Below, piece by piece: positions 1 through 64,000 of a stretch of DNA of 64,000 nt. The translations under genes and the position numbers were made by a program. The stretch is from Flavobacteriales bacterium (lineage in GTDB: Bacteria > Bacteroidota > Bacteroidia > Flavobacteriales_D > Sanyastnellaceae), in contig JAIXWP010000144.1 in assembly GCA_027491215.1 (NCBI GenBank), positions 1 through 64,000 of the forward strand. Reading direction: 5' to 3'. The notes below the pieces were generated by a model that saw only the letters and a program-made list of their open reading frames with translations, made no database searches and had not been told where the DNA came from. Numbering within the stretch: position 1 is the stretch's first letter; each line of letters begins with the position of its first letter.

Positions 1-574
1 AGTGCATTACGATATCAGCCCCCATGTCTAGTGGGTTTTGTAAATATGGTGATGCGAAGGTGTTGTCTACCATTGTAATCAACGAATGCTTTTTGCCAAT
101 GGCAACGAGCTTCTCAATATCGATGATTTTCATCATCGGATTGGTTGGCGTTTCCAACCAAAGCATTCTTGTTTTGTTATTTACAGTCTTTTCTACGAGT
201 TCTAAATCATGCATGTCGATGAAGTGAAACACGATGCCATAGTGCGCGAAGACCTTGGTGAACATGCGGTAAGTACCGCCATAAAGGTCGTCTGTCGCAA
301 TTACTTCATCACCAGGGCGAAGGATTTTTACAATTGCGTCTGCAGCACCCATTCCGCTTGAGAAACAGAGTCCATGAGCAGCATTTTCAAGGGCGGCGAG
401 GCATTTTTCTAGTGCAACGCGAGTAGGGTTTTTTCCTCTAGCGTATGCGTAGCCTTTATGTTGACCTGGAGCTTCTTGAACGTATGTTGAAGTTTGATAG
501 ATAGGTGTCATGATGGCACCTGTGGTAGGGTCTGGCTCTTGGCCAGCGTGAATTGCTTTTGTACCGAATTTCAT
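1..574 (-). CDS. Trans-sulfuration PLP enzyme (cystathionine gamma-synthase/lyase type), 3' part missing
   Basis: Translating the minus strand from the ATG at 574 gives an open frame of 191 codons to the window edge, which the ORF track omits. The N-terminus (MKFGTKAIHAGQEPDPTTGA) and the blocks YARGKNPTR, FSSGMGA and WLETPTNP are typical of Cys/Met-metabolism PLP enzymes. These catalyse gamma-replacement or gamma-elimination on homoserine esters or cystathionine. The PLP-binding lysine should lie just beyond base 1, so it cannot be checked. Synthase and lyase cannot be separated from this half. The start overlaps the dedA-like stop by an ATGA, suggesting translational coupling in a radical SAM-DedA-this gene operon. 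The family is certain; the exact reaction is inferred. Confidence 0.9.
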   Translation of the reverse strand, partial: MKFGTKAIHAGQEPDPTTGAIMTPIYQTSTYVQEAPGQHKGYAYARGKNPTRVALEKCLAALENAAHGLCFSSGMGAADAIVKILRPGDEVIATDDLYGGTYRMFTKVFAHYGIVFHFIDMHDLELVEKTVNNKTRMLWLETPTNPMMKIIDIEKLVAIGKKHSLITMVDNTFASPYLQNPLDMGADIVMH

Positions 575-1221
575 TGTTGTAATGTCTTACTCTTCTCTTC
601 GTTTCGATGTTTGATATATGTCCTAACGACAATTATAGATGTGCTCATAATGAATGCGAGCACGATGTATTCTACATAATCTTTAATCCAAGGAAACTGA
701 TTTCCCAAGAAATATCCTATTAAGCTCAATGATGTCACCCATAATGCTCCCCCAATTAAATTGTAAAGCATAAAGTTTTTGAAATCCACTTTGATTACAC
801 CAGCAAGTATTGGTGCGAAAGTTCTGATAATTGGAAGGAAGCGTCCCAGGATAAGTGTTTTGCCGCCATGTTTTTCGTAGAATGATCTAGTGACATCCAC
901 ATATTTTTTCTTGAAAAAAATGGATTCATTTCGATCAAAAACTTTCGGTCCGGTTTTCATTCCAAACCAATATCCGAATAGGCTACCTGCCACTGCTGCA
1001 AGGAACATGGAGGAAGTTAGAGTAGTGATATCCACGTCTAGAAGCTCCGGCTGAGTGGAACAAATAAGTCCAGATAAAAAAATCAGCGAGTCTCCTGGCA
1101 AGAAGAAGCCGATAAGAATACCGTTTTCTGCGAAAACGATGATTAGAAGAAGCGCCAATCCGCCATAGTGAATGATGGTTTCAGGATTGGAAAGGCCTTT
1201 GATTATTTCCCATGCGTCCAT
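571..1221 (-). CDS. DedA/SNARE-associated family membrane protein
   Basis: DedA-family integral membrane protein, thought to be involved in lipid carrier or phospholipid translocation and in envelope homeostasis. Family hallmarks are FFLPGDSLIF near the N-terminus and GRFLPIIRTFAPILAG in the middle, followed by hydrophobic helices. The ORF track starts at 1317, but the first 32 residues of that version overlap the upstream radical SAM gene and are not membrane-like. The internal ATG at 1221 (MDAWEIIKG) matches the usual DedA N-terminus and gives 216 residues, the normal length. The stop overlaps the start of the downstream trans-sulfuration gene (ATGA). Substrate is unknown. Confidence 0.9.
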   Translation of the reverse strand: MDAWEIIKGLSNPETIIHYGGLALLLIIVFAENGILIGFFLPGDSLIFLSGLICSTQPELLDVDITTLTSSMFLAAVAGSLFGYWFGMKTGPKVFDRNESIFFKKKYVDVTRSFYEKHGGKTLILGRFLPIIRTFAPILAGVIKVDFKNFMLYNLIGGALWVTSLSLIGYFLGNQFPWIKDYVEYIVLAFIMSTSIIVVRTYIKHRNEEKSKTLQQ

Positions 1222-1277
1222 TGACGCGCAAGGTAGAAAGAAATGTGTGACAGCGAAAAAGTTTTGAGTGACTTTAC

Positions 1278-2294
1278 TCAGGCCCAGACCTTTGTTCCTT
1301 CTGAACAGTTGGAGCAAATTTCAATAGACGAACGGTCTCTAAATACTTGTTTTCTAAATTGTTGGTATTCGTTGTTTTGCCAGATCTCTTTGAAAGATTG
1401 TTGTTGTAAATCTCCCATTTGATGTTTTGCATCTTTATCAAAACAGCACGGCACCACTTTTCCGTCCCAAGTAATAACCGCCCCAGACCACATGCGAAGA
1501 CACTCGTCCTTCATTTTGTTTTTCAGGACAAATAGGCCATCTGCTCTTTTCTTGTAACGACTATATTTTTCGTTGGTTGGAATGAGGGGGTGGTTTTCAC
1601 GAGGGTCATAAACTTGGGCCGTTTTGAATCGAAGTTCATCGACTCCAAGGTCAATGGCAATTTGTTTTATCGTGTCAATTTCATGTTCATTCGGCTTTAC
1701 CACTAAGAATTGGAAAATGATATGGGGGGTAGAAGAGTCTAGTTCTTTTTTCCAGTGAATTAAGTTTTTGGTGCCTTCAATTACTTTGTCAAGTGAGCCA
1801 TGCACGCGGTATTGCTCATAGGTTTCTTGAGTAGCGCCGTCAATCGAAATAATTATTCGATCTAGTCCAGACTCGACAGTTTTTTTTGCGAGTTCAGAAT
1901 TTAAAAAGTGAGCGTTTGTGCTCGTGCTTGTGTAAATTTTTTTCTCGTGCGCACTGCGAATGAATTGAATAATCTGTGGGTGAATAAAAGGTTCTCCTTG
2001 AAAGTAAAAGTTGATGTACACCAAATGCGACTTCATTTCAGCAAGCCATTTTTCAAAATGATTTTCTTTGAGATTTCCGGTAGCTCGGGTGAATTGTTTT
2101 AGACCGCTGGGGCATTCAGGACATCCGAGATTACAGGCTGTAGTCGGCTCGATGCTTAGGCTTACAGGACGGCCCCATGGAGCGATAATTCCAAACCATT
2201 TTGCGATGTAATAACTGATACCAATCAATGTGGCATTCCAAAATCGGAGTGGCGTCCACTTCGATAAAAGATTGATAGCATCCGTTCGCTTCAT
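1278..2294 (-). CDS. Radical SAM/SPASM domain protein
   Basis: The motif CNLGCPEC (C54, C58, C61) is the CX3CX2C signature binding the radical-SAM 4Fe-4S cluster. C-terminal cysteines (CLRMW, VPCCF, ICSNC) form a SPASM-like region for auxiliary clusters, with the typical WDGKVVPCC. Such proteins modify peptides or small molecules by radical chemistry. The substrate is not evident because no precursor peptide or partner enzyme is adjacent. The 338-residue length is normal. It is probably first in a minus-strand operon with the DedA and trans-sulfuration genes. An exact TANNTTTG box lies 14 bases upstream of the ATG. Confidence 0.9.
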   Translation of the reverse strand: MKRTDAINLLSKWTPLRFWNATLIGISYYIAKWFGIIAPWGRPVSLSIEPTTACNLGCPECPSGLKQFTRATGNLKENHFEKWLAEMKSHLVYINFYFQGEPFIHPQIIQFIRSAHEKKIYTSTSTNAHFLNSELAKKTVESGLDRIIISIDGATQETYEQYRVHGSLDKVIEGTKNLIHWKKELDSSTPHIIFQFLVVKPNEHEIDTIKQIAIDLGVDELRFKTAQVYDPRENHPLIPTNEKYSRYKKRADGLFVLKNKMKDECLRMWSGAVITWDGKVVPCCFDKDAKHQMGDLQQQSFKEIWQNNEYQQFRKQVFRDRSSIEICSNCSEGTKVWA

Positions 2295-2307
2295 GAATGT
2301 AAAAAAG

Positions 2308-2315
2308 CAAATGTA
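2308..2315 (-). promoter_or_regulatory. Candidate -7 box (TACATTTG) for the radical SAM operon
   Basis: On the minus strand the sequence TACATTTG matches the Bacteroidota -7 consensus TANNTTTG, 13 bases before the radical SAM start. I see no TTG at the proper -33 distance, so the call rests on one motif. Confidence 0.4.
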
Positions 2316-2377
2316 ATGTTGTGTAGTAGAATTTGCTTGATATTCGTATTACAAAGGAACGACAACCTTAGCCTACT

Positions 2378-4795
2378 ATGAAATACTTCTACTTGACACT
2401 CATTTCAATATTTGTATCACTATCGGGTCATTCTCAAATCAGAGGGAAGATGGTGGATGCCAACAATGGAGAATCATTGGCTTTCGTTGCAATTTATGAA
2501 GAAGGCACGTCAGCTGGGGTTTACAGCGACATCGATGGAAATTTCACGATCAATTCTTTAAAGTTAGGGTCTGTGGTTATATTCAAGTTTATTGGTTATA
2601 AGCCTATGCGTCTGTCTTATCAAGGCGAGAATCCTTGGTTGGTGAAAATGACACCAGAATATGGAACTATGAAAGAGATAGTGATCCGCCCTGGGGAAAA
2701 TCCTGCCGAGCGAATTATTAAACGTGCCATTGAAAATAAAGAGAATAATGACCCTGAGAAGAAGTATGCCTTTACTTACGATAGCTACAATAAATTATTC
2801 TTCGACTTATTGTCGGATACAGCCACACTTACTCCTGACCTCGCGAAGGACACCGCCTTTCAAAAGGATTTGAAGGATTTATCTACCTTCCATTTATTTT
2901 TAGTAGAAACAGTTAGTCAGCGCAAGTTTTTGCCACCAAACAATTCAGAAGAAACCATCATCGCAAATCGAGTGAGTGGTTTGAAAACTGCGGATTTTGC
3001 ATTGTTGGGAACACAATTACAGTCATTTAGTTTTTATGGTGAGTATGTGGAAATCCTTGCAGCTAAATATTTGAGTCCACTTTCAAAGGGTTCTACGAAT
3101 AAATATTTATTCATCATCGAGGATACAAATTATGTCAATCAGGACACTGTCTTCACGATTTCATTTCGACCTCGAAAGGGGAAGAATTTTACAGGAATGG
3201 AAGGGCAATTATTTATCAATACGGATGGGTATGCCTTACAGAATGTACTTGCGAAGCCGTCCGAACCAGGGCAGGGTTTGAACATTCGTATTCAACAACG
3301 GTATGAAAAAATTGACAACAAGGCTTGGTTTCCTGTTCAGTTGAATTCAGATCTAGAGTTGCCGATGCTTCAAATACCAGGTATGAAAGCTGGAGGAGAG
3401 GGAAGGTCATATATGCAGAACATTGTGCTAAATCCACCTTTAAGGGCGCGCGAGTTTACACCAGTGACCTTGCAGATGGATAAGGATGCTTACAACAAGC
3501 CTGATTCAATCTGGGCAAAGTTTAGAACTGTTGATTTGGATTCACTTGATTTGAAAACATATCATGTCATAGACAGTTTAGGCGATGCAGAAAAGTTGGA
3601 TGAGAAATTAAAAATTTACAAATCCCTTTTATTGGGGAAAATCCCATTGGGAATCATTGATATTGACCTTGATCGAATAATACGCTTCAACAGTTATGAG
3701 GGTTTTCGTGTAGGCGCAGGGATTCATACTAGCGAGCGCTTGTCTCCTTATTACTCTATTGGAGGCTATGGAGCTTATGGATTTAAAGACAAAGCCTGGA
3801 AATATGGAGCAGACGCTAAAGTTAATCTTTATAGAAAAAGAGAGGCTTGGATAAAAGCACTGTGGGAAGTAGATGTACGAGAGACTGCGGGAAATCAATT
3901 TGTCAAGCCAGGCGTTGGTAGTTTAATTACATCGGATTACTATCCACTCTTTATTTCAAGAATGGATCAGTATCAAAAAATTGAAGGGCAGATTAATGGT
4001 AGAGTTTGGAGAAATTTTTCTTTGAATGCTTTTGGAAATGTTCAGTTGGTCAAGCCATTTCAAGGCATTAGTTATAATTCTACTGTTGATGCAAATAGCA
4101 CGCAGGTTACGGTCAATACCACTGATTTTTCATTAACAGAATTGGGAGGGACATTGCGCTGGGCTCCTGGTGAAAAGCTCGCTCGCGTAGGGGAGAGAGA
4201 GATTAGATTATTTGGAAGACTTCCTGTTTTTTGGATCAAGTACACGAAAGGGTTGAGCGGTGTTATGGAGGGGGAGTATTCCTATGATCGTATTGACGCA
4301 ATGATTGAAAAGAAATTTTTGATTAAAAATTTAGGTGAGCTTTCTACCAAATTAATTGGAGGAAGAGTGAATGCCAATCTTCCTTTGAGTTTACTGTATA
4401 ATGCTCGTGGTAGCAATACGAATAAATTTAATATCGTAACACCAGAAGGATTTGAGACGATGTTTACAAATGAATTTCAGTATAGCGAGTTTGTAGCATT
4501 TCACTTGCGACACAACTTTGGTCATCTCTTATTTAAGCGTCCGAAATTTAGGCCACAGCTTATATTAGTGCATAGCATGTTGGTGTCTTCAAAAAACAAA
4601 AATGCACTGCAATACTCTGTTCCAATTAAGTCAGCTGAAAGAGGCTTTTATGAAAGTGGCTTGCAAATCGATCGACTCTTAGTGTCAGGATTTAGTGCAC
4701 TAGGTGTCGGAGCGTTCTATCGCTATGGTGATTATGCTTTTGAAAAAACTTCGGATAATATAGCAGTGAAAGTTTCTGCTTCCTTCGCTTTTTAG
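2378..4795 (+). CDS. DUF5686 family outer-membrane protein with carboxypeptidase-regulatory-like domain
   Basis: A signal peptide (residues 1-19, ending GHSQ) is followed by a CarboxypepD_reg-like beta-sandwich (about 20-100: KMVDANNGESLAFVAIYEEG). The remainder is the DUF5686 domain, a long beta-rich region ending in an aromatic residue (VSASFAF), as expected for an outer-membrane beta-barrel. At 805 residues it is typical of the family. The role is unknown; the N-terminal domain is shared with SusC/TonB-dependent proteins and may act in the periplasm. Its 3' end overlaps the convergent gene by 4 bases. It is divergent from the radical SAM gene, so the 83-base gap holds both promoters. Confidence 0.88.
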   Translation: MKYFYLTLISIFVSLSGHSQIRGKMVDANNGESLAFVAIYEEGTSAGVYSDIDGNFTINSLKLGSVVIFKFIGYKPMRLSYQGENPWLVKMTPEYGTMKEIVIRPGENPAERIIKRAIENKENNDPEKKYAFTYDSYNKLFFDLLSDTATLTPDLAKDTAFQKDLKDLSTFHLFLVETVSQRKFLPPNNSEETIIANRVSGLKTADFALLGTQLQSFSFYGEYVEILAAKYLSPLSKGSTNKYLFIIEDTNYVNQDTVFTISFRPRKGKNFTGMEGQLFINTDGYALQNVLAKPSEPGQGLNIRIQQRYEKIDNKAWFPVQLNSDLELPMLQIPGMKAGGEGRSYMQNIVLNPPLRAREFTPVTLQMDKDAYNKPDSIWAKFRTVDLDSLDLKTYHVIDSLGDAEKLDEKLKIYKSLLLGKIPLGIIDIDLDRIIRFNSYEGFRVGAGIHTSERLSPYYSIGGYGAYGFKDKAWKYGADAKVNLYRKREAWIKALWEVDVRETAGNQFVKPGVGSLITSDYYPLFISRMDQYQKIEGQINGRVWRNFSLNAFGNVQLVKPFQGISYNSTVDANSTQVTVNTTDFSLTELGGTLRWAPGEKLARVGEREIRLFGRLPVFWIKYTKGLSGVMEGEYSYDRIDAMIEKKFLIKNLGELSTKLIGGRVNANLPLSLLYNARGSNTNKFNIVTPEGFETMFTNEFQYSEFVAFHLRHNFGHLLFKRPKFRPQLILVHSMLVSSKNKNALQYSVPIKSAERGFYESGLQIDRLLVSGFSALGVGAFYRYGDYAFEKTSDNIAVKVSASFAF

Positions 4796-5262
4796 TGTTC
4801 TTCCTCTTCTTCTGCAGGAACTTCGATTCCTAGTTCTGGGTGACGAATTGCTCCGCCGCTTTCTCCTGCTTTTTTAGCTAGGACGCTGCAAACGATTCCT
4901 CCAACAAGGATTAAATATGTCAAGTAATTTCCAATTACAGATTTTCTGTAAAGTAAAAAAAGTGTTACTAGGCTTAGAATTCCGACTATGACCATTCCTT
5001 GAAAGAAAGGTTCTGACGCGTGTTCGTGAAATTCAAGAGCGTCATGAGAGAATCCTGTTGTGTCATCTGCTGCGTGCTCTGCACGCTCGCCAGTAATGTG
5101 TGCAATGAATGCTGCGATTCCGCTAAAAAACATGGTGAAGAGACCTACTACTTGCACAGTTTTATTTCGTAGAATTATACCAGCAAGTAAAATTAGTGTG
5201 GCAAGAATCACCCCTACTATTGGGAAGTGATTCACAAGCAAGTGGATGTGGAATTCGTTCAT
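4792..5262 (-). CDS. Small four-helix membrane protein, DUF2231-like
   Basis: 156 residues with about four hydrophobic segments. The N-terminal motif HIHLLVNHFPIVG resembles the histidine-bearing first helix of DUF2231-type membrane proteins. A His/Glu-rich loop (GERAEHAADD, HDALEFHEHA) and an acidic C-terminal tail (EEEEEH) are visible. Clustered histidines suggest metal or heme contact, but this is inference. It converges on the DUF5686 gene with a 4-base overlap. No function can be assigned. Confidence 0.75.
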   Translation of the reverse strand: MNEFHIHLLVNHFPIVGVILATLILLAGIILRNKTVQVVGLFTMFFSGIAAFIAHITGERAEHAADDTTGFSHDALEFHEHASEPFFQGMVIVGILSLVTLFLLYRKSVIGNYLTYLILVGGIVCSVLAKKAGESGGAIRHPELGIEVPAEEEEEH

Positions 5263-5295
5263 GATGAATTATGATTTATAAACGAATGTAGGTAA

Positions 5296-5445
5296 TTATA
5301 AGTACCCTTTTACTTGCGCTTGTTTCTCGCAGTTTTCTTTAGCTAAAAATCCGAAAGTGCTTTGGTCGATGATGGTTCCCTGCCCATCCACAAACTGCCA
5401 ATGCCAGAAGCCATTGTCATCACAAAAGAAACGTAAGTTCGACAT
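5296..5445 (-). CDS. Small 49-residue protein, DUF1508-like half domain
   Basis: Below the ORF-track cutoff. The minus-strand ATG at 5445 opens a 49-codon frame (MSNLRFFCDDNGFWHWQFVD...) ending in TAA. The pattern of aromatic residues, then DGQGTIIDQS, then FLAKENCEKQAQ resembles one repeat of the YegP/DUF1508 fold (WRWRL...NGEII..S..GY.SK..). It lies between the DUF2231-like gene and a bidirectional terminator, in the same orientation as both neighbours. The protein-like composition and the isolation between gene ends support a real gene. The family link is a visual resemblance only. Confidence 0.6.
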   Translation of the reverse strand: MSNLRFFCDDNGFWHWQFVDGQGTIIDQSTFGFLAKENCEKQAQVKGYL

Positions 5446-5491
5446 ACAATAAATCAATTAGTAACAGAAATAAGTAGGCCGAAGGTAAATA

Positions 5492-5520
5492 AAAAACCCC
5501 TTCCAACGGAAGGGGTTTTT
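5492..5520. terminator. Bidirectional intrinsic terminator
   Basis: ACCCCTTCC / GGAAGGGGT inverted repeat with a 3-base loop, A-tract on the left and T-tract on the right. It sits just past the stop of the giant minus-strand gene and is likely its terminator. Confidence 0.85.
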
Positions 5521-5554
5521 AGTATTCAAACTAATTGTTTATTTGAAACAATGC

Positions 5555-8500
5555 TTATTTGCTGATTACCAACTTTCCTTGTTCAATGTGGTTACCACTT
5601 GTTACACGGAAAGTATAAATACCAGTTGCAAATGTTCTTACATCAACTGAAATTTTGTACTCAGTATTTTCTTCAACAATACTGCTAAACACTGAAGCAA
5701 CTTTTGCACCTGTGATATCAAATATCTCAAGGGTTGTTCTGTTGCTTTCAGAAGACACCAATGTAAATGTTGCATTGTTTTCTGCTGGGTTTGGATATAC
5801 CGAAACAACAACAGTGTTATCTTCTTTTACAGTCTCAGCAGGTGTTTCAGGTGAAAGCACTTCTTCTTCATCCACTGATAAATCAGAGAATGAAATCATT
5901 TGCTCACATACTGTTTGGTTACCTGAGCAATCAGTAGCTGTCCAACGACGCATTGCGTAGTAATCTGGGCAGCAATCCAATTCGAATGCAAAGTCACCAG
6001 CACCAGAAACACTTCCTTGTTGGTTTCCGAATGGAGTTTCATTTACAAGGAACAATCCACTGTAAGTAAACCATCCACCAAATCCATTATCTGCTGCATT
6101 GTAGTTATTAGCACCGTCACCCAATTGGAATCCGAAGTACTTGTTAGATGGAGCATGACCTAGGTTCAATGTGCTACCTTCATAGTCACCGAATCCTGTA
6201 AGTTCCGCACCTTCTCCGTTTACAAGGATGAAGTACAACCACTCTTCGTGATTAACACCAGTAGCGCCACAATCAGCTTTGAAGCTAGTTGGGAAGCTCT
6301 GTGAACTCCATTCATTCCAATCCATTTGGTTATTGAACCATACATCAACATTCCAACCATTAGCGTTATTCATTGCGTTATTCATAACAGCAGTCACGTG
6401 AACTGTTCCATCAGGATATCTCACGAGATTTCCTTCAGTCACTGCATAGTAACGGTGTTGTGTTGGCATTCCGAATAGAGCCATCGCCCAGTCGTAAGCA
6501 TAGTTACATGGGTTGTTAGCTGGTCTTACTGGAGTCAATAATCTGCAGTCAGAGATTGAACCTTCTGCAGGAATGTTTCCGTAAAGTGTTTGAGAGTATG
6601 TAACAGTTACGTCATTGTCACAGTTGTCTGTAGCTACAAGAACTGCAGGCTCAGGTAATGAAGCTGTGCAATCAATTACTAAGTTTTCTGGACATGATTC
6701 AAATGTTGGGTTTGTTTCGTCAAGCACAGTGATATAGTAACCTGTTTCAGACATATTGCCACAGTTATCAGTAGCAGTGTAGTGTACATAAAGGATCTGA
6801 TTTCCGCAGTCATCGGAACCAGTTACTTCTTCAATTTCTGTTGAAACGAATACATCGCTGCAAACATCTGTTGCAGCAACTTCTACTGCTGCTGGTATTT
6901 CAGAAGCACATTCAACTAGAACATCTGTAAGTTCTGTTTCGAATGTTGGAGCAACGTTGTCATAAACGAAGATGGTAGCGCTAGCATTCGTTGTGTTTCC
7001 ACAAGCGTCTGTTGCAGTCCAAGTTCTAGTGTGAAGTTCACCACAAAGTGATTCAGAACCACAAGAGAAATTGCCATTGTCTTCATCACCTTCGTGATAG
7101 TTTAGATTGATTACTTCCATTGCAGAGGCAAGAGCAGTAAGGCTAAATGCACTGCTGCATCCACCAAGCGCAAGATTAGCTTGATTAACCACTTGTGAAA
7201 TAGTCATTCCTTCAAATGCACCACTGTTAAACACAAGTGATCCAAGTGATCCTTCTGAGTCTCCAAAGTCAGCATCGTAAGCATCAAAGCCAATAGAAAG
7301 ACTAGCCGCAACGAGTTGCGAAGCCAATTGGTTCTGAACACCAGTAGGATTAGTAGAAGCTTCAGAAATCACTGAAGATGGTCCACCAGCTGGCAAGAAG
7401 TTTTCAATTGCTTGAGCGTTTGTAAATGTATAAGTGTTATCTCCACATCCTACAGTTAAACCGTTCGGGAAAGCATCAGCAAAATTCTCATCGCGATAGT
7501 TTGCAGCAGTTCCGTTTGGAGCACCCCATCCACCTTGAGAGAATGTAGTGAATTGACCGCAATCATCATTTGTTCCTTCTTGTGTGAATGGAACTACTGT
7601 GTCCAAGAATGTAATTGTTGCACCGCTGCAAGCATCAGTTGCCGTAGCAGATTCGAATCCATTAAATTCTAAGCAGCTAACTGTTGCATTTTCTGGAACG
7701 AATGTGAAGTCTGGACCAGCATTATCAAATACTGTAATTGTCTGCACATAGTTTACAAAGTTGCCACAGTCATCAGTTGCAGTATATGTGCGCTCGATAA
7801 CGTAGTTACCTGGACAGTTACCTGGGATGATAACGTTATTAGCATCAACAGTTACTTCATTATCACAAACGTCACCTGCAGAAGCTTGATCGAAAATGAT
7901 CTCTTCAGCATCTTCACAAGACACTGAATAGCTCATTGGAGTTTCAGTGAAGTATGGGTTGGTAGTGTCAACGATAGTGATGATACGAGATACTGTTGTT
8001 GTGTTTCCACAGTTGTCAGTAGCTGACCATGATTGAGAAATAAGATCCGCACAAAGTTCATCATCGAAACCGATGTTAGAATTAGCGCTGAACGATAAGT
8101 CTTCATCACAATTGTCGCTGAATTCTGGAATGAATGCAGGATAGTCATCTCCACATTCTACAGTTATATTTTCAGGTTGCACAGCAATCGTTGGGAACGT
8201 TGAGTCAATCAAGTTGATTGTTTGTGTAAACATAGACTCGTTACCGCAGATGTCAGACACTACATAAGTTCTAATGATTGTGCCATTGCATGAACCAGTA
8301 ACTACTACATCGCTAAATGAAGATTCAGTTTCGTTGCAGTTGTCTGTGAAAGTGATATAGTAATCTTCTAGTTGATCACACTCCACTGTAATAACAGCAT
8401 CACCTTCGATAGATGGTGCAGTAGTATCTACAATTTGGATATACTGAGTGAAGTTAGAAGAGTTGCCGCAAGCATCAGTAGCTGTCCATACAACTGAGTA

Positions 8501-11500
8501 ACCAGTTGCGCAGCCATCTACCCATGAGTTACCTTGTTCAGATGAATAGGTAATTTCAGAGCAAAGATCAGTTGCTACAGGCTGTGGTAATTCATACGGA
8601 GTGTTACATTCAAATGTGAAGTAAGACTGATTCGAATCACCAAAAGTTGGAGCGTTAGTATCAATCACAGTGATGTATTGAACGTGTTGAACATCGTTGC
8701 CGCAGTTATCTACAGCTGTCCAAGTTCTTACAATAGTGTAGCTCGCATCACAGTTGCCTTCAATGATTTCATCATTGAAAGTTGCAATTACTTCTCCAGC
8801 ACAAATATCATAAGCTGAAACGTAAGCCGTAGGAATCAGAGTTCCACACTGAATTGTAGTGTTTTCAGGAAGCTCATTGAATGTTGGAGCAGTTGTGTCG
8901 TTGATAGTAATTACACGAACTATCTCTAGTGTATTGTTACAATGATCTGTTGCTGTCCAAGTTTGAGTGATTGTTTCAGTGCAACCGTTATTACTAAATT
9001 CACTTTCTTGGTAGAAAGTAGTTTCTAGCGTTTCATCGCAATTGTCAGAGAAAGCAGGATCAAACGATGGAATCATTTGACCGCACTCAAGTGTAAGGTT
9101 AGCAACTTCATTGTTCGCTACTGGAAGCGTATTGTCAATCAAGTTGAGGATCTGAGTAAACTGTGAAGTGTTTCCACAAATATCAGTAGCAGTATAAATA
9201 CGGATGATACGGCCAGCGCATGATCCAGAAACAAGATCATCATTGATTGAAACATCAAACATATTACAGTTGTCAGAAACTGTAGCGTAAGATTCTTCAA
9301 GGTTGTCGCATGGAATTGAAAGCTCTAATTCACCTACAATAGATGGAGCAGTAGTATCAACAACTTGGATATATTGACTGAAGTTAGCGTAATTTCCACA
9401 AGCATCTGTTGCAGTCCAAATACGCACGAAACCTGAAGTACAACCTTCTGACCATTGCTGAACATCTTCGTGTGTTAATGTAATGTCGCTACAAGCGTCA
9501 GCAGCAAATGGAGTAATCACTGGGATCACAACATCACACTCGTATAGGAATTGCACTTGATTGTTTTCAGAGAAAACTGGTGCAGTGACATCTTGAATAG
9601 TATAAGTGATTGAAGCTTCACTCACGTTTCCACACATGTCATTTGCAGTCCATGTATATACGATTTGGTAGTTATTCGCGCAGTTACCAGCAATTGTATC
9701 AATGTTCAATTCAAGTGATGGGAATTCTACACAGTTGTCAGAAACCAATGCGCTAGCAGGAGCAGTGAAAGGCTCGTCACAGTTATATGTAGCATCTTCA
9801 CCTTGAAGTGTGATAACTGGAGCAGTAGTATCTACTACAGTGATTGTAGTGGTTGCTTCACTTACGTTATCGCAATAGTCCATTGCTTCCCAATGCCAAA
9901 CTATTTGGTAAGTGCAAGCATCGATAGTGATGATTTCTTGAGAAGCCTCAATAATAGTTACATCATATCCACAAGCATCATAAATTTCAATGGATGGAAT
10001 TTGTGTTGGAGCAACATCACATTCTACAGTAGCGTCAGCTGGATTTGAAATCACTGGACCCACGTTGTCTTGTATGCTGATAAACTGTGTTACTGTTGCC
10101 GTGTTTCCACAAGCATCAGTTGCAGTATAAATTCTCTGAAGAACACCAAGACATCCACCTGAATTCAATGTTTCAGTGAAAGTTACTGTTACATCGCTAC
10201 AAGCGTCAGTAGCAGTTGGAAGTGGAAGATTAGCCACTTGATCACAAGCTACATGAATGTACGGTTGAACCGGAGCAAATGAAGGAGCAGTTGTGTCAAT
10301 TGCAGTTAATACTTGAACGAATTCAGAAGTATTTCCACAAAGGTCTGTAACTGTCCAAGTTCTATGAACTTCATATCCACATGCTAAATCTACGATTACA
10401 TCTTCTCTTGTAAAGTTTACTTCGTTGCAAACATCAGAGAAGATTGGGTCAACAGATGTAGGAACATCTGTACCGCACGCAAAAGTTACATTCGCTGGAA
10501 CGTTTTCAGCAGTTGGAGCGATGTTGTCCACGACATGAATTTCTTGCGCACAAGTGCCAATGTTACCACACTCATCTATCGAAGCATAAGTACGAGTAAT
10601 AGTGTATTCGCAAGAGTTTCCGTTGAATTCGTCACCATCCCATATAACAGACGAAGCTGAACATCCTTCACTCAAAAGCACGGCAGAAGCGTCATTCGGT
10701 GCAGGCACGATATCTAAGCAAGTCAATTCAAGATCTGCTGGACATTCTACTACTGGTGGTATTTCACATTCACGACCTTCAATTGGAAGTGCGTTACTCA
10801 ATTCAAAGCAACCTAGTTCCGCAACCGCAGAAATATCCGAGATGTTATTGCCTACAGCAATGCCTGTTACCTCACCCGAATAGGAAAGACCATATATGTT
10901 GAATGAAGCTACACCGTAGCTATTCAAATCGAATAGTCCGGTAGTGTTTTTCTGAAGAATGTTGCCAGAAAGATCTGTCAAAAGAAATTCGTAAAAATCA
11001 CTAGTTGAAACAGCGTTGGTTACAACTTGGAATACGTCAGAAAGCAAATCTTGAGTGCAGTAGTAATTTCCTACGTTAGGATTAGCGAAAGAAACTGTTC
11101 CAGCTTGACAAAGGAAAATAGAAAAGCTGCTTCCTTTGATGAATACGCCAGAGTCAAGGCTACTGTCTGAAATGTCTGCGATAGCAAATTCAAATGAGTA
11201 TGACTGTCCTGGTACAACAGCTATCTGTGCTGTTAGTGTTACAGTAAATCCGTCATAACCAATTGTGAGACCTGTACTATTGTTAATATAGTGCGCGCTA
11301 TTATTTAGAGCGATGCAATTGTCATTATCACCGAATTGTCCCGAGTTACCATTGTTAATTGAATTGACAGAAACCGGTAAAGTTGTATTCGGTACAAGCG
11401 CAAGATTCGTGTTATTATAATTTCCGCCTAGGGGGTTAGGGCCGCTTACAAAGAATGCGAAGATGTCATTGAATTGTGAACATACATATTCATTGTATTC

Positions 11501-11935
11501 TTCTGATGCGAAAACGTACTGAACAGTGATGAAATCACTTTCAGCTACGAAGTCGAAAGAAAGAGCACATGCATCTTGAATAGACCAAGGGGTGAGCGGG
11601 TCTAGTCCAGAATGTCCATTGTATGCGCTTGGATTGTTAACGGTAGTGCCACCATCAGTGTTAGGTCCAATAGCATCATTCGCACTACCTGTAGTAAGAA
11701 GAACACCATTAGTTAAACCAATATTAGTGGTATTTCCGTTAGTGAAGACTCCATACGCTCCAGGAGCGCAATCAAGATTCACATTAGAAATGGTAACCCC
11801 TGTTCCAACAATTTGGTTGGCCAGAGCGTTTGCTGTTACAGAACTGTTTACTTGTAACTGTGCATTTGTTTGTATTGCCCACAAACAAATGACGGTTGCA
11901 AATACAGCCTGTAGCTTATTGTAGAAGCTTTTCAT
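5555..11935 (-). CDS. Giant T9SS-exported surface protein: choice-of-anchor L, 16 HYR-like repeats, type A sorting domain
   Basis: 2126 residues. A signal peptide (1-25, ending TNAQ) is followed by a choice-of-anchor-L-like domain (about 27-300; VFASEEYNEYV is characteristic). Then come sixteen cysteine-rich repeats of roughly 75-85 residues, each ending in a W/Y-T-A-T-D-x-C-G-N core followed by DTTAP-type linkers. Two long non-repeat insertions interrupt the array (about 1450-1625 and 1780-1990). The C-terminus (VYPNPAENNA... to GKLVISK) is a T9SS type A sorting domain that directs outer-membrane export. Family knowledge suggests an adhesin or surface filament; ligand unknown. Four-domain blocks are duplicated (see repeat entry). 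Terminators of other genes flank it, so it may be monocistronic or follow the small secreted gene upstream. Confidence 0.9.
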   Translation of the reverse strand: MKSFYNKLQAVFATVICLWAIQTNAQLQVNSSVTANALANQIVGTGVTISNVNLDCAPGAYGVFTNGNTTNIGLTNGVLLTTGSANDAIGPNTDGGTTVNNPSAYNGHSGLDPLTPWSIQDACALSFDFVAESDFITVQYVFASEEYNEYVCSQFNDIFAFFVSGPNPLGGNYNNTNLALVPNTTLPVSVNSINNGNSGQFGDNDNCIALNNSAHYINNSTGLTIGYDGFTVTLTAQIAVVPGQSYSFEFAIADISDSSLDSGVFIKGSSFSIFLCQAGTVSFANPNVGNYYCTQDLLSDVFQVVTNAVSTSDFYEFLLTDLSGNILQKNTTGLFDLNSYGVASFNIYGLSYSGEVTGIAVGNNISDISAVAELGCFELSNALPIEGRECEIPPVVECPADLELTCLDIVPAPNDASAVLLSEGCSASSVIWDGDEFNGNSCEYTITRTYASIDECGNIGTCAQEIHVVDNIAPTAENVPANVTFACGTDVPTSVDPIFSDVCNEVNFTREDVIVDLACGYEVHRTWTVTDLCGNTSEFVQVLTAIDTTAPSFAPVQPYIHVACDQVANLPLPTATDACSDVTVTFTETLNSGGCLGVLQRIYTATDACGNTATVTQFISIQDNVGPVISNPADATVECDVAPTQIPSIEIYDACGYDVTIIEASQEIITIDACTYQIVWHWEAMDYCDNVSEATTTITVVDTTAPVITLQGEDATYNCDEPFTAPASALVSDNCVEFPSLELNIDTIAGNCANNYQIVYTWTANDMCGNVSEASITYTIQDVTAPVFSENNQVQFLYECDVVIPVITPFAADACSDITLTHEDVQQWSEGCTSGFVRIWTATDACGNYANFSQYIQVVDTTAPSIVGELELSIPCDNLEESYATVSDNCNMFDVSINDDLVSGSCAGRIIRIYTATDICGNTSQFTQILNLIDNTLPVANNEVANLTLECGQMIPSFDPAFSDNCDETLETTFYQESEFSNNGCTETITQTWTATDHCNNTLEIVRVITINDTTAPTFNELPENTTIQCGTLIPTAYVSAYDICAGEVIATFNDEIIEGNCDASYTIVRTWTAVDNCGNDVQHVQYITVIDTNAPTFGDSNQSYFTFECNTPYELPQPVATDLCSEITYSSEQGNSWVDGCATGYSVVWTATDACGNSSNFTQYIQIVDTTAPSIEGDAVITVECDQLEDYYITFTDNCNETESSFSDVVVTGSCNGTIIRTYVVSDICGNESMFTQTINLIDSTFPTIAVQPENITVECGDDYPAFIPEFSDNCDEDLSFSANSNIGFDDELCADLISQSWSATDNCGNTTTVSRIITIVDTTNPYFTETPMSYSVSCEDAEEIIFDQASAGDVCDNEVTVDANNVIIPGNCPGNYVIERTYTATDDCGNFVNYVQTITVFDNAGPDFTFVPENATVSCLEFNGFESATATDACSGATITFLDTVVPFTQEGTNDDCGQFTTFSQGGWGAPNGTAANYRDENFADAFPNGLTVGCGDNTYTFTNAQAIENFLPAGGPSSVISEASTNPTGVQNQLASQLVAASLSIGFDAYDADFGDSEGSLGSLVFNSGAFEGMTISQVVNQANLALGGCSSAFSLTALASAMEVINLNYHEGDEDNGNFSCGSESLCGELHTRTWTATDACGNTTNASATIFVYDNVAPTFETELTDVLVECASEIPAAVEVAATDVCSDVFVSTEIEEVTGSDDCGNQILYVHYTATDNCGNMSETGYYITVLDETNPTFESCPENLVIDCTASLPEPAVLVATDNCDNDVTVTYSQTLYGNIPAEGSISDCRLLTPVRPANNPCNYAYDWAMALFGMPTQHRYYAVTEGNLVRYPDGTVHVTAVMNNAMNNANGWNVDVWFNNQMDWNEWSSQSFPTSFKADCGATGVNHEEWLYFILVNGEGAELTGFGDYEGSTLNLGHAPSNKYFGFQLGDGANNYNAADNGFGGWFTYSGLFLVNETPFGNQQGSVSGAGDFAFELDCCPDYYAMRRWTATDCSGNQTVCEQMISFSDLSVDEEEVLSPETPAETVKEDNTVVVSVYPNPAENNATFTLVSSESNRTTLEIFDITGAKVASVFSSIVEENTEYKISVDVRTFATGIYTFRVTSGNHIEQGKLVISK
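7712..9568 (-). repeat. Two tandem ~930-bp super-repeats (four HYR-like domains each) inside the giant protein
   Basis: Read from the translation, domains 6-9 and 10-13 of the array correspond one to one: DACGNYANFSQYIQ with DACGNSSNFTQYIQ, DICGNTSQFTQILN with DICGNESMFTQTIN, and so on in the same order. The block starting at ...FSENNQVQFLYEC recurs at ...FGDSNQSYFTFEC about 930 bp later, and a third related start occurs at ...DFTFVPENATVSC. The divergence is large enough that this is an old duplication. Confidence 0.75.
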
Positions 11936-11963
11936 CTGTGTAAAGGTTGTTTATCGTTTAGGT

Positions 11964-12377
11964 TTAGTTATTCAAGAGGGGTTGGTTGGCTAATGCGCTT
12001 TCTAAAGCTGCATTCCAATCAGCTACAGTCCAATTTGGATGTTTCTTTCGTTGAAGGCTTACAATTCCCTTATTCTCACTTGTGAATGCTCTAAAGACAA
12101 TGTCTTCTGTGCATCGAACACGTAAAAAATCTGTCATTGCCTCTTCGCTAGAAAAGGTCAGATAGGAAAGATCGAAAGTGTAAGTAGTCGCTAATGCCTC
12201 AGTTGTTGGTAACTGAAGAATACCGTTAGAACTTACTGCTGCTGTCGGGAAGCTTTGGGAGAAGCCACTCGCAGAGATGAAAAACAAAAGAATCGATACA
12301 CAAATCGCCTTTATTACGAGCAATTTGCTTTTTGATGGTGCTTTCTGCGCCATTTCTGATGTCAATGAAATCTTCAT
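11964..12377 (-). CDS. Small secreted protein of unknown function
   Basis: 137 residues. A signal-peptide-like hydrophobic core (ICVSILLFFISASGFSQS, about residues 24-41) follows a basic N-terminus, with a second possible ATG at MAQKAP. The mature part is about 95 residues with a single cysteine and no motif I recognise. It lies 28 bp upstream of the giant T9SS gene in the same orientation, so the two may be cotranscribed. A link to the adhesin, for example as a chaperone or minor component, is inference from position only. Confidence 0.65.
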   Translation of the reverse strand: MKISLTSEMAQKAPSKSKLLVIKAICVSILLFFISASGFSQSFPTAAVSSNGILQLPTTEALATTYTFDLSYLTFSSEEAMTDFLRVRCTEDIVFRAFTSENKGIVSLQRKKHPNWTVADWNAALESALANQPLLNN

Positions 12378-12721
12378 TGTTTGTCTGATTTGGTTATTAA
12401 TGCTGTTTAGGTTAGTACTCTTTTCTTTAAGATTTTGTCTTTTAAAAGAAAGAGATAACTATTCTGTGTTTGGGGCAAAGATAGATCATTTTTCGGATAA
12501 AGGTAGAATTATCGATAAAAAACCAAGTTTCGTCGAATAAATAATATGATTAGTCGATAAAAACACAAGGTGTCAAGACGTTTGTTTATGTTTTAACTGT
12601 ATGGTTATTAGCGGTTTATGATTTGGTGATTGTGTTGGGAAGAACTTGTTTGAAGAAATGAAAACCAATGATATTTTCATGGATTAGCTGCTAATAAATT
12701 TTTGTAAAGCATCTTTGTGCC
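12378..12721. other. AT-rich intergenic region, 344 bp
   Basis: Divergent spacer between the small secreted gene and the DUF3109 gene. Besides the candidate minus-strand -7 box at 12476-12483 I see only a short direct repeat TCGATAAAAA (twice, about 40 bp apart). The 87-codon track ORF at 12277 is an antisense shadow. Confidence 0.5.
12476..12483 (-). promoter_or_regulatory. Candidate -7 box (TATCTTTG)
   Basis: Exact TANNTTTG on the minus strand about 100 bp upstream of the small secreted gene. No matching -33 TTG is visible, and the motif is frequent by chance in AT-rich DNA. Confidence 0.35.
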
Positions 12722-13309
12722 ATGATAATTGTTGGCGAAACCCTCATCAGTGAGGAAATATTCGATGAGTATTTTTTGTGTGATCTTAATGCGTGCAAAG
12801 GAGCGTGCTGTGTTGAAGGAGAAAGCGGAGCCCCTCTCGAGCAAGATGAAATTTCTCAACTCGAAGAGGCTTATGAAGCCACCAAGCCATATATGACCCC
12901 GGAAGGTATTCACGCAATAGAGCGAGACGGACTTTACCAAATGGATTATGACGGCGACCTTGTAACTACCTTGGTATATGAGCACGCTGAATGTGCTTTC
13001 GTTTATTATGATGAAAATCGAATCGCAAAATGTGCACTCGAAAAGGCATATTTAGAAGGTAAAACCTCATGGAAAAAGCCTATGAGTTGTCATCTTTACC
13101 CCATTCGACTTTCCAAACTCAAAGACTATATAGGTGTAAATTATCACCGTTGGCCAATATGTAAGCCTGCTTGCGAATGCGGCAGTAAGCTTCAAGTTCC
13201 AGTCTACAAATTCCTCAAAGACCCCCTTACACGCCGTTTTGGAGCAGAATGGTATGAAATGCTCGAGGATGTTTATCGTTTATGGAAAGAAGAAAATAAG
13301 GAAGGTTAA
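12722..13309 (+). CDS. DUF3109 family cysteine-rich protein
   Basis: 195 residues, matching the DUF3109 family, which is related to the zinc/iron-chelating CxxCxxCC (YkgJ-like) proteins. Metal-ligand cysteines are clear: C20, C25, C29 and C30 in CDLNACKGACC, then SCHLYPIR and PICKPACECG. The family is widespread in Bacteroidota and presumably binds a metal cluster. The reaction is unknown. The ATG at 12722 lies 4 bases after CATCTTTG, a near match to the -7 box. The next gene (OmpA family) follows in the same direction. Confidence 0.88.
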   Translation: MIIVGETLISEEIFDEYFLCDLNACKGACCVEGESGAPLEQDEISQLEEAYEATKPYMTPEGIHAIERDGLYQMDYDGDLVTTLVYEHAECAFVYYDENRIAKCALEKAYLEGKTSWKKPMSCHLYPIRLSKLKDYIGVNYHRWPICKPACECGSKLQVPVYKFLKDPLTRRFGAEWYEMLEDVYRLWKEENKEG

Positions 13310-13380
13310 TCCACCTTTTGTTCTTGATAAATACTGAGTTAGCGTGTTTGCAACTCGGGTTTAATGGTGAATTTCGTTTC

Positions 13381-15303
13381 GTGGTATTATCCAATAGAGC
13401 AATTCGATTTGTATGCTTATTTCTTGTGCTGATTGCATTCAATGCTAAGGCGCAATGGAATTATCATGTTCAGCCTGTTGAGGGAATTAACACCATCAAT
13501 AATGAGATAGCCTGTGGCTTCTTTGAAGATGAATTAATTATTTCATCCAATAATGCTGAAGGACCAGTCGCTAAATCATGGAATCAATCAAAGGGCTATC
13601 ATCTTATTCTTGGAAAAAAAGAAAATTCTTTTGCTGCTTTAAGCTCTATCCATCCGCTATTCAATTTCAAACCTTGCGCAGCGGTAACGACGGCATCGTT
13701 TGATGACAAAGAGCAAGTATTCTATTTCTCATCGAGTCAATCATTCAATTCAATATCAAAGGGCAAATCAAAAATTTATAAGGTGCAAAAAACAGAAACC
13801 GGTTGGACCAACCCGGAGATGCTGCCTTTTTGTAGTGATGAATATGATTATGCCAATCCTTTTTTTGACTCCATGCTAGGAGTGCTGACGTTCTCAAGCA
13901 ATCGACACGGTGGCCAGGGAGCGATGGATGTATGGTATGCTTACAAAACCAAAGAGGGTTGGACTCAACCAGCCAATTGCGGCGGACAAGTCAATACATC
14001 CGCGAATGAACTCTATCCAACCATCTTTAACGGGGATATTTATTTTTCTTCCAATGGATGGGTTCCTGAGAAGGGCTTTGAGATTTTCAAGTCGGAAGGA
14101 AAACAGCAATGGATGAACGCCATTCAACTAGAATCACCAATCAACTCAGAAGGTGATGAAGTGATGATTTTATTTATTGATGAAAATAGGGGCGTAGTAT
14201 CATCAGATAGAGCAAAAGGAGCAGGGGGAGTAGACCTCTATTTATTTGAAAGAACATTGACGAGAAATGAGGCCGTACAATATTCTGCACTTTTAGAGTG
14301 CAATGGGCTAGCAATGCCAGCCGCAATGTTGGAGTTTAGAAATACAAAGAATGAGCTCGTTCACTCAGGAAACACAAATAGTATTGGGGTGCTCACTCTT
14401 AAAAATCTTTTGCTCGAACAAAAGTATAAAGTGAACTTGAAAGGTATTAATCAAGCACTGCTCGGATCATGCTTTCTATATCTAGTAGATAGCAGTGGAA
14501 ACAGAATTAGAAAATTCAAATTTAACGAGAAGGGCGAGCTTGAATTAGAATTGCTTCGTTTTGTGTATAGCAATTTGCCGATTATAAAAAATGAGGATGA
14601 AAGCGTTCTTGATATTTCCATTGAAGGACGAATTATTCCTCAACAAACAAGGACCACGATTACTAAAAGTCCTATTGCCATTATCGATAAGAATGGAGAT
14701 GTTGTAGCTGTCGCTTACACCAATGAAACGGGATACTTCAAATTCGATAACATCGATCCATCTGCAGAGTATGTGTTCAAATTGAGTGAATCCGCAAAGG
14801 CCGACCGACTGGTTATTTTCGATAATGGCAAATCGCTCGTACTGCCCATTCTCGATAATGAAGGGTTTTATCGCAGAACGAAGTTTGACAAAGCGATAGA
14901 ATTAGTTAATGAATCAGGTAGAGCTCTCACGATATCAAGTGAGGATGTCTTTATTATCAATAGGGTCTACTACGAATTGAACAGTGCCACCCTTTCATCG
15001 GACTCTAAAGAACAACTTGATCAACTCTCGAGTATTCTAAATTTGAATCCTGCACTTACGGTTGAATTAAATGCACATACAGACAGCCGAGGTAAATCTG
15101 AATACAATTACAAATTGTCTGAAAGTCGCGCTCAATCTATCGTTCAGTATTTAGTTTCAAAAGGAATAAGCAAGGATCGTTTGTCTGTGAAAGCTTGGGG
15201 CGAAACATCGCTTGTGAATGAATGCACAGACCAAGTCGTGTGTGAAGAGGGCGAACATGCGGTAAATCGTCGAACAGAGATTAAATTTGCTCAAAAAAAA
15301 TAG
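13381..15303 (+). CDS. OmpA-family protein with PD40-like propeller and CRD domains (PorE-like architecture)
   Basis: Order of parts: signal peptide (FVCLFLVLIAFNAKAQ), beta-propeller with PD40-like blades (TFSSNRHGGQGAMDVW, IYFSSNGW), two carboxypeptidase-regulatory-like modules, and a C-terminal OmpA peptidoglycan-binding domain (VELNAHTDSRG...NYKLSESRAQSIVQYL). The same order without a TPR resembles the T9SS component PorE, so an envelope-anchoring role is plausible. The track start at 13318 is a TTG. No ATG exists in frame, and the GTG at 13381 gives a normal signal peptide, so I prefer it. The downstream gene starts 2 bp after the stop. Confidence 0.85.
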   Translation: MVLSNRAIRFVCLFLVLIAFNAKAQWNYHVQPVEGINTINNEIACGFFEDELIISSNNAEGPVAKSWNQSKGYHLILGKKENSFAALSSIHPLFNFKPCAAVTTASFDDKEQVFYFSSSQSFNSISKGKSKIYKVQKTETGWTNPEMLPFCSDEYDYANPFFDSMLGVLTFSSNRHGGQGAMDVWYAYKTKEGWTQPANCGGQVNTSANELYPTIFNGDIYFSSNGWVPEKGFEIFKSEGKQQWMNAIQLESPINSEGDEVMILFIDENRGVVSSDRAKGAGGVDLYLFERTLTRNEAVQYSALLECNGLAMPAAMLEFRNTKNELVHSGNTNSIGVLTLKNLLLEQKYKVNLKGINQALLGSCFLYLVDSSGNRIRKFKFNEKGELELELLRFVYSNLPIIKNEDESVLDISIEGRIIPQQTRTTITKSPIAIIDKNGDVVAVAYTNETGYFKFDNIDPSAEYVFKLSESAKADRLVIFDNGKSLVLPILDNEGFYRRTKFDKAIELVNESGRALTISSEDVFIINRVYYELNSATLSSDSKEQLDQLSSILNLNPALTVELNAHTDSRGKSEYNYKLSESRAQSIVQYLVSKGISKDRLSVKAWGETSLVNECTDQVVCEEGEHAVNRRTEIKFAQKK

Positions 15304-15305
15304 AT

Positions 15306-15791
15306 ATGTCAAAACTTTTCCCCGATACAAATATTCAATTGGTGAGTGGTGTGATTCAGGAAAGTGGTACTTCTGTAGTAGAAGGACACAAAAATCAAAA
15401 CCCTCAACGTTGGATTAAAGTAGAGAATAAAGTTTTCGTTGGATTAGACGATGGCTTGTATCACGCTCAATATGGTCAAAAGGTGGACATCGCTTACGAT
15501 TCTAATCACAAGGTGGTTGGCTATTGGAATCATGCCCTCAATACGGGGAGCGAGACTTCAAAGTCTGGTGTAATAGGAGCCATAGCGCTTGCCTTGATTC
15601 TGACTGCGATTGGTTATTATGGTGGCGTTTGGAACTTTATTTGGAAAGGAATAAATGAATGGTGGCTTACCATTTCCATCATTTTTATCTTCAGTTTATA
15701 TGCAATTGTATGGACTCCAATATTCGCATATAAGGAATCAAAAAGAGAACGTTTAGCTCATGAGCTTTTGAAAGGTGTTAGAGGAAACTAA
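15306..15791 (+). CDS. Membrane protein of unknown function
   Basis: 161 residues. The N-terminal 80 form a soluble, beta-like region (WIKVENKVFVGLDDGLYHAQYGQKVDI) and the C-terminal half has two hydrophobic helices (GVIGAIALALILTAIGYY and WWLTISIIFIFSLYAIVW) followed by a basic tail. It begins 2 bp after the OmpA-family stop and is probably cotranscribed. It overlaps the convergent gene by 4 bases. I do not recognise the family. Confidence 0.7.
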   Translation: MSKLFPDTNIQLVSGVIQESGTSVVEGHKNQNPQRWIKVENKVFVGLDDGLYHAQYGQKVDIAYDSNHKVVGYWNHALNTGSETSKSGVIGAIALALILTAIGYYGGVWNFIWKGINEWWLTISIIFIFSLYAIVWTPIFAYKESKRERLAHELLKGVRGN

Positions 15792-16186
15792 ATCTCCTCA
15801 TCATTGTCATTAGCGTCTTTTGGTCGAAGCATTATCAGTACAAGGCCTGCAAGCATAAATACAAAGGGAATGTAGAATAGCTTTGGTTCTATATACAGAT
15901 TCGAAAAGTAAAGCCCTGCTGCAACGAAGAGAGATATTCTTCCAAAGAAGTACATCCAAGCAAAGAGAGGATGTTTTTCTGGTATAAAAAGTAATATACT
16001 TCTGAGCGTCATGCCACCCATTCCGGCGAGTACCATTATTTTCCAGAATGGCCAATGAAACATTTGAAAAATGATGCCAGCAGCCAACACTCCTAAAGAG
16101 GTATAAGCCATGATGAGAAGTTGATCTTTCTTCTTTTCTTGATCGGGCTGGTCAAGTATGATTTTATTATCCGAGTCAGAAGTCAT
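15788..16186 (-). CDS. Small multi-helix membrane protein with GldL-like motif
   Basis: 132 residues: charged, Lys/Asp-rich N-terminus, four hydrophobic segments and an acidic C-terminus (DANDNDEEI). The second helix begins GIIFQMFHWPFWKIMVLAG, which resembles the buried F-x-x-x-H-W-P segment seen in GldL and other Bacteroidota membrane proteins. GldL itself is longer and has a cytoplasmic coiled region absent here. Function unknown. It diverges from the DUF72 gene with a 40-bp gap. Confidence 0.7.
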   Translation of the reverse strand: MTSDSDNKIILDQPDQEKKKDQLLIMAYTSLGVLAAGIIFQMFHWPFWKIMVLAGMGGMTLRSILLFIPEKHPLFAWMYFFGRISLFVAAGLYFSNLYIEPKLFYIPFVFMLAGLVLIMLRPKDANDNDEEI

Positions 16187-16226
16187 AATATTGAAACTTG
16201 CAATCTTCTAATTTGTTGCATTTGAT

Positions 16227-17123
16227 ATGAAGTTTGGAAAATTGGATAGCCTTGTCGGCGTTGACTTTACCTTGCCATTAGATCATCCTGATACCGCGAA
16301 GGTATTGAATGGAATTGATACTCAAACACAAGTGTATCAGGGTGGAACCATGTGGAATATTCCAGAGTGGCTTGGAAAAATTTATCAAGAGAAAACAAGA
16401 AAAGCCGATTTCATTTCGGCCTATGGCCAACAATTCAGTACCATCGAACTCAACGCAACACACTATAGAATCCCAACAAAGGAGACTGTAGTGAAGTGGT
16501 CAGATAGCATGCCAGATGATTTTGTTTTTTGTCCGAAATTTCCGCAAAGCATTTCTCATTACAGACGCTTCAATAATTGTGATGATGTGACAGATCAGTT
16601 CCTAGAGGTTATTCATTATTTAGGAAAAAAACTTTCTACTTCCTTCATTCAACTCCCGCCCAATTATTCTGCGAAAAAAGGGGAAGAACTTGTGCGATAC
16701 TTGGAAAAGCTTCCTCGTGATATGCGCTTTGCTATTGAGTTTCGAAATGAGGATTGGTTTGATGGCAATCATGAAGCAGAGGCGACATGGCAAGCTCTTC
16801 GATCTATGGGTATTGGGTCGGTTATAACTGATACTGGCGGTAGAAGAGATGCTGTGCACATGCGGCTAACTACACCTGACTGCATTGTGCGTTTTGGGGG
16901 CAATGAACTTGATCCTACGGATTACACTAGAATCGACGCCTGGATTTCCAGAATTAGTTCTTGGAAAAGAAATGGACTGGAATCGTTTCAATTGTGGATG
17001 CACCAGCCCAACAGTGTTTTGTCACCCGAAACATGTATTTATTTTTCGGAAAAATTGAAAGCTACTACTGGCTTAGAGTGTAAGCGCCCAAGATTACTGA
17101 ATAATACCTTGACACTTTTCTAG
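16227..17123 (+). CDS. DUF72 domain protein (TIM-barrel-like)
   Basis: 298 residues of the DUF72/YecE family. Visible blocks are YGQQFSTIELNATHYRIP, FCPKFPQSISH, LPRDMRFAIEFRNEDWF and FQLWMHQP, all in the family order. The biochemical role of DUF72 is not established; metal-dependent hydrolase activity has been suggested for relatives. The ATG at 16227 follows GCATTTGAT, one mismatch from the -7 box. A hairpin follows the stop. Confidence 0.88.
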   Translation: MKFGKLDSLVGVDFTLPLDHPDTAKVLNGIDTQTQVYQGGTMWNIPEWLGKIYQEKTRKADFISAYGQQFSTIELNATHYRIPTKETVVKWSDSMPDDFVFCPKFPQSISHYRRFNNCDDVTDQFLEVIHYLGKKLSTSFIQLPPNYSAKKGEELVRYLEKLPRDMRFAIEFRNEDWFDGNHEAEATWQALRSMGIGSVITDTGGRRDAVHMRLTTPDCIVRFGGNELDPTDYTRIDAWISRISSWKRNGLESFQLWMHQPNSVLSPETCIYFSEKLKATTGLECKRPRLLNNTLTLF

Positions 17124-17156
17124 AAAAAAGAAATCCCCTGGCTATGCCAAGGGATT
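17124..17156 (-). terminator. Intrinsic terminator of ftsZ
   Basis: AATCCC-C-TGGC / GCCA-A-GGGATT stem with one mismatch and a TAT loop. On the minus strand it is followed by a T-rich tract, so it terminates ftsZ. On the plus strand the T-tract is weak. Confidence 0.75.
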
Positions 17157-17184
17157 CTATCATCGAAAATTTGCAGGTTTCGAA

Positions 17185-18837
17185 TTAATCCACGTTATCG
17201 TGGAGGAAAGGATTGTTGTCACGCAACTCTGTTCTTTTTTCACCATTTTCATCAACGCTTTCATTGAGAGAGAAACGAGATACAGTGCTTTCAGTGCTAT
17301 GTTGAACATTTTCCAAAGAAACTTTACGGCGCATGTAAGCGGGTTCATTTTCTAGGTCGTTCAAACCACTTGGAGACTTCAGTTTCAAAGTGAATTCACG
17401 AATTTTCATTTCGCGGTCTTTGTTGCGAGCCATCAGCTCTGCACGCGCAGGACGGTCTGACACAGCGACGTTAGACGCTTTGTGCATGAAAGAATCACTG
17501 GCAATATTTTCAGAGCTATATACTTCGTTTTTTACTTCATCATTTAGAGAAATGAAGTTTGGTTTTTCGGAAGCTACAGGCTCTTCACTTTTTAATTTCA
17601 TTGAAGAAATAGAAGGGATTTCTTCACTTGCAAAAAGATCAGCTTGTGGAAGTGTTGATGCCTTTGGAGTTTCAACTACTTCATCATTCAGATGAAAGGT
17701 AGTTTTCATGAAAGGCTCAACTTCTGGATTATTTTCTACTACGTTTTCAGCCTTTACTTCTTCAGTTGGCTTAGTCACTTTTTGTATAACCTCATTTGTA
17801 GCTTGCGGAACATCCAAAACGTGCTTCACAGGTTGTGAAGCTTGAGTTGGAAGAACGCTTTCAACAGTTTTAGCATGGAAACCAGTTGCTATAACTGTTA
17901 CACAGATATCTTCTCCAAGGTTTGGATCTTGACCGTAACCCCAAATTACCTCGGCATTCATACCGGCTTGTTCTTGAATGTGATCAGTTATTTCACTGAT
18001 TTCATCCATTAGCAATTCCTCTTGGCCGAAAGTGATATTGAGGAGAATAAAGTTAGCACCGTTGATATCGTTATCATTCAATAGTGGAGATTCAAGGGCG
18101 GTTTGCACAGCGCGCTTCGCACGGCCTTCGCCGCTTGCCTTTCCGCTACCCATGATAGCAACACCGCTGTCTCTCATTACAGTCTTTACGTCATTCATAT
18201 CGACGTTTACAGTACCTGTAAGAGTGATTACTTCAGCAATTCCTTTTGCAGCAGTACAAAGAACTTCATCTGCGTGGCTGAATGCTTGCTTCAGCGTAAG
18301 GTTGCCATATAGTTCGCGCAATTTATCATTGCGAATAATCAATAGAGTGTCTACAGCTTCGCGCATGTCTTTCAATCCGAAATCGGCTTGAACAGAACGC
18401 TTACGGCCTTCGAATACAAATGGAATCGTAACGATACCTACAGTAAGGATGCCCATTTCTTTTGCGATTTTCGCAATGACTGGAGCAGCGCCTGTACCCG
18501 TACCACCGCCCATACCTGCAGTGATGAAGACCATATTCGTATTGGTAGAAAGTAATTCTCGTACTTCTTCCAAGCTTTCGATAGCGGAGTTTTTTCCAAC
18601 TTCAGGAATGGAGCCAGCACCGCGTCCTTCGGTAAGCGTAGAACCGAGCTGAACCTTAATCGGAACAGGGCTCTTATCCAGTGCTTGTGCATCTGTATTG
18701 CAGACGATGAAATCCACACCCGTGATTCCTTGTTCATACATGTAGTTAACGGCATTTGATCCGCCACCACCAACTCCTATCACTTTAATGATGGATGAAT
18801 TTTCGCGTGGTAATTCAAAACGCAAAGAGTTTTCCAT
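17185..18837 (-). CDS. ftsZ: Cell division GTPase FtsZ
   Basis: Tubulin-like GTPase that polymerises into the Z-ring at midcell. The nucleotide-binding segments [13 protein letters not shown] (21-33) and [11 protein letters not shown] (110-120, tubulin signature) are intact. T7 and polymerisation regions follow to about residue 330. The rest, about 220 residues, is a long low-complexity linker as usual in Bacteroidota, with a basic segment ([12 protein letters not shown]) and the tail [10 protein letters not shown]. Total 550 residues. The gene stands alone: no ftsA, ftsQ or murC adjoins it, and a divergent GGGP synthase gene lies upstream. An inverted repeat occurs in the leader. Confidence 0.98.
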
Positions 18838-18865
18838 GGGTCTTCTTATGATTTGTACTTGTAAA

Positions 18866-18895
18866 TCAGTCAGGTAAGTTTTTCGCCTGGTCTGA
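18866..18895 (-). other. Inverted repeat in the ftsZ leader
   Basis: TCAG-T-CAGG ... CCTG-GT-CTGA, a stem interrupted by small bulges, 29 bp upstream of the ftsZ start. It could be an mRNA leader hairpin or a protein-binding site; it has no T-tract. Confidence 0.4.
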
Positions 18896-19016
18896 CTAAT
18901 GAATGGTCTAAGAAACTACCATTTTCAGTGCTTTCTAAGAGTGTTTTTTGAAAAGAGTCAACGTAGTAATGTTAGTAATTCGAGGTTTTTTACACCTTAA
19001 AATAACTTTTTAATTA

Positions 19017-19049
19017 TTGGGTATAAAAGGATATCAATCAATATCTTTG
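19017..19049 (+). promoter_or_regulatory. Promoter of the GGGP synthase gene
   Basis: TTG (19017-19019), 22 bases, then TATCTTTG (19042-19049), which fits the flavobacterial consensus TTG-N17-23-TANNTTTG. The ATG is 23 bases downstream. Confidence 0.6.
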
Positions 19050-19072
19050 CTGACGATAATACTTAATATCTA

Positions 19073-19822
19073 ATGAATAGCATTCTTACACAACTCAACA
19101 ATCTACGCAAAGAAGGGAAGAAGTCGTTGGCAGTTCTTGTTGATCCAGATAAAATCACTGATGCCGCTCACGTTAATCATGTGATCAATCTCATTAAGCA
19201 TGCCGGTGCTGACATAGTATGCGTAGGTGGAAGCTTGCTCGTGGAGCAAGGATTTCATAACATCCTCAGAGAAATCAAAGAAAAGTGTTGCGTTCCAGTA
19301 GTACTATTTCCAGGAAGTCCGCAACAAATTAGTAAAGATGCAGACGCTATGCTTTTCTTAAGTCTTATTTCTGGGAGAAATGCTGAATTGCTCATTGGGC
19401 AGCACGTTCAGGCCGCGCCTGTTTTGAAAAAAATTGGACTTGAGGTTATCCCTACCGGGTACATGATTGTCGATTGCGGTAAGCAAACGACAGCTTCTTA
19501 CATAAGCCAAACTTTTCCGATTCCACATAATAAACCAGAAATTGCGGCTGCTACTGCTATGGCTGGTGAAATGCTTGGATTGAAATGTATTTACCTCGAT
19601 GGAGGCAGCGGCGCAGACAAGCCAGTTAGCCCTGCTATGATCGAAGCTGTTCGCGCTGCGGTGGATATTCCAATCATCGTGGGAGGTGGAATTCGCACAG
19701 AACGCCAAGTTCAAGAGGCATATGATGCAGGGGCTGATATGATTGTTCTTGGAACTGTTTTCGAGAATGAACCTGAAATGCTCTTCTCGCTCAGCGAAGT
19801 CAAAGAACGTTGGTCAAAATAA
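19073..19822 (+). CDS. Geranylgeranylglyceryl/heptaprenylglyceryl phosphate synthase family protein
   Basis: 249 residues of the GGGPS/PcrB TIM-barrel family, which joins a long prenyl diphosphate to sn-glycerol-1-phosphate. Diagnostic parts are LAVLVDPDK at the N-terminus, the GGS loop (CVGGSLLVEQG), YLDGGSGADKPV and the C-terminal phosphate-binding VGGGIRTERQVQEAYDAGAD. Homologues are common in Bacteroidota as well as archaea. The product's fate there is unclear and G1P dehydrogenase is not in this window. Prenyl chain length cannot be read from sequence by eye. The next gene (HAAO) follows after 37 bp and may be cotranscribed. Confidence 0.92.
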   Translation: MNSILTQLNNLRKEGKKSLAVLVDPDKITDAAHVNHVINLIKHAGADIVCVGGSLLVEQGFHNILREIKEKCCVPVVLFPGSPQQISKDADAMLFLSLISGRNAELLIGQHVQAAPVLKKIGLEVIPTGYMIVDCGKQTTASYISQTFPIPHNKPEIAAATAMAGEMLGLKCIYLDGGSGADKPVSPAMIEAVRAAVDIPIIVGGGIRTERQVQEAYDAGADMIVLGTVFENEPEMLFSLSEVKERWSK

Positions 19823-19859
19823 TCTACTAACTTTACGGTCTATTTAATAGCATAATCAA

Positions 19860-20390
19860 ATGGCCGTAACAAGACCTTTCAATTTGAATCAATGGATCTC
19901 TGAAAATAGAGATCTATTAAAGCCACCTGTAGGAAATAAAAATCTTTACAAAGAGGCAGGCGACTATATCGTAATGATAGTAGGTGGCCCAAATGCTCGA
20001 AAGGATTACCATTATAATGAAACAGAAGAGCTCTTCTTTCAAATAGAAGGAGATATCAATGTTCGTATACAAGAAGATGGTAAAGCGGTTGATATTCCTA
20101 TCAAACAAGGCGAAATGTTTCTCCTTCCAGCAGGCGTTCCGCACCAGCCGCAACGCGGAGAGAATACGGTGGGTTTAGTTATCGAAGTAAAACGTGCGGA
20201 TCGCCAAATGCAGGATGGTCTTCTTTGGTTTTGCGACAACTGTAATCACAAACTTCACGAGACATATTTCGTACTAGAGAATATCGAAAAAGACTTTATT
20301 CCAAGATTCAAAGAGTTTTATAATAGCCTCGAACTCAGAACTTGTGATTCATGCGGCACGGTAATGCCTACCGACCCAAGGTTTGTGTGA
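19860..20390 (+). CDS. 3-hydroxyanthranilate 3,4-dioxygenase
   Basis: 176-residue cupin of the kynurenine pathway. It opens the ring of 3-hydroxyanthranilate towards quinolinate, feeding NAD synthesis or tryptophan breakdown. Metal-site context YHYNETEELFFQIEGD and GVPHQPQRG is present. The C-terminal rubredoxin-like four-cysteine site (CDNCNHK ... CDSCGTV), typical of bacterial enzymes, is complete. No other kynurenine gene is in this window. The stop codon sits inside a terminator hairpin. Confidence 0.93.
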   Translation: MAVTRPFNLNQWISENRDLLKPPVGNKNLYKEAGDYIVMIVGGPNARKDYHYNETEELFFQIEGDINVRIQEDGKAVDIPIKQGEMFLLPAGVPHQPQRGENTVGLVIEVKRADRQMQDGLLWFCDNCNHKLHETYFVLENIEKDFIPRFKEFYNSLELRTCDSCGTVMPTDPRFV

Positions 20391-20409
20391 TGCAACCCTT
20401 GGTTTTTTT
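20376..20409 (+). terminator. Intrinsic terminator overlapping the HAAO stop codon
   Basis: CCAAGG ... CCTTGG stem followed by seven T. The 5' arm lies within the last codons of the dioxygenase gene. Confidence 0.7.
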
Positions 20410-20447
20410 ATTGGTCTTCACAACATCACTCTTAACCAAAACTCATC

Positions 20448-22517
20448 ATGAAATCACTGATCAACCTAATGATCGCTATGCTCCTAGGAGCATCAATCGC
20501 AAATGCTCAATGCATCGAAATCGGTATAAACATTTTTTCAAATACCGCTTCTCAAGGCCCAACTAACGTTGAATGGCAAGTAAAAAATCAGAACAATGTA
20601 ACGGTTACTTCGGGAGGAACTAATTTCAATTCCGAAACAAGTTCTTACTTCTCTACTGTTTGTCTAGAGCCAGGTTGTTACACTTTGCGTATCGTTGGCA
20701 ATGGAGTTTCAAATCCAGAGAATTTTTACGGTTACCCAACGCAAGGCGGGGAAATACTTGCTCCAACTTCTACTTTGAATTATGGAACGCAAGTTTTTGA
20801 ATATCCTTTTTGCACAGGTATTCAAGCTGCGGAATGCATAGCGGCTTTTGAATATACCACTTTCCCGAATGAAGAAGGGTTTGTAAGTTTCCAAAACTTT
20901 AGCGAGTCAACAGGAAACAATGTGCAGTACCTATGGACTTTTGGTGACGGCACTGCTTCTGAAATGATGAGTCCTGGTCATCAATACGCCATGAATGGCA
21001 CCTATGAGGTTTGCATGACTGCAACTACTCTATTTGAAGGTGTTGTTGTTTGCCAAGATCAATTTTGCACTGTTGTAGTAATCGATGATTTCGTCAATAA
21101 CAATTGTCCAACTTCGATGTATGCATCCGGAGAATGTGGAAATTGGGTTTTCGAAGTTGGCAATGCCCAACCGGGTGAAAACGTTATTTGGACATTTGGA
21201 AATGTTACAATAGACAATGCAGGTCACTACATTCAATATACTTTCCAGGAATCTGGGGTATACGAAGTGTGCGCTCAATTTGAAAGTGAGCTTTGCCCTG
21301 AAGGCGCGCAAGTTTGCCAAGTGATTGAAGTCGATGTTTGCGAAACTGCCCCTTGCACTATCGAAATTGAAGCGGTATATCAAGGTAATGATACATACAT
21401 TTTTACTGCTTACGGCAACCCAGAAGTTTATCCAATGCTTTGGTCCTTCGGTGATGGAGCTACTTTAGCTGCTACTTGGGTCGTTGAACATACATACACG
21501 GAGCCAGGTGTCTATGAAATCTGTGGAACCATTAATTCTGAATTGTGCCCTGAGCCTGTTACGGGTTGTGTGGAGATTCTAGTGGAAGAGGGGCCTGTAT
21601 GCACGAATGTTGTTTTCTCTATTGATAGCTATATGGCTGACGGCGGAGCATCATTCTTTGAATATGATTTTATAAATCTCGGAACGAGTGAGGTAGTTTC
21701 ATCTGGTGTTGCACAATACACGAACAACGATCCATTCTTCGACCAAATGAATTGTCTCGCAGATGGATGTTACTCATTGCGAATTTGCACAGGAAATCCA
21801 GCTATGAACTGGGATGCAGTCAATGTATTCTTCTCTCAGCAAGCTATTCTTCTTGGATGGTTACCATATTGTAATAATGGTAGAGAGTATTTCATTTCTC
21901 TTAACAGCGAGTGTGCTCCTGTTGAACCTATTTGCGTCCTTCAAGAGGTAAGTATTAATGTAAGCGGTGAGTATAGCTCAAATGAACTCTCCGATGTTAT
22001 CGCTGTCACATTGGCCAATGATGTACCTGCGTACTTAACTGAGTGGGTTATCAATAATGAAACGAATATGAGCGCTACGCTTTGTGTTCCAGCAGACTGT
22101 TACTCTATCTTACTCGATCCAGTAAGCGAAACATTGGTAGGAACGATCCATTTGGAGATTTCTGTAAATGGAGAAGTGGTAATCAATCAGAATATTAATG
22201 CTGAAAATATTGCATCTGGCCTTTATCAGTTACCTGTAGGCGCAGACTGTATTGAGTCAACTTCAGAGATTTTTAATGAGAATATGATTCAAGTTTATCC
22301 AAATCCATCAAATGGTTTGGTGATTTTGGAGAAAGCTTCGGGTTCATCTAAAGAGCAATATCAAATCTTTGACTTGGCTGGAAGATCAGTAATGCAAGGG
22401 GTTTTGACTCAGTCCAAAAGCCAAATCGATCTCTCTCATTTGGCTGAAGGGATGTATAATTTAACCGTTAGCGGGCCTTCATCAATTCAAACAATTAAAA
22501 TTCAGGTTTCTAAGTAA
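20448..22517 (+). CDS. Secreted PKD-domain protein with T9SS type A sorting domain
   Basis: 689 residues. Signal peptide (MKSLINLMIAMLLGASIANA). Several PKD-like beta-sandwiches are marked by LWTFGDGTASEM, IWTFGN and LWSFGDGATL, each followed by a Y/T-x-x-x-GxYEVC strand. The C-terminal IQVYPNPSNGLVIL...NLTVSGPSSIQTIKIQVSK is a type A sorting tail for T9SS export and surface attachment. Cysteine-rich segments (CLEPGCYTLRI, CLADGCYSLRI, CVPADCYSIL) recur three times, another repeated module. The role (adhesion or extracellular binding) is inferred. It is preceded and followed by terminators, so it is monocistronic. Confidence 0.88.
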   Translation: MKSLINLMIAMLLGASIANAQCIEIGINIFSNTASQGPTNVEWQVKNQNNVTVTSGGTNFNSETSSYFSTVCLEPGCYTLRIVGNGVSNPENFYGYPTQGGEILAPTSTLNYGTQVFEYPFCTGIQAAECIAAFEYTTFPNEEGFVSFQNFSESTGNNVQYLWTFGDGTASEMMSPGHQYAMNGTYEVCMTATTLFEGVVVCQDQFCTVVVIDDFVNNNCPTSMYASGECGNWVFEVGNAQPGENVIWTFGNVTIDNAGHYIQYTFQESGVYEVCAQFESELCPEGAQVCQVIEVDVCETAPCTIEIEAVYQGNDTYIFTAYGNPEVYPMLWSFGDGATLAATWVVEHTYTEPGVYEICGTINSELCPEPVTGCVEILVEEGPVCTNVVFSIDSYMADGGASFFEYDFINLGTSEVVSSGVAQYTNNDPFFDQMNCLADGCYSLRICTGNPAMNWDAVNVFFSQQAILLGWLPYCNNGREYFISLNSECAPVEPICVLQEVSINVSGEYSSNELSDVIAVTLANDVPAYLTEWVINNETNMSATLCVPADCYSILLDPVSETLVGTIHLEISVNGEVVINQNINAENIASGLYQLPVGADCIESTSEIFNENMIQVYPNPSNGLVILEKASGSSKEQYQIFDLAGRSVMQGVLTQSKSQIDLSHLAEGMYNLTVSGPSSIQTIKIQVSK

Positions 22518-22538
22518 ACCAATTGACTATTTAAGGTA

Positions 22539-22571
22539 AAATCACCCGGCAATGCTGGGTGATTTTTTTTT
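22539..22571 (+). terminator. Intrinsic terminator
   Basis: ATCACCC-GGC ... GC-T-GGGTGAT stem followed by nine T, just after the PKD protein gene. Confidence 0.9.
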
Positions 22572-22660
22572 GGTTAATTCGCGTTAATAAGATGGGGGTA
22601 AAATATAGGTAGCTAGCCTTTCAAGGGTTATCTTCGCCTCCGTTCTACTAAATACTTAGT

Positions 22661-25600
22661 ATGTCATACCAAAAGATTAATATTGTTACAGGATGGTTGA
22701 TGTTTCTTCTTTCATCCGTTGTCTATTTTTTAACGATGGAACCTACCATGCCTTTTTGGGACTGTGGAGAGTTCATCGCAAGTGCTTACAAGCTCGAAGT
22801 GGGTCACCCGCCAGGGGCGCCGCTTTTCATGCTTATCGCTAGAGTTTTCTCAGCATTTGTTTCTGTAGAAAAAGTTCCATTAATGATCAATGCGCTTTCA
22901 GCGATTTGCTCTGGGGCTACGATTATGTTCTTGCACTGGACAATTACACACCTTGCTAAAAAGTTGGCAGATCTTTCTGGCAATTGGACAAAGAGTAAAA
23001 TGATTGCTGTCATCGGATCAGGACTTATTGGATCACTCGTTTACACGTTCAGTGATTCATTCTGGTTCTCAGCTGTTGAGGGCGAGGTTTATGCGATGTC
23101 ATCATTGTTTACAGCGGTGGTTTTCTGGGCAATCCTAAAGTGGGAATCTGTGGTGAATGAATCAGGTTCACTTCGTTGGATTGTTTTAATTGCATATTTG
23201 ATGGGATTGTCTATCGGTGTTCACTTATTGAACCTTCTTGCAATTCCAGCAATTGCATTTGTTTACTATTTCAAAAGATATGAATTTACTTGGAAAGGTG
23301 CAATCATCACGGGTTTAGTTTCGTTGGGATTATTGGGCCTTATTCAAACGGGTATTATTATTTATGCCGTAAAGCTCGCTGGTGCATTTGAAAGAATGTT
23401 TGTCAACGACTTTGGAATGCCGTTTAATTCAGGGGCAATATTTTATGTGATTTTTGTCGCTGCGCTTATTGGTGGGGGGCTATGGTTTACAAAACGCAAA
23501 GGCTATATCGCCGCTAATACACTGCTTCTTGGTGTAATGGTAGCCATTATCGGTTACACGAGCTTCGGTACAATCATCGTTCGCTCACAAGCAAACACTC
23601 CAATGGATGAAAACAATCCTGAAAACTTGTTTGCTCTGTTGTCTTACTTGAATCGTGAGCAGTATGGCGATCGCCCTCTATTGACTGGTCAATATTTCAA
23701 TACCCCTGAAGATAAAATGGATCCATATTCCGATGGTTCTGAAGTATGGGTAAAATCTTACAGTGTAAGAGAAGATAAGTCTACCAATCGTTTAGTGATT
23801 AGCTGTCGTCAACGTTTTGAGGCAGAGAAATACATCGCTGACAACAAGGATATGAAGTTGAAACTGGTAGAAGAATACGTTCCATCAGGCGAAAAGAAAG
23901 AGAGCGTGGTAAATTATAGACCCGAGTTTTCTGGGGTATTCCCACGCATGTATTCTTCTCAAGCAAATCACATCGCTGAATACAAACAGTGGAGTAATTA
24001 TAAGAATTGGAATACACCATCAGGAAGAAAGAAAGTAGAAGACGATGAGATGTATGTAGCTCGTCTAGAATATCAATTGAATCAAGTAGATAATCGTGAA
24101 GACTTCAACAGTATCATGAGAGCACTTGATAAGAAATATGCTGATATGATTCCTTCTAAGGGCGAAGACTTAAGCTATTTCTTCTCCTACCAAATCAACT
24201 GGATGTATTGGAGATACTTCATGTGGAATTTCGCTGGAAAGCAAGATGATGCTCAAGGTATGGGAGACTTCACAGATGGTAACTGGATTTCAGGTTTTGA
24301 TGCTATTGATGAAGAGCGTCTTGGAAATCGTGAAAAACTTTCAGAACTAGAACTAAATAACAAAGGCTTCAATAAATTCTTCTTCTTGCCACTTATTTTA
24401 GGTGCAATAGGATTAGTGTTTCAACTAATCAGAAATCCAAAAGATTTTTCTGTGGTTGGATTATTATTCTTCCTAACAGGATTGGCAATTGTAATTTATC
24501 TAAACCAGACTCCACTTCAACCACGTGAGCGTGACTACGCTTACTCTGGTAGCTTCTATGCCTTTGCAATCTGGATTGGCCTTGGGGTGTATGCCTTGTA
24601 TTATGCAGCGCAGCACATGACTTGGAAAAATCTAGGAATTCTAGGCGCGATGACTATTGGAGGCTCGGTTGTTTTATATGGCTTGGAAGCTGCAACAGGT
24701 GGTGGAAATGGCTTTAGCCTTTCACTCTTATTCATGAGCATCATTACGATGGTAATGTTTGCTGTAGCCACGGCTATCGGGCAATTCATGAAAGGGGATG
24801 GTGTCATTAAACCAATTATAGCAATTGCTCTTTGTGCCCCAGCACCATTCGTCATGGCTTCAGAAGGATGGGATGACCACAACCGCGCTGAGCGCCGCAC
24901 TGGTATCGCTATGGCGGTGAATTATCTTGAATCTCTACAACCGAATGCAATCATATTCACCAATGGTGATAATGATACTTTCCCATTGTGGTACGCACAA
25001 GAAGTAGAAGGAATTAGAACTGACGTGCGCGTTGTAAACCTATCTCTTCTGAACACAGACTGGTACATCGACCAAATGAAACGCCGAGCTTATGAAAGCG
25101 CACCAGTTCCATTTGCCATCCCTGAACAGAAATACAGACAAGGAACACGTGATGTGTTATTCTTGGATCCTTACAATAAGACTTCAGATTTCATGTCTGT
25201 TAAAGATGCGATTGATTTCACTTTGAATGATGCGAACGTGATCAAGAATGGTGAAAGAAACGTACACTACTTACCAAGCTACATGTTTAGTTTGAAAGTT
25301 CCAGACGCGGCACTTGAACAATACAAGCCATTCCTTCAGGAAGGGGATTCACTCGTTTCTGAAATGAAATGGGGAATCGTGGATGGTCGTGGTAATCCAA
25401 GATCGTACGTAACAAAAGCTCAATTAATGGTGTTGGATTTATTGAACAACATGGATTGGAGCAGACCTGTTTACTTCGCTGTTACAACAGGTGGTGAAGC
25501 CTATATGGGTCTTGAGCGTTACTTCCAATTAGAAGGTCTTGCGTATCGCCTAACTCCAATCATTCACAAGCAAACGAATAACCCAAACCTTGAAGGTGGG

Positions 25601-26248
25601 GTGACGACTGGCTTGATGTATGAAAACATGATGAATAAGTTTCAGTGGGGAAATATGGATCAGAAAGATCTATACATGGATGAAAATAACAGACGTATGA
25701 CGAGCAATCTTCGTCTGCAGTTTACCCACCTCGCAGAACAATTGATTGAGGAAGGTAAGATGGACATGGCAGTGAAAGTGCTAGACAAGTGTATGACGGT
25801 GATGCCAGAAAAAAATGTTCCTTATGATCAACCTCAAATCATGTGGAATCTGAGTCAGCTTTACTATGATGCAGGTGCTCCAGAAAAAGGTTTGGAGTTG
25901 GCAAAGAGAATGTATCAATTGAACCAGCAAGAAATTGATTACTTCAATTCACTTGATTCAGAAAGACAAGGGGCCTTAGCTTCAACAGTTGAAATGAGGG
26001 CTCGTTTGAATTCGATAATGGTTGGTCAAGCAGAGGAGTACTTCCCGGATAATACGGATGTACAAATCATGCGCAAGAACAGTGATGAAGTCATGGCAGA
26101 TTTTGGCTTAGAAGTGGAAACAAGATTCCCGACAAGAGGCACCAATAAGCCTGCTGTACAAGATACTACAGCCCCTCAAGAAAAACCAAAAGGACCGCAA
26201 GTATTGGAGTTTAACGATGATATGATGCCGAAAAATCCTAAGAAATAA
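22661..26248 (+). CDS. DUF2723 family membrane protein (protein O-glycosyltransferase-like)
   Basis: 1195 residues. The N-terminus YFLTMEPTMPFWDCGEFIASAYKLEVGHPPGAPLF is the DUF2723 hallmark: an acidic WDCGEF loop followed by HPPG, similar in layout to PMT/ArnT-type GT-C glycosyltransferases. About a dozen hydrophobic helices follow, then a soluble region (FTNGDNDTFPLWYAQEVEGI, typical of the family) and a C-terminal TPR-like segment. A role in O-glycosylation of exported proteins is suggested by fold and by its abundance in Bacteroidota, but is not proven here. Gene order to TerC is close (20 bp). Confidence 0.87.
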   Translation: MSYQKINIVTGWLMFLLSSVVYFLTMEPTMPFWDCGEFIASAYKLEVGHPPGAPLFMLIARVFSAFVSVEKVPLMINALSAICSGATIMFLHWTITHLAKKLADLSGNWTKSKMIAVIGSGLIGSLVYTFSDSFWFSAVEGEVYAMSSLFTAVVFWAILKWESVVNESGSLRWIVLIAYLMGLSIGVHLLNLLAIPAIAFVYYFKRYEFTWKGAIITGLVSLGLLGLIQTGIIIYAVKLAGAFERMFVNDFGMPFNSGAIFYVIFVAALIGGGLWFTKRKGYIAANTLLLGVMVAIIGYTSFGTIIVRSQANTPMDENNPENLFALLSYLNREQYGDRPLLTGQYFNTPEDKMDPYSDGSEVWVKSYSVREDKSTNRLVISCRQRFEAEKYIADNKDMKLKLVEEYVPSGEKKESVVNYRPEFSGVFPRMYSSQANHIAEYKQWSNYKNWNTPSGRKKVEDDEMYVARLEYQLNQVDNREDFNSIMRALDKKYADMIPSKGEDLSYFFSYQINWMYWRYFMWNFAGKQDDAQGMGDFTDGNWISGFDAIDEERLGNREKLSELELNNKGFNKFFFLPLILGAIGLVFQLIRNPKDFSVVGLLFFLTGLAIVIYLNQTPLQPRERDYAYSGSFYAFAIWIGLGVYALYYAAQHMTWKNLGILGAMTIGGSVVLYGLEAATGGGNGFSLSLLFMSIITMVMFAVATAIGQFMKGDGVIKPIIAIALCAPAPFVMASEGWDDHNRAERRTGIAMAVNYLESLQPNAIIFTNGDNDTFPLWYAQEVEGIRTDVRVVNLSLLNTDWYIDQMKRRAYESAPVPFAIPEQKYRQGTRDVLFLDPYNKTSDFMSVKDAIDFTLNDANVIKNGERNVHYLPSYMFSLKVPDAALEQYKPFLQEGDSLVSEMKWGIVDGRGNPRSYVTKAQLMVLDLLNNMDWSRPVYFAVTTGGEAYMGLERYFQLEGLAYRLTPIIHKQTNNPNLEGGVTTGLMYENMMNKFQWGNMDQKDLYMDENNRRMTSNLRLQFTHLAEQLIEEGKMDMAVKVLDKCMTVMPEKNVPYDQPQIMWNLSQLYYDAGAPEKGLELAKRMYQLNQQEIDYFNSLDSERQGALASTVEMRARLNSIMVGQAEEYFPDNTDVQIMRKNSDEVMADFGLEVETRFPTRGTNKPAVQDTTAPQEKPKGPQVLEFNDDMMPKNPKK

Positions 26249-26268
26249 TAGATATTAATATTTGTAGA

Positions 26269-27036
26269 ATGCAAGATTTTCTCCTTCCATTTCAGTCCGT
26301 CTCGGGATTTTTAGATTTGTTCACGCTCATCATTATGGAAATAGTGTTGGGTATCGACAATATCATTTTCATTGCTATCATTTGTGGTTATATCCCAGGA
26401 AAAAAAGAGCAGGCTAGAGCTCGTTTCATTGGTTTGACACTTGCCCTGGTTGTTAGAGTTATTCTGCTGTCAATGATTTCATTCATTACACAGATGACTG
26501 AACCTTTCTTCCATTTAGGACATATACCAATCACAGGTAGAGGTTTAATTCTATTCGCTGGAGGTATGTTTTTGATCATAAAAACCACGTCTGAAATTTT
26601 GCATAAATTCAAGGTAGTAGATCAAGAAGAGTCTGCCAAGTCTCGGAAAATGACAATGGGACAAGCAATCCTTCAAATCACTTTTATTGATATTGTATTC
26701 TCTTTTGATTCAATAATCACCGCTGTTGGTTTGTCTAACCACATTCCAGTAATGGTTATGGCCGTTATAGCTGCTATGATTGTGATGTTGTTATTCGCAC
26801 CTTATGTTTCTACATTCATAGAAAAATACCCAACGATCAAAATGCTTGCATTGGCTTTCCTAGTGGTCATTGGTATTATTCTTACCGTTGAAGCGCTTGA
26901 GGATGCGCACATCCTTCATCTGCCAGAGGGAGTAGACATCAAGACCTACGCATACATCGCACTCGCATTCTCAATTATAGTTGAGCTTCTCAATATTCGT
27001 ATGAGAAATGTGAAAGAGCGCAAGCTAAAAGTATAA
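26269..27036 (+). CDS. TerC family integral membrane protein
   Basis: 255 residues, about seven transmembrane helices, and the family motifs EIVLGIDNIIFIAI and FIDIVFSFDSIITAVG, whose acidic residues in the membrane are thought to bind metal. TerC relatives are linked to manganese export and to metal loading of exported proteins. Tellurite resistance partners are absent. It follows the DUF2723 gene by 20 bp and directly precedes pdeM, so the three may form an operon. Confidence 0.9.
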   Translation: MQDFLLPFQSVSGFLDLFTLIIMEIVLGIDNIIFIAIICGYIPGKKEQARARFIGLTLALVVRVILLSMISFITQMTEPFFHLGHIPITGRGLILFAGGMFLIIKTTSEILHKFKVVDQEESAKSRKMTMGQAILQITFIDIVFSFDSIITAVGLSNHIPVMVMAVIAAMIVMLLFAPYVSTFIEKYPTIKMLALAFLVVIGIILTVEALEDAHILHLPEGVDIKTYAYIALAFSIIVELLNIRMRNVKERKLKV

Positions 27037-27039
27037 GTG

Positions 27040-27705
27040 ATGAATAATTCTAAGCTTCCTATTATTACAATAGAAGGCAATGATTTAGTTCTTCATCCTT
27101 CCAAAGCACTTTATAATGAAACCACCAGCACGCTGGTGGTTTCTGATTTACATATAGGCAAGTCAGCTCATTTTAGAAAGAATGGCATTGCCATTCCTTC
27201 CCTTGCTAATAAAAATAATTTTTGGAAGCTTGTTGAAGTCATAGAGTTCTTCCGTCCAAAAAGAATCCTCTTTTTAGGTGATGTCGCGCACAGTCATCAT
27301 AATCATGAATGGGATGATTTCGTAGATTTTCTTCAGCAATATCAATCCATAGAAAAGCTGCTTGTGTTGGGTAATCATGACATCATGAAGGCCGAACACT
27401 ATATCCAAGCAGGATTAAATGTGCACAGTGAACTAAATGAACTTGGTATATGCTGGATGCATGAGGCTCCAGAGGATAATGAGCGCGCTGAGTTCGTGAT
27501 ATCTGGTCACATCCACCCAAGTGTATTACTAAAAGGCGCGGCCGGTCAAAAGCTCAACCTTCCGTGTTTTTATTTTGGAGAAAGAAAAGGGCTAGTGCCC
27601 GCTTTTGGAGAATTTACTGGTACTTATAAAATAAAGCCCAAAGCCGATGATCGGGTTTGGGTTATTGCTGAAAATAAAGTGATCGAGGTAAGTAAAAAAA
27701 CTTAA
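27040..27705 (+). CDS. pdeM: PdeM-like metallophosphoesterase
   Basis: Calcineurin-like phosphoesterase of the ligase-associated DNA damage response endonuclease type. Metal-binding motifs in order: SDLHIGK, LGDVAHSHHNHEWDD, LGNHD and SGHIHPS. The N-terminal substrate strand LHPSKALYNETTSTLVVSDLH is typical of PdeM. The track begins at a GTG (27037) adjoining the TerC stop; the next codon is ATG (27040), which I take as the start. PdeM is usually encoded next to lhr-type helicase, ATP-dependent DNA ligase or exonuclease genes, but none is adjacent here. It overlaps the convergent gene by 4 bases. Confidence 0.88.
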   Translation: MNNSKLPIITIEGNDLVLHPSKALYNETTSTLVVSDLHIGKSAHFRKNGIAIPSLANKNNFWKLVEVIEFFRPKRILFLGDVAHSHHNHEWDDFVDFLQQYQSIEKLLVLGNHDIMKAEHYIQAGLNVHSELNELGICWMHEAPEDNERAEFVISGHIHPSVLLKGAAGQKLNLPCFYFGERKGLVPAFGEFTGTYKIKPKADDRVWVIAENKVIEVSKKT

Positions 27706-28076
27706 TAGCGAAGCTCCTTGACGAGCTTACCACGAGACCATGTTGCCTCTTTGACTTTTTTGCCAGTTACATCATAATCTACACAAACACCATCTTCTTT
27801 TCCATTGATGTAGTTCTGTTCTGACTTGATTTTACCATTTTCGTAATAGTACTTCCATGTACCATTCTCCATTTCGTTCTTGTAACTGCCAGCCCATTGA
27901 AGATTGCCATTGGAAAAAAACACTTCCTCTTTCACCATCTCTTTAGTGGAGTTGTTGAAATACAGAATCACATATGGCTTGCCATTTGAGTGTTTCCGCA
28001 TCACTTGCTTTGTTACATCAGCTTGAGTGAAAAGCAAAGCGAGGCTTAGGATAGAGGAGATAAGTACGCTGGTCAT
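27702..28076 (-). CDS. Secreted MORN-repeat (YwqK-like) protein
   Basis: 124 residues. A signal peptide (SSILSLALLFTQADV) is followed by three MORN-type blocks: FFSNGNLQWAGSYKNEMENG, WKYYYENGKIKSEQNYINGK and YDVTGKKVKEATWSRGK. Databases often label such proteins YwqK-type antitoxins, but no toxin gene is near and a periplasmic location is predicted. Function unknown. Confidence 0.8.
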   Translation of the reverse strand: MTSVLISSILSLALLFTQADVTKQVMRKHSNGKPYVILYFNNSTKEMVKEEVFFSNGNLQWAGSYKNEMENGTWKYYYENGKIKSEQNYINGKEDGVCVDYDVTGKKVKEATWSRGKLVKELRY

Positions 28077-28134
28077 TATAATCGTAGGGTGAGTTTCACA
28101 TCACGTTTATACCATATGTTTTAAGAAAGGTTAC

Positions 28135-28677
28135 TTATTCCTCATAAGTAACATTCACTTGGAATTTTCCTGTGAAAGTAAATGGAGCGCCTACTAGTTC
28201 TTCATTAACAACTTCACGCATTGTAAGGCTGTATTCGACAGGTTCAATACCACCAAAGATTGCGGGTGTAACTCGAATACGACCTGTAATAGCCGCATAC
28301 TCTCTAACCGGCAAGAGCTCATCATTTTGATTTACTTCTTGAGCATATGCTGAGAATTCAAAATTTTCGTCATCCAAATCCAAAATAGAATAGATGACGT
28401 CTGGTGATTCAATAATCAAATTGACATTCCTAGCCTCAACTTCACCTTCTGCACGAATATCTGCTGTGATGTAGTAACGACGGCTCAAAGAGTTCAAAGA
28501 ATCTGGAATGATGTAATTCGCTGAAAGAAGATTATAGCTGCTACCCTGCCAAGTGTAGTCTCCGCAATCGCAAGCGTACGGCTCTGCTACATATTCAGGG
28601 CTTTTCTTACAAGAAGAAAATGTCAAAATGATTGACAAGATAGCTAGAGGTAAAAGGTAAAATCTTCTTTTGGTCAT
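28135..28677 (-). CDS. Lipoprotein of unknown function
   Basis: 180 residues from the ATG at 28677, which is preferred to the track start because it begins a lipoprotein signal peptide (MTKRRFYLLPLAILSIILTF-SSC). After the lipidated cysteine comes KKSPEY and a beta-rich domain with the pair CDCGDY. No known family recognised. It lies 37 bp downstream of the NamZ-like gene on the same strand and may be cotranscribed. Confidence 0.75.
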   Translation of the reverse strand: MTKRRFYLLPLAILSIILTFSSCKKSPEYVAEPYACDCGDYTWQGSSYNLLSANYIIPDSLNSLSRRYYITADIRAEGEVEARNVNLIIESPDVIYSILDLDDENFEFSAYAQEVNQNDELLPVREYAAITGRIRVTPAIFGGIEPVEYSLTMREVVNEELVGAPFTFTGKFQVNVTYEE

Positions 28678-28713
28678 GGTCTTATTTTTCAAAGGGTGCT
28701 CGAAAATACGCAA

Positions 28714-29907
28714 TTATTCGAAATCTTGGTAAAGGATGTATTTCTTGCGCATCTTTTTATACTCTTCAAGCTCTTGAGTCCAAGTTTTTCGAATCTCCTC
28801 TACCGTTGCACCTTTGATAATATTTTCACGCACGGAAGAATTCCCCATTAATTTATCGAAAAAGTCAGCAGAGCTAAAAAAATTGGATTTGTCGTCACAT
28901 GTATTGTAGGTGTCGACGAGCCAATTCAAGTAAATTTCTTTATGGGTAGGGAAATAGAACTCGCCGAATTCTTTGACTAAGTGGCCCTTGCAAAGCTGCC
29001 CTTTGTAAGGTGCATCTTTAACTACTCCTGGGATATCCTGTGGGGTAAATGCAAACTTACCTGTTTTGTTAGTGGGGCTACCGAAGCATTGGAAGGGGTA
29101 TTCTGTTCCTCGGCCTACGCTAATGTTTGTTCCTTCAAAAAAACATAAAGAGGGGTAGCTATAGATAGCGCTCATATTGGGCAAGTTCGGTGATGGAGCT
29201 ACTGGCAGCTCATAAAGTGTTTTATGATCATACCCTTTCATTGATACCACGGTCAGATTGCAGGTAATTCCTCCAGCGAGCCACTTTTCTCCATTGATCA
29301 TTTGAGCTAACTCACCCACAGTGCAACCGTGTACAACGGGAATGGGGTGCATGCCTACAAAGGATTTGAACTTTGGATCTAGCACAGGACCGTCAATATA
29401 AAAGCCATTGGGGTTGGGTCTGTCCAACACGATTACAGGTATTTTATTCTCAGCACAAGCCTCCATTACATAATGCATAGTGCTGATGTAAGTGTAAAAT
29501 CGCGCACCCACATCCTGAATATCAAAAACAACCACCTCCAGACCTTTTAACATTTCGACAGAAGGCTTTTTATTTTTCCCATAAAGAGAAATAAGAGGAA
29601 GCCCCGTCTTCGCGTCTTTTTCATCGCTTACATGGTCGCCCGCGCCATGATTTCCGCGGAATCCATGCTCGGGAGCAAAGACCTTTATAATTTGAACTTT
29701 CTGAGATAGCAATGTGTCAACCAAGTGTGTAGAACCTACCATAGTGGTGGCGTTGGCAACTATTCCCACTTTTTTGTCCTTCAATAATGGAAGATATCGC
29801 TCAAATTGAGAAGCTCCCATTTCAAGGCTGGAAGGTGCCTTCGCGCTTTGAGAAGCGCAACTCAAATGGATGGAAAAAAGAATGAAAAGAAGAATATTAA
29901 TTTTCAT
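28714..29907 (-). CDS. NamZ-like (DUF1343) exo-beta-N-acetylmuramidase, lipoprotein
   Basis: Family DUF1343, whose characterised member NamZ removes terminal N-acetylmuramic acid from peptidoglycan fragments. Motifs: KKVGIVANATTMV, FAPEHGFRG, VFDIQDVGARFYTYISTMHYVMEAC, VLDRPNPNG and EGTNISVGRGTEYPFQ. The start at 29907 gives a lipoprotein signal (MKINILLFILFSIHLSCASQ), so it is probably anchored on the outer-membrane inner face. It would act in peptidoglycan recycling. 397 residues is the usual length. It is divergent from the permease gene by about 70 bp. Confidence 0.92.
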   Translation of the reverse strand: MKINILLFILFSIHLSCASQSAKAPSSLEMGASQFERYLPLLKDKKVGIVANATTMVGSTHLVDTLLSQKVQIIKVFAPEHGFRGNHGAGDHVSDEKDAKTGLPLISLYGKNKKPSVEMLKGLEVVVFDIQDVGARFYTYISTMHYVMEACAENKIPVIVLDRPNPNGFYIDGPVLDPKFKSFVGMHPIPVVHGCTVGELAQMINGEKWLAGGITCNLTVVSMKGYDHKTLYELPVAPSPNLPNMSAIYSYPSLCFFEGTNISVGRGTEYPFQCFGSPTNKTGKFAFTPQDIPGVVKDAPYKGQLCKGHLVKEFGEFYFPTHKEIYLNWLVDTYNTCDDKSNFFSSADFFDKLMGNSSVRENIIKGATVEEIRKTWTQELEEYKKMRKKYILYQDFE

Positions 29908-29977
29908 AAGGCAAATTTGCACTAATACTCGATTCAATAATCAAGCCTCAGTACTTTTACCGTCTAATTTTAGAACA

Positions 29978-31495
29978 CTGAATTTTGCATCCTACATATC
30001 AAAGAGGATTCTGAAGGGTGACCAACAGAATAAAATCTCGCGTCCTATTGTTCGAATAGCAACTGTGGGAATAGCAGTGGGCGTGGCTTTGATGATATTG
30101 TCTGTGGCTATCGTCAAAGGTTTTCAGAACGAGGTTAAGGGAATGGTGATTGGCTTTGGATCACACTTTCAAGTGGTCTCTAACAGGGACAACATCAGCA
30201 AGGACTCACAGCGAATAGAGTATAGTCAGGAAGTGTACGATAATCTCTCCAAAATTGAAGGAGTCAAAAAGGTACAAATATTTGCATCAAAGCCAGGTAT
30301 AATTGAGGCAAAGGAAGGTCTTCAAGGGGTTGCAATCAAAGGTGTGGGCAAAGATTATGACTGGACATTCCTCCAATCTGTTGTTGTGGAAGGGCGAATC
30401 ATTGACCAAAATCAAAAGACAGAAAACGAAATTTTTATTTCTGCTCTACTTGCCAAAAAGTTGAAGCTGAAATTGGGTGACAAGATCAGCCTCTATTTTG
30501 TGAATGATCAAAATGACGCGCGTCAGCGCAACTTTACTATAGTGGGGCTTTATACTACAGGGCTGGAAGACTATGACTCGCAATATGTTTTTGTAGATAT
30601 TTCTCATGTACAAAAACTGTCGGGATGGGGCTTGGAGGCTCAGATTTTAGTTGATACTGTATGTAATTTCGGACACATTGCTATCGGAGCGATGGGATTT
30701 GGTGGCGATGGCAACCATCGTTTTGATTGGAGCGATTCATCATGGAGAGGTGAGGGGCCACATTTCATTTTAGCTAAAAAAGACACCATCATTTCAGTGG
30801 CGCTATCCGATTTGTCGGGCACACAAAGCGATACAGCGTATGCAAAGATCGACTTCATTGATGATTCATCAACGGAACCATGCATACCTTACAAAGTGAG
30901 CACATGGACCTCTGGAGGAAGTCAAAGCAAGTACATCGGAGGCTATGAAATATTAATTGATAATTATGATCAATTGATGTTAGCTGATGATGCCATTTTT
31001 AACGCGCTACCGTACGATCTACAAACCTTTAAGATTACCGACAGAAGTCCAGAAATTTTCTCTTGGCTGGCGATGCTAGACATCAACGTAATCATCATCA
31101 TCATTTTAATGGTGGTTATTTCTATCGTCAATATGACCAGTGCTTTGCTTATCATTATTTTAGAACGTCAACAAATGATAGGCACGCTGAAAGCACTAGG
31201 GGCGCAGGACAAGCCGATTGTTAGAATTTTTTTGATGAACGCTGCATTTATAGTTGGAAGAGGATTGATCATCGGAAATGTTATCGGGCTGGGCTTGGCA
31301 TGGATTCAATATAAATTTGAAATAGTATCGCTCGATCCCGCAAATTATTATGTAGATAAAGTGCCGATTAGCATGGAGTGGGGCTTGTTCCTGGCTCTAG
31401 ATGCAGGTGCAATGATTATTTGTCTTATCGCACTAGTGCTTCCTGCAAAATATGTTTCAAGAATATCTCCCATCAGATCTATACGATTTAGTTAA
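29978..31495 (+). CDS. LolE/FtsX-like ABC transporter permease
   Basis: MacB/FtsX-fold permease with an N-terminal helix (VGIAVGVALMILSVAIVKG), a large periplasmic domain, and three C-terminal helices (INVIIIIILMVVISIVNMTSALLI; MNAAFIVGRGLIIGNVIGLGLAW; LFLALDAGAMIICLIALVLP). It is the transmembrane part of a lipoprotein-release-type complex; the ATPase gene is not adjacent. The track start (29870) adds 36 residues that are antisense to the NamZ signal peptide. The family normally begins M-N-F-x-x-F/Y-I-A/S-K-R; here the equivalent is LNFASYISKR with a CTG codon at 29978 and no ATG/GTG/TTG nearby. Length from there is 505 residues, about 100 more than usual because of a periplasmic insertion. 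Confidence 0.85.
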   Translation: MNFASYISKRILKGDQQNKISRPIVRIATVGIAVGVALMILSVAIVKGFQNEVKGMVIGFGSHFQVVSNRDNISKDSQRIEYSQEVYDNLSKIEGVKKVQIFASKPGIIEAKEGLQGVAIKGVGKDYDWTFLQSVVVEGRIIDQNQKTENEIFISALLAKKLKLKLGDKISLYFVNDQNDARQRNFTIVGLYTTGLEDYDSQYVFVDISHVQKLSGWGLEAQILVDTVCNFGHIAIGAMGFGGDGNHRFDWSDSSWRGEGPHFILAKKDTIISVALSDLSGTQSDTAYAKIDFIDDSSTEPCIPYKVSTWTSGGSQSKYIGGYEILIDNYDQLMLADDAIFNALPYDLQTFKITDRSPEIFSWLAMLDINVIIIIILMVVISIVNMTSALLIIILERQQMIGTLKALGAQDKPIVRIFLMNAAFIVGRGLIIGNVIGLGLAWIQYKFEIVSLDPANYYVDKVPISMEWGLFLALDAGAMIICLIALVLPAKYVSRISPIRSIRFS

Positions 31496-31531
31496 ATCGG
31501 TTGACCTATTTTTACCATCTCAATTTAAGAA

Positions 31532-32893
31532 ATGAAATACGCAAACAATATTTTAGAAACCATTGGAAATACTCCGATGGTGAAGATCAACAAACTCACT
31601 AAGGACATTCCAGCTTTGGTTTTGGCAAAAGTCGAAACCACTAATCCAGGAAACTCTATCAAAGATCGCATGGCTTTGAAAATGATCGAGGATGCGGAAA
31701 AGGACGGACGCCTCAAGCCAGGCGGAACGATAATCGAGGGTACTTCTGGAAATACTGGAATGGGCCTAGCGATTGCCTCAGTGATCAAGGGATACAAATG
31801 TATTTTTACTTCTACCGATAAGCAATCAAAAGAAAAGTTTGATGCTTTGAGAGCGTTCGGTGCCGAAGTAATCGTGTGTCCAACGAATGTCGATCCTGAA
31901 GATCCAAGATCATATTACAGCGTTTCTTCTCGCCTTGAAAAAGAAGTTCCAAATAGCTGGAAGCCTAATCAATATGATAATCCAAGCAATGCACAGGCGC
32001 ATTACGAATCAACAGGACCAGAAATTTGGGAACAAACAGATGGTAAAATTACCCATCTTGTGGTTGGTGTAGGAACCGGCGGTACTATCTCTGGGACAGC
32101 AAAATATTTGAAAGAAAAAAATCCAAATATTAAGGTCCTAGGAATTGACACTTATGGCTCTGTCTTCAAGAAATACAAAGAGACAGGAGACTTTGATAAA
32201 AATGAAATTTATCCATATATCACTGAAGGTATTGGGGAGGATTTTCTCCCACAGAATGTGGATTTTTCACTTATTGATCACTTCGAAAAAGTAACAGATA
32301 AAGACGCAGCTATTTACACTCGTGCCATCGCACGCGAAGAAGGTATCTTCGTTGGAAATAGCGCTGGATCAGCGATGGCGGGAGTCCTTCAAATGAAACA
32401 CATGTTTAAAGAAGGTGATGTGGTAGTAGTTATTTTCCACGATCATGGCACGAGATATCTTGGAAAAATGTTCAATGACGAGTGGATGCGCGATAGAGGA
32501 TTTCTTGAGGTGGAAAGAAAGACTGCCCGTGATCTCATTGCAGAACATATTGATAAGCCAATGGTGACCATCGGCTCTGGAGAGCTTATTGGACATGCTG
32601 TTGCGAAGATGAAGAAATTTGATATTTCCCAAATTCCAGTTATCAAAGATGACGTTATTGCGGGTTCAATTGATGAAAGTAAAATTTTTCAATTGCTGGT
32701 TGAGGATCCAAAATTATTGGATAAAAAAATCGATGAAATCATGGGAGACCCTTATCCTGTGGTTTCAGAAGAAACGGCAACAAGCGATGTTTCGAAATTG
32801 ATTACAAAGGATACTCCTGCAGTACTCGTAAAATTGCACAGCGGCAAATATCACATCGTGACCAAATATGATATCATTAGCAGTATTGCTTAA
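31532..32893 (+). CDS. Cystathionine beta-synthase (PLP domain plus CBS pair)
   Basis: 453 residues. An N-terminal cysteine-synthase-fold PLP domain contains the Schiff-base lysine in NPGNSIKDRMAL (K44), EGTSGNTGMGLA and GTGGTISGTAKYLKEKNP. The C-terminal part is a CBS domain pair (about 335-450), the regulatory arrangement found in cystathionine beta-synthases but not in plain cysteine synthases. It joins serine (or O-acetylserine) with homocysteine, or with sulfide as a variant; the exact substrate is inferred. Terminated by a strong bidirectional hairpin. The trans-sulfuration gene at the left edge could work with it. Confidence 0.9.
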   Translation: MKYANNILETIGNTPMVKINKLTKDIPALVLAKVETTNPGNSIKDRMALKMIEDAEKDGRLKPGGTIIEGTSGNTGMGLAIASVIKGYKCIFTSTDKQSKEKFDALRAFGAEVIVCPTNVDPEDPRSYYSVSSRLEKEVPNSWKPNQYDNPSNAQAHYESTGPEIWEQTDGKITHLVVGVGTGGTISGTAKYLKEKNPNIKVLGIDTYGSVFKKYKETGDFDKNEIYPYITEGIGEDFLPQNVDFSLIDHFEKVTDKDAAIYTRAIAREEGIFVGNSAGSAMAGVLQMKHMFKEGDVVVVIFHDHGTRYLGKMFNDEWMRDRGFLEVERKTARDLIAEHIDKPMVTIGSGELIGHAVAKMKKFDISQIPVIKDDVIAGSIDESKIFQLLVEDPKLLDKKIDEIMGDPYPVVSEETATSDVSKLITKDTPAVLVKLHSGKYHIVTKYDIISSIA

Positions 32894-32910
32894 TAAATGT
32901 AGAGCGAAAA

Positions 32911-32938
32911 AAAAACCGAGCGAACGCTCGGTTTTTTT
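32911..32938. terminator. Bidirectional intrinsic terminator
   Basis: AAAACCGAGCG AA CGCTCGGTTTT, a perfect stem with A and T tracts, serving both convergent genes. Confidence 0.93.
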
Positions 32939-32949
32939 ATTTCTAGGAT

Positions 32950-34206
32950 TTAACTGAACTCTAAAATTGTACTCGAAATAATATCAATACACTCTCTCAA
33001 TTGTGTTTCATTGATGACAAGAGGTGGAGCGAATCGAATGATGTTTCCATGTGTTGGTTTTGCCAACAGTCCGTTTTCTGCAAGTCTTACACAAATGTTC
33101 CATGCCTTTTGGCTGTGCTCATCATCATTGATAACTACTGCATTCAGCAGGCCTTTACCGCGAACAAGTTTAACAAGTGAACTTCTTTTAGCTAGTTCAT
33201 TCATTTCATGTCTGAATATAACCCCAAGGTTTTCTGCGTTCTCAGAAAGCTTTTCATCTTGAAGAACTTGAAGTGCTTCTTGCGCTACAGCACATGCGAG
33301 AGGATTTCCGCCATAAGTAGAACCATGCTCACCTGGATGAATGGTCATCATCACCTCATCATTCGCAAGTACGGCTGAAACAGGTAACACGCCGCCAGAG
33401 AGGGCTTTACCAAGAATCAAAATATCGGGCTTCACATTTTCATGATCGCAAGCAAGCATTTTACCAGTGCGCGCGAGTCCCGTTTGAACTTCGTCAGCAA
33501 TCATAAGAACATTGTATTTTGTACAAAGTGCTCTGATGCCTTGTAAATAACCCTCATCAGGAACAACTACACCAGCCTCGCCTTGAATCGGCTCAAACAT
33601 GAATCCTGCAATGTTTGGTTCACTCTTAAAAATGTTTTCAATTGCTTCAAGGTTGTTGTAGGGTACGATTAAATACCCAGGAACAAATGGTCCAAAGCCG
33701 TTGGTGCTACTTGGATCTTGTGATGAAGAAATCGCCGCAATAGTTCTACCCCAAAAATTACCTTCGACAAATACCATCTTGGCTTCATTCGCAGGAACTT
33801 TCTTTACATCATATGCCCAACGACGAGCGAGTTTCAATGCTGTTTCACCACCCTCAACACCAGTATTCATAGGTAATACACGATCATAGCCAAAGAATGA
33901 AGTGATGAACTTTTCATAGCTTCCAAGTCTACTGTTATAAAATGCACGTGAAGTAAGCGTTAGCTTTTGAGCTTGCTCGGTTAAGGCAGCGATTATGCGC
34001 GGATGACAATGACCCTGATTCACTGCAGAGTAAGCTGAAAGAAAGTCAAAATATCTTTTGCCCTCAAGATCCCAAACATAAACGCCTTCACCGCGGTCGA
34101 GCACTACAGGGATTGGATGGTAGTTGTGAGCTCCATATTTATCTTCCAATTGCATTGCATGAGACGATGTAAGAGTAGATTCTTGAGTCATAATTTCTGC
34201 TGACAT
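32950..34206 (-). CDS. rocD: Ornithine-oxo-acid aminotransferase
   Basis: 418-residue class III PLP aminotransferase that converts ornithine and 2-oxoglutarate to glutamate semialdehyde. Matching blocks are [24 protein letters not shown] at the N-terminus (typical of ornithine aminotransferases), [41 protein letters not shown] and the PLP lysine in [16 protein letters not shown]. The track start MSAEIMTQ is acceptable, with MTQEST an alternative. Monocistronic by position. Confidence 0.93.
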
Positions 34207-34524
34207 ATTGTGGTTTATTTAATACAAAGGTACGACTTGAATTTTGGATAAAATAGTTGTCCTATGTGCTAAAAAACAACTTGAAAAAATAGTGAATTGT
34301 AAAGCTCTAGAAATCAAAGAGTCACAAATGGGAAAAGTCCGATGTGAGCGGGTTATAGCACGATGAAATTAATTTTTTGGTTGACGAAATTGAAAGTTTA
34401 ACATGAAAAAAAATCACAAAAAAAAGGTTTCTTCACTTTTTTACTCGAAACTTGCGACCTGAAATGAAATGATCGGTCAAACTAAGGCTGTTTAAGGCAG
34501 ACTGAAAGAATAGACTTAAGGTAT
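34207..34524. other. Intergenic leader region upstream of the RNA candidate
   Basis: 318 bp without a coding frame. It contains A-tracts (ATGAAAAAAAATCACAAAAAAAAGG) and a GTGCTA / TAGCAC pair about 100 bp apart. It may hold the promoter of the downstream RNA and that of the ornithine aminotransferase gene. No convincing TANNTTTG pair was found. Confidence 0.4.
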
Positions 34525-34632
34525 AGACAGAAAGGTGCGGGGAGCTATATTTCGTGGCTCAGGAGTGATTCAAAGTCCTGCCGTTTTGGGAGAGAGGGCG
34601 GCAGGTGCCCCGCATCCATTCTGTCTTTTTTT
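34525..34632 (+). ncRNA. Structured RNA candidate (rod-like, 6S-like?) upstream of ndk
   Basis: An outer stem AGACAGAA / TTCTGTCT is followed by seven T. Inside it GG-TGCGGGG pairs with CCCCGCA-T-CC (one bulged base), and further in CCTGCCG pairs with CGGCAGG around a purine-rich loop. A small GAGC/GCTC hairpin lies on the 5' side. The nested arms make an elongated hairpin of about 108 nt that is much more GC-rich than its surroundings and ends like an intrinsic terminator. It could be a free small RNA (the layout recalls 6S RNA, of which flavobacterial variants are known) or an attenuator in the ndk leader. It lacks the conserved SRP RNA loop. Boundaries are estimates. Confidence 0.55.
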
Positions 34633-34690
34633 ATAATTAAGGTCCATTATTGCTTATTTTCGCGCTCGATTTCAAAGAAACAATAAACAA

Positions 34691-35110
34691 ATGGCAGGAA
34701 ATATCACATTTACCATGATCAAACCAGATGCAACTACAGCTGGTAACACGGGTAAAATCTTAGACAAAATCATCGAAGCTGGTTTCACAATCAAGGCTAT
34801 GAAATGGACGAAGTTGAGCAAGGAAGAAGCAGGTCGCTTCTACGCTGTTCACTCTGAGCGCCCTTTCTTCGGTGAATTAGTAGAATACATGACAAGCGGT
34901 CCAATCGTTGCCGCTATTCTTGAAAAAGACAATGCAGTTGAAGATTTCAGAACACTTATCGGTGCTACTGATCCACAAAAAGCTGCTGAAGGTACTATCC
35001 GTAGAATGTTCGCGCAAAGCATTGCTGCAAACGCAGTACACGGTTCTGATAGCGATGAAAATGCGCTTATTGAAGGTGCATTCTATTTCTCTTCTAGAGA
35101 ACACGCTTGA
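34691..35110 (+). CDS. ndk: Nucleoside diphosphate kinase
   Basis: 139 residues. It transfers the gamma-phosphate of ATP to nucleoside diphosphates through a phosphohistidine. The catalytic histidine is H117 in NAVHGSDS; the N-terminal FTMIKPDA and the [15 protein letters not shown] segment are standard. The ATG at 34691 is the natural start. Followed by a clear terminator. Confidence 0.97.
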
Positions 35111-35137
35111 TTACTCGAATCAATAAAATATAGAAAA

Positions 35138-35170
35138 GAGCAATCAGGTTTTCCTTGATTGCTCTTTTTT
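35138..35170 (+). terminator. Intrinsic terminator of ndk
   Basis: GAGCAATCA / TGATTGCTC stem, 9-base loop, then six T. Confidence 0.92.
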
Positions 35171-35209
35171 GTTTCAACTACATTAACTACCACAATTTAT
35201 CTAGTAGAA

Positions 35210-36436
35210 ATGAATAAAATTAAAGTCGCAAATCCAATCGTGGAAATGGACGGTGATGAAATGACACGTATCATTTGGACCTTCATCAAAGACAAATTGA
35301 TTTTCCCGTATCTCGATTTGGATATTAAGTATTATGACCTCGGTATCGAAAATCGTGATGCGACCGAAGACCGTGTTACTGTTGAAGCTGCAGAAGCAAC
35401 ATTGAAATATAATGTGGCAGTAAAGTGCGCTACTATCACTCCGGACGAAGCTCGAGTGAAAGAGTTCAGCTTGAAGAAAATGTGGAAGAGTCCAAACGGT
35501 ACGATTCGTAACATTATTGGTGGTACAGTTTTCCGTGAGCCAATCATTTGCAACAACGTTCCTCGCTTGGTACCAGGTTGGACAATGCCAATCAACATCG
35601 GTCGTCACGCGTTCGGTGATCAATACCGCGCTACTGACACTACCATCAAAGGAAAAGGAAAGCTGACTATGTCTTTCACCCCAGAAGATGGCGGCGAAAC
35701 AAAGACTTGGGAAGTTTACAATTTCGAAGGAGATGGCGTAGCATTAAGCATGTACAACACGGACGAATCTATTTTTGGATTCGCTAGAAGCTGCATGAAC
35801 CAAGCGCTGATGAGAAAATGGAATCTTTACTTGTCTACAAAGAATACTATTTTGAAGGCTTATGATGGACGTTTCAAAGACATCTTCGAAGAGGTTTATC
35901 AAAGTGAATTCAAATCTAGATTTGAAGCAATCGGAATCAGTTATGAGCACCGTTTGATCGATGATATGGTGGCATACTGCTTAAAGAGCAACGGTGGATT
36001 TGTTTGGGCTTGTAAAAACTATGACGGCGATGTTCAAAGTGACATCGTAGCTCAAGGTTTTGGATCACTTGGTTTGATGACCTCTGCTTTGATTACTCCT
36101 GATGGAAAGACAATGGAGGCTGAAGCAGCTCACGGAACAGTGACTCGTCACTACCGCCAGCACCAACAAGGCAAAAAGACTTCTACGAATCCTATTGCAT
36201 CAATCTTCGCATGGACGCAAGGTCTTGCTTTCCGTGGTAAATTGGATGGTAATGAGGAGTTGATTCGCTTCGCACAAACACTTGAAAAGGTGTGCGTGGA
36301 TTTAGTTGAGAGTGGAAAAATGACCAAAGATTTGGCTGTTTGTATCCACGGAGATAAAATGAATGAATCTCATTGGTTGACTACCGAGGATTTCCTTGAT
36401 GCAATCGATGCAGAATTAAAGAATAGAATGAGCTAA
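35210..36436 (+). CDS. icd: NADP-dependent isocitrate dehydrogenase, eukaryotic-type
   Basis: Oxidative decarboxylation of isocitrate in the TCA cycle. The sequence matches the homodimeric eukaryote-like subfamily: [57 protein letters not shown] and [17 protein letters not shown]. The track start at 35159 is a TTG inside the ndk terminator. The ATG at 35210 (MNKIKVAN) gives 408 residues, as usual. Terminated by a bidirectional hairpin. This type is common in Bacteroidota and differs from the E. coli enzyme. Confidence 0.95.
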
Positions 36437-36452
36437 GCTTATTCAATAAAAA

Positions 36453-36482
36453 AAAGCCTCGTCATTGACGAGGCTTTTTTTT
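36453..36482. terminator. Bidirectional intrinsic terminator
   Basis: AAGCCTCGTC ATT GACGAGGCTT stem with A-tract and T-tract, between convergent icd and the LysM lipoprotein gene. Confidence 0.93.
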
Positions 36483-36485
36483 GTC

Positions 36486-38270
36486 CTATCGTTCGAGTTT
36501 GTATTCAAATTCATCTGCGTATAGAATTACACAGTGTCTATTCTCAAAGCCAGATTCATTGCCAGTTTTGAAATAGTTAAATCCTGTAGATTGTAATCCA
36601 CTTGCTTTGATTTCATTAAAATGATTCGGAAAATCTCTTCCATAACTATTTAATGCTTGACCATAATACATCATCATATCATATCCCAATACTGCAAAGT
36701 CTGTAGGCTCTGTTTTGTATTTTTTTCTATACAATTCTATCCAATCTTGATTGCGAGCATCGGAGTAGTCAAGGTGAATTGTTTTGGGAAAATGGATATT
36801 GAATTTATTTTTTTGATCAGAGGAAATATTGGTCATTGTTTCCCATTCTGATTTTCCGTAAATAATCGCATTGGTGTTTTTTAATGCCTCGAAAACAGAA
36901 GCAATGGTCTTTTTGTCATTCGTTGGGACTACCACAATATTTTTCTTGGTTTTGCTTAAAGCCGCAGCCAGAGTAGGGACTGTGCTATTAGCTACCTTTA
37001 CTTGAATAACGGAGTCTTGCTTTGCTGCAAAATAAGATTGACTGAAAACTTGTACATCACGAGCGTCATCAATCTGAATAGATTGAATTAAAATGACATG
37101 ATCATTTTTATATTTTTCTGCAAGTGCTCTTCCTAAATACTCCCACTGCGTGGCTTCACTTGGACATGCTTTGCTCATGTTTTGAGAAGAAAGCAATATC
37201 TTATTGCTTAGTGGAAATGGGATAACCATATGGGCTCCTGATTTTTCCGTAGCCTTTGCTGTTTCGGTAATTGCATCTTTAAAGGCTGGTCCAATAATTA
37301 AGTCAGCATCTGCAATAGTTTTTTTTGCTAAGGCCCGTTGAATCGAAGATTTTGTATCAATGACATCTTCAATAGTCAGCTCTGCTGAAAGTCCTCGCGA
37401 CTTCAGTGAATCAACGGCCAGCAACATTCCTCTATAGAGATGCACGGAGGCATCACGGAATGTTTTTTCCCTATCGTTCAATGTTGAGTCTGCTTGATTC
37501 GAGTAGAATGGGAGTATAACCCCCACTTTATACTTTTCTTTTTTACTACCACCGATGATGGTCAATGGTTTGTTTTCAATGGGTTTCTCAATGGTTGGAG
37601 GTAAAACCGAAGGATCATTCGGTAGAGCCTTTACAGGGACATTTATAATTTGTCCTTCTTTTAAAGCCTCACTCATGCCAAGATTAGCTGCTTGTATAGC
37701 TTCTACTGTCACTTTGTATTGTCGAGCAATAGCATATAGAGTTTCACCAGATACAACAGTATGCTTTTTCATATTGGCTGTATTTTCTACAGCCGGTTCT
37801 GATGTGCTTTTTTTAATCGGAATAAGCACTTCCTGACCTTTCTTTAAACCTTGATCTGCTCCTGGATTGACAGCAATTATTTCATTGATGTCAATGTTGT
37901 AAAGTTTCGAAATGGAATAAAGTGTTTCTTTTTTTTCAACCTTGTGAACGAAGAAAGATTTGTCTCCTTTCGAAGTTACTTTTGAATCATTATACTTTGA
38001 TTTCTCGACAGGGATTCTCAAGGTTTGTCCAAGTTGCAAAGAGACGTCTGATCCCGGGTTTGATGCGACTATGTCATTGATGTCGATTTTGTATAGTTTG
38101 CAAATGGAGTAGAGTGTTTGTCCTTTCTCAACCGTGTGCATATAGTATGCCTTGCCTTGAACTTCTTCAACAGGGCCAATCACTTGCGCAGAGGATGAGC
38201 AAGAAGCAAATAATAGGACCACCAAAATGATCCATACACTATTTCTCCATTTCAAAATCGAGTTCATCAT
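36486..38270 (-). CDS. Lipoprotein with three LysM domains and a type 1 periplasmic-binding-like domain
   Basis: A lipoprotein signal (SVWIILVVLLFASCSSS) precedes three LysM motifs (YYMHTVEKGQTLYSICKLYK; FFVHKVEKKETLYSISKLYN; KKHTVVSGETLYAIARQYK) which should bind peptidoglycan. From about residue 250 to the end runs a periplasmic-binding-protein type 1 fold (YKVGVILPFYSNQAD..., ADLIIGPAFKDAI, FAVLGYDMMMYYGQALN). This LysM-PBP1 arrangement occurs in Bacteroidota; its ligand is unknown. The track start at 38279 is possible, but the ATG at 38270 overlaps the guaA stop (TAATG) and suits coupling. Likely cotranscribed with guaA. Confidence 0.85.
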   Translation of the reverse strand: MMNSILKWRNSVWIILVVLLFASCSSSAQVIGPVEEVQGKAYYMHTVEKGQTLYSICKLYKIDINDIVASNPGSDVSLQLGQTLRIPVEKSKYNDSKVTSKGDKSFFVHKVEKKETLYSISKLYNIDINEIIAVNPGADQGLKKGQEVLIPIKKSTSEPAVENTANMKKHTVVSGETLYAIARQYKVTVEAIQAANLGMSEALKEGQIINVPVKALPNDPSVLPPTIEKPIENKPLTIIGGSKKEKYKVGVILPFYSNQADSTLNDREKTFRDASVHLYRGMLLAVDSLKSRGLSAELTIEDVIDTKSSIQRALAKKTIADADLIIGPAFKDAITETAKATEKSGAHMVIPFPLSNKILLSSQNMSKACPSEATQWEYLGRALAEKYKNDHVILIQSIQIDDARDVQVFSQSYFAAKQDSVIQVKVANSTVPTLAAALSKTKKNIVVVPTNDKKTIASVFEALKNTNAIIYGKSEWETMTNISSDQKNKFNIHFPKTIHLDYSDARNQDWIELYRKKYKTEPTDFAVLGYDMMMYYGQALNSYGRDFPNHFNEIKASGLQSTGFNYFKTGNESGFENRHCVILYADEFEYKLER

Positions 38271-39802
38271 TATTCCCATTCAATTGTTGCTGGTGGTTTT
38301 GAGCTAATGTCATACACCACGCGATTAACACCTTTCACTTTATTGATTATGTCATTGGAAACTTTCGCAAGAAATTCATGAGGAAGTCTGCTCCAGTCCG
38401 CTGTCATACCGTCTGTACTATTCACTGCGCGAAGTGCTACCGCTTGTTCATAGGTTCTTTCATCACCCATTACACCTACACTTTGAACTGGAAGCAGAAT
38501 TGCCCCTGCTTGCCAAACTTCATTGTATAAATTGTTTTCGCGAAGTCCATTAATCCAAATGGCGTCCACCTCTTGCAAGATGCGTACCTTTTCAGCAGTG
38601 ATGTCCCCAAGAATTCTGATTCCTAAACCAGGGCCAGGGAATGGATGTCTATCCAAGATAGATGATTTGATATTCATCGACCGACCAACTCTTCGCACTT
38701 CATCTTTGAATAACAGTCGCAATGGTTCTACCACACTGAGCTTCATGTAGTCAGGAAGTCCTCCAACATTGTGGTGGGATTTGATGGTCTGAGAAGGGCC
38801 GCCTCCAACGGATACGGACTCTATCACGTCAGGATAGATTGTTCCTTGACCAAGCCATTTCGCATCAGCGTATTGTTTAGATTCTTCATCAAACACATCG
38901 ATGAATACTTTACCGATAGCTTTGCGCTTAGCTTCTGGATCGGTTAGCCCTGCTAGTGCAGCATAAAATTTATCTTTTGCATCCACACCTTTAATGTTCA
39001 AGCCCATGTCTTGATAGCTGTGAAGTACCTCTTCATATTCATTTTTTCGAAGCAAACCATTATCTACAAAAATGCAAATGAGGTTCGGTCCAATGGCACG
39101 GTGAATGAGCATTGCGGCAACAGAAGAGTCAACGCCACCTGATAGCCCCATGATCACTTTGTCGTTTCCAATTTGTGATTTCAATTGAGCAACCGTTTCC
39201 TCCACGAATTGAGAAGGTGTCCAGTCTTGTGAGCAGCCACAAACATCTACCACAAAATTTTGAAGCAATTGCTTTCCATCGGTGCTGTGATAAACTTCAG
39301 GGTGGAATTGTACACCGTACACTTTTTGATCTCCGAGTTGATAACCTGCACAAGCGACATCTGAAGTTGAGCATACAATTTTCGCGCTAGGTCCTGCATT
39401 GAGAATAGTATCTCCATGCGACATCCAAACTTGCGAATCTGTAGGAATATCCTTCATGATGGCGCAAGAGCTATCAACTGACACCAAGTTTGCACGGCCA
39501 TATTCTCTGTGTGTAGATCTGATTACTTCGCCCCCATGTAATTCAGCTAGTAGCTGAGCACCATAGCAAATGCCTAACACAGGGAGTTTAGATGTATATT
39601 GAGAAACGTCTGGCTTAGGAGCACCGTCTTGTTTTACAGAAAAAGGACTACCAGAGAGAATAAGGCCTTTTACATTTGAAGTAATTTCAGGAGCTTTGTT
39701 CCAAGGATGAATTTCGCAATAGATGTTTAGTTCGCGAATACGACGCGCAATCAACTGAGTGACTTGCGAGCCAAAATCTAGTATGAGTATGGTCTCGTGC
39801 AT
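38270..39802 (-). CDS. guaA: GMP synthase (glutamine-hydrolysing)
   Basis: 510 residues. The N-terminal class I glutamine amidotransferase has the nucleophile in LGICYGAQ (C79) and histidine in GVQFHPEV. The ATP-pyrophosphatase P-loop is [10 protein letters not shown]; the C-terminal dimerisation domain has [14 protein letters not shown]. It converts XMP to GMP. Start [13 protein letters not shown] is normal. A near-consensus box (TAATTTCG) ends 5 bases before the ATG. Confidence 0.98.
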
Positions 39803-39829
39803 GGCTGCGAAATTAGTTATATCTGAGCA

Positions 39830-39837
39830 TACATTTG
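39830..39837 (+). promoter_or_regulatory. Candidate -7 box (TACATTTG) of maf
   Basis: Exact TANNTTTG 17 bases upstream of the maf start, in the divergent guaA/maf spacer. No clear -33 TTG. Confidence 0.45.
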
Positions 39838-39854
39838 CTCAATAATTAGAAACA

Positions 39855-40439
39855 ATGCTATTAGCAGAAAAATATAAAAATCATAAGATAGTTTTAGCTT
39901 CGAAAAGCCCACGACGTCAGGAGTTGATGAAAGGATTGGATATTTCTTTCGAAGTGAGAACCATGGAAGTGGATGAGAGTTTTCCGCCAGCTTTACAGCG
40001 CGAAGAAATCCCTTTGTTTTTATCAAAGCTGAAAGCCCAAGCATTTTTACCTGAAATGAAAGCAAATGAAGTAGTAATTACTGCTGATACTGTTGTTTGG
40101 GTAAATGATCATGTGTTGAATAAGCCGGAGGATCGTGATGAAGCCATTGCGATGGTAAATGAGTTGAGCGGTAATCAACATGTGGTTTACACGGGTGTGA
40201 CGATCACTACAAAGGATAAGGCTTTATCCTTCTATGATGAGACCAAAGTGTATTTTGAGGCTTTGACGCAAGAGGAAATCGAGTACTATATCGACAAGTA
40301 TCAGCCCTATGATAAAGCTGGAAGTTATGGTGTTCAAGAGTTCATAGGTTATATGGGCATCAACAAGTTAGAAGGTTCGTATTTCAATGTGATGGGACTG
40401 CCAGTACATCAGGTCTACAAAAAATTAATGGAATTCTGA
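39855..40439 (+). CDS. maf: Maf-family nucleotide pyrophosphatase
   Basis: 194 residues. The N-terminal IVLASKSPRRQELMKGL and ITADTVVWVNDHVLNKP, plus YDKAGSYGVQEF, are the Maf/HAM1-like signatures of nucleoside triphosphate pyrophosphatases that hydrolyse non-canonical or modified (d)NTPs. Which substrate (dTTP/UTP or m7GTP) cannot be told. Divergent from guaA and followed by tRNA genes. Confidence 0.93.
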   Translation: MLLAEKYKNHKIVLASKSPRRQELMKGLDISFEVRTMEVDESFPPALQREEIPLFLSKLKAQAFLPEMKANEVVITADTVVWVNDHVLNKPEDRDEAIAMVNELSGNQHVVYTGVTITTKDKALSFYDETKVYFEALTQEEIEYYIDKYQPYDKAGSYGVQEFIGYMGINKLEGSYFNVMGLPVHQVYKKLMEF

Positions 40440-40506
40440 TAGAAAAGAGTTGGAAATTCAGTCATTATTTATACATTTGCCCCCTCAAAATTTATTGAGC
40501 CCAACC

Positions 40507-40595
40507 GGAAAGGTGGGTGAGTGGCTGAAACCAACAGTTTGCTAAACTGTCGTACTGGGTAACTGGTACCGGGGGTTCGAATCCCCCCCTTTCCG
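40507..40595 (+). tRNA. tRNA-Ser (anticodon GCT)
   Basis: Acceptor GGAAAGG / CCTTTCC, anticodon stem ACAGT/ACTGT with loop TTGCTAA, a long variable arm (class II) and TTCGAAT T-loop. No CCA is encoded. Reads AGC/AGU. Confidence 0.95.
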
Positions 40596-40619
40596 CAGAA
40601 ACCGAAGAGTCTGCCGACT

Positions 40620-40651
40620 CAAACGTTTCTCGCGAAAGCGAGGCAGGTTTG
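40620..40651 (+). other. Hairpin in the tRNA-Ser/tRNA-Pro spacer
   Basis: CAAAC ... CTCGC GAAA GCGAG ... GTTTG: a GNRA-capped inner stem with an outer stem. It may be a processing or pause structure in a tRNA precursor. No T-tract follows. Confidence 0.4.
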
Positions 40652-40674
40652 AAAAGGCAACTTTAGGTAAGTTT

Positions 40675-40748
40675 CGGGGTGTAGCGTAGCCCGGTATCGC
40701 GCCTGCTTTGGGAGCAGGAGGTCGTAGGTTCGAATCCTGCCACCCCGA
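40675..40748 (+). tRNA. tRNA-Pro (anticodon TGG)
   Basis: Acceptor CGGGGTG / CACCCCG, anticodon stem CCTGC/GCAGG with loop TTTGGGA, T-arm GGTTCGAATCC. No CCA encoded. Confidence 0.95.
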
Positions 40749-40752
40749 CAAA

Positions 40753-40787
40753 GAAAAGACAACTTCGGGGTTGTCTTTTCTGTTTTA
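40753..40787 (+). terminator. Intrinsic terminator between tRNA-Pro and tRNA-Arg
   Basis: Perfect 11-bp stem GAAAAGACAAC / GTTGTCTTTTC with a TTCGGG loop, then TGTTTTA. It splits the tRNA cluster into two transcripts. Confidence 0.8.
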
Positions 40788-40791
40788 TAAT

Positions 40792-40865
40792 GATCTCGTA
40801 GCTCAGTTGGATAGAGCATCTGCCTTCTAAGCAGACGGTCAGGGGTTCGAATCCCTTCGGGATCA
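40792..40865 (+). tRNA. tRNA-Arg (anticodon TCT)
   Basis: Acceptor GATCTCG / CGGGATC (one G-U), anticodon stem CTGCC/GCAGA-type with loop TTCTAA giving anticodon TCT, T-arm GGGGTTCGAATCCC. No CCA encoded. Reads AGA/AGG. Confidence 0.93.
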
Positions 40866-40868
40866 CTA

Positions 40869-40897
40869 AAAAAGCCACTCATTTAGGGTGGCTTTTT
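40869..40897 (+). terminator. Intrinsic terminator after tRNA-Arg
   Basis: AAAAAGCCAC / GTGGCTTTTT stem, 9-base loop; the 3' arm supplies the T-tract. May also end the arsenic operon on the minus strand. Confidence 0.88.
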
Positions 40898-40921
40898 ATG
40901 TTTTATATGGGTTCGTTTATT

Positions 40922-41977
40922 TTAATACTTCCATCGATTCGCCAAAGCAACAAGTGATAGCATCACGGGTACTTCGATCAAGACACCCACAACTGTTGCT
41001 AGTGAGGCTCCTGATTCTAACCCAAAAAGTGATATTGCCACTGCCACAGATAACTCGAAGAAGTTACTTGCGCCGATCATGGCTGCAGGTGCGCAAACAG
41101 CATGACTCAATTTTAGTTTTCTTCCAATAAACCACGAAAGAAAAAATATGAAATAAGTCTGAATGGTTAATGGAATTGCAATGAGCAAAATCGCTAATGG
41201 ATCTGATGTGATTTGTTCTCCTTGAAATGCAAAAAGTAGTATCAAAGTCAACAATAAAGCAACAGTAGAAATAGGTTTTAATTCTTTTAAGAAAACAAGC
41301 TTAAACCACTCTTCTCCTTTCTTTTTGCGCAAGTAGTTATTTATAAGCCATCCGGCTAAAAGAGGAATAACCACGAAGACCACCACAGATGTTATTAGCG
41401 CATCATAAGGAATACCGATAGCTTGTCCATCTTCAAATGCGGAAATCCCAAATGCATGAAATAGAAATGCAACGATGGGAACAAAGGCTATAAGTAGAAT
41501 TAAATCATTCACACTAACCTGAATCAGGGTATAAGTCGGATCACCATCACTCAGGTAAGACCACACAAACACCATTGCGGTGCAAGGAGCAGCTCCAAGA
41601 AGTATTGCGCCAGCTATATATTGATCAGCTAACTCAGGTGTTATCCAAGCTTGAAATATGTGATAGAAGAAAATATATCCGAACAATGCCATACTAAATG
41701 GCTTTACGATCCAATTGATAAAGACTGTTAGGCCAAGACCTTTCCAATCTCTTGCAACATGTTTTATCGAAGAAAAATCAATCTGCACCATCATTGGAAA
41801 TATCATGGCCCAAACTAAAATGGCCACAGGTATATTAACCGTTGAAATATTAATTTCACTTAGTGTGCTGATGGAGTCTCCGCCAATGATACCTACAGCA
41901 ATTCCAACTCCAATGCACAAGAGCACCCAAAGGGTAAGATATTTTTCAAAGAATCCTATTGATTTTTTAGCTTCCAT
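40922..41977 (-). CDS. acr3: Arsenite efflux permease, ACR3 family
   Basis: 351 residues with about ten transmembrane helices, exporting arsenite (and possibly antimonite). The conserved cysteine in GAAPCTAMVFVWS and the motif SVNDLILLIAFVPIVAF are ACR3 hallmarks, as is the C-terminal APAAMIGASNFFELSVAVA. Last gene of arsR-DUF6428-arsC-acr3; the gap to arsC is 2 bp. Confidence 0.95.
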   Translation of the reverse strand: MEAKKSIGFFEKYLTLWVLLCIGVGIAVGIIGGDSISTLSEINISTVNIPVAILVWAMIFPMMVQIDFSSIKHVARDWKGLGLTVFINWIVKPFSMALFGYIFFYHIFQAWITPELADQYIAGAILLGAAPCTAMVFVWSYLSDGDPTYTLIQVSVNDLILLIAFVPIVAFLFHAFGISAFEDGQAIGIPYDALITSVVVFVVIPLLAGWLINNYLRKKKGEEWFKLVFLKELKPISTVALLLTLILLFAFQGEQITSDPLAILLIAIPLTIQTYFIFFLSWFIGRKLKLSHAVCAPAAMIGASNFFELSVAVAISLFGLESGASLATVVGVLIEVPVMLSLVALANRWKY

Positions 41978-41979
41978 GA

Positions 41980-42594
41980 TTAGTTATTTATTTGAGACAT
42001 TACATACAACATTTCGGTGGCTACTTGATCGCAACGCTCGCGATAGGCTTGCATTTTTATTGGACTTTCATCAAAATTTTTTGGGTCTTCATATGGAAGT
42101 GAAATTCGCTGCGCTGCTTGCGGAATGTGCGGGCAGTTCGCATCGGCATGTCCACAAGTCATTACTGCGGCGAAACCACTTTTTGGATTAAACGCATCGT
42201 CGTAAACTTTAGAAAAACAAATGATAGGAGGTGCCTTTTCATCATATCTTAAAGTATAAACAGGGTTAACAGAATCGCTTAGTTTATTTACTTCAAAACC
42301 AATCTCTGATAGTGTTTGCCCCACGGCACTGTACATGGCAGTAGCCTCTGTTCCTCCGTAGTAAACGACAACATTTTTTAACCCGTAAAAGGTTGCTGCA
42401 ACTTGAGCCCACACTTGTGTCAAATGACTGCGTCGAGAATTATGAGTACAGATCATAGTGAGCCCAATCGTTTCGTCTTCTTTTCTTTTGGAAATGAAAT
42501 CTACTAAAACCATCAATTGATTTTTTCGATCTTCAGCTATCGAATGAAAGTGTGAAATTCGATCTTCGATATAGGATAGAATTGAGGGATTCAT
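41980..42594 (-). CDS. arsC: Arsenate reductase, low-molecular-weight phosphatase type
   Basis: Reduces arsenate to arsenite for export by ACR3. The P-loop CTHNSRRS (C-X5-R) begins the catalytic domain. The cysteine pair TCGHADANC corresponds to the two resolving cysteines of the thioredoxin-coupled ArsC group, so the redox cascade appears complete. 204 residues is longer than the B. subtilis enzyme because of an N-terminal extension (MNPSILSYIEDRISH...). It sits 12 bp after the DUF6428 gene and 2 bp before acr3. Confidence 0.93.
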   Translation of the reverse strand: MNPSILSYIEDRISHFHSIAEDRKNQLMVLVDFISKRKEDETIGLTMICTHNSRRSHLTQVWAQVAATFYGLKNVVVYYGGTEATAMYSAVGQTLSEIGFEVNKLSDSVNPVYTLRYDEKAPPIICFSKVYDDAFNPKSGFAAVMTCGHADANCPHIPQAAQRISLPYEDPKNFDESPIKMQAYRERCDQVATEMLYVMSQINN

Positions 42595-42606
42595 GATGGT
42601 GATTTT

Positions 42607-43083
42607 TTAGCAGCAGCCACCACCTGGTTTGCAGGTCGTGTTTGCGGATGCGATTGTCAAATCTTGTAATTCGATTTTTTGTTTCTGTGATGGAATGCCA
42701 CATGCATCTGAAGCAAGGCAAGCGGTAATAGTATTCACCAAGTGAAATGAAATGCCGTCGAAATCCAATCCATATTTACCAATGGTTTGTCCTTGATATT
42801 CTACTTCAATTTCCCAATCACCTAGCCCTAGTTTCTCTTCTCCTAAAGCAACAATTTTAGTGAGTTTGGCAGCAGCCAAACGATGGTCATGATCGTCCGC
42901 TGTCCAAAGTTGAAAACGCACTACGCGCTCTTCACGATATTGACCCCCACAATCAATAAATTGCTTTGTTACTTTTCCAATTTCTGTGACATGAAAATGG
43001 GCTGGAACAATTTGCCCGGTAGGGGTTATAAATTGGAGAATCTCTATGGTCGAAAGTGCCTTCTTGAATTCGATGAGTTTCAT
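42607..43083 (-). CDS. DUF6428 family protein, arsenic operon accessory
   Basis: 158 residues. DUF6428 proteins are found next to arsenic genes; function unknown. The sequence starts MKLIEFKKALS and has a His/Asp-rich segment (LWTADDHDHRLAA). It ends with a cysteine tail, TTCKPGGGCC, that could bind As(III). Second gene of the operon. An ArsR-site-like sequence lies 26 bp upstream of its start, so it may have its own regulated promoter. Confidence 0.82.
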   Translation of the reverse strand: MKLIEFKKALSTIEILQFITPTGQIVPAHFHVTEIGKVTKQFIDCGGQYREERVVRFQLWTADDHDHRLAAAKLTKIVALGEEKLGLGDWEIEVEYQGQTIGKYGLDFDGISFHLVNTITACLASDACGIPSQKQKIELQDLTIASANTTCKPGGGCC

Positions 43084-43108
43084 TATTTTTATATTAATTT
43101 AATATTGC

Positions 43109-43123
43109 AATATTGCGATGAAT
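43109..43123. promoter_or_regulatory. Second ArsR operator (AATATTGCGATGAAT)
   Basis: The 15 bases are the exact reverse complement of 43478-43492 next to arsR. It abuts a perfect palindrome AATATTGCAATATT (43101-43114). Position is between arsR and the DUF6428 gene. Confidence 0.65.
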
Positions 43124-43140
43124 GGTTTCAAAAAAATAGT

Positions 43141-43476
43141 CTAGCAACAGTCGCTTCCGCACGAGGTGGAGAATTTCGAAAACAATGCAGACATCATTTC
43201 AGATACTTCTTCCCATTTCTTGGCATTGATACAATAACTTACTGAAGTGCCTTCGATAGTGCCTTGGATCAATCCTATGGTTTTTAATTCTTTCAAATGT
43301 TGGCTGATAGTCGCTTGAGCAAGACCAAGTTCCTCCACTAATTCTCCATTGATGCAGCGATTTGCTTTCACCAAATATTGAATTATTGCAATGCGCGCTG
43401 GGTGACCCAACACTTTTGCGATAAGAGCAATTTCATTTTGATCCTTCGTAAATAAATCTGTTTTAGTTACGCCCAT
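43141..43476 (-). CDS. arsR: ArsR/SmtB-family arsenic repressor
   Basis: 111 residues with a winged-helix DNA-binding domain (LGHPARIAIIQYLV, then LGLAQATISQHLKELKTIGLI as recognition helix). The classical ELCVCDL arsenic site is absent. Instead the C-terminus carries CGSDCC (after STS), and C42 and C82 are elsewhere, so As(III) is probably sensed by C-terminal cysteines as in other non-canonical ArsR types. It would derepress the operon. An operator overlaps the region just before its ATG. Confidence 0.92.
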   Translation of the reverse strand: MGVTKTDLFTKDQNEIALIAKVLGHPARIAIIQYLVKANRCINGELVEELGLAQATISQHLKELKTIGLIQGTIEGTSVSYCINAKKWEEVSEMMSALFSKFSTSCGSDCC

Positions 43477-43477
43477 A

Positions 43478-43497
43478 ATTCATCGCAATATTACGAT
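43478..43497. promoter_or_regulatory. ArsR operator/promoter region
   Basis: ATTCATCGCAATATTACGAT contains the near palindrome ATCGCAATATTACGAT (one mirrored mismatch). It starts one base upstream of the arsR ATG. The same core recurs in inverted form at 43109-43123. Confidence 0.65.
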
Positions 43498-43512
43498 GTA
43501 ATTTCTGCTTTA

Positions 43513-44958
43513 TCAAATAAATTGTGTTGCCACCCAAATAAGGGCGCTCAGAAGGATGAAGGAAAGAATATTCAATATAATCCCAGCTTTGAGCATATCT
43601 GCTGCCTTGATATGTCCACTGCTGTAGGCAATGGCGTTTGGAGGTGTGCTCATTGGGAACATGAAATCACAACTTGCAGCGATGGTAACGGGAATAGCGA
43701 AAAGAATCGGGTCGACTCCAGCACCTACTGCTAAGGCCGCAACAATGGGTACGAAAATATTGACCATCGCCAAATTGCTCATCAGTGCGGTGAGTACAAG
43801 TCCTACAAGACAGAGCAAACTCACGAAGACAAAGGTGTTCGATTGATCTACTCCCGACATTAGTTCTGTTACTTTCTCAATGAGTCCACTAAACTTAAAT
43901 GCTTCTGAAAGTGCGAGTCCTCCTCCAAAAATGAGCAATACTCCCCACGGAAGTTTTTCGGTGTCTTTCCACTCTAAAAGCCTTGATTCTGTTGGTTTAC
44001 TTGAAGGAATAATAAAAAGCATAATGGCTGCGACCATTCCTATACCAACATCCGTTACTTGGATATTTTCTGATGGAAACCATTTTGCAATCGGTTCTTG
44101 CAAAATCCATAGGATGGCTGTAAGAACGAATACTACAAATACTCGCTTCTCTTCCTTTTTCCAACTTCCTAATTTATCGAGTTCATCTCGAATGATATTA
44201 TTGCCAATACTGAATTCACCAAGTTTATTGGGGAAAATTACTTTTACCAAAAGAAAATATGATGAAATAAAAAGTATAAAGGAAAAAGGAAGTCCAAACT
44301 TGAGCCAGTCAAAAAAGCTAACGGTGGTGTTGAATGTGTCGCTGCTTAAAATCCCCGCCATTGCCGCATTTGGGGGGCTGCCCACTAAGGTGGCGATACC
44401 ACCAATACTAGCCCCATATGCGATAGAGAGCATTAAAGTAAGCGCGAAATTTTTCTCTTTTTTACCATGCAGTTTTTTGTCCTCATGCAACAATAGAGCA
44501 ATCACAGAACTAGCGATTGGGAACATCATCAATGCAGTCGCCGTATTGCTAATCCACATCGAAATGAGATAAGAAGAGGTGTAAAAGCCAAGGATGATGC
44601 GATCTGCGCCGAGTCCCGTTCGGTGAACAATGGATAGGGCCAATCTTCGATGCAGGTTCCATTTTTCCATCGCTAAAGCGATGATGAATCCTGACATGAA
44701 TAAGAAGACATATTTGTTTCCGTAGGCCAGGCACGTTTTTTCAATGGATAAAATACCAAAGAGTGGAAAAACTGCTACAGGCAAGAGGGAGGTAGTACCC
44801 ATCGGTACGGCCTCTGTAATCCACCAAATCAGCATCCAGGCAATGACTCCTATCGTTTTTGAAGCTATGGGCTCAAGACCAGAAATGGGTAAGAAGCAAA
44901 ATATCAAGAAGACCAAAGGGCCCGCGATTAGGGAGAGTGTTCTGTTTTTTTCCATCAA
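43513..44958 (-). CDS. SLC13/DASS-family sodium-coupled dicarboxylate or sulfate transporter
   Basis: 481 residues, about eleven helices. The signature SNTATALMMFPIASSVIAL (Ser-Asn-Thr Na-binding loop) and its internal repeat MFPMSTPPNAIAYSSG mark DASS transporters. Substrate is probably succinate/malate-type dicarboxylates or sulfate, not decidable from sequence by eye. It ends just upstream of the arsR operator in the same direction; whether it is functionally linked to arsenic is unclear. Confidence 0.88.
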   Translation of the reverse strand: MMEKNRTLSLIAGPLVFLIFCFLPISGLEPIASKTIGVIAWMLIWWITEAVPMGTTSLLPVAVFPLFGILSIEKTCLAYGNKYVFLFMSGFIIALAMEKWNLHRRLALSIVHRTGLGADRIILGFYTSSYLISMWISNTATALMMFPIASSVIALLLHEDKKLHGKKEKNFALTLMLSIAYGASIGGIATLVGSPPNAAMAGILSSDTFNTTVSFFDWLKFGLPFSFILFISSYFLLVKVIFPNKLGEFSIGNNIIRDELDKLGSWKKEEKRVFVVFVLTAILWILQEPIAKWFPSENIQVTDVGIGMVAAIMLFIIPSSKPTESRLLEWKDTEKLPWGVLLIFGGGLALSEAFKFSGLIEKVTELMSGVDQSNTFVFVSLLCLVGLVLTALMSNLAMVNIFVPIVAALAVGAGVDPILFAIPVTIAASCDFMFPMSTPPNAIAYSSGHIKAADMLKAGIILNILSFILLSALIWVATQFI

Positions 44959-44996
44959 GCCAAATGTATCTGATTAATCTCTTCTCTTCATCTGTT

Positions 44997-45004
44997 TACC
45001 TTTG
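44997..45004 (+). promoter_or_regulatory. -7 box (TACCTTTG) of rlmD, possibly leaderless transcript
   Basis: Exact TANNTTTG ending 6 bases before the ATG at 45011. The start point expected a few bases after the box would fall on the ATG, giving a leaderless mRNA. Confidence 0.5.
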
Positions 45005-45010
45005 CAAAAT

Positions 45011-46444
45011 ATGGCAGATCGTTTATTTAAAAAGAACCAATTATTAGAATTGGAGATTATCGACTTAGCATTCGGTGGTGTAGGCATTGCAAAGATCCCT
45101 ACTGAGCAGGGCGATTTTACTGTATTTGTACAAAACACTATTCCTGGTCAAATCGTTGAAGCACAGATACAAAAGGCTGCCAGAAGATATGCTGAATGCC
45201 GATTGGTAAAAGTCTTGAAGCCTTCTCCACAAGAAGTCTCCATGCCTTATCAACCTATTCCCGGAGCGCCATATGCTACATGGCCTTTGGACTTGCAGAT
45301 GGCTTCAAAAAAGAAGAACACCATCGAACTTTTTAAACGCATTGGGAAGGTAGAAAATGCGGAACAAATTCTAGATGAATTCATTCAGTCACCCGAACAA
45401 TGGCACTATCGAAATAAAATGGAATACTCTTTTTCTGTGATTCGATTTGACGAAGCAGAAGAAAAAGAAGTAGACGATTTCGCGCTTGGATTCAAACATA
45501 GAGGTACGTGGTGGTGTGTTGAAAATCTCGACAAAGATTCAGGAATGTTTGACGCGGCATTTGAAAATGCACTAAGAGAAATTCGCGAATGGTGCATCCA
45601 AAGTGGACTCCCTGCTTGGCTGCCTCCGAAGAGAAGAGGCTTCTTCCGATTTTTAGTAGTTAGAAAAAGCTTTAGCTCAAATGAAATTTTGATGAATCTC
45701 GTCACCACAGATGACAATATAGAATTGTTTGACAGAAAGGGATTTTGCGACAGATTGAAATCTCTTTTAGGTGACCGACTAGCTGGGATCATTCATACAA
45801 TAAATAATGATGAAGGAGATCGTGTCGATCCTCTAAATGGCTCGACAGAATTAGTTTATGGCAAATCGAAAATAGTGGAGGAGATCAATGGGTTGAAATT
45901 TGAAATCAGTATGCAAAGCTTTTTTCAAACTAATCCAAAAAGCGCGGAGCGTTTGTATAACAAGGTGTTGGATTATGCTGATGTCGACGGAAGTGATGAC
46001 GGTACTGTGATCCTTGATTTGTTCTGTGGCACCGGGACTATTGCGCAATTAATGGCCAAGCGGAGTAAGAGAAAAATAGTAGGTGTAGATATTGTTGCCT
46101 CTGCTATTGAAGATGCGAAAAAAAACGCAGAGCGAAATGGTATTCATGACATCGATTTTCATGCTGCAGATGTAGGAAAGTTTCTACTGGAATATCCCGA
46201 TTATCAAGGAAAAATACACACACTCGTTTTAGATCCACCAAGAGGAGGCATCGCTCCGAAAACACTGAGAAAGGTGATGGCTTTGGGTGCAAAAAGAATC
46301 GTTTATGTGAGCTGTAATCCTTCTACGCAAGCGCGTGATACGGAGATGTTACGAGAGCAAGGCTACGAGCTTAAAAAATGGAGCTTAGTAGATCAGTTTC
46401 CTAATACGTCACATATTGAATCGGTTGCGCTTTTTGAACGATAA
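45011..46444 (+). CDS. rlmD: RlmD/RumA-like 23S rRNA uracil-C5 methyltransferase without Fe-S cysteines
   Basis: N-terminal TRAM domain (LELEIIDLAFGGVGIAK...), a central domain, and the C-terminal SAM methyltransferase with ILDLFCGTGTIAQLMA and the catalytic cysteine in VSCNPSTQARD. This family makes 5-methyluridine in 23S rRNA (U1939 or U747) or tRNA (TrmA); the RlmD assignment is by architecture. The three N-terminal cysteines that bind a 4Fe-4S cluster in E. coli RlmD are absent: the aligned segment reads MPYQPIPGAPYATW. The track start 45002 is a TTG; the ATG at 45011 (MADRLFKK) is preferred, giving 477 residues. Confidence 0.9.
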   Translation: MADRLFKKNQLLELEIIDLAFGGVGIAKIPTEQGDFTVFVQNTIPGQIVEAQIQKAARRYAECRLVKVLKPSPQEVSMPYQPIPGAPYATWPLDLQMASKKKNTIELFKRIGKVENAEQILDEFIQSPEQWHYRNKMEYSFSVIRFDEAEEKEVDDFALGFKHRGTWWCVENLDKDSGMFDAAFENALREIREWCIQSGLPAWLPPKRRGFFRFLVVRKSFSSNEILMNLVTTDDNIELFDRKGFCDRLKSLLGDRLAGIIHTINNDEGDRVDPLNGSTELVYGKSKIVEEINGLKFEISMQSFFQTNPKSAERLYNKVLDYADVDGSDDGTVILDLFCGTGTIAQLMAKRSKRKIVGVDIVASAIEDAKKNAERNGIHDIDFHAADVGKFLLEYPDYQGKIHTLVLDPPRGGIAPKTLRKVMALGAKRIVYVSCNPSTQARDTEMLREQGYELKKWSLVDQFPNTSHIESVALFER

Positions 46445-46476
46445 TGACTTAACTTTCGAACATATTTAAGACCAAC

Positions 46477-46986
46477 ATGCCAAAGGAAAGAACATTGATT
46501 TTAGAGTCGAGTAGAGTGAATCAAAAAATCACTCGAATGGCACATGAGATTTATGAGCATCATCACAAATCAAAAGATTTGATATTGATTGGAATTTCAG
46601 GCCGTGGATTTGAATTGGCAGGTCGCTTGGCTGAATTACTCAAAGAAATTTCTCCTTTGAAAATTCAAAAATTAGAAATTTCCATGAATAAAGAAAATCC
46701 ACTCAAAGGTGACATTTTGTTGAGTGGTGAGTTATCTGAATTGAAGGGAAAAGAAGTGGTACTAGTAGATGACGTTCTGAATAGTGGTAAGACGCTTATG
46801 TTTGCTGCGCGTCATATTCTACAAGTGGAAATCAAAAAGCTTTCTGTAGCAACGTTAGTAGAACGCTCGCATAGAAAGTTTCCTTTGAAATCAGATTTTG
46901 TAGGTCTTACATTGTCTACTAATTTGAAGGAGCATGTTTCAGTAGATCTTACAGCAAAAAAAGAAAGCATACATCTAGAGGCTTAG
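46477..46986 (+). CDS. Phosphoribosyltransferase domain protein (PyrR-like)
   Basis: 169 residues. The PRPP-binding motif VVLVDDVLNSGKTL and the preceding LILIGISGRGFELAGRLA show a type I PRTase fold. The C-terminal LVERSHRKFPLKSDFVG resembles PyrR/UPRTase-like regulators. Whether it is a uracil enzyme or pyr attenuator is unknown, as no pyr gene or attenuator is near. It overlaps shikimate kinase tail to tail by 12 bp. Confidence 0.85.
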   Translation: MPKERTLILESSRVNQKITRMAHEIYEHHHKSKDLILIGISGRGFELAGRLAELLKEISPLKIQKLEISMNKENPLKGDILLSGELSELKGKEVVLVDDVLNSGKTLMFAARHILQVEIKKLSVATLVERSHRKFPLKSDFVGLTLSTNLKEHVSVDLTAKKESIHLEA

Positions 46987-47490
46987 AGCAGCTTCTATTT
47001 CATGAGTGATGGTTTCAATCGATTTTTTCTCTGTGTTGATTGTCATCGATGCTTTTTCGTAGAACCTTTTTCTTCTTAAAAAAAGGCTATCCAATGTTTC
47101 AAGTATTTCATCATTCGTTTGATGAGCAAGCAATGGTCTTGTCTGCACGTCGTCTTTTAATCTTGAAAGAAGCAATGTGTTGTTTGCTTTTAGATAGACA
47201 CTCCACCCGCTTGATTTCATAACTTCTATATTGTCGAAAAAACAAGGAGTCCCACCACCTGTTGCTACCACTACACTAGCTCTTTGGTTACATACCTCAA
47301 GAAGCGCTTTTCTTTCTACTTCTCTAAAATATTCTACTCCTTTTAGTTTGAAAATATCTTCAATAGAGCGAACTTCTTTTGCCTCGATGTATTCATCTAG
47401 ATCAATGAATGATTGACCTAACTGCTTTGCGAGGAGTTTCCCGATCGAGCTTTTTCCAGCCCCCATCATGCCAATCAAAAATACTTTCAT
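46975..47490 (-). CDS. aroK: Shikimate kinase
   Basis: 171 residues. ATP-binding Walker A is GMMGAGKSSIGK; shikimate-binding parts are LDEYIEAKEVRSIEDIF and EVERKALLEV; ATGGGTPCF and the lid region DDVQTRPLL complete the set. It phosphorylates shikimate in aromatic amino-acid synthesis. Its 149-bp upstream spacer towards clpB is otherwise empty. Confidence 0.95.
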   Translation of the reverse strand: MKVFLIGMMGAGKSSIGKLLAKQLGQSFIDLDEYIEAKEVRSIEDIFKLKGVEYFREVERKALLEVCNQRASVVVATGGGTPCFFDNIEVMKSSGWSVYLKANNTLLLSRLKDDVQTRPLLAHQTNDEILETLDSLFLRRKRFYEKASMTINTEKKSIETITHEIEAALSL

Positions 47491-47639
47491 GCTATAAAGG
47501 TACTTGGAATTCGGCCGAATTGACCTGAGTTGTACAACTAGTCTATACTAATTGGCATACTTCACGCGATGAATGCGACATTTTTTCATAAAAATCGAGT
47601 TGGATAGCTGTTTGATAGCCCTGAGCAAAACCAAGAACA

Positions 47640-50258
47640 ATGGATTTTTCAAAGTTTACAATTAAGTCACAAGAAGTGATTTCGAGAGCTCAGCAAATAG
47701 CTTTAGCTAAAGAGCAACAAATCATTGAGAATGCGCACCTCCTAAAGGCGGTGCTAGAAGTGGATGAAAACGTGACACCATTTTTATTAAAGAAAATGCA
47801 GGTCAATGTTGATTTGTTGGAGCAGGCTTTAGACCGCATGATTGACGGTAGGCCTAAGGTGCAAGGAGGTCAATTACAATTGTCACCAGATGCATCACAA
47901 ACATTATTGAACGCTCAAAATTATTTGCGAGAGTTTCAGGATGAGTTTGTGAGTATCGAGCATATTCTATTGGCCTTGGCAGATGGAAAAGATCAAGCCT
48001 CACAAATGCTTCGCGATAGCGGTGTTTCAAGAAAGGAGTTGAAAGCGGCAGTTTTAGAATTACGTAAAGGAAAGAAAGTAACCTCGTCCACCCAAGAGGA
48101 AACATACAATGCATTGTCAAAGTATGCGAAAAACCTCAACAAGATGGCCCAAGAAGGCAAGCTGGATCCTGTTATAGGAAGAGATGAAGAGATAAGAAGA
48201 GTGACACAAATTCTATCACGAAGATCTAAGAATAATCCTATTATCATTGGAGAACCAGGAGTCGGAAAAACCGCAATTGCAGAGGGCTTGGCTTATCGAA
48301 TTATCAAAGGAGATGTTCCGGAAAATTTGAAGTCAAAAACAATTTATGCGTTAGATATGGCTTCTCTGATTGCTGGGGCAAAATACAAGGGAGAGTTTGA
48401 GGAGCGTTTAAAATCAGTGGTGAATGAAGTGCAGGGAAGTGATGGAGAAATTATTCTGTTCATTGATGAAATTCATACCCTAGTGGGAGCGGGTGGAGGA
48501 GAAGGAGCGATGGACGCTGCCAATATCCTTAAGCCAGCATTGGCCAGAGGTGAATTAAGAGCAATAGGAGCTACAACGCTCAATGAATATCAGAAATATT
48601 TTGAGAAGGATAAAGCACTAGAGCGAAGATTTCAAAAGGTAATGATCGACGAGCCAGATCGTGATGCTGCAATTAGCATTTTACGAGGCTTGAAAGAGCG
48701 TTATGAAAATCACCATAAGGTGCAAATTAAAGATGACGCAATTATCGCTGCAGTAGAATTATCTCAGCGCTATATAACAGATCGTTTTCTTCCAGATAAA
48801 GCGATAGACTTGATTGATGAGGCGGCTGCAAAACTGCGTATTGAAATGAATTCAAAGCCCCAAGAATTGGATGAAATCGAGCGCAAGATCATGCAGCTTG
48901 AAATTGAAAGAGAAGCGATCAAAAGAGAAAATAATACTTCAAAGCTCACGGAATTAAATCGAGAAATTGCAGAGAAACAAGAGGAGAAGAATAGTTTGTC
49001 TGCAAAGTGGCAAGCGGAAAAAGGTGTTGTGGACATGATTCAAAATGCCAAAAAAGAAATTGAAAGTTTAAAGTTTCAGGCTGAGCAAGCAGAGCGTGAA
49101 GGAAACTACGGTTTAGTAGCAGAAATTAGATATGGTAAAGTGAAGGAGCAAGAGCAAATCATTGAAAAGGAACATTTGAAGTTGATAGAGCTTCAGGCTA
49201 ATTCTAAGATGCTCAAAGAGGAAGTGGATCCAGAGGAGATTGCGGATGTGGTAAGTCGTTGGACGGGTATTCCTGTTACGCGATTGGTGGAGAGTGAGAA
49301 AGCGAAGTTGCTGCGTTTAGAATTAGAGCTGGGCAAGAGAGTAGTGGGACAAGAAGAAGCAATAACTGCAATTAGCGACGCTGTTAGAAGAAGCAGAGCG
49401 GGATTGGCAGATGAGCGCAAGCCTATTGGTTCGTTCATTTTCCTCGGTACCACTGGTGTGGGAAAAACAGAACTGGCTAAGGCCTTGAGCGAATTCCTTT
49501 TCAATGACGAAAATGCAATGACTCGAATTGATATGTCTGAATATCAAGAAAGTCATAGTGTGAGTCGATTAGTAGGAGCGCCTCCCGGCTATGTGGGGTA
49601 TGATGAGGGCGGTCAATTGACAGAGGCTGTGAGAAGAAAGCCTTATAGTGTGATTCTCTTAGATGAAATTGAAAAAGCCCATCCTGACGTGTACAATATT
49701 CTATTGCAAGTTTTAGATGATGGACGTTTAACTGACTCGAAAGGTCGAATGGTCAATTTTAAAAACACCATTATTATCATGACAAGCAATTTGGGATCTC
49801 AAATAATTCAAGAGAACTACGATCGCGCAAAGGATCCAGATGATTTCGAATTGTTTGAAAAAACGAAGTCTGAAGTACTTTCATTGCTAAAATCAAGTCT
49901 GCGCCCAGAGTTTTTGAATCGCATTGACGAAACCATAATGTTTACCCCGCTTCGCAAAAGCCAAATAGAAAGTATTGTAAGGATCCAAATGAAAGCGCTT
50001 ACCGAACGTTTAAAGGCTTCGGAGATAAACTTAGTCATTACACCAGACGCGCTGTCGTACTTGGCTCAAAAAGGCTTTGATCCGCAATTTGGAGCTAGAC
50101 CAGTAAAAAGGGTAATTCAGCGAGAAGTCATGAATGAATTATCGAAATATATCCTTTCTGGAAAAATTGATAAAGCTGAGCCTGTTGTTCTGGATGTATT
50201 TGATAATCAGGTGGTTTTCAGAAAAAAGATCGAAGAAGAAGCTCTAATAGAGGTTTAA
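47640..50258 (+). CDS. clpB: ATP-dependent disaggregase ClpB
   Basis: 872 residues. N-terminal Clp_N repeats, first AAA domain (Walker A GEPGVGKT near residue 205), an inserted coiled-coil middle domain (about 410-525, EIERKIMQLEIEREAIKRE), and second AAA domain (Walker A GTTGVGKTE near 605, arm GAPPGYVGYDEGG). The middle domain separates ClpB from ClpA/C. It works with DnaK to rescue aggregated proteins under heat or stress. Downstream there are two ECF-type promoters and terminators, which may belong to stress regulation but do not drive clpB. Confidence 0.98.
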   Translation: MDFSKFTIKSQEVISRAQQIALAKEQQIIENAHLLKAVLEVDENVTPFLLKKMQVNVDLLEQALDRMIDGRPKVQGGQLQLSPDASQTLLNAQNYLREFQDEFVSIEHILLALADGKDQASQMLRDSGVSRKELKAAVLELRKGKKVTSSTQEETYNALSKYAKNLNKMAQEGKLDPVIGRDEEIRRVTQILSRRSKNNPIIIGEPGVGKTAIAEGLAYRIIKGDVPENLKSKTIYALDMASLIAGAKYKGEFEERLKSVVNEVQGSDGEIILFIDEIHTLVGAGGGEGAMDAANILKPALARGELRAIGATTLNEYQKYFEKDKALERRFQKVMIDEPDRDAAISILRGLKERYENHHKVQIKDDAIIAAVELSQRYITDRFLPDKAIDLIDEAAAKLRIEMNSKPQELDEIERKIMQLEIEREAIKRENNTSKLTELNREIAEKQEEKNSLSAKWQAEKGVVDMIQNAKKEIESLKFQAEQAEREGNYGLVAEIRYGKVKEQEQIIEKEHLKLIELQANSKMLKEEVDPEEIADVVSRWTGIPVTRLVESEKAKLLRLELELGKRVVGQEEAITAISDAVRRSRAGLADERKPIGSFIFLGTTGVGKTELAKALSEFLFNDENAMTRIDMSEYQESHSVSRLVGAPPGYVGYDEGGQLTEAVRRKPYSVILLDEIEKAHPDVYNILLQVLDDGRLTDSKGRMVNFKNTIIIMTSNLGSQIIQENYDRAKDPDDFELFEKTKSEVLSLLKSSLRPEFLNRIDETIMFTPLRKSQIESIVRIQMKALTERLKASEINLVITPDALSYLAQKGFDPQFGARPVKRVIQREVMNELSKYILSGKIDKAEPVVLDVFDNQVVFRKKIEEEALIEV

Positions 50259-50279
50259 TTGATTTTTTTTTGAAAAAAG

Positions 50280-50306
50280 TGAAACCTTTTGAAACCTACT
50301 GGCGTA
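50280..50306 (+). promoter_or_regulatory. ECF-sigma-type promoter 1
   Basis: TGAAACC, 16 bases, CGTA, preceded by the T/A tract TTTTTTTTTGAAAAAAG. This spacing and box pair match ECF-type promoters such as the sigma-W consensus (TGAAAC ... CGTA). Confidence 0.6.
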
Positions 50307-50312
50307 CAAAAC

Positions 50313-50390
50313 AATGTAGAATGTTTTTTTTGGTTTATTAAGGTTACAAAATATTGAAAGTCCCGAGTTGCCCCTCGGGACTTTTCTTTT
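50313..50390 (+). ncRNA. Candidate ECF-controlled small RNA 1
   Basis: A stretch of about 77 nt starts just after promoter 1 (start estimated 7 bases beyond CGTA) and ends at a strong terminator. It has no open frame above six codons (ATG followed at once by TAG, then ATGTTTTTTTTG...). No plus-strand gene lies downstream before 55.2 kb, so the promoter has no other visible target. Confidence 0.5.
50358..50390 (+). terminator. Intrinsic terminator of small RNA 1 (also possibly clpB)
   Basis: AAGTCCCGAG / CTCGGGACTT stem, loop of about five bases, followed by TTCTTTT. Confidence 0.85.
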
Positions 50391-50411
50391 TAAATTTTTT
50401 TTTTGAAAAAA

Positions 50412-50438
50412 TGAAACCATCTTTTTGAAGGTCCCGTT
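50412..50438 (+). promoter_or_regulatory. ECF-sigma-type promoter 2
   Basis: TGAAACC, 16 bases, CGTT, preceded by TTTTTTTTTTGAAAAAA. The same architecture as promoter 1, 132 bp upstream, with near-identical flanks. Confidence 0.6.
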
Positions 50439-50444
50439 AAAGAC

Positions 50445-50570
50445 CAAAGAATGATGCTTGTGGTTAGGCATTATTCTTTCAGCGAGCAAAACAAGACTTC
50501 TCAATAGAGTAGTTAAGGTTAATTAAGGTTAAGCAAATGAAAAACCCCGGAAAAGACCGGGGTTTTTCAT
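50445..50570 (+). ncRNA. Candidate ECF-controlled small RNA 2
   Basis: About 125 nt from the expected start to the terminator at 50541-50567. It opens with a hairpin of 12 pairs including one G-U (AAAGAATGATGC / GCATTATTCTTT), as 5' ends of stable RNAs often do. A single-stranded-looking A/G-rich segment follows. An 18-codon frame (MMLVVRHY...) is present but without other support. Confidence 0.5.
50541..50567. terminator. Bidirectional terminator between small RNA 2 and the LPP20-like lipoprotein gene
   Basis: AAAACCCCGG AAAAGA CCGGGGTTTT perfect stem with T-tracts in both directions. Confidence 0.92.
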
Positions 50571-50586
50571 TTTATATAATCGGAAA

Positions 50587-51180
50587 TTATTTGCCTTCGC
50601 TGAATTTAGCCATTTCCTTCTCGAAAGTTTCTTTGAACTTTTCGTAGTTATAGTCAGCTTTGATTTTCTCGTTTTGAGAAAGGGTTTTGTTATAAGCATC
50701 TGCGATACTAGCACCTGAAAGTTCAATTGCGATATAACTTACATAAGTTACTTGATCGCCAACTGTTTTCATGGTCACTTCATCACAGATTTTCTTAGCT
50801 CCACGAAGCTCTTGGTCTACCAAAGTTCTAGACATTTCTTGGAAAGTCTCAGTCACTTCTTCTTTGTTGTTAAATTCAGTAGAATTTACATAGTTATCAC
50901 CTACAATCTTCATTGTAGCGCTGATAGTTTTTGCAAGTTCTGCGTTGGCATTAGAACGAGCTTTCTTTTTTGCTGTTTCACGGTCCAAACTTTCTCCAGT
51001 TGCGTTTGCACGAAAGGCATCCTTAGTGCTCATGTATTCTGGGCCACTGCAATATTCTACGATACGCACTTCGCCAGCTGGCTTAGGAGTTTCAACTGTT
51101 TTTTCTTTCTTTTTACAACCTACTGCACCAAAAGATACAGCGGTAACGAAGAGGGCAATGGTAAAAATTCTAGTATTCAT
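50587..51180 (-). CDS. LPP20-like lipoprotein (third gene of the CsgG operon)
   Basis: 197 residues from the ATG at 51180 (MNTRIFTIALFVTAVSFGAVGCKKK), chosen because it starts a lipoprotein signal; the track start adds MKKTNI. The mature chain has the LPP20-type helix AKKKARSNANAELAKTISATMK and a two-strand region. LPP20 proteins are outer-membrane lipoproteins of unknown function; FlgP belongs to a related group. It lies 58 bp after the larger LPP20-like gene and ends at a bidirectional terminator. Confidence 0.75.
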   Translation of the reverse strand: MNTRIFTIALFVTAVSFGAVGCKKKEKTVETPKPAGEVRIVEYCSGPEYMSTKDAFRANATGESLDRETAKKKARSNANAELAKTISATMKIVGDNYVNSTEFNNKEEVTETFQEMSRTLVDQELRGAKKICDEVTMKTVGDQVTYVSYIAIELSGASIADAYNKTLSQNEKIKADYNYEKFKETFEKEMAKFSEGK

Positions 51181-51238
51181 AATGTTGGTTTTTTTCATTG
51201 TTAAACGTATTTGTCCTTTTTCTACAATCGTGCCAAAG

Positions 51239-52633
51239 CTAGAAAATTGATTCCAATATTGAAGAAATCATTTGCTCTTCGATACGTTGTTTTCCTTTTT
51301 TATATGCCTCAATACTTGCTGCATCTTTATTCAACTGTAGGCCCTTGATGTTGTTTATTGATTCTTGAAATACCTTGTCTCCTGCGCGATTGGTAATAGT
51401 TATAGACATTTCTAAAAATGCCACCACAAAGCCTTGGGAAGTACCTCCTTCAGTGCTATTTGCACTTATTTGTATCACATAATCCGCTCGATCAGCTGCC
51501 CCTAATTTTAATCCTTTTTTAATCAATTCAGCCTGTACTGAAGACGAAAGAGTGGCACTTGTACCTAAGTTTCCGTAAACCTTTTCGCTGGATTGGACTA
51601 CAAATGTAGGCGCGATAAATTCAATTGGGATTTTTTTAGTCTCGGTTTTTAGATTGCGAAGCAAGGCACCAGTGATTTTTTGATCTAGATCCAATGGCTG
51701 TAATGGCATGAGATCAATAGTCACTGTAACTGCTAGCTCCTTATCATTTGTATTTACCTCGCTGATCAGCATACCTACCTGTCCCTGATTGTCTGTAACT
51801 TGAACACGTGGCTTCATGTACTTGTTTTTTGGGTAGTTAAATGCTGTAGTTATTCCTGAAACGGGCTTATCATCATATTTAATGAAATAACTAGAGTTAC
51901 TGGAATAGTCATTTTCAGCTGCGAGGGTGATTTTTGGAGTGGTATTCACAATGGTCAAACCCGAAGAAACTCTTTGAAGACTTGAGTAAATCGAATTGTC
52001 TAAAAATATTTTCCCTTCTTCTGCTTGGTATTCATTGGTGTCATTCCAATAATCCTTTAAAGCAAATAGTCCTCTTAAATAAAGGTCAATGGCTGCACCA
52101 ATGTTAGCATTGTTTTCCGCTTCTTTTCCTTTAGAATAAAAGTCATATGCGCTTGCTTGCGCTTTACTTTTCTTTAGGGCCTTTTGTTGTTGATAGAGCC
52201 CTTTGTTAAGTCGGTAATAAACCCAATATTCATTGTCATTTTCCCAAGTCCCTGCAACTTCGTAGTCTTCGATGAGTTCGTCTGTAGAGGTGTTAATGTT
52301 AGAAATAAACTCTTCACTGAAATTCTTATTTACCTCAAGCGTATTTAGAAAAGTATTTCCCTGAACTCGCACACTAATTTCTGTTGCGAGATCATTCAAT
52401 GCGTTTTTCTTAGCGATGGATTGGTAATCGAGTGGCTGAGCTTTTTTACTTGAACTGCCTACGCCAATATAATATCCACTGCTGAAAGGACGCTGACCAA
52501 CCCACTCAGGACGAACGTTAGTTGCGTTATCGGGAACTGTAGTTTTTACAGTGTCCTTAGATCCACAACCACTCAAGATAGCAAGCGCTATCGTGAAGGC
52601 GGTGAGGAGAAGGCTGAAATATTTTGAGTTCAT
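51239..52633 (-). CDS. LPP20-family lipoprotein, long form
   Basis: 464 residues. Lipoprotein signal (FTIALAILSGC). An LPP20-type segment follows: RPEWVGQRPF...YYIGVGSS, AIAKKNALNDLATEI-like helix and YWVYYRLNKG. The C-terminal half contains a beta-rich domain and a GNA/TolB-like tail (DRADYVIQISANSTEGG, FVVAFLEMSITITN). It overlaps the CsgG-like stop (TAATG) and is surely cotranslated. Probably outer-membrane or periplasmic; function unknown. Confidence 0.78.
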   Translation of the reverse strand: MNSKYFSLLLTAFTIALAILSGCGSKDTVKTTVPDNATNVRPEWVGQRPFSSGYYIGVGSSSKKAQPLDYQSIAKKNALNDLATEISVRVQGNTFLNTLEVNKNFSEEFISNINTSTDELIEDYEVAGTWENDNEYWVYYRLNKGLYQQQKALKKSKAQASAYDFYSKGKEAENNANIGAAIDLYLRGLFALKDYWNDTNEYQAEEGKIFLDNSIYSSLQRVSSGLTIVNTTPKITLAAENDYSSNSSYFIKYDDKPVSGITTAFNYPKNKYMKPRVQVTDNQGQVGMLISEVNTNDKELAVTVTIDLMPLQPLDLDQKITGALLRNLKTETKKIPIEFIAPTFVVQSSEKVYGNLGTSATLSSSVQAELIKKGLKLGAADRADYVIQISANSTEGGTSQGFVVAFLEMSITITNRAGDKVFQESINNIKGLQLNKDAASIEAYKKGKQRIEEQMISSILESIF

Positions 52634-54003
52634 TATTGCACAATCTTTTGTACTGCACCACCAATTTGATTCGAAAGCTGGTTGCTTACTACATTGAATA
52701 ACTCATTTGACATTTCACCGGTTGGTTTCAATTCTTGACGCGCATTCATCAAACTTACCAGCGAACGACGATCTTGTTGGTTGAAGTTAACAGTATTATT
52801 ATTTCCGGCAGGGTAAAGCTCATTGGCATTGCCCTCATACTTTCCAAAAGTTACCTGGTCAATCACTGATTTTTCAATGATTTCAGTTTTGATCAATTCT
52901 CCTGTTTGAAGATTAATCATTTTATATTGGAAGCTAAGTGAAACAGAGTTCGAGTTCGAATACTCAACATAATTTACAGGCTTATAGCGAGTTTCATAAT
53001 AGTATTTTCCATCTTGCTCGTTCAGTTTCTTTACTTTATATGCCTCATATGCCTCGCGAGTTGCAGAGCGCAACTGGCCATTTTTCATATTGTAATTCAA
53101 TACTGTTCCAGTTAAAATTGCTTGCGCTCCCACGAGTTGACCCACACTAACTGCGGTAGCTTCATCAACAACTCCGCTCAATTGAAGTTTTTGCTCTTGA
53201 AGAATCGCTTGAATGTGTTCACGATCTACGATTCGCAAGAAAGGATCGTTGATGGAAATCAAAGCCTCAAGTGTATATGCAGATACTTTTGCATCCAGAC
53301 CAGTTGAGCTGGTAGCGTTTTCAAAAGGTAATAAAGCAATAGTGTAGGTCCCCTTTTCAATGCACTCTTTGCTTTTTACTTTAGCGTCTTTGTAGTCAAC
53401 TTTGCGAGCCATCACTTTGTTAAAGCCATCATAAGCTTCGCGATAATGCTTTATGTCCATTGCTCTAACAGCGGCGCTATATAATGGCTCCATGAAGGCA
53501 ATATCTGCTAGATCTTTCGAGTCTTTGTAGTTAGGTTCGAGTGTTCTAATCTCGCTGAACTTTGTTTCAGCTTCCGCAAATTTTTCTTGTTCTAGAAGCG
53601 ATGTGCCGGCTTCATAAAGTTCGGTTAAGTATGCAGCTTTTACATTTTCATAATCTTGTACATAAAATTCAGCGATGTCGAGTGTAATGCCAACTCCTTG
53701 AATTTTGCTTTTGTAGTCACGCACTTTGTGGAAGGCGTAAACTGCTTTTTGGTTAGAACCAAAACTCTTTTCACGAGCGAACTCACCTAGCATTTGGTTG
53801 AGTAGTAATTGCCCGTTTTTCTTCATTCCAATTTGCGCGTCGATATTGGTTCTTTTTTTCAAAAGAGCATTGTAGTAGCTATTTGCAGCTTCGGTTGTTA
53901 AGCCGGCAGTCTCTTGTTTGACGGCCATTTTAGTGAAGTACTTGCTACCATGACAGGCCATCAAAAAGATACTGATTAAAGCGAAAACGTAAATATTTTT
54001 CAT
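52633..54003 (-). CDS. CsgG-family lipoprotein with TPR-like N-terminal region
   Basis: 456 residues. Lipobox LMAC at the N-terminus. Residues about 30-210 are alpha-helical repeats resembling TPR (AGTSLLEQEKFAEAETKFSEI, AMDIKHYREAYDGFNKVMA). The C-terminal part has the CsgG core: TIALLPFENATSSTGLD, LRIVDREHIQAILQEQKLQLSG, QLVGAQAILTGTVLNYN. CsgG family members form outer-membrane export pores or related rings. Here it heads a three-gene operon with two LPP20-type lipoproteins; no curli subunit is near. A strong terminator isolates it from DUF4476. Confidence 0.83.
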   Translation of the reverse strand: MKNIYVFALISIFLMACHGSKYFTKMAVKQETAGLTTEAANSYYNALLKKRTNIDAQIGMKKNGQLLLNQMLGEFAREKSFGSNQKAVYAFHKVRDYKSKIQGVGITLDIAEFYVQDYENVKAAYLTELYEAGTSLLEQEKFAEAETKFSEIRTLEPNYKDSKDLADIAFMEPLYSAAVRAMDIKHYREAYDGFNKVMARKVDYKDAKVKSKECIEKGTYTIALLPFENATSSTGLDAKVSAYTLEALISINDPFLRIVDREHIQAILQEQKLQLSGVVDEATAVSVGQLVGAQAILTGTVLNYNMKNGQLRSATREAYEAYKVKKLNEQDGKYYYETRYKPVNYVEYSNSNSVSLSFQYKMINLQTGELIKTEIIEKSVIDQVTFGKYEGNANELYPAGNNNTVNFNQQDRRSLVSLMNARQELKPTGEMSNELFNVVSNQLSNQIGGAVQKIVQ

Positions 54004-54041
54004 AGTATCTTAATTTAATATTGAAATGAGGTATAATAAAA

Positions 54042-54072
54042 TTGGCCACTGGAGTCGCCTACCAGTGGCCAA
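54042..54072 (-). terminator. Terminator of the DUF4476 gene
   Basis: Perfect 11-bp stem TTGGCCACTGG / CCAGTGGCCAA with a 9-base loop, followed on the minus strand by TTTTATTA. Confidence 0.8.
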
Positions 54073-54087
54073 CTGATAGTCCAAAAA

Positions 54088-55140
54088 TTATTTAGATTCT
54101 AAGTATGAATTCAGATCATCAATTGAAGATGAGAAGCTGAATGCATCATTGATCATGTAATAGTTATTCTTATCTGTGCAATAGTCATAAGCGTATTTTG
54201 CAAACTCCAATTTTGTTTCTTCAAAACCGAATACTTCCATTACTTGCTTGATTTGAGCGCTGCTCATGCAGTTAGATTTTACAACTTGCTTAGCAAGAGT
54301 CAAGCGAGTGTCGTCAAAACCTTTGTCTTCAATGCTTTTCTTAGCGCCAGCAAACGAAGCTTGATCCATAGCTCTTGAACATCCTCCTGTTGTTGTTACA
54401 ACCACTTCTTCTCTTGGTCTTGGAGCTGCTGGAGCTGGAGTTGTTGTGCTTGTTGTCTTCGTAGTGGTTGTCTTAGTAACAGTTGTAGATTCCTGAACAT
54501 CCATTTCGGTTTCCATTCCTTCAATGTTCATGTTAATGCCCATGCTCACACCGCCAACATTCATATTTACATTGACTTTTTCTCCTGTAGTTCCAGGTTT
54601 AACAGTAGTTGTTGTGGTTGTAGTAGTGGTAGTACCAGTGGTTGCTGGCTTAACGGTAACTGTACTTGTTGCTGGAGTAACGGTGGTAGTCATTGTAATT
54701 TCTTCAGCATCTACTTCCATGTCTTCTCCCATGTCATCGTCATGTTCTACAACGTAGTCAACTACTTGAGTGCTAGATTCTGGCGTTGAAGCTGTAGAGG
54801 AAGATCCAATTGCAGCTTCTGTTTGCCAACGGCATACCCATTCACCTTTTTTAGTGGTCTTAACAGCATATGTTGTTACCATGCCTTGTTTCACAGAAAA
54901 TGTTTTTTGAGTAAAATCTGGAAGACTTGGATCTTCGAAATCAATGCGTGCTTGGAAGAATTCACCTACAAGACCATTTACCTTGACGTTGGTTTGAGGT
55001 TTTTCATTTTGTTTTTCTCCATTGAGGATGAGGGTAAACTTCTCACCATTTTCAGAGAATACAACTGCATCAGCGTTTTGAGCTACTGCGAAGGTTGCGA
55101 ATCCTAGAGCAAAAGTTAGAAGGGTAAATACTTTTTTCAT
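54088..55140 (-). CDS. DUF4476 domain protein with Thr-rich linker
   Basis: 350 residues from the ATG at 55140 (MKKVFTLLTFALGFATFAVAQ), which starts a signal peptide; the track start at 55380 lies antisense to the neighbouring gene. An N-terminal domain (VFSENGEKFTLILNG) and a highly repetitive threonine linker with Met/Gly stretch (MNVGGVSMGINMNIEGM) precede the C-terminal DUF4476 helical domain (CSRAMDQASFAGAKKSIEDKGFDDTRLTLAKQVV). Function unknown; secreted. Confidence 0.85.
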   Translation of the reverse strand: MKKVFTLLTFALGFATFAVAQNADAVVFSENGEKFTLILNGEKQNEKPQTNVKVNGLVGEFFQARIDFEDPSLPDFTQKTFSVKQGMVTTYAVKTTKKGEWVCRWQTEAAIGSSSTASTPESSTQVVDYVVEHDDDMGEDMEVDAEEITMTTTVTPATSTVTVKPATTGTTTTTTTTTTVKPGTTGEKVNVNMNVGGVSMGINMNIEGMETEMDVQESTTVTKTTTTKTTSTTTPAPAAPRPREEVVVTTTGGCSRAMDQASFAGAKKSIEDKGFDDTRLTLAKQVVKSNCMSSAQIKQVMEVFGFEETKLEFAKYAYDYCTDKNNYYMINDAFSFSSSIDDLNSYLESK

Positions 55141-55226
55141 CGGTTTATATTTTGCGGTTAAAATTAATGTTTGATTGCCTATTGGCGAAGGTTGTGCCAA
55201 AAAAAATAAATCAAGGCGCTTATTCC

Positions 55227-55234
55227 TATTTTTG
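55227..55234 (+). promoter_or_regulatory. Candidate -7 box (TATTTTTG)
   Basis: Exact TANNTTTG 39 bases before the dehydrogenase start; no convincing -33 TTG. Confidence 0.4.
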
Positions 55235-55273
55235 GCATCCAAAACGCGAAGAAAGTCCAATTTTTCTAACGAA

Positions 55274-56602
55274 ATGAAGAAGATACTTGTCATTGGAGCA
55301 GGCCGAAGCAGCTCTAATTTAATTAAATACCTCTTGGAACACGCCTCGTCCAACCAATGGATTGTGAGAGTGGGCGACATGGATTTGAATTTTGCAGAAG
55401 AAAAAATTGGGGGAAGCGCTCATGGGGAGGCTTTTGTTCTGGATGGTTCCAATAAAGAACAACGAAGATTGGAGATTGCAGCTGCTGATTTGGTTGTTTC
55501 AATGCTTCCAGCCTCTATGCACGTTGAAGTGGCCAAAGATTGTATCGCGGCAAAAAAGCATGTGATTACTCCGAGTTATGTTGCAGATGAAATGTGGGCC
55601 TTGGATCAAGAAGCCAAGAAGAATGGTGTTTTGATTTTAAACGAAATGGGTGTCGATCCTGGGATTGACCACATGTCGGCAATGCAGATTATCCATGAAA
55701 TCAAAGTGTCGGGCGGAAAATTAGAGTCTTTTGAATCCTTGACAGGGGGATTGATAGCTCCTGAATCGGACAATAATCCTTGGAATTATAAAATTACATG
55801 GAACCCTAGAAATGTAATTCTAGCGGGATATGGGGGAACAGCTCGTTTTCAAAAGAATCATACCCTGAAATTTATTCCTTATCACAGATTGTTTGAGGAT
55901 ATTCAGACCATTTCTGTTGATGGGGTTGGCGACTTCGATGGATATGCCAATAGAGATTCATTGAAGTATAAAGCAATCTACGGATTGGAGGACATCCCTA
56001 CTTTATACAGAGGCACTTTGCGCAAGCAAGGTTTTTGCGAGGCATGGAATGCGCTTATTCAAATTGGTCTAACTGATGATTCTTTCGAAATAGAGAATCC
56101 ATCAGCATTGACTTGGCGCGACCTCACAGCTTCTTTCATTGATGGTGGAAAAGAAAATCTAGAATCGCATGTCCAGTCGCGTTGGAAGTTGAGTGATGTG
56201 GTGATGTCAAAATTGGAGTGGTTGGGGGTTTTTGAAGAGGAAAAGCTCGCTGTTTCGAAAGGCACGCCAGCAGTGGCTTTGCAATCACTAATAGAGAGAA
56301 AGTGGAAATTGGATGCAGGCGATAAAGACATGATCGTGATGTACCACCGCTTTGTATATGAGTTGGAGGGACAAAAACATTTGCGCACCTCGTCAATGGT
56401 CTGTATAGGAGACGATCCCACATATACTGCCATGTCTAAAACAGTGGGATTACCTATCGCAATTGCAGCTCGAATGATTCTTGATGGAAGAATGAAAGAG
56501 ACTGGAGTACTTCTTCCGATTCAACCGGAGATATACGAGCCAGTTCTAGAAGAATTAGCTACATTGGGTGTGAAATTTATAGAGAAGGATATCTTGATTT
56601 AA
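55274..56602 (+). CDS. Saccharopine dehydrogenase family protein
   Basis: 442 residues from the ATG at 55274 (MKKILVIGAGRSSSNLIKYLL), which opens the Rossmann fold; the track start adds 33 unrelated residues. Blocks ADLVVSMLPASMHVEVAKDCI and LNEMGVDPGIDHMSAM are typical of saccharopine dehydrogenases (lysine pathway, saccharopine to or from lysine/aminoadipate semialdehyde). Lysine catabolism is the likely role in Bacteroidota, inferred. Followed by overlap (TAATG) with a secreted protein gene. Confidence 0.88.
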   Translation: MKKILVIGAGRSSSNLIKYLLEHASSNQWIVRVGDMDLNFAEEKIGGSAHGEAFVLDGSNKEQRRLEIAAADLVVSMLPASMHVEVAKDCIAAKKHVITPSYVADEMWALDQEAKKNGVLILNEMGVDPGIDHMSAMQIIHEIKVSGGKLESFESLTGGLIAPESDNNPWNYKITWNPRNVILAGYGGTARFQKNHTLKFIPYHRLFEDIQTISVDGVGDFDGYANRDSLKYKAIYGLEDIPTLYRGTLRKQGFCEAWNALIQIGLTDDSFEIENPSALTWRDLTASFIDGGKENLESHVQSRWKLSDVVMSKLEWLGVFEEEKLAVSKGTPAVALQSLIERKWKLDAGDKDMIVMYHRFVYELEGQKHLRTSSMVCIGDDPTYTAMSKTVGLPIAIAARMILDGRMKETGVLLPIQPEIYEPVLEELATLGVKFIEKDILI

Positions 56603-57111
56603 TGAAAATAACGGCGCTGCTTATACTCATACTTGTGTCTCCAAATCTTTGGAGTCAGAGCAACCGTATGCCAGAAGTTCCTAAGGAGTACGCATGGAAC
56701 ACACCAGAAGAGTATGAAGCGGAGCAGGAGAATATTGAAAAATGTCTAAAATGGTTGTGCAATAATCCATTGGGAGATAGTATTGCATTGCGCAGCGAAG
56801 TGAACGCATATGTGATGCAATGGCTAGCTGGCGCACCATTTATGGAGTTGGTGGTTGATACCAAGTCCATTCCTTTTGTTCAAGATCATGAAGATTTGCT
56901 GTTCTCTTACATTCATGGCAAAGCTTATTATTTGCTGAAGCACTTGAATGATAAGGATCAAGATAAACTTCACATGAAAGGGCTTGAGGTAGTGTGCAGT
57001 CTGGCTCAACAGAGTGATGAATTATCACAATCAAAAGCACTTCGTCCAATGCTGAGAGCCTATCGCAGAGGGCAGTTGAAGAATTTTGTCAAAGAACAAA
57101 AAGGAGGGTAA
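56602..57111 (+). CDS. Secreted protein of unknown function
   Basis: 169 residues with a signal peptide (ITALLILILVSPNLWSQS) and a helical mature part with paired motifs (CLKWLCNNPLGDSIALRSEVN). It overlaps the previous stop by one base and precedes ispH by 15 bp. I do not recognise the family. It might be needed for the neighbouring operon but nothing supports this directly. Confidence 0.7.
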   Translation: MKITALLILILVSPNLWSQSNRMPEVPKEYAWNTPEEYEAEQENIEKCLKWLCNNPLGDSIALRSEVNAYVMQWLAGAPFMELVVDTKSIPFVQDHEDLLFSYIHGKAYYLLKHLNDKDQDKLHMKGLEVVCSLAQQSDELSQSKALRPMLRAYRRGQLKNFVKEQKGG

Positions 57112-57126
57112 AGTACTTTTACAACT

Positions 57127-58341
57127 ATGAAGAAGTTTGAAATTCCTGAGCAATATAAATCCACGATTATTGGTAGTTTGAAGGCGTGGAGAAAATCAAA
57201 AGATCCGCGCAAGCAGGATTTCGAACCGACTACGATTGATTTCGGACCTGTTAGTTTAATCCTTCCTCGTCATTTTGGTTTTTGCTATGGAGTAGAAAAC
57301 GCCATTGAGATCTCATACAAGGCTATTTCTGAAAATCCAGGAAAGAGAATTTTGTTGCTGAGTCAGATGATTCATAATCCCGCTGTAAATGAAGATTTAG
57401 AGAGAAGAGGTATACAGTTTATTATGGACACCGAAGGACATCAGTTCATTCCTTGGGACGCTATAACCAGTGATGACATAGTTGTAATTCCTGCGTTTGG
57501 AACAACTGTAGAAATCGAGCAGTTACTCGCTTCGAAAGGTATTGAGACAAAGAAGTATAATACCACTTGTCCATTTGTGGAGAAGGTTTGGAAGCGCAGT
57601 GCGGAGATTGGTGTCAAGGGTTTCACAAATATCATTCATGGCAAACACAAGCATGAAGAAACACGAGCGACATTCTCACATAGCGCACAAAATTCACCTA
57701 GTATCATTGTACGTGATATGAAGGAGGCTGAGCAATTAGCGAAGTACCTTCGAGGAGAAGGCAACGCGTCAGATTTTTATCAAGAATTTAAAGGAAAATA
57801 TAGCGAAGGCTTTGATCCAACAAGTGATTTAAAGCATGTCGGAGTGGTGAATCAAACAACAATGCTCGCTACCGAAACACAGGAAATTGCTGATTTTTTC
57901 AAGCAAGAAGTGCAAAAACTTCATGGTGAAAATAGCTTCGCAGACACACGAGACACATTGTGTTATGCGACCAATGATAATCAAGATTCTACATTGGCTG
58001 TGTTGGATAAAGAGGCGGATTTAGCATTGGTAATAGGCGGTTACAATAGTTCAAATACGAGTCAATTGGCTACCATTTTGTCTCAGAAAATGCCTGTCTA
58101 TTTTATAAAAGATGCTTCTGAGATTTTATCTGAAAAACATATAAATCATTTTGTTTATGCAGATCAAAAACTCTATACCCAAGAAAACTGGCTTCCATCC
58201 AAGGAGAAAGTGAGTATTGTTGTAACCAGCGGTGCATCTTGCCCAGACACAATTGTGGAAGAAGTGTTAAGAACTGTTTTGAATCTGTTTCCAGGGGTGC
58301 AGAATATTGAAAATGTGTTACAAGAGGTCACTTCTAAGTAA
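57127..58341 (+). CDS. ispH: 4-hydroxy-3-methylbut-2-enyl diphosphate reductase
   Basis: 404-residue long form, as commonly found in Bacteroidota and plant-type IspH. Three Fe-S ligand cysteines are in FGFCYGVEN (about 55), TTCPFVEKVW (about 148) and SGASCPDTIVEEVL (about 371). It catalyses the last step of the MEP pathway, giving IPP and DMAPP. These feed the carotenoid and GGGP pathways whose genes occur in this window. A near-consensus box (TACTTTTA) precedes the ATG. Confidence 0.95.
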   Translation: MKKFEIPEQYKSTIIGSLKAWRKSKDPRKQDFEPTTIDFGPVSLILPRHFGFCYGVENAIEISYKAISENPGKRILLLSQMIHNPAVNEDLERRGIQFIMDTEGHQFIPWDAITSDDIVVIPAFGTTVEIEQLLASKGIETKKYNTTCPFVEKVWKRSAEIGVKGFTNIIHGKHKHEETRATFSHSAQNSPSIIVRDMKEAEQLAKYLRGEGNASDFYQEFKGKYSEGFDPTSDLKHVGVVNQTTMLATETQEIADFFKQEVQKLHGENSFADTRDTLCYATNDNQDSTLAVLDKEADLALVIGGYNSSNTSQLATILSQKMPVYFIKDASEILSEKHINHFVYADQKLYTQENWLPSKEKVSIVVTSGASCPDTIVEEVLRTVLNLFPGVQNIENVLQEVTSK

Positions 58342-58342
58342 G

Positions 58343-58369
58343 TTGGCGCTTCATTCGTTCTTACCTTTG
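58343..58369 (+). promoter_or_regulatory. Promoter of mutL operon
   Basis: TTG (58343-58345), 16 bases, TACCTTTG (58362-58369), close to the TTG-N17-23-TANNTTTG consensus. Confidence 0.5.
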
Positions 58370-58406
58370 AGGTCTGAAGAATTGATCTAATGCTTCAGAT
58401 TATTTT

Positions 58407-60230
58407 ATGGCAGATATTATTCAATTATTACCGGATTCAGTAGCTAATCAAATTGCGGCAGGTGAGGTTGTTCAACGACCAGCATCGGCTGTCAAAGAAT
58501 TGGTTGAAAACGCTATTGATGCGGACTCTTCTGCTGTTCATGTAATCATCAAGGATGCAGGCAAAACACTTATCCAAGTCATCGATAATGGCAAGGGGAT
58601 GAGTGCTTCTGATGCGCGTATGTGTTTTGAACGACATGCAACGTCGAAGCTGAAGAAATCAGAAGATTTATTTTACATACTTACCAAAGGTTTTCGTGGC
58701 GAGGCATTAGCTAGTATTGCTGCAATCGCACAGGTCGAAATGCGAACGCGCCAGCGTGGTGAAGACTTGGGAACAAGAATAGAAGTAGAAGCGACGAAAT
58801 TTAAACTGAGTGAGCCAGATCAATGTGCGGAAGGAACGAATATCATGGTGAAGAATTTATTCTTCAATGTTCCAGCACGCAGATATTTTTTGAAGAGCGA
58901 TGCAATTGAATTCAAGCATATCATCGAGGAGATCCAGCGCATCGCGTTGACGCATCCTGATATCGAATTTAAGTTGACTCACAATGGCGCGGAAGTTTTC
59001 AATTATCCAAAAGCACCATTGCGTCAAAGAATAGTTCATGTGTTGGGATCGAAGTATAATGAGAAGCTTGTGCCAGTTGAAGAGGATACAGATATTGTTG
59101 GTGTGACAGGTTTTGTTGGAAAACCAGAAGCTTCTAAGAAAACAAGAGGGGAGCAATTTATTTTTGTAAATAATAGATTCATTAAGAGCACTTATTTGAA
59201 TCACTCTATTGTCGGTGCTTTTGATCAATTGTTGGGTGATGGACATTTTCCACTTTACCTCATTTACTTGGAAATAGATCCAGCTCAAATCGATATCAAT
59301 ATTCACCCAACAAAAACAGAAATTAAATTTCAAGATGAGCGTGCGATATATGCAATCTTGCATGCAGCGGTGAAGCGCGCTCTTGGCAGACATAATATTT
59401 CTCCTACACTAGATTTTAATCAAGAAGTATCCATTTCCATTGATCCAATGAGAAAGGATATTCCTATTCGCGAGCCACAGATAGCGGTCAATCCACATTA
59501 CAATCCATTTGAAACAAAGCCAAAGCGCGAGAGCTTGGTGCAAGGTTGGTTTGATAACAAACAACAAGTTCGCAAGGGGTGGGAGGAGTTGATGGAGATT
59601 TCGCGAATGGTCGAGAATACAGAAATTCCAGTTTCTGAATCCGTCGATAAACTTTTTGAAATCGATGAAGATGTGATTCCAATGCAGTGGAACAGACAAT
59701 ATCTTTTGGTTCCTATGGAAGATACCATGCTGTTAGTTGATCAACAGCGTGCGCATCGCAAAGTCTTGTTTGAACGCTATACTCATCTTATCGAAAAAGG
59801 TCAAGGCAATATTCAACAATTACTTTTTCCAGAGGTTTTGGAATTAAATGCTTCTGATTTTGCTTTAATGCAAAGTATGTTGGATGATATTAGAGCGTTG
59901 GGTTTTGATATCGAGGAGTTTGGAGGGCATTCCTTTCAATTACTCGGAATTCCAGCAGATGCAAACGTTTCTGATGCAGAGAAATTGATGGAAGAATTTT
60001 TAGAGCAGTTGAAGAATGAGCAATCTGCTCTTCATTATAAAGGAAGGGAAAAGCTGGCTTGGGCAATGGCAAGTAGCAGTTCTATACGCTATGGTCAAAT
60101 GCTTACGTTACCAGAAATGAAAGATTTATTGCAACGATTGATGGCTTGTAAACAGCCTCAGTTCGTGCAAGGCAATAAGCCTGTTTATGTAAGAATAACA
60201 CTTGACCAAATTGGTCAACAATTCAAGTAA
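58407..60230 (+). CDS. mutL: DNA mismatch repair protein MutL
   Basis: 607 residues. GHKL ATPase motifs: ELVENAIDADSS, DNGKGM and TKGFRGEALASIAA; N-terminal part to about 330. The C-terminal dimerisation domain has ...VDQQRAHRKVLFERY in the position of the endonuclease motif DQHAxxExxxxE, where several key residues differ. It coordinates MutS recognition with strand removal. First gene of a tight cluster with two rhomboids and an EEP protein. Confidence 0.96.
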   Translation: MADIIQLLPDSVANQIAAGEVVQRPASAVKELVENAIDADSSAVHVIIKDAGKTLIQVIDNGKGMSASDARMCFERHATSKLKKSEDLFYILTKGFRGEALASIAAIAQVEMRTRQRGEDLGTRIEVEATKFKLSEPDQCAEGTNIMVKNLFFNVPARRYFLKSDAIEFKHIIEEIQRIALTHPDIEFKLTHNGAEVFNYPKAPLRQRIVHVLGSKYNEKLVPVEEDTDIVGVTGFVGKPEASKKTRGEQFIFVNNRFIKSTYLNHSIVGAFDQLLGDGHFPLYLIYLEIDPAQIDINIHPTKTEIKFQDERAIYAILHAAVKRALGRHNISPTLDFNQEVSISIDPMRKDIPIREPQIAVNPHYNPFETKPKRESLVQGWFDNKQQVRKGWEELMEISRMVENTEIPVSESVDKLFEIDEDVIPMQWNRQYLLVPMEDTMLLVDQQRAHRKVLFERYTHLIEKGQGNIQQLLFPEVLELNASDFALMQSMLDDIRALGFDIEEFGGHSFQLLGIPADANVSDAEKLMEEFLEQLKNEQSALHYKGREKLAWAMASSSSIRYGQMLTLPEMKDLLQRLMACKQPQFVQGNKPVYVRITLDQIGQQFK

Positions 60231-60233
60231 GAT

Positions 60234-60968
60234 ATGTTTAACAATTTAGGACCGGCAGTAAAGAATATCATCATCATCAATGTATTGGTGTACCTGGCTT
60301 GTTTTGCAGTGCCGCAGCTTCGGGACATGCTCTCTGGTTACTTTTATCAAAGTCCAAATTTTCGCCCGTGGCAATTGGTGACGCACATGTTTACACATGC
60401 ACCATCCATAAGTCACATCTTTTTCAACATGTATGGTCTGTTCATTTTTGGATCGGCATTAGAACGCTACTGGGGATCAAAGCGATTTTTGATATACTAC
60501 TTCGTTTGCGGCTTCGGTGCTTTTTTCTTGCACGAAGCAATCAACTACGTAGAAATACAAAACTTGATTTCGCAATTATCTCCTCTTGCTGTTCAAGAAG
60601 TTTTTGAAGAGGGAGCAGGTATCATAAGAGAAGGGAAGAACTACACTGATCCGGGATACGGAGCTCTCAATGCGGCTTTAAATGTTGGGGTTGTAGGAGC
60701 ATCAGGTTGCGTGTTTGGTGTCTTGTTAGCTTTTGGAATGATGTTCCCGAATACAGAATTAATGTTGCTTTTCCCGCCCATTCCTCTAAAGGCAAAGTGG
60801 TTTGTAATGATTTATGGTGCGATAGAATTAATGTTGGCGTTACAAAACTCTCCAGGTGATAATGTGGCTCACTATGCTCACTTAGGTGGTATGATCTTCG
60901 GATTTATTCTTTTGAAGATTTGGAAAAAAAGAGATGGTAGTCTTTATGGCAATAACAATTTTTATTGA
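60234..60968 (+). CDS. Rhomboid family intramembrane protease 1
   Basis: 244 residues, about six to seven helices. The active-site serine is in GASGCVFGVLLAF (about 157) and histidine in HYAHLGGMIFGF (about 216); the GxxxG-like HIFFNMYGLFIFGSALE segment is typical. It cleaves transmembrane segments of substrate proteins; substrate unknown. It begins 3 bp after mutL. Confidence 0.92.
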   Translation: MFNNLGPAVKNIIIINVLVYLACFAVPQLRDMLSGYFYQSPNFRPWQLVTHMFTHAPSISHIFFNMYGLFIFGSALERYWGSKRFLIYYFVCGFGAFFLHEAINYVEIQNLISQLSPLAVQEVFEEGAGIIREGKNYTDPGYGALNAALNVGVVGASGCVFGVLLAFGMMFPNTELMLLFPPIPLKAKWFVMIYGAIELMLALQNSPGDNVAHYAHLGGMIFGFILLKIWKKRDGSLYGNNNFY

Positions 60969-60978
60969 GTAATTTTTT

Positions 60979-61854
60979 ATGTTGAAGAATGCCATATCAG
61001 CGATTAAAAAATCGGACGGGTTGGTGCGCTTAATAGCGATCAACGTTATCATTTTTCTCGTCATTCAGTTTGTACATATCTTTTCTCGCTTCTCAGAAAA
61101 TGATCGTTTTATTGAGGCGCACCCAGATTTGTATCTCGCTGCAACAAGCAGTCCTGAAAGGTTATTGGATCGTCCTTGGTCTGTGTTTACACATATGTTT
61201 ACTCATGAAGAAGTAGGGCATTTTATTTTCAATATTTTTTGTCTTTACACAGGTGGGCGATTGTTTCGATTTTTTCTGGATAGCAGAAAATTAGTGGTGA
61301 ATTATATTCTTGGAGGCCTAAGTGGTTTTGCTTTGTTCTTCCTTTTTTTCAATTTATTTCCTGCGTTACCGAATGATAGTTACATACTTGGTGCATCAGC
61401 TGCTGTAATGTCGATTATTATTACTGTAGGTGTTGTGCAGCCTAACTACCGCATTAAATTATTTGGTGTTTTTGAAATGAAGTTGATGTGGCTTTGTATA
61501 GTTTTAGTTTTTGTTGATTTAGTGAGTCTTCGAAAAGGATTTAATTCCGGAGGGCATATTGGCCATCTTGGAGGAGCGCTTTTCGGTTTGATCTATGGTT
61601 TAAACTTTCAAAAAAATAGGAACATGGGTTCTTGGTTGGAAAATTTATTTTCGAAAATTTCTGGAATGTTTGGAGGTAAGAAGAGCCATCTTCAAACAGT
61701 TCATAGACGCCCCATTACGGATGATGAGTTTAATGCTGAAAAGGTAAAGCGTCAGAAAAGAGTGGATGAAATTTTAGATAAGATCAATCGCTCTGGATAC
61801 GAAAGTTTGTCGAAAGAAGAAAAGGATTACCTGTTTAAGTACAGTCAAAAGTAG
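60979..61854 (+). CDS. Rhomboid family intramembrane protease 2
   Basis: 291 residues. Serine in GASAAVMSI (about 140) and histidine in HIGHLGGALFG (about 196), with HFIFNIFCLYTGG earlier. After the last helix comes a cytoplasmic C-terminal part (RRPITDDEFNAEKVKRQKRVDEILDKINRSGYESLSKEEKDYLF), a DUF6576-like tail found on Bacteroidota rhomboids. It is the second of a tandem pair; the pair differ in the catalytic loop (GASG versus GASA). Confidence 0.9.
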   Translation: MLKNAISAIKKSDGLVRLIAINVIIFLVIQFVHIFSRFSENDRFIEAHPDLYLAATSSPERLLDRPWSVFTHMFTHEEVGHFIFNIFCLYTGGRLFRFFLDSRKLVVNYILGGLSGFALFFLFFNLFPALPNDSYILGASAAVMSIIITVGVVQPNYRIKLFGVFEMKLMWLCIVLVFVDLVSLRKGFNSGGHIGHLGGALFGLIYGLNFQKNRNMGSWLENLFSKISGMFGGKKSHLQTVHRRPITDDEFNAEKVKRQKRVDEILDKINRSGYESLSKEEKDYLFKYSQK

Positions 61855-62991
61855 ATGGAAGAAAAGGTAAATAAAAAGAAGAGGTTTACGCTTAATCGTG
61901 TAATGCTAGTGCTGAATGCACTGGCTATTCTCTTTTTATTACTTTCTTATTTACCAAGCAATTTCCCTCCATCATCGCTAGGCTATATTACCTTGCTCGG
62001 ATTGGGTTATCCGATTTTGTTGATGATCAATTTCGCGTTCATTCTTTTTTGGATGTTTCGAATCGCTCGCTTTATGCTTTTATCGGCCATTGCGATAGTT
62101 ATCGGCTTCTCTCAACTCACAGATTTTTTTCGATTCGCAATTGGTGAAGACGCGTCAGAGGTTACGGATGGTCGCATTGAAGTAATGACATACAATGTTC
62201 ATTTATTTGGGCTTTACGATGGAGAAGAAGCAGAAGCAAAAAGGGATAAAATATTTGATGTGTTGAATGGCGAGTCGCCCGATATACTCTGTTTCCAAGA
62301 GTTTTTTCATTCTGATAAAAAGGATTACTTCGTCACGAAAGATTCGATCGTAAAGTTCCTCCCAACGAAATATTATCACGCTCGATATACACATGCTACG
62401 GGCCGAAGAAGCTATTTCGGTGTGGCTTTATTTTCAAAGTATCCAATTGTAAATCGTGGCTACATTCCTTTTGAATCGGACGTTAATAATTTCTGCATTT
62501 ATGCTGATCTAAAAATCGGAGATGACACGGTTAGGGTGTTTAATGCACACTTGCAGTCTATACGATTCAAACCAGAGGACTATGCTTTTGTAGATGACAA
62601 TAAGAACGAGGAGCAGTTGAAGACAGGAGTGACGCGAATTGCAGAGAGATTGAAAATTGCCTTTGAAAAAAGGCAATCACAGGTTGAAAGTGTTGCGGCA
62701 GGTGTAGCATCTTCTCCATATCCTGTCATTTTGTGCGGTGATTTTAATGACCCACCTGTTTCATATACATATGGAGTTTTGAGCGATATTCTTATCGATT
62801 CATTTAAGGAGAAGGGAAGTGGAATCGGTAATACTTACAATGGAGCGTTCCCATCTTTCCGCATTGATTATGTGATGCATAGCAAAGAGCTAGAAGCACT
62901 TGATTATCGAACGGTAAAAGCAGATTTAAGCGACCACCTTCCCGTTGTAGTCGGGTTTAGATTTAAGCCTGACTCGTTGCAGTTAAACTAG
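61855..62991 (+). CDS. Endonuclease/exonuclease/phosphatase (EEP) fold membrane protein
   Basis: 378 residues. Two or three N-terminal helices (VMLVLNALAILFLLLSYL and following) anchor an EEP domain. Metal and catalytic motifs: TYNVHLFG, CFQEFF, CGDFNDPP and the final DLSDHLPVVVGF. Such proteins hydrolyse phosphodiesters in nucleic acids or lipids/sugars; substrate unknown. It starts immediately after the second rhomboid stop and converges with the lycopene cyclase gene with a 29-bp overlap. Confidence 0.88.
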   Translation: MEEKVNKKKRFTLNRVMLVLNALAILFLLLSYLPSNFPPSSLGYITLLGLGYPILLMINFAFILFWMFRIARFMLLSAIAIVIGFSQLTDFFRFAIGEDASEVTDGRIEVMTYNVHLFGLYDGEEAEAKRDKIFDVLNGESPDILCFQEFFHSDKKDYFVTKDSIVKFLPTKYYHARYTHATGRRSYFGVALFSKYPIVNRGYIPFESDVNNFCIYADLKIGDDTVRVFNAHLQSIRFKPEDYAFVDDNKNEEQLKTGVTRIAERLKIAFEKRQSQVESVAAGVASSPYPVILCGDFNDPPVSYTYGVLSDILIDSFKEKGSGIGNTYNGAFPSFRIDYVMHSKELEALDYRTVKADLSDHLPVVVGFRFKPDSLQLN

Positions 62992-63724
62992 GATCCGGGC
63001 GTTTCAAAACTCTTTCGTAGACTGTAATTGCTAGCAAGAGCATGCTCATTCCATAGAAAAAATCATCCATGGGTACACTCCAAATTCGAAATCCAAGATT
63101 GTGATCATTGTTATACCAAACGATTTGATCCGATATGATTTCTGGAGTAGAATTGAATAGAGGATACTGCCAAAAGTCAAGCCCCGTGAGCACTCCATTG
63201 GAAATATAGAATGGAATTAGCAGTACAATCCATGAAATATGGAAGTGATTCATGAATTTCGATTTCCAATAGAACGTGTGCAGCGCGAGTAAAATGAGCG
63301 CAACCAAACTGGTCGAGAAGGTGTACCAGTGATTGGTGAATTTTATTAGAAAGAAAACTGCAAGCAGCATATAAAATACACTTAGGTATTTTGTTAATGT
63401 TTGCATTTTTAGTTTTGGCAAAAAGAAATGAAAGCATTCATATGTGAAGATGCTGGCGTAAGGAATGCAGATAAAAAACAACCACTCTTCTAAAGGTAGA
63501 TTACCGAGAAATGTGCCGGATATGTACTTGGGATTAAATCCCCATACACCATTTGCGGTAAAGTACATGTCCCATGGAATGAACAAAGCCATCATTGCAA
63601 TGATTCCGGAAACCAATGCCTTCCAGTTTTTGTAAAATGGCATCCATTTTTGAAAGCTAAAAAGGAAGGGAAAGCCAATACAAAGAATATTCACAGCGAT
63701 ATAGTAGTAGTGCTGCTGAATCAT
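62963..63724 (-). CDS. Lycopene cyclase domain protein (heterodimer-fused CarR/CrtYcd type)
   Basis: 253 residues, about seven helices, with the motif FLGNLPLEEWLFFICIPYASIFTYE characteristic of the fused membrane lycopene cyclases that make beta-carotene. The tandem arrangement (PGDMYFTANGVWGFNPKY type segments repeated) supports a two-repeat protein. It overlaps the hydroxylase gene stop (ATGA), which suggests an operon for carotenoid end steps. Confidence 0.88.
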   Translation of the reverse strand: MIQQHYYYIAVNILCIGFPFLFSFQKWMPFYKNWKALVSGIIAMMALFIPWDMYFTANGVWGFNPKYISGTFLGNLPLEEWLFFICIPYASIFTYECFHFFLPKLKMQTLTKYLSVFYMLLAVFFLIKFTNHWYTFSTSLVALILLALHTFYWKSKFMNHFHISWIVLLIPFYISNGVLTGLDFWQYPLFNSTPEIISDQIVWYNNDHNLGFRIWSVPMDDFFYGMSMLLLAITVYERVLKRPDPSLTATSQA

Positions 63725-64000
63725 GCAGTACGCGTTTTGTTCTCTCTGTATTTAGCCGCTTCTTTGAAATATTTTAATGGCACCCATAGCATACCGAAGC
63801 ACTCACCATGTTCTTTTCCCATGTGTTTGTGATGTACTTTATGAGCCTTGCGAATTGCACGGAAATACAGATTGTCTGTTCTTTTAAACCAATCGAAGCG
63901 CTGGTGAATAAGGACATCATGTACAAGGAAATACGCAATACCGTAAAACAAAATGCCGAGCCCGATGAAAAATCGGAAATCATAATTTGCCATGGCGCCG
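63721..64000 (-). CDS. crtZ: Beta-carotene hydroxylase (CrtZ-like), 5' part missing
   Basis: The frame stays open to the window edge; the track ATG at 63993 is internal. The fatty-acid hydroxylase/CrtZ histidine motifs HKVHHKHMGKEHGECFG and YFLVHDVLIHQRF are visible, as expected for di-iron carotenoid hydroxylases making zeaxanthin. The N-terminal first histidine box lies off-window. Coupled to lycopene cyclase by an ATGA overlap. Confidence 0.88.
   Translation of the reverse strand, partial: GAMANYDFRFFIGLGILFYGIAYFLVHDVLIHQRFDWFKRTDNLYFRAIRKAHKVHHKHMGKEHGECFGMLWVPLKYFKEAAKYRENKTRTA

Follow-up and report, generated by a model that had tools for sequence, protein, structure and literature searches.

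A conserved tandem pair of putative small RNA genes with ECF-type promoters downstream of clpB in a Flavobacteriales bacterium

What do two closely spaced promoters of the same type serve when no gene lies in front of them? The question arises in a 64,000-nt stretch of a Flavobacteriales genome (the window), where a sequence-only reading had described, downstream of clpB, twin ECF-sigma promoters, each followed by a terminated non-coding stretch, and had proposed a likely pair of duplicated small RNAs (sRNAs) that would parallel enterobacterial RNAs repressing outer-membrane proteins. We confirmed the coordinates of both promoters (Table 1), their identical 16-nt spacing and their offset of 132 bp; a T-tract followed by GAAAAAA precedes both, with one extra G in P1. 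The exact pattern TGAAACC-N16-CGTW occurs twice in the window, at P1 and P2, compared with a mean chance expectation of 0.05 in 100 shuffles, none of which contained two. The window open reading frames include no credible plus-strand gene downstream of the units until about 55.2 kb. Given the two promoter elements, the terminator behind each and the gap of nearly 5 kb before the next plus-strand gene, the initial observation of twin promoters with terminated units is correct. Compared with shuffled sequences, unit 2 folds far better (z −7.3) and unit 1 moderately so (z −2.3).

Table 1. The two units and their neighbours in the window
Feature	Position	Strand	Evidence
clpB, upstream neighbour of the units	47640..50258	+	Open reading frame
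Promoter P1: T-tract, GAAAAAA, −35-like TGAAACC (50280-50286), 16-nt spacer, −10-like CGTA (50303-50306)	50262..50306	+	Sequence; same element upstream of other family A copies
Unit 1 small RNA (family A), inferred transcript	50313..50390	+	Family A model match, 62.7 bits; 5' end inferred from −10 position
Unit 1 proposed pairing region GUAGAAUGUUUUUUUUGGUUUAUUAAGGUUA, with one UUAAGGUUA at 50338-50346	50317..50346	+	Alignment with other copies; complement of AACCAAA leaders
Intrinsic terminator T1, 12-bp stem and T-tract	50356..50385	+	
Promoter P2: T-tract, GAAAAAA, TGAAACC (50412-50418), 16-nt spacer, CGTT (50435-50438)	50394..50438	+	Sequence; conservation
Unit 2 small RNA (family B), inferred transcript	50443..50575	+	Fold z −7.3; family B model match, 92.1 bits
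Unit 2 5' hairpin	50446..50479	+	Stem sequence varies, GGUUAG kept, in three species of the genus
Unit 2 invariant box AGAGUAGUUAAGGUUAAUUAAGGUUAAGCAA with two 10-nt repeats UUAAGGUUAA	50506..50536	+	13 genomes share 28 of its bases exactly; alignment
Intrinsic terminator T2, 16-bp stem in the fold	about 50534..50573	+	Fold; compensatory changes in relatives at 8 stem pairs
Convergent gene, 203-aa lipoprotein-like protein, no Pfam match	50587..51198	−	

T1 may also form the end of the clpB mRNA, and T2 is likely common to unit 2 and the convergent gene. The convergent minus-strand cluster (50587–54003) is envelope-related and encodes the 203-aa lipoprotein-like protein, an LPP20 lipoprotein and a CsgG/LpoB-domain protein. 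Three tRNA genes (Ser, Pro, Arg) lie 9.5 kb upstream of the pair, at 40507–40866; three tRNA genes also adjoin family A copies in the relative G171 (stretch L291, 1022–1423).

Searched at the DNA level against 60 relatives, units 1 and 2, representing families A and B, proved to be conserved separately. Copies occur in sister species and in further genera of the family, sometimes at other genomic sites; the tandem order A then B is frequent and persists in several genera. A lies upstream of B in this genome (G000) and in G001, G018, G010, G184, G171 and G235, and also, at greater distance, in G020. When sought downstream of clpB, one or both units were found there in the sister species G001 and G002 and in G018, which belongs to another genus; in other genera they lie elsewhere. 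The sequence-only reading had named poor conservation of boxes and spacing in sister genomes as grounds for refuting it, and the comparison did not refute it. The family A and B RNA models were built without the promoter, and [TC]G[AT]AAC[ACT]-N16-CGT stands upstream of 30 of the 35 distinct A/B cores, with the N15 form in 3 more (33/35), across several genera; the N16 form occurs in 0.145% of random 170-nt windows of this genome, although the copies are not independent trials because they are related by descent. In every promoter-bearing copy of family A, the core starts 6–8 nt after the 5-nt −10 box.

These data bear on whether the locus holds trans-acting sRNAs at all, or instead the clpB 3' end together with functionless short terminated transcripts or tiny peptides. 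T1 can terminate clpB, and plus-strand frames of 1–18 codons are present within the units (18 codons in unit 2, 6 in unit 1). However, these frames are conserved in neither length nor sequence between sister species, in keeping with the non-coding character first assigned to the stretches, and genera whose units lie elsewhere than behind clpB still retain the promoter, the box and the terminator. We consider such a reading highly improbable, and the locus very probably comprises two conserved sRNA genes with working ECF-type promoters.

The two families differ in anatomy. Family B consists of a variable 5' part, a short CUUCUC...GAGUAG element, an invariant box with two 10-nt repeats UUAAGGUUAA, and the terminator. 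Its 5' part forms a hairpin in three species of the genus, in which the stem sequence differs and GGUUAG is kept. The 28-nt box, AGUAGUUAAGGUUAAUUAAGGUUAAGCA, is identical in 13 genomes and precedes a terminator stem with compensatory changes in 8 pairs. The family A core, AUGUAGAAUGUUUCAUUUUGGUU, is found in G009, G010 and G028. This genome and G001 carry an altered version of it, unit 1 here having lost the seed's CAU, and genus g9 has a related form, GUGUGAUUUGUUUUUUUGGUUAAUUAAUGGAUUUGGUUAAG. Units 1 and 2 have in common their promoter and the UUAAGGUUA words (50338, 50513, 50523), and GGUUAAUUAAG..GCAA is common to A and B in sequences read by eye, which suggests that the two families are related to each other. 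Rather than "duplicated", the sRNAs are better called members of two related families; they are distinct and not copies of one RNA.

Among 299 genomes of the order, the unit 2 box AGTAGTTAAGGTTAATTAAGGTTAAGCA was found without mismatch in 13, and no genome carried it with one to three mismatches. The inner 21-mer of the box matched 19 stretches in a collection of 85,462 species, and in those from Flavobacteriales the promoter, the box and the terminator are all present and arranged alike. The unit is absent from six matches outside the family (Psychrobacillus, Cyclobacteriaceae, Lentimicrobium, Chitinophagaceae, Saprospiraceae and Acidobacteria). The sequence TTAAGGTTAATTAAGGTTAAG occurs once each in Lentimicrobium, Chitinophagaceae and Saprospiraceae, in non-coding-looking DNA without a promoter or terminator of the unit type. 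Outside the window's family, the family B model scored at most 42.4 bits, versus 92.1 for unit 2, and the box was absent; we therefore claim no wider distribution of family B, and describe both families from the one family of Flavobacteriales in which they were found. Two tandem terminated units in G013 (G013:C1:781529 and 781987), with AGTAGTTAAG...TTTGGTTAAG, resemble diverged family B members, and no promoter of this type was recognized upstream of them.

Which other genes might share the promoter? We derived a matrix from 19 A/B sites, P1 and P2 among them. Genome-wide searches of G000 covered half of the genome, and in 1.65 Mb the matrix returned only four strong sites, two of which are units 2 and 1. 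The third lies 25 nt before a response-regulator gene and the fourth before a gene for a 48-aa protein; a pattern search added a 96-aa gene beside dsbD and an MbnP lipoprotein gene. In G002 the promoter is again present before the 48–50-aa gene, and in G001 and G028 it precedes a gene resembling that for the 96-aa protein. Across eight genomes, the bare promoter pattern was no commoner than its reversed control, so the proposed regulon rests on position and cross-species recurrence rather than on counts. It appears to be small and, given its DsbD and lipoprotein members, probably envelope-related. Two of the proteins are worth recording in their own right. The conserved 48–50-aa protein (MLEYYK...GNVTFDA...FRKELRKAMRQL; G000:C114:5814 and G002:C25:390740) has no Pfam match, and its gene carries its own terminator and the same ECF-type promoter. 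The ~96-aa protein (RTRVVAT..D..VL..G.SLPI) follows the same promoter in three species (G000:C133:25158, G001:C329:3042 and G028:C179:338), with DsbD downstream in G000 and G001.

The promoter of the units agrees with the CGT-box SM6 motif (PMC9723704), and from its sequence we infer that the units depend on an ECF sigma factor. The ECF-driven part of the original proposal is supported at the level of promoter sequence. None of the 15 ECF sigma genes found was linked to this promoter; among the ECF genes examined, none was preceded by the same promoter, as autoregulation might have produced. The sequence-only reading also knew of no such pair in this lineage, a statement that needs one qualifier. 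Rfp11 of Flavobacterium psychrophilum is a putative conserved sRNA whose SM6 promoter, with a CGT −10 box, has been ascribed to an ECF sigma factor (PMC9723704), so the order already has a precedent for a putative ECF-driven sRNA. Rfp11 resembles the units, by promoter description, as a Flavobacteriales sRNA with a CGT-box ECF-type promoter; unlike them, it is a single RNA for which no pair is described (PMC9723704).

No Rfam family matched unit 1 or 2 at threshold, and the weak matches obtained were driven by the terminators. A rimP match just over threshold in G002 was discounted, as it reflects a gammaproteobacterial leader model matching the terminator. The units nevertheless resemble FopS/GibS of Bacteroides thetaiotaomicron (RF04319; PMC11697453, PMC7366714) in being paralogous short sRNAs of Bacteroidota with an intrinsic terminator, a 5' seed complementary to start regions (in the units a proposed one) and an RRM-1 protein in the genome, whose gene is present here too. 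FopS sRNAs act by blocking a susC start codon, and RbpB binds them (PMC11697453). In an alignment, UUAAGGUUAA, located in the single-stranded 5' part before the terminator, proved common to the FopS consensus and family B, although it is short enough for convergence. In contrast to FopS/GibS, which carry a sigma-ABfr promoter, the units have the ECF-type TGAAACC-N16-CGT promoter, and they form a tandem A–B pair with an invariant doubled repeat; targets have been shown for FopS only.

Could the units then be distant FopS/GibS members with a changed promoter? They share the layout (5' seed, UUAAGGUUA(A), terminator, several paralogues), and the FopS model assigns 27.4 bits to unit 1 and 18.6 bits to unit 2. 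Both scores fall below the Rfam gathering score of 56 bits, which no match in 40 relatives exceeded, and a whole-genome search with the model does not list the window units. Moreover, scores as high or higher (up to 35.6 bits) occur at other sites in relatives, and because these include apparent antisense start regions with terminators, the FopS score is no evidence of homology. Considering also the different promoter type, we rejected FopS membership, to which we assign very little probability. The FopS model matches inspected in Flavobacteriales resemble start codons read in antisense, each next to a bidirectional terminator, and the model should be applied with caution outside Bacteroides.

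The original comparison was with enterobacterial RNAs. Among the sigma-E-dependent sRNAs, driven by an envelope-stress ECF factor, MicA, RybB and VrrA lower outer-membrane protein synthesis; FoxJ is reported to have an unusual activating activity (PMC2628432, PMC6737893, PMC11005410). The likeness of the units to these four lies in regulatory logic, not in sequence; they belong to other phyla, and no sequence relation was found (no Rfam match).

The search for family A across the family also turned up one antisense match, in G010. It falls on ACTAACCAAAATGAACCATTCTAC, the start region of a gene lying in an open frame of 5,093 aa, which starts with a signal-peptide-like segment and a DUF7948 domain. 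The complementarity is near-perfect: the duplex between the G010 family A RNA and this region spans the start codon and has a calculated energy of −42.8 kcal/mol. On a 70-nt window the value is −37.0 kcal/mol, compared with a best of −31.4 among 1,240 unrelated start regions of another genome and −28.6 among 1,000 shuffled RNAs. This target is a single case, and DUF7948 genes of other genomes, considered as conserved targets, gave no comparable duplex. In 817 upstream regions of this genome, AACCAA, ACCAAA and AAACCA rank 3, 7 and 11 of 4,096 hexamers, and many of the other top leader hexamers look like TAnnTTTG, the known promoter box. The family A word UUUGGUU is complementary to these AACCAAA-type words. 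Genes with an AACCAAA leader encode signal peptides in 18 of 27 cases versus 39% overall (p 0.0045, uncorrected and with a crude predictor).

Two target searches were set aside. Genome-wide duplex energies of units 1 and 2 against 1,242 start regions of this genome were no better than those of shuffled RNAs, so the energy-based targets were rejected as indistinguishable from them. For family B, the pattern GCTTAACC-N-ATGA has three matches in G000, all before envelope genes (a surface protein with a nidogen-like domain, PorP/SprF and a DUF4296 lipoprotein), but across 114 genomes it did not exceed its reversed control, and despite these matches it was discarded as a target rule.

Taken together, the G010 duplex, the ranks of the AACCAAA leader words and the signal-peptide enrichment lead us to favour base-pairing at the start regions of surface-protein mRNAs. 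Family A probably acts at such regions; for family B the chances seem slightly short of even. The proposed repression of surface proteins accordingly finds support for family A, in one relative and in leader-motif statistics, and is more tentative for unit 2. Family B also raises the possibility that protein is the main object of the RNAs, whose repeated single-stranded GGUUAA would titrate an RNA-binding protein, such as the genome's single RRM-1 protein, in the manner of CsrB-type sponges. Each RNA carries two or three GGUUA[A/G] copies, the invariance of the box would be unusual for a pairing seed, G000, G002 and G010 each encode one RRM-1 protein, and the RbpB-bound FopS sRNAs carry the same UUAAGGUUAA (PMC11697453). 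Set against this are the complementarity of the family A seed to a start codon, with its near-perfect target, and the behaviour of Bacteroides RbpB, which is not a sponge target and counteracts pairing (PMC11697453). Action mainly by titration seems unlikely to us.

The best reading, and in our view a reasonably probable one, is an ECF-driven, start-codon-blocking sRNA pair, arranged in tandem and made up of the related families A and then B. Each sRNA gene would be transcribed from its own ECF-type promoter and ended by its own intrinsic terminator, so that A and B RNAs would accumulate when the sigma factor is active. The RNAs would base-pair with the translation initiation regions of surface-protein mRNAs and block initiation, family A via UUUGGUU-type seeds and AACCAAA leaders, family B probably via its GGUUAA/GGUUAG repeats. 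The 96-aa gene beside dsbD, the MbnP lipoprotein, the response regulator and the 48–50-aa protein would be members of a common ECF regulon. A more far-reaching version, in which an ECF sigma factor controls a paralogous A–B pair that silences surface proteins through a generic AACCAAA-AUG leader of the lineage and the RRM-1 protein is bound or titrated by B through its duplicated GGUUAA box, would make the system an independently arisen, Hfq-free and Shine-Dalgarno-free counterpart of sigma-E with MicA and RybB; as a whole we hold it to be speculative and rather unlikely.

In Proteobacteria, the shutdown of outer-membrane protein synthesis by sRNAs of the sigma-E type is textbook knowledge. 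To our knowledge, Bacteroidota lack Hfq and Shine-Dalgarno sites, very few of their species have yielded trans-acting sRNAs, and there is hardly any record among them of a repressing sRNA under ECF control. The units described here are conserved and previously uncatalogued, being undescribed in Rfam and in the literature searched. With them, an sRNA family is defined by sequence in several species, together with a sharp promoter, a small candidate co-regulon and one near-perfect target, which makes the idea of start-codon blocking directly testable. The AACCAAA leader may, in turn, represent a different common handle for sRNAs in a lineage without Shine-Dalgarno sites.
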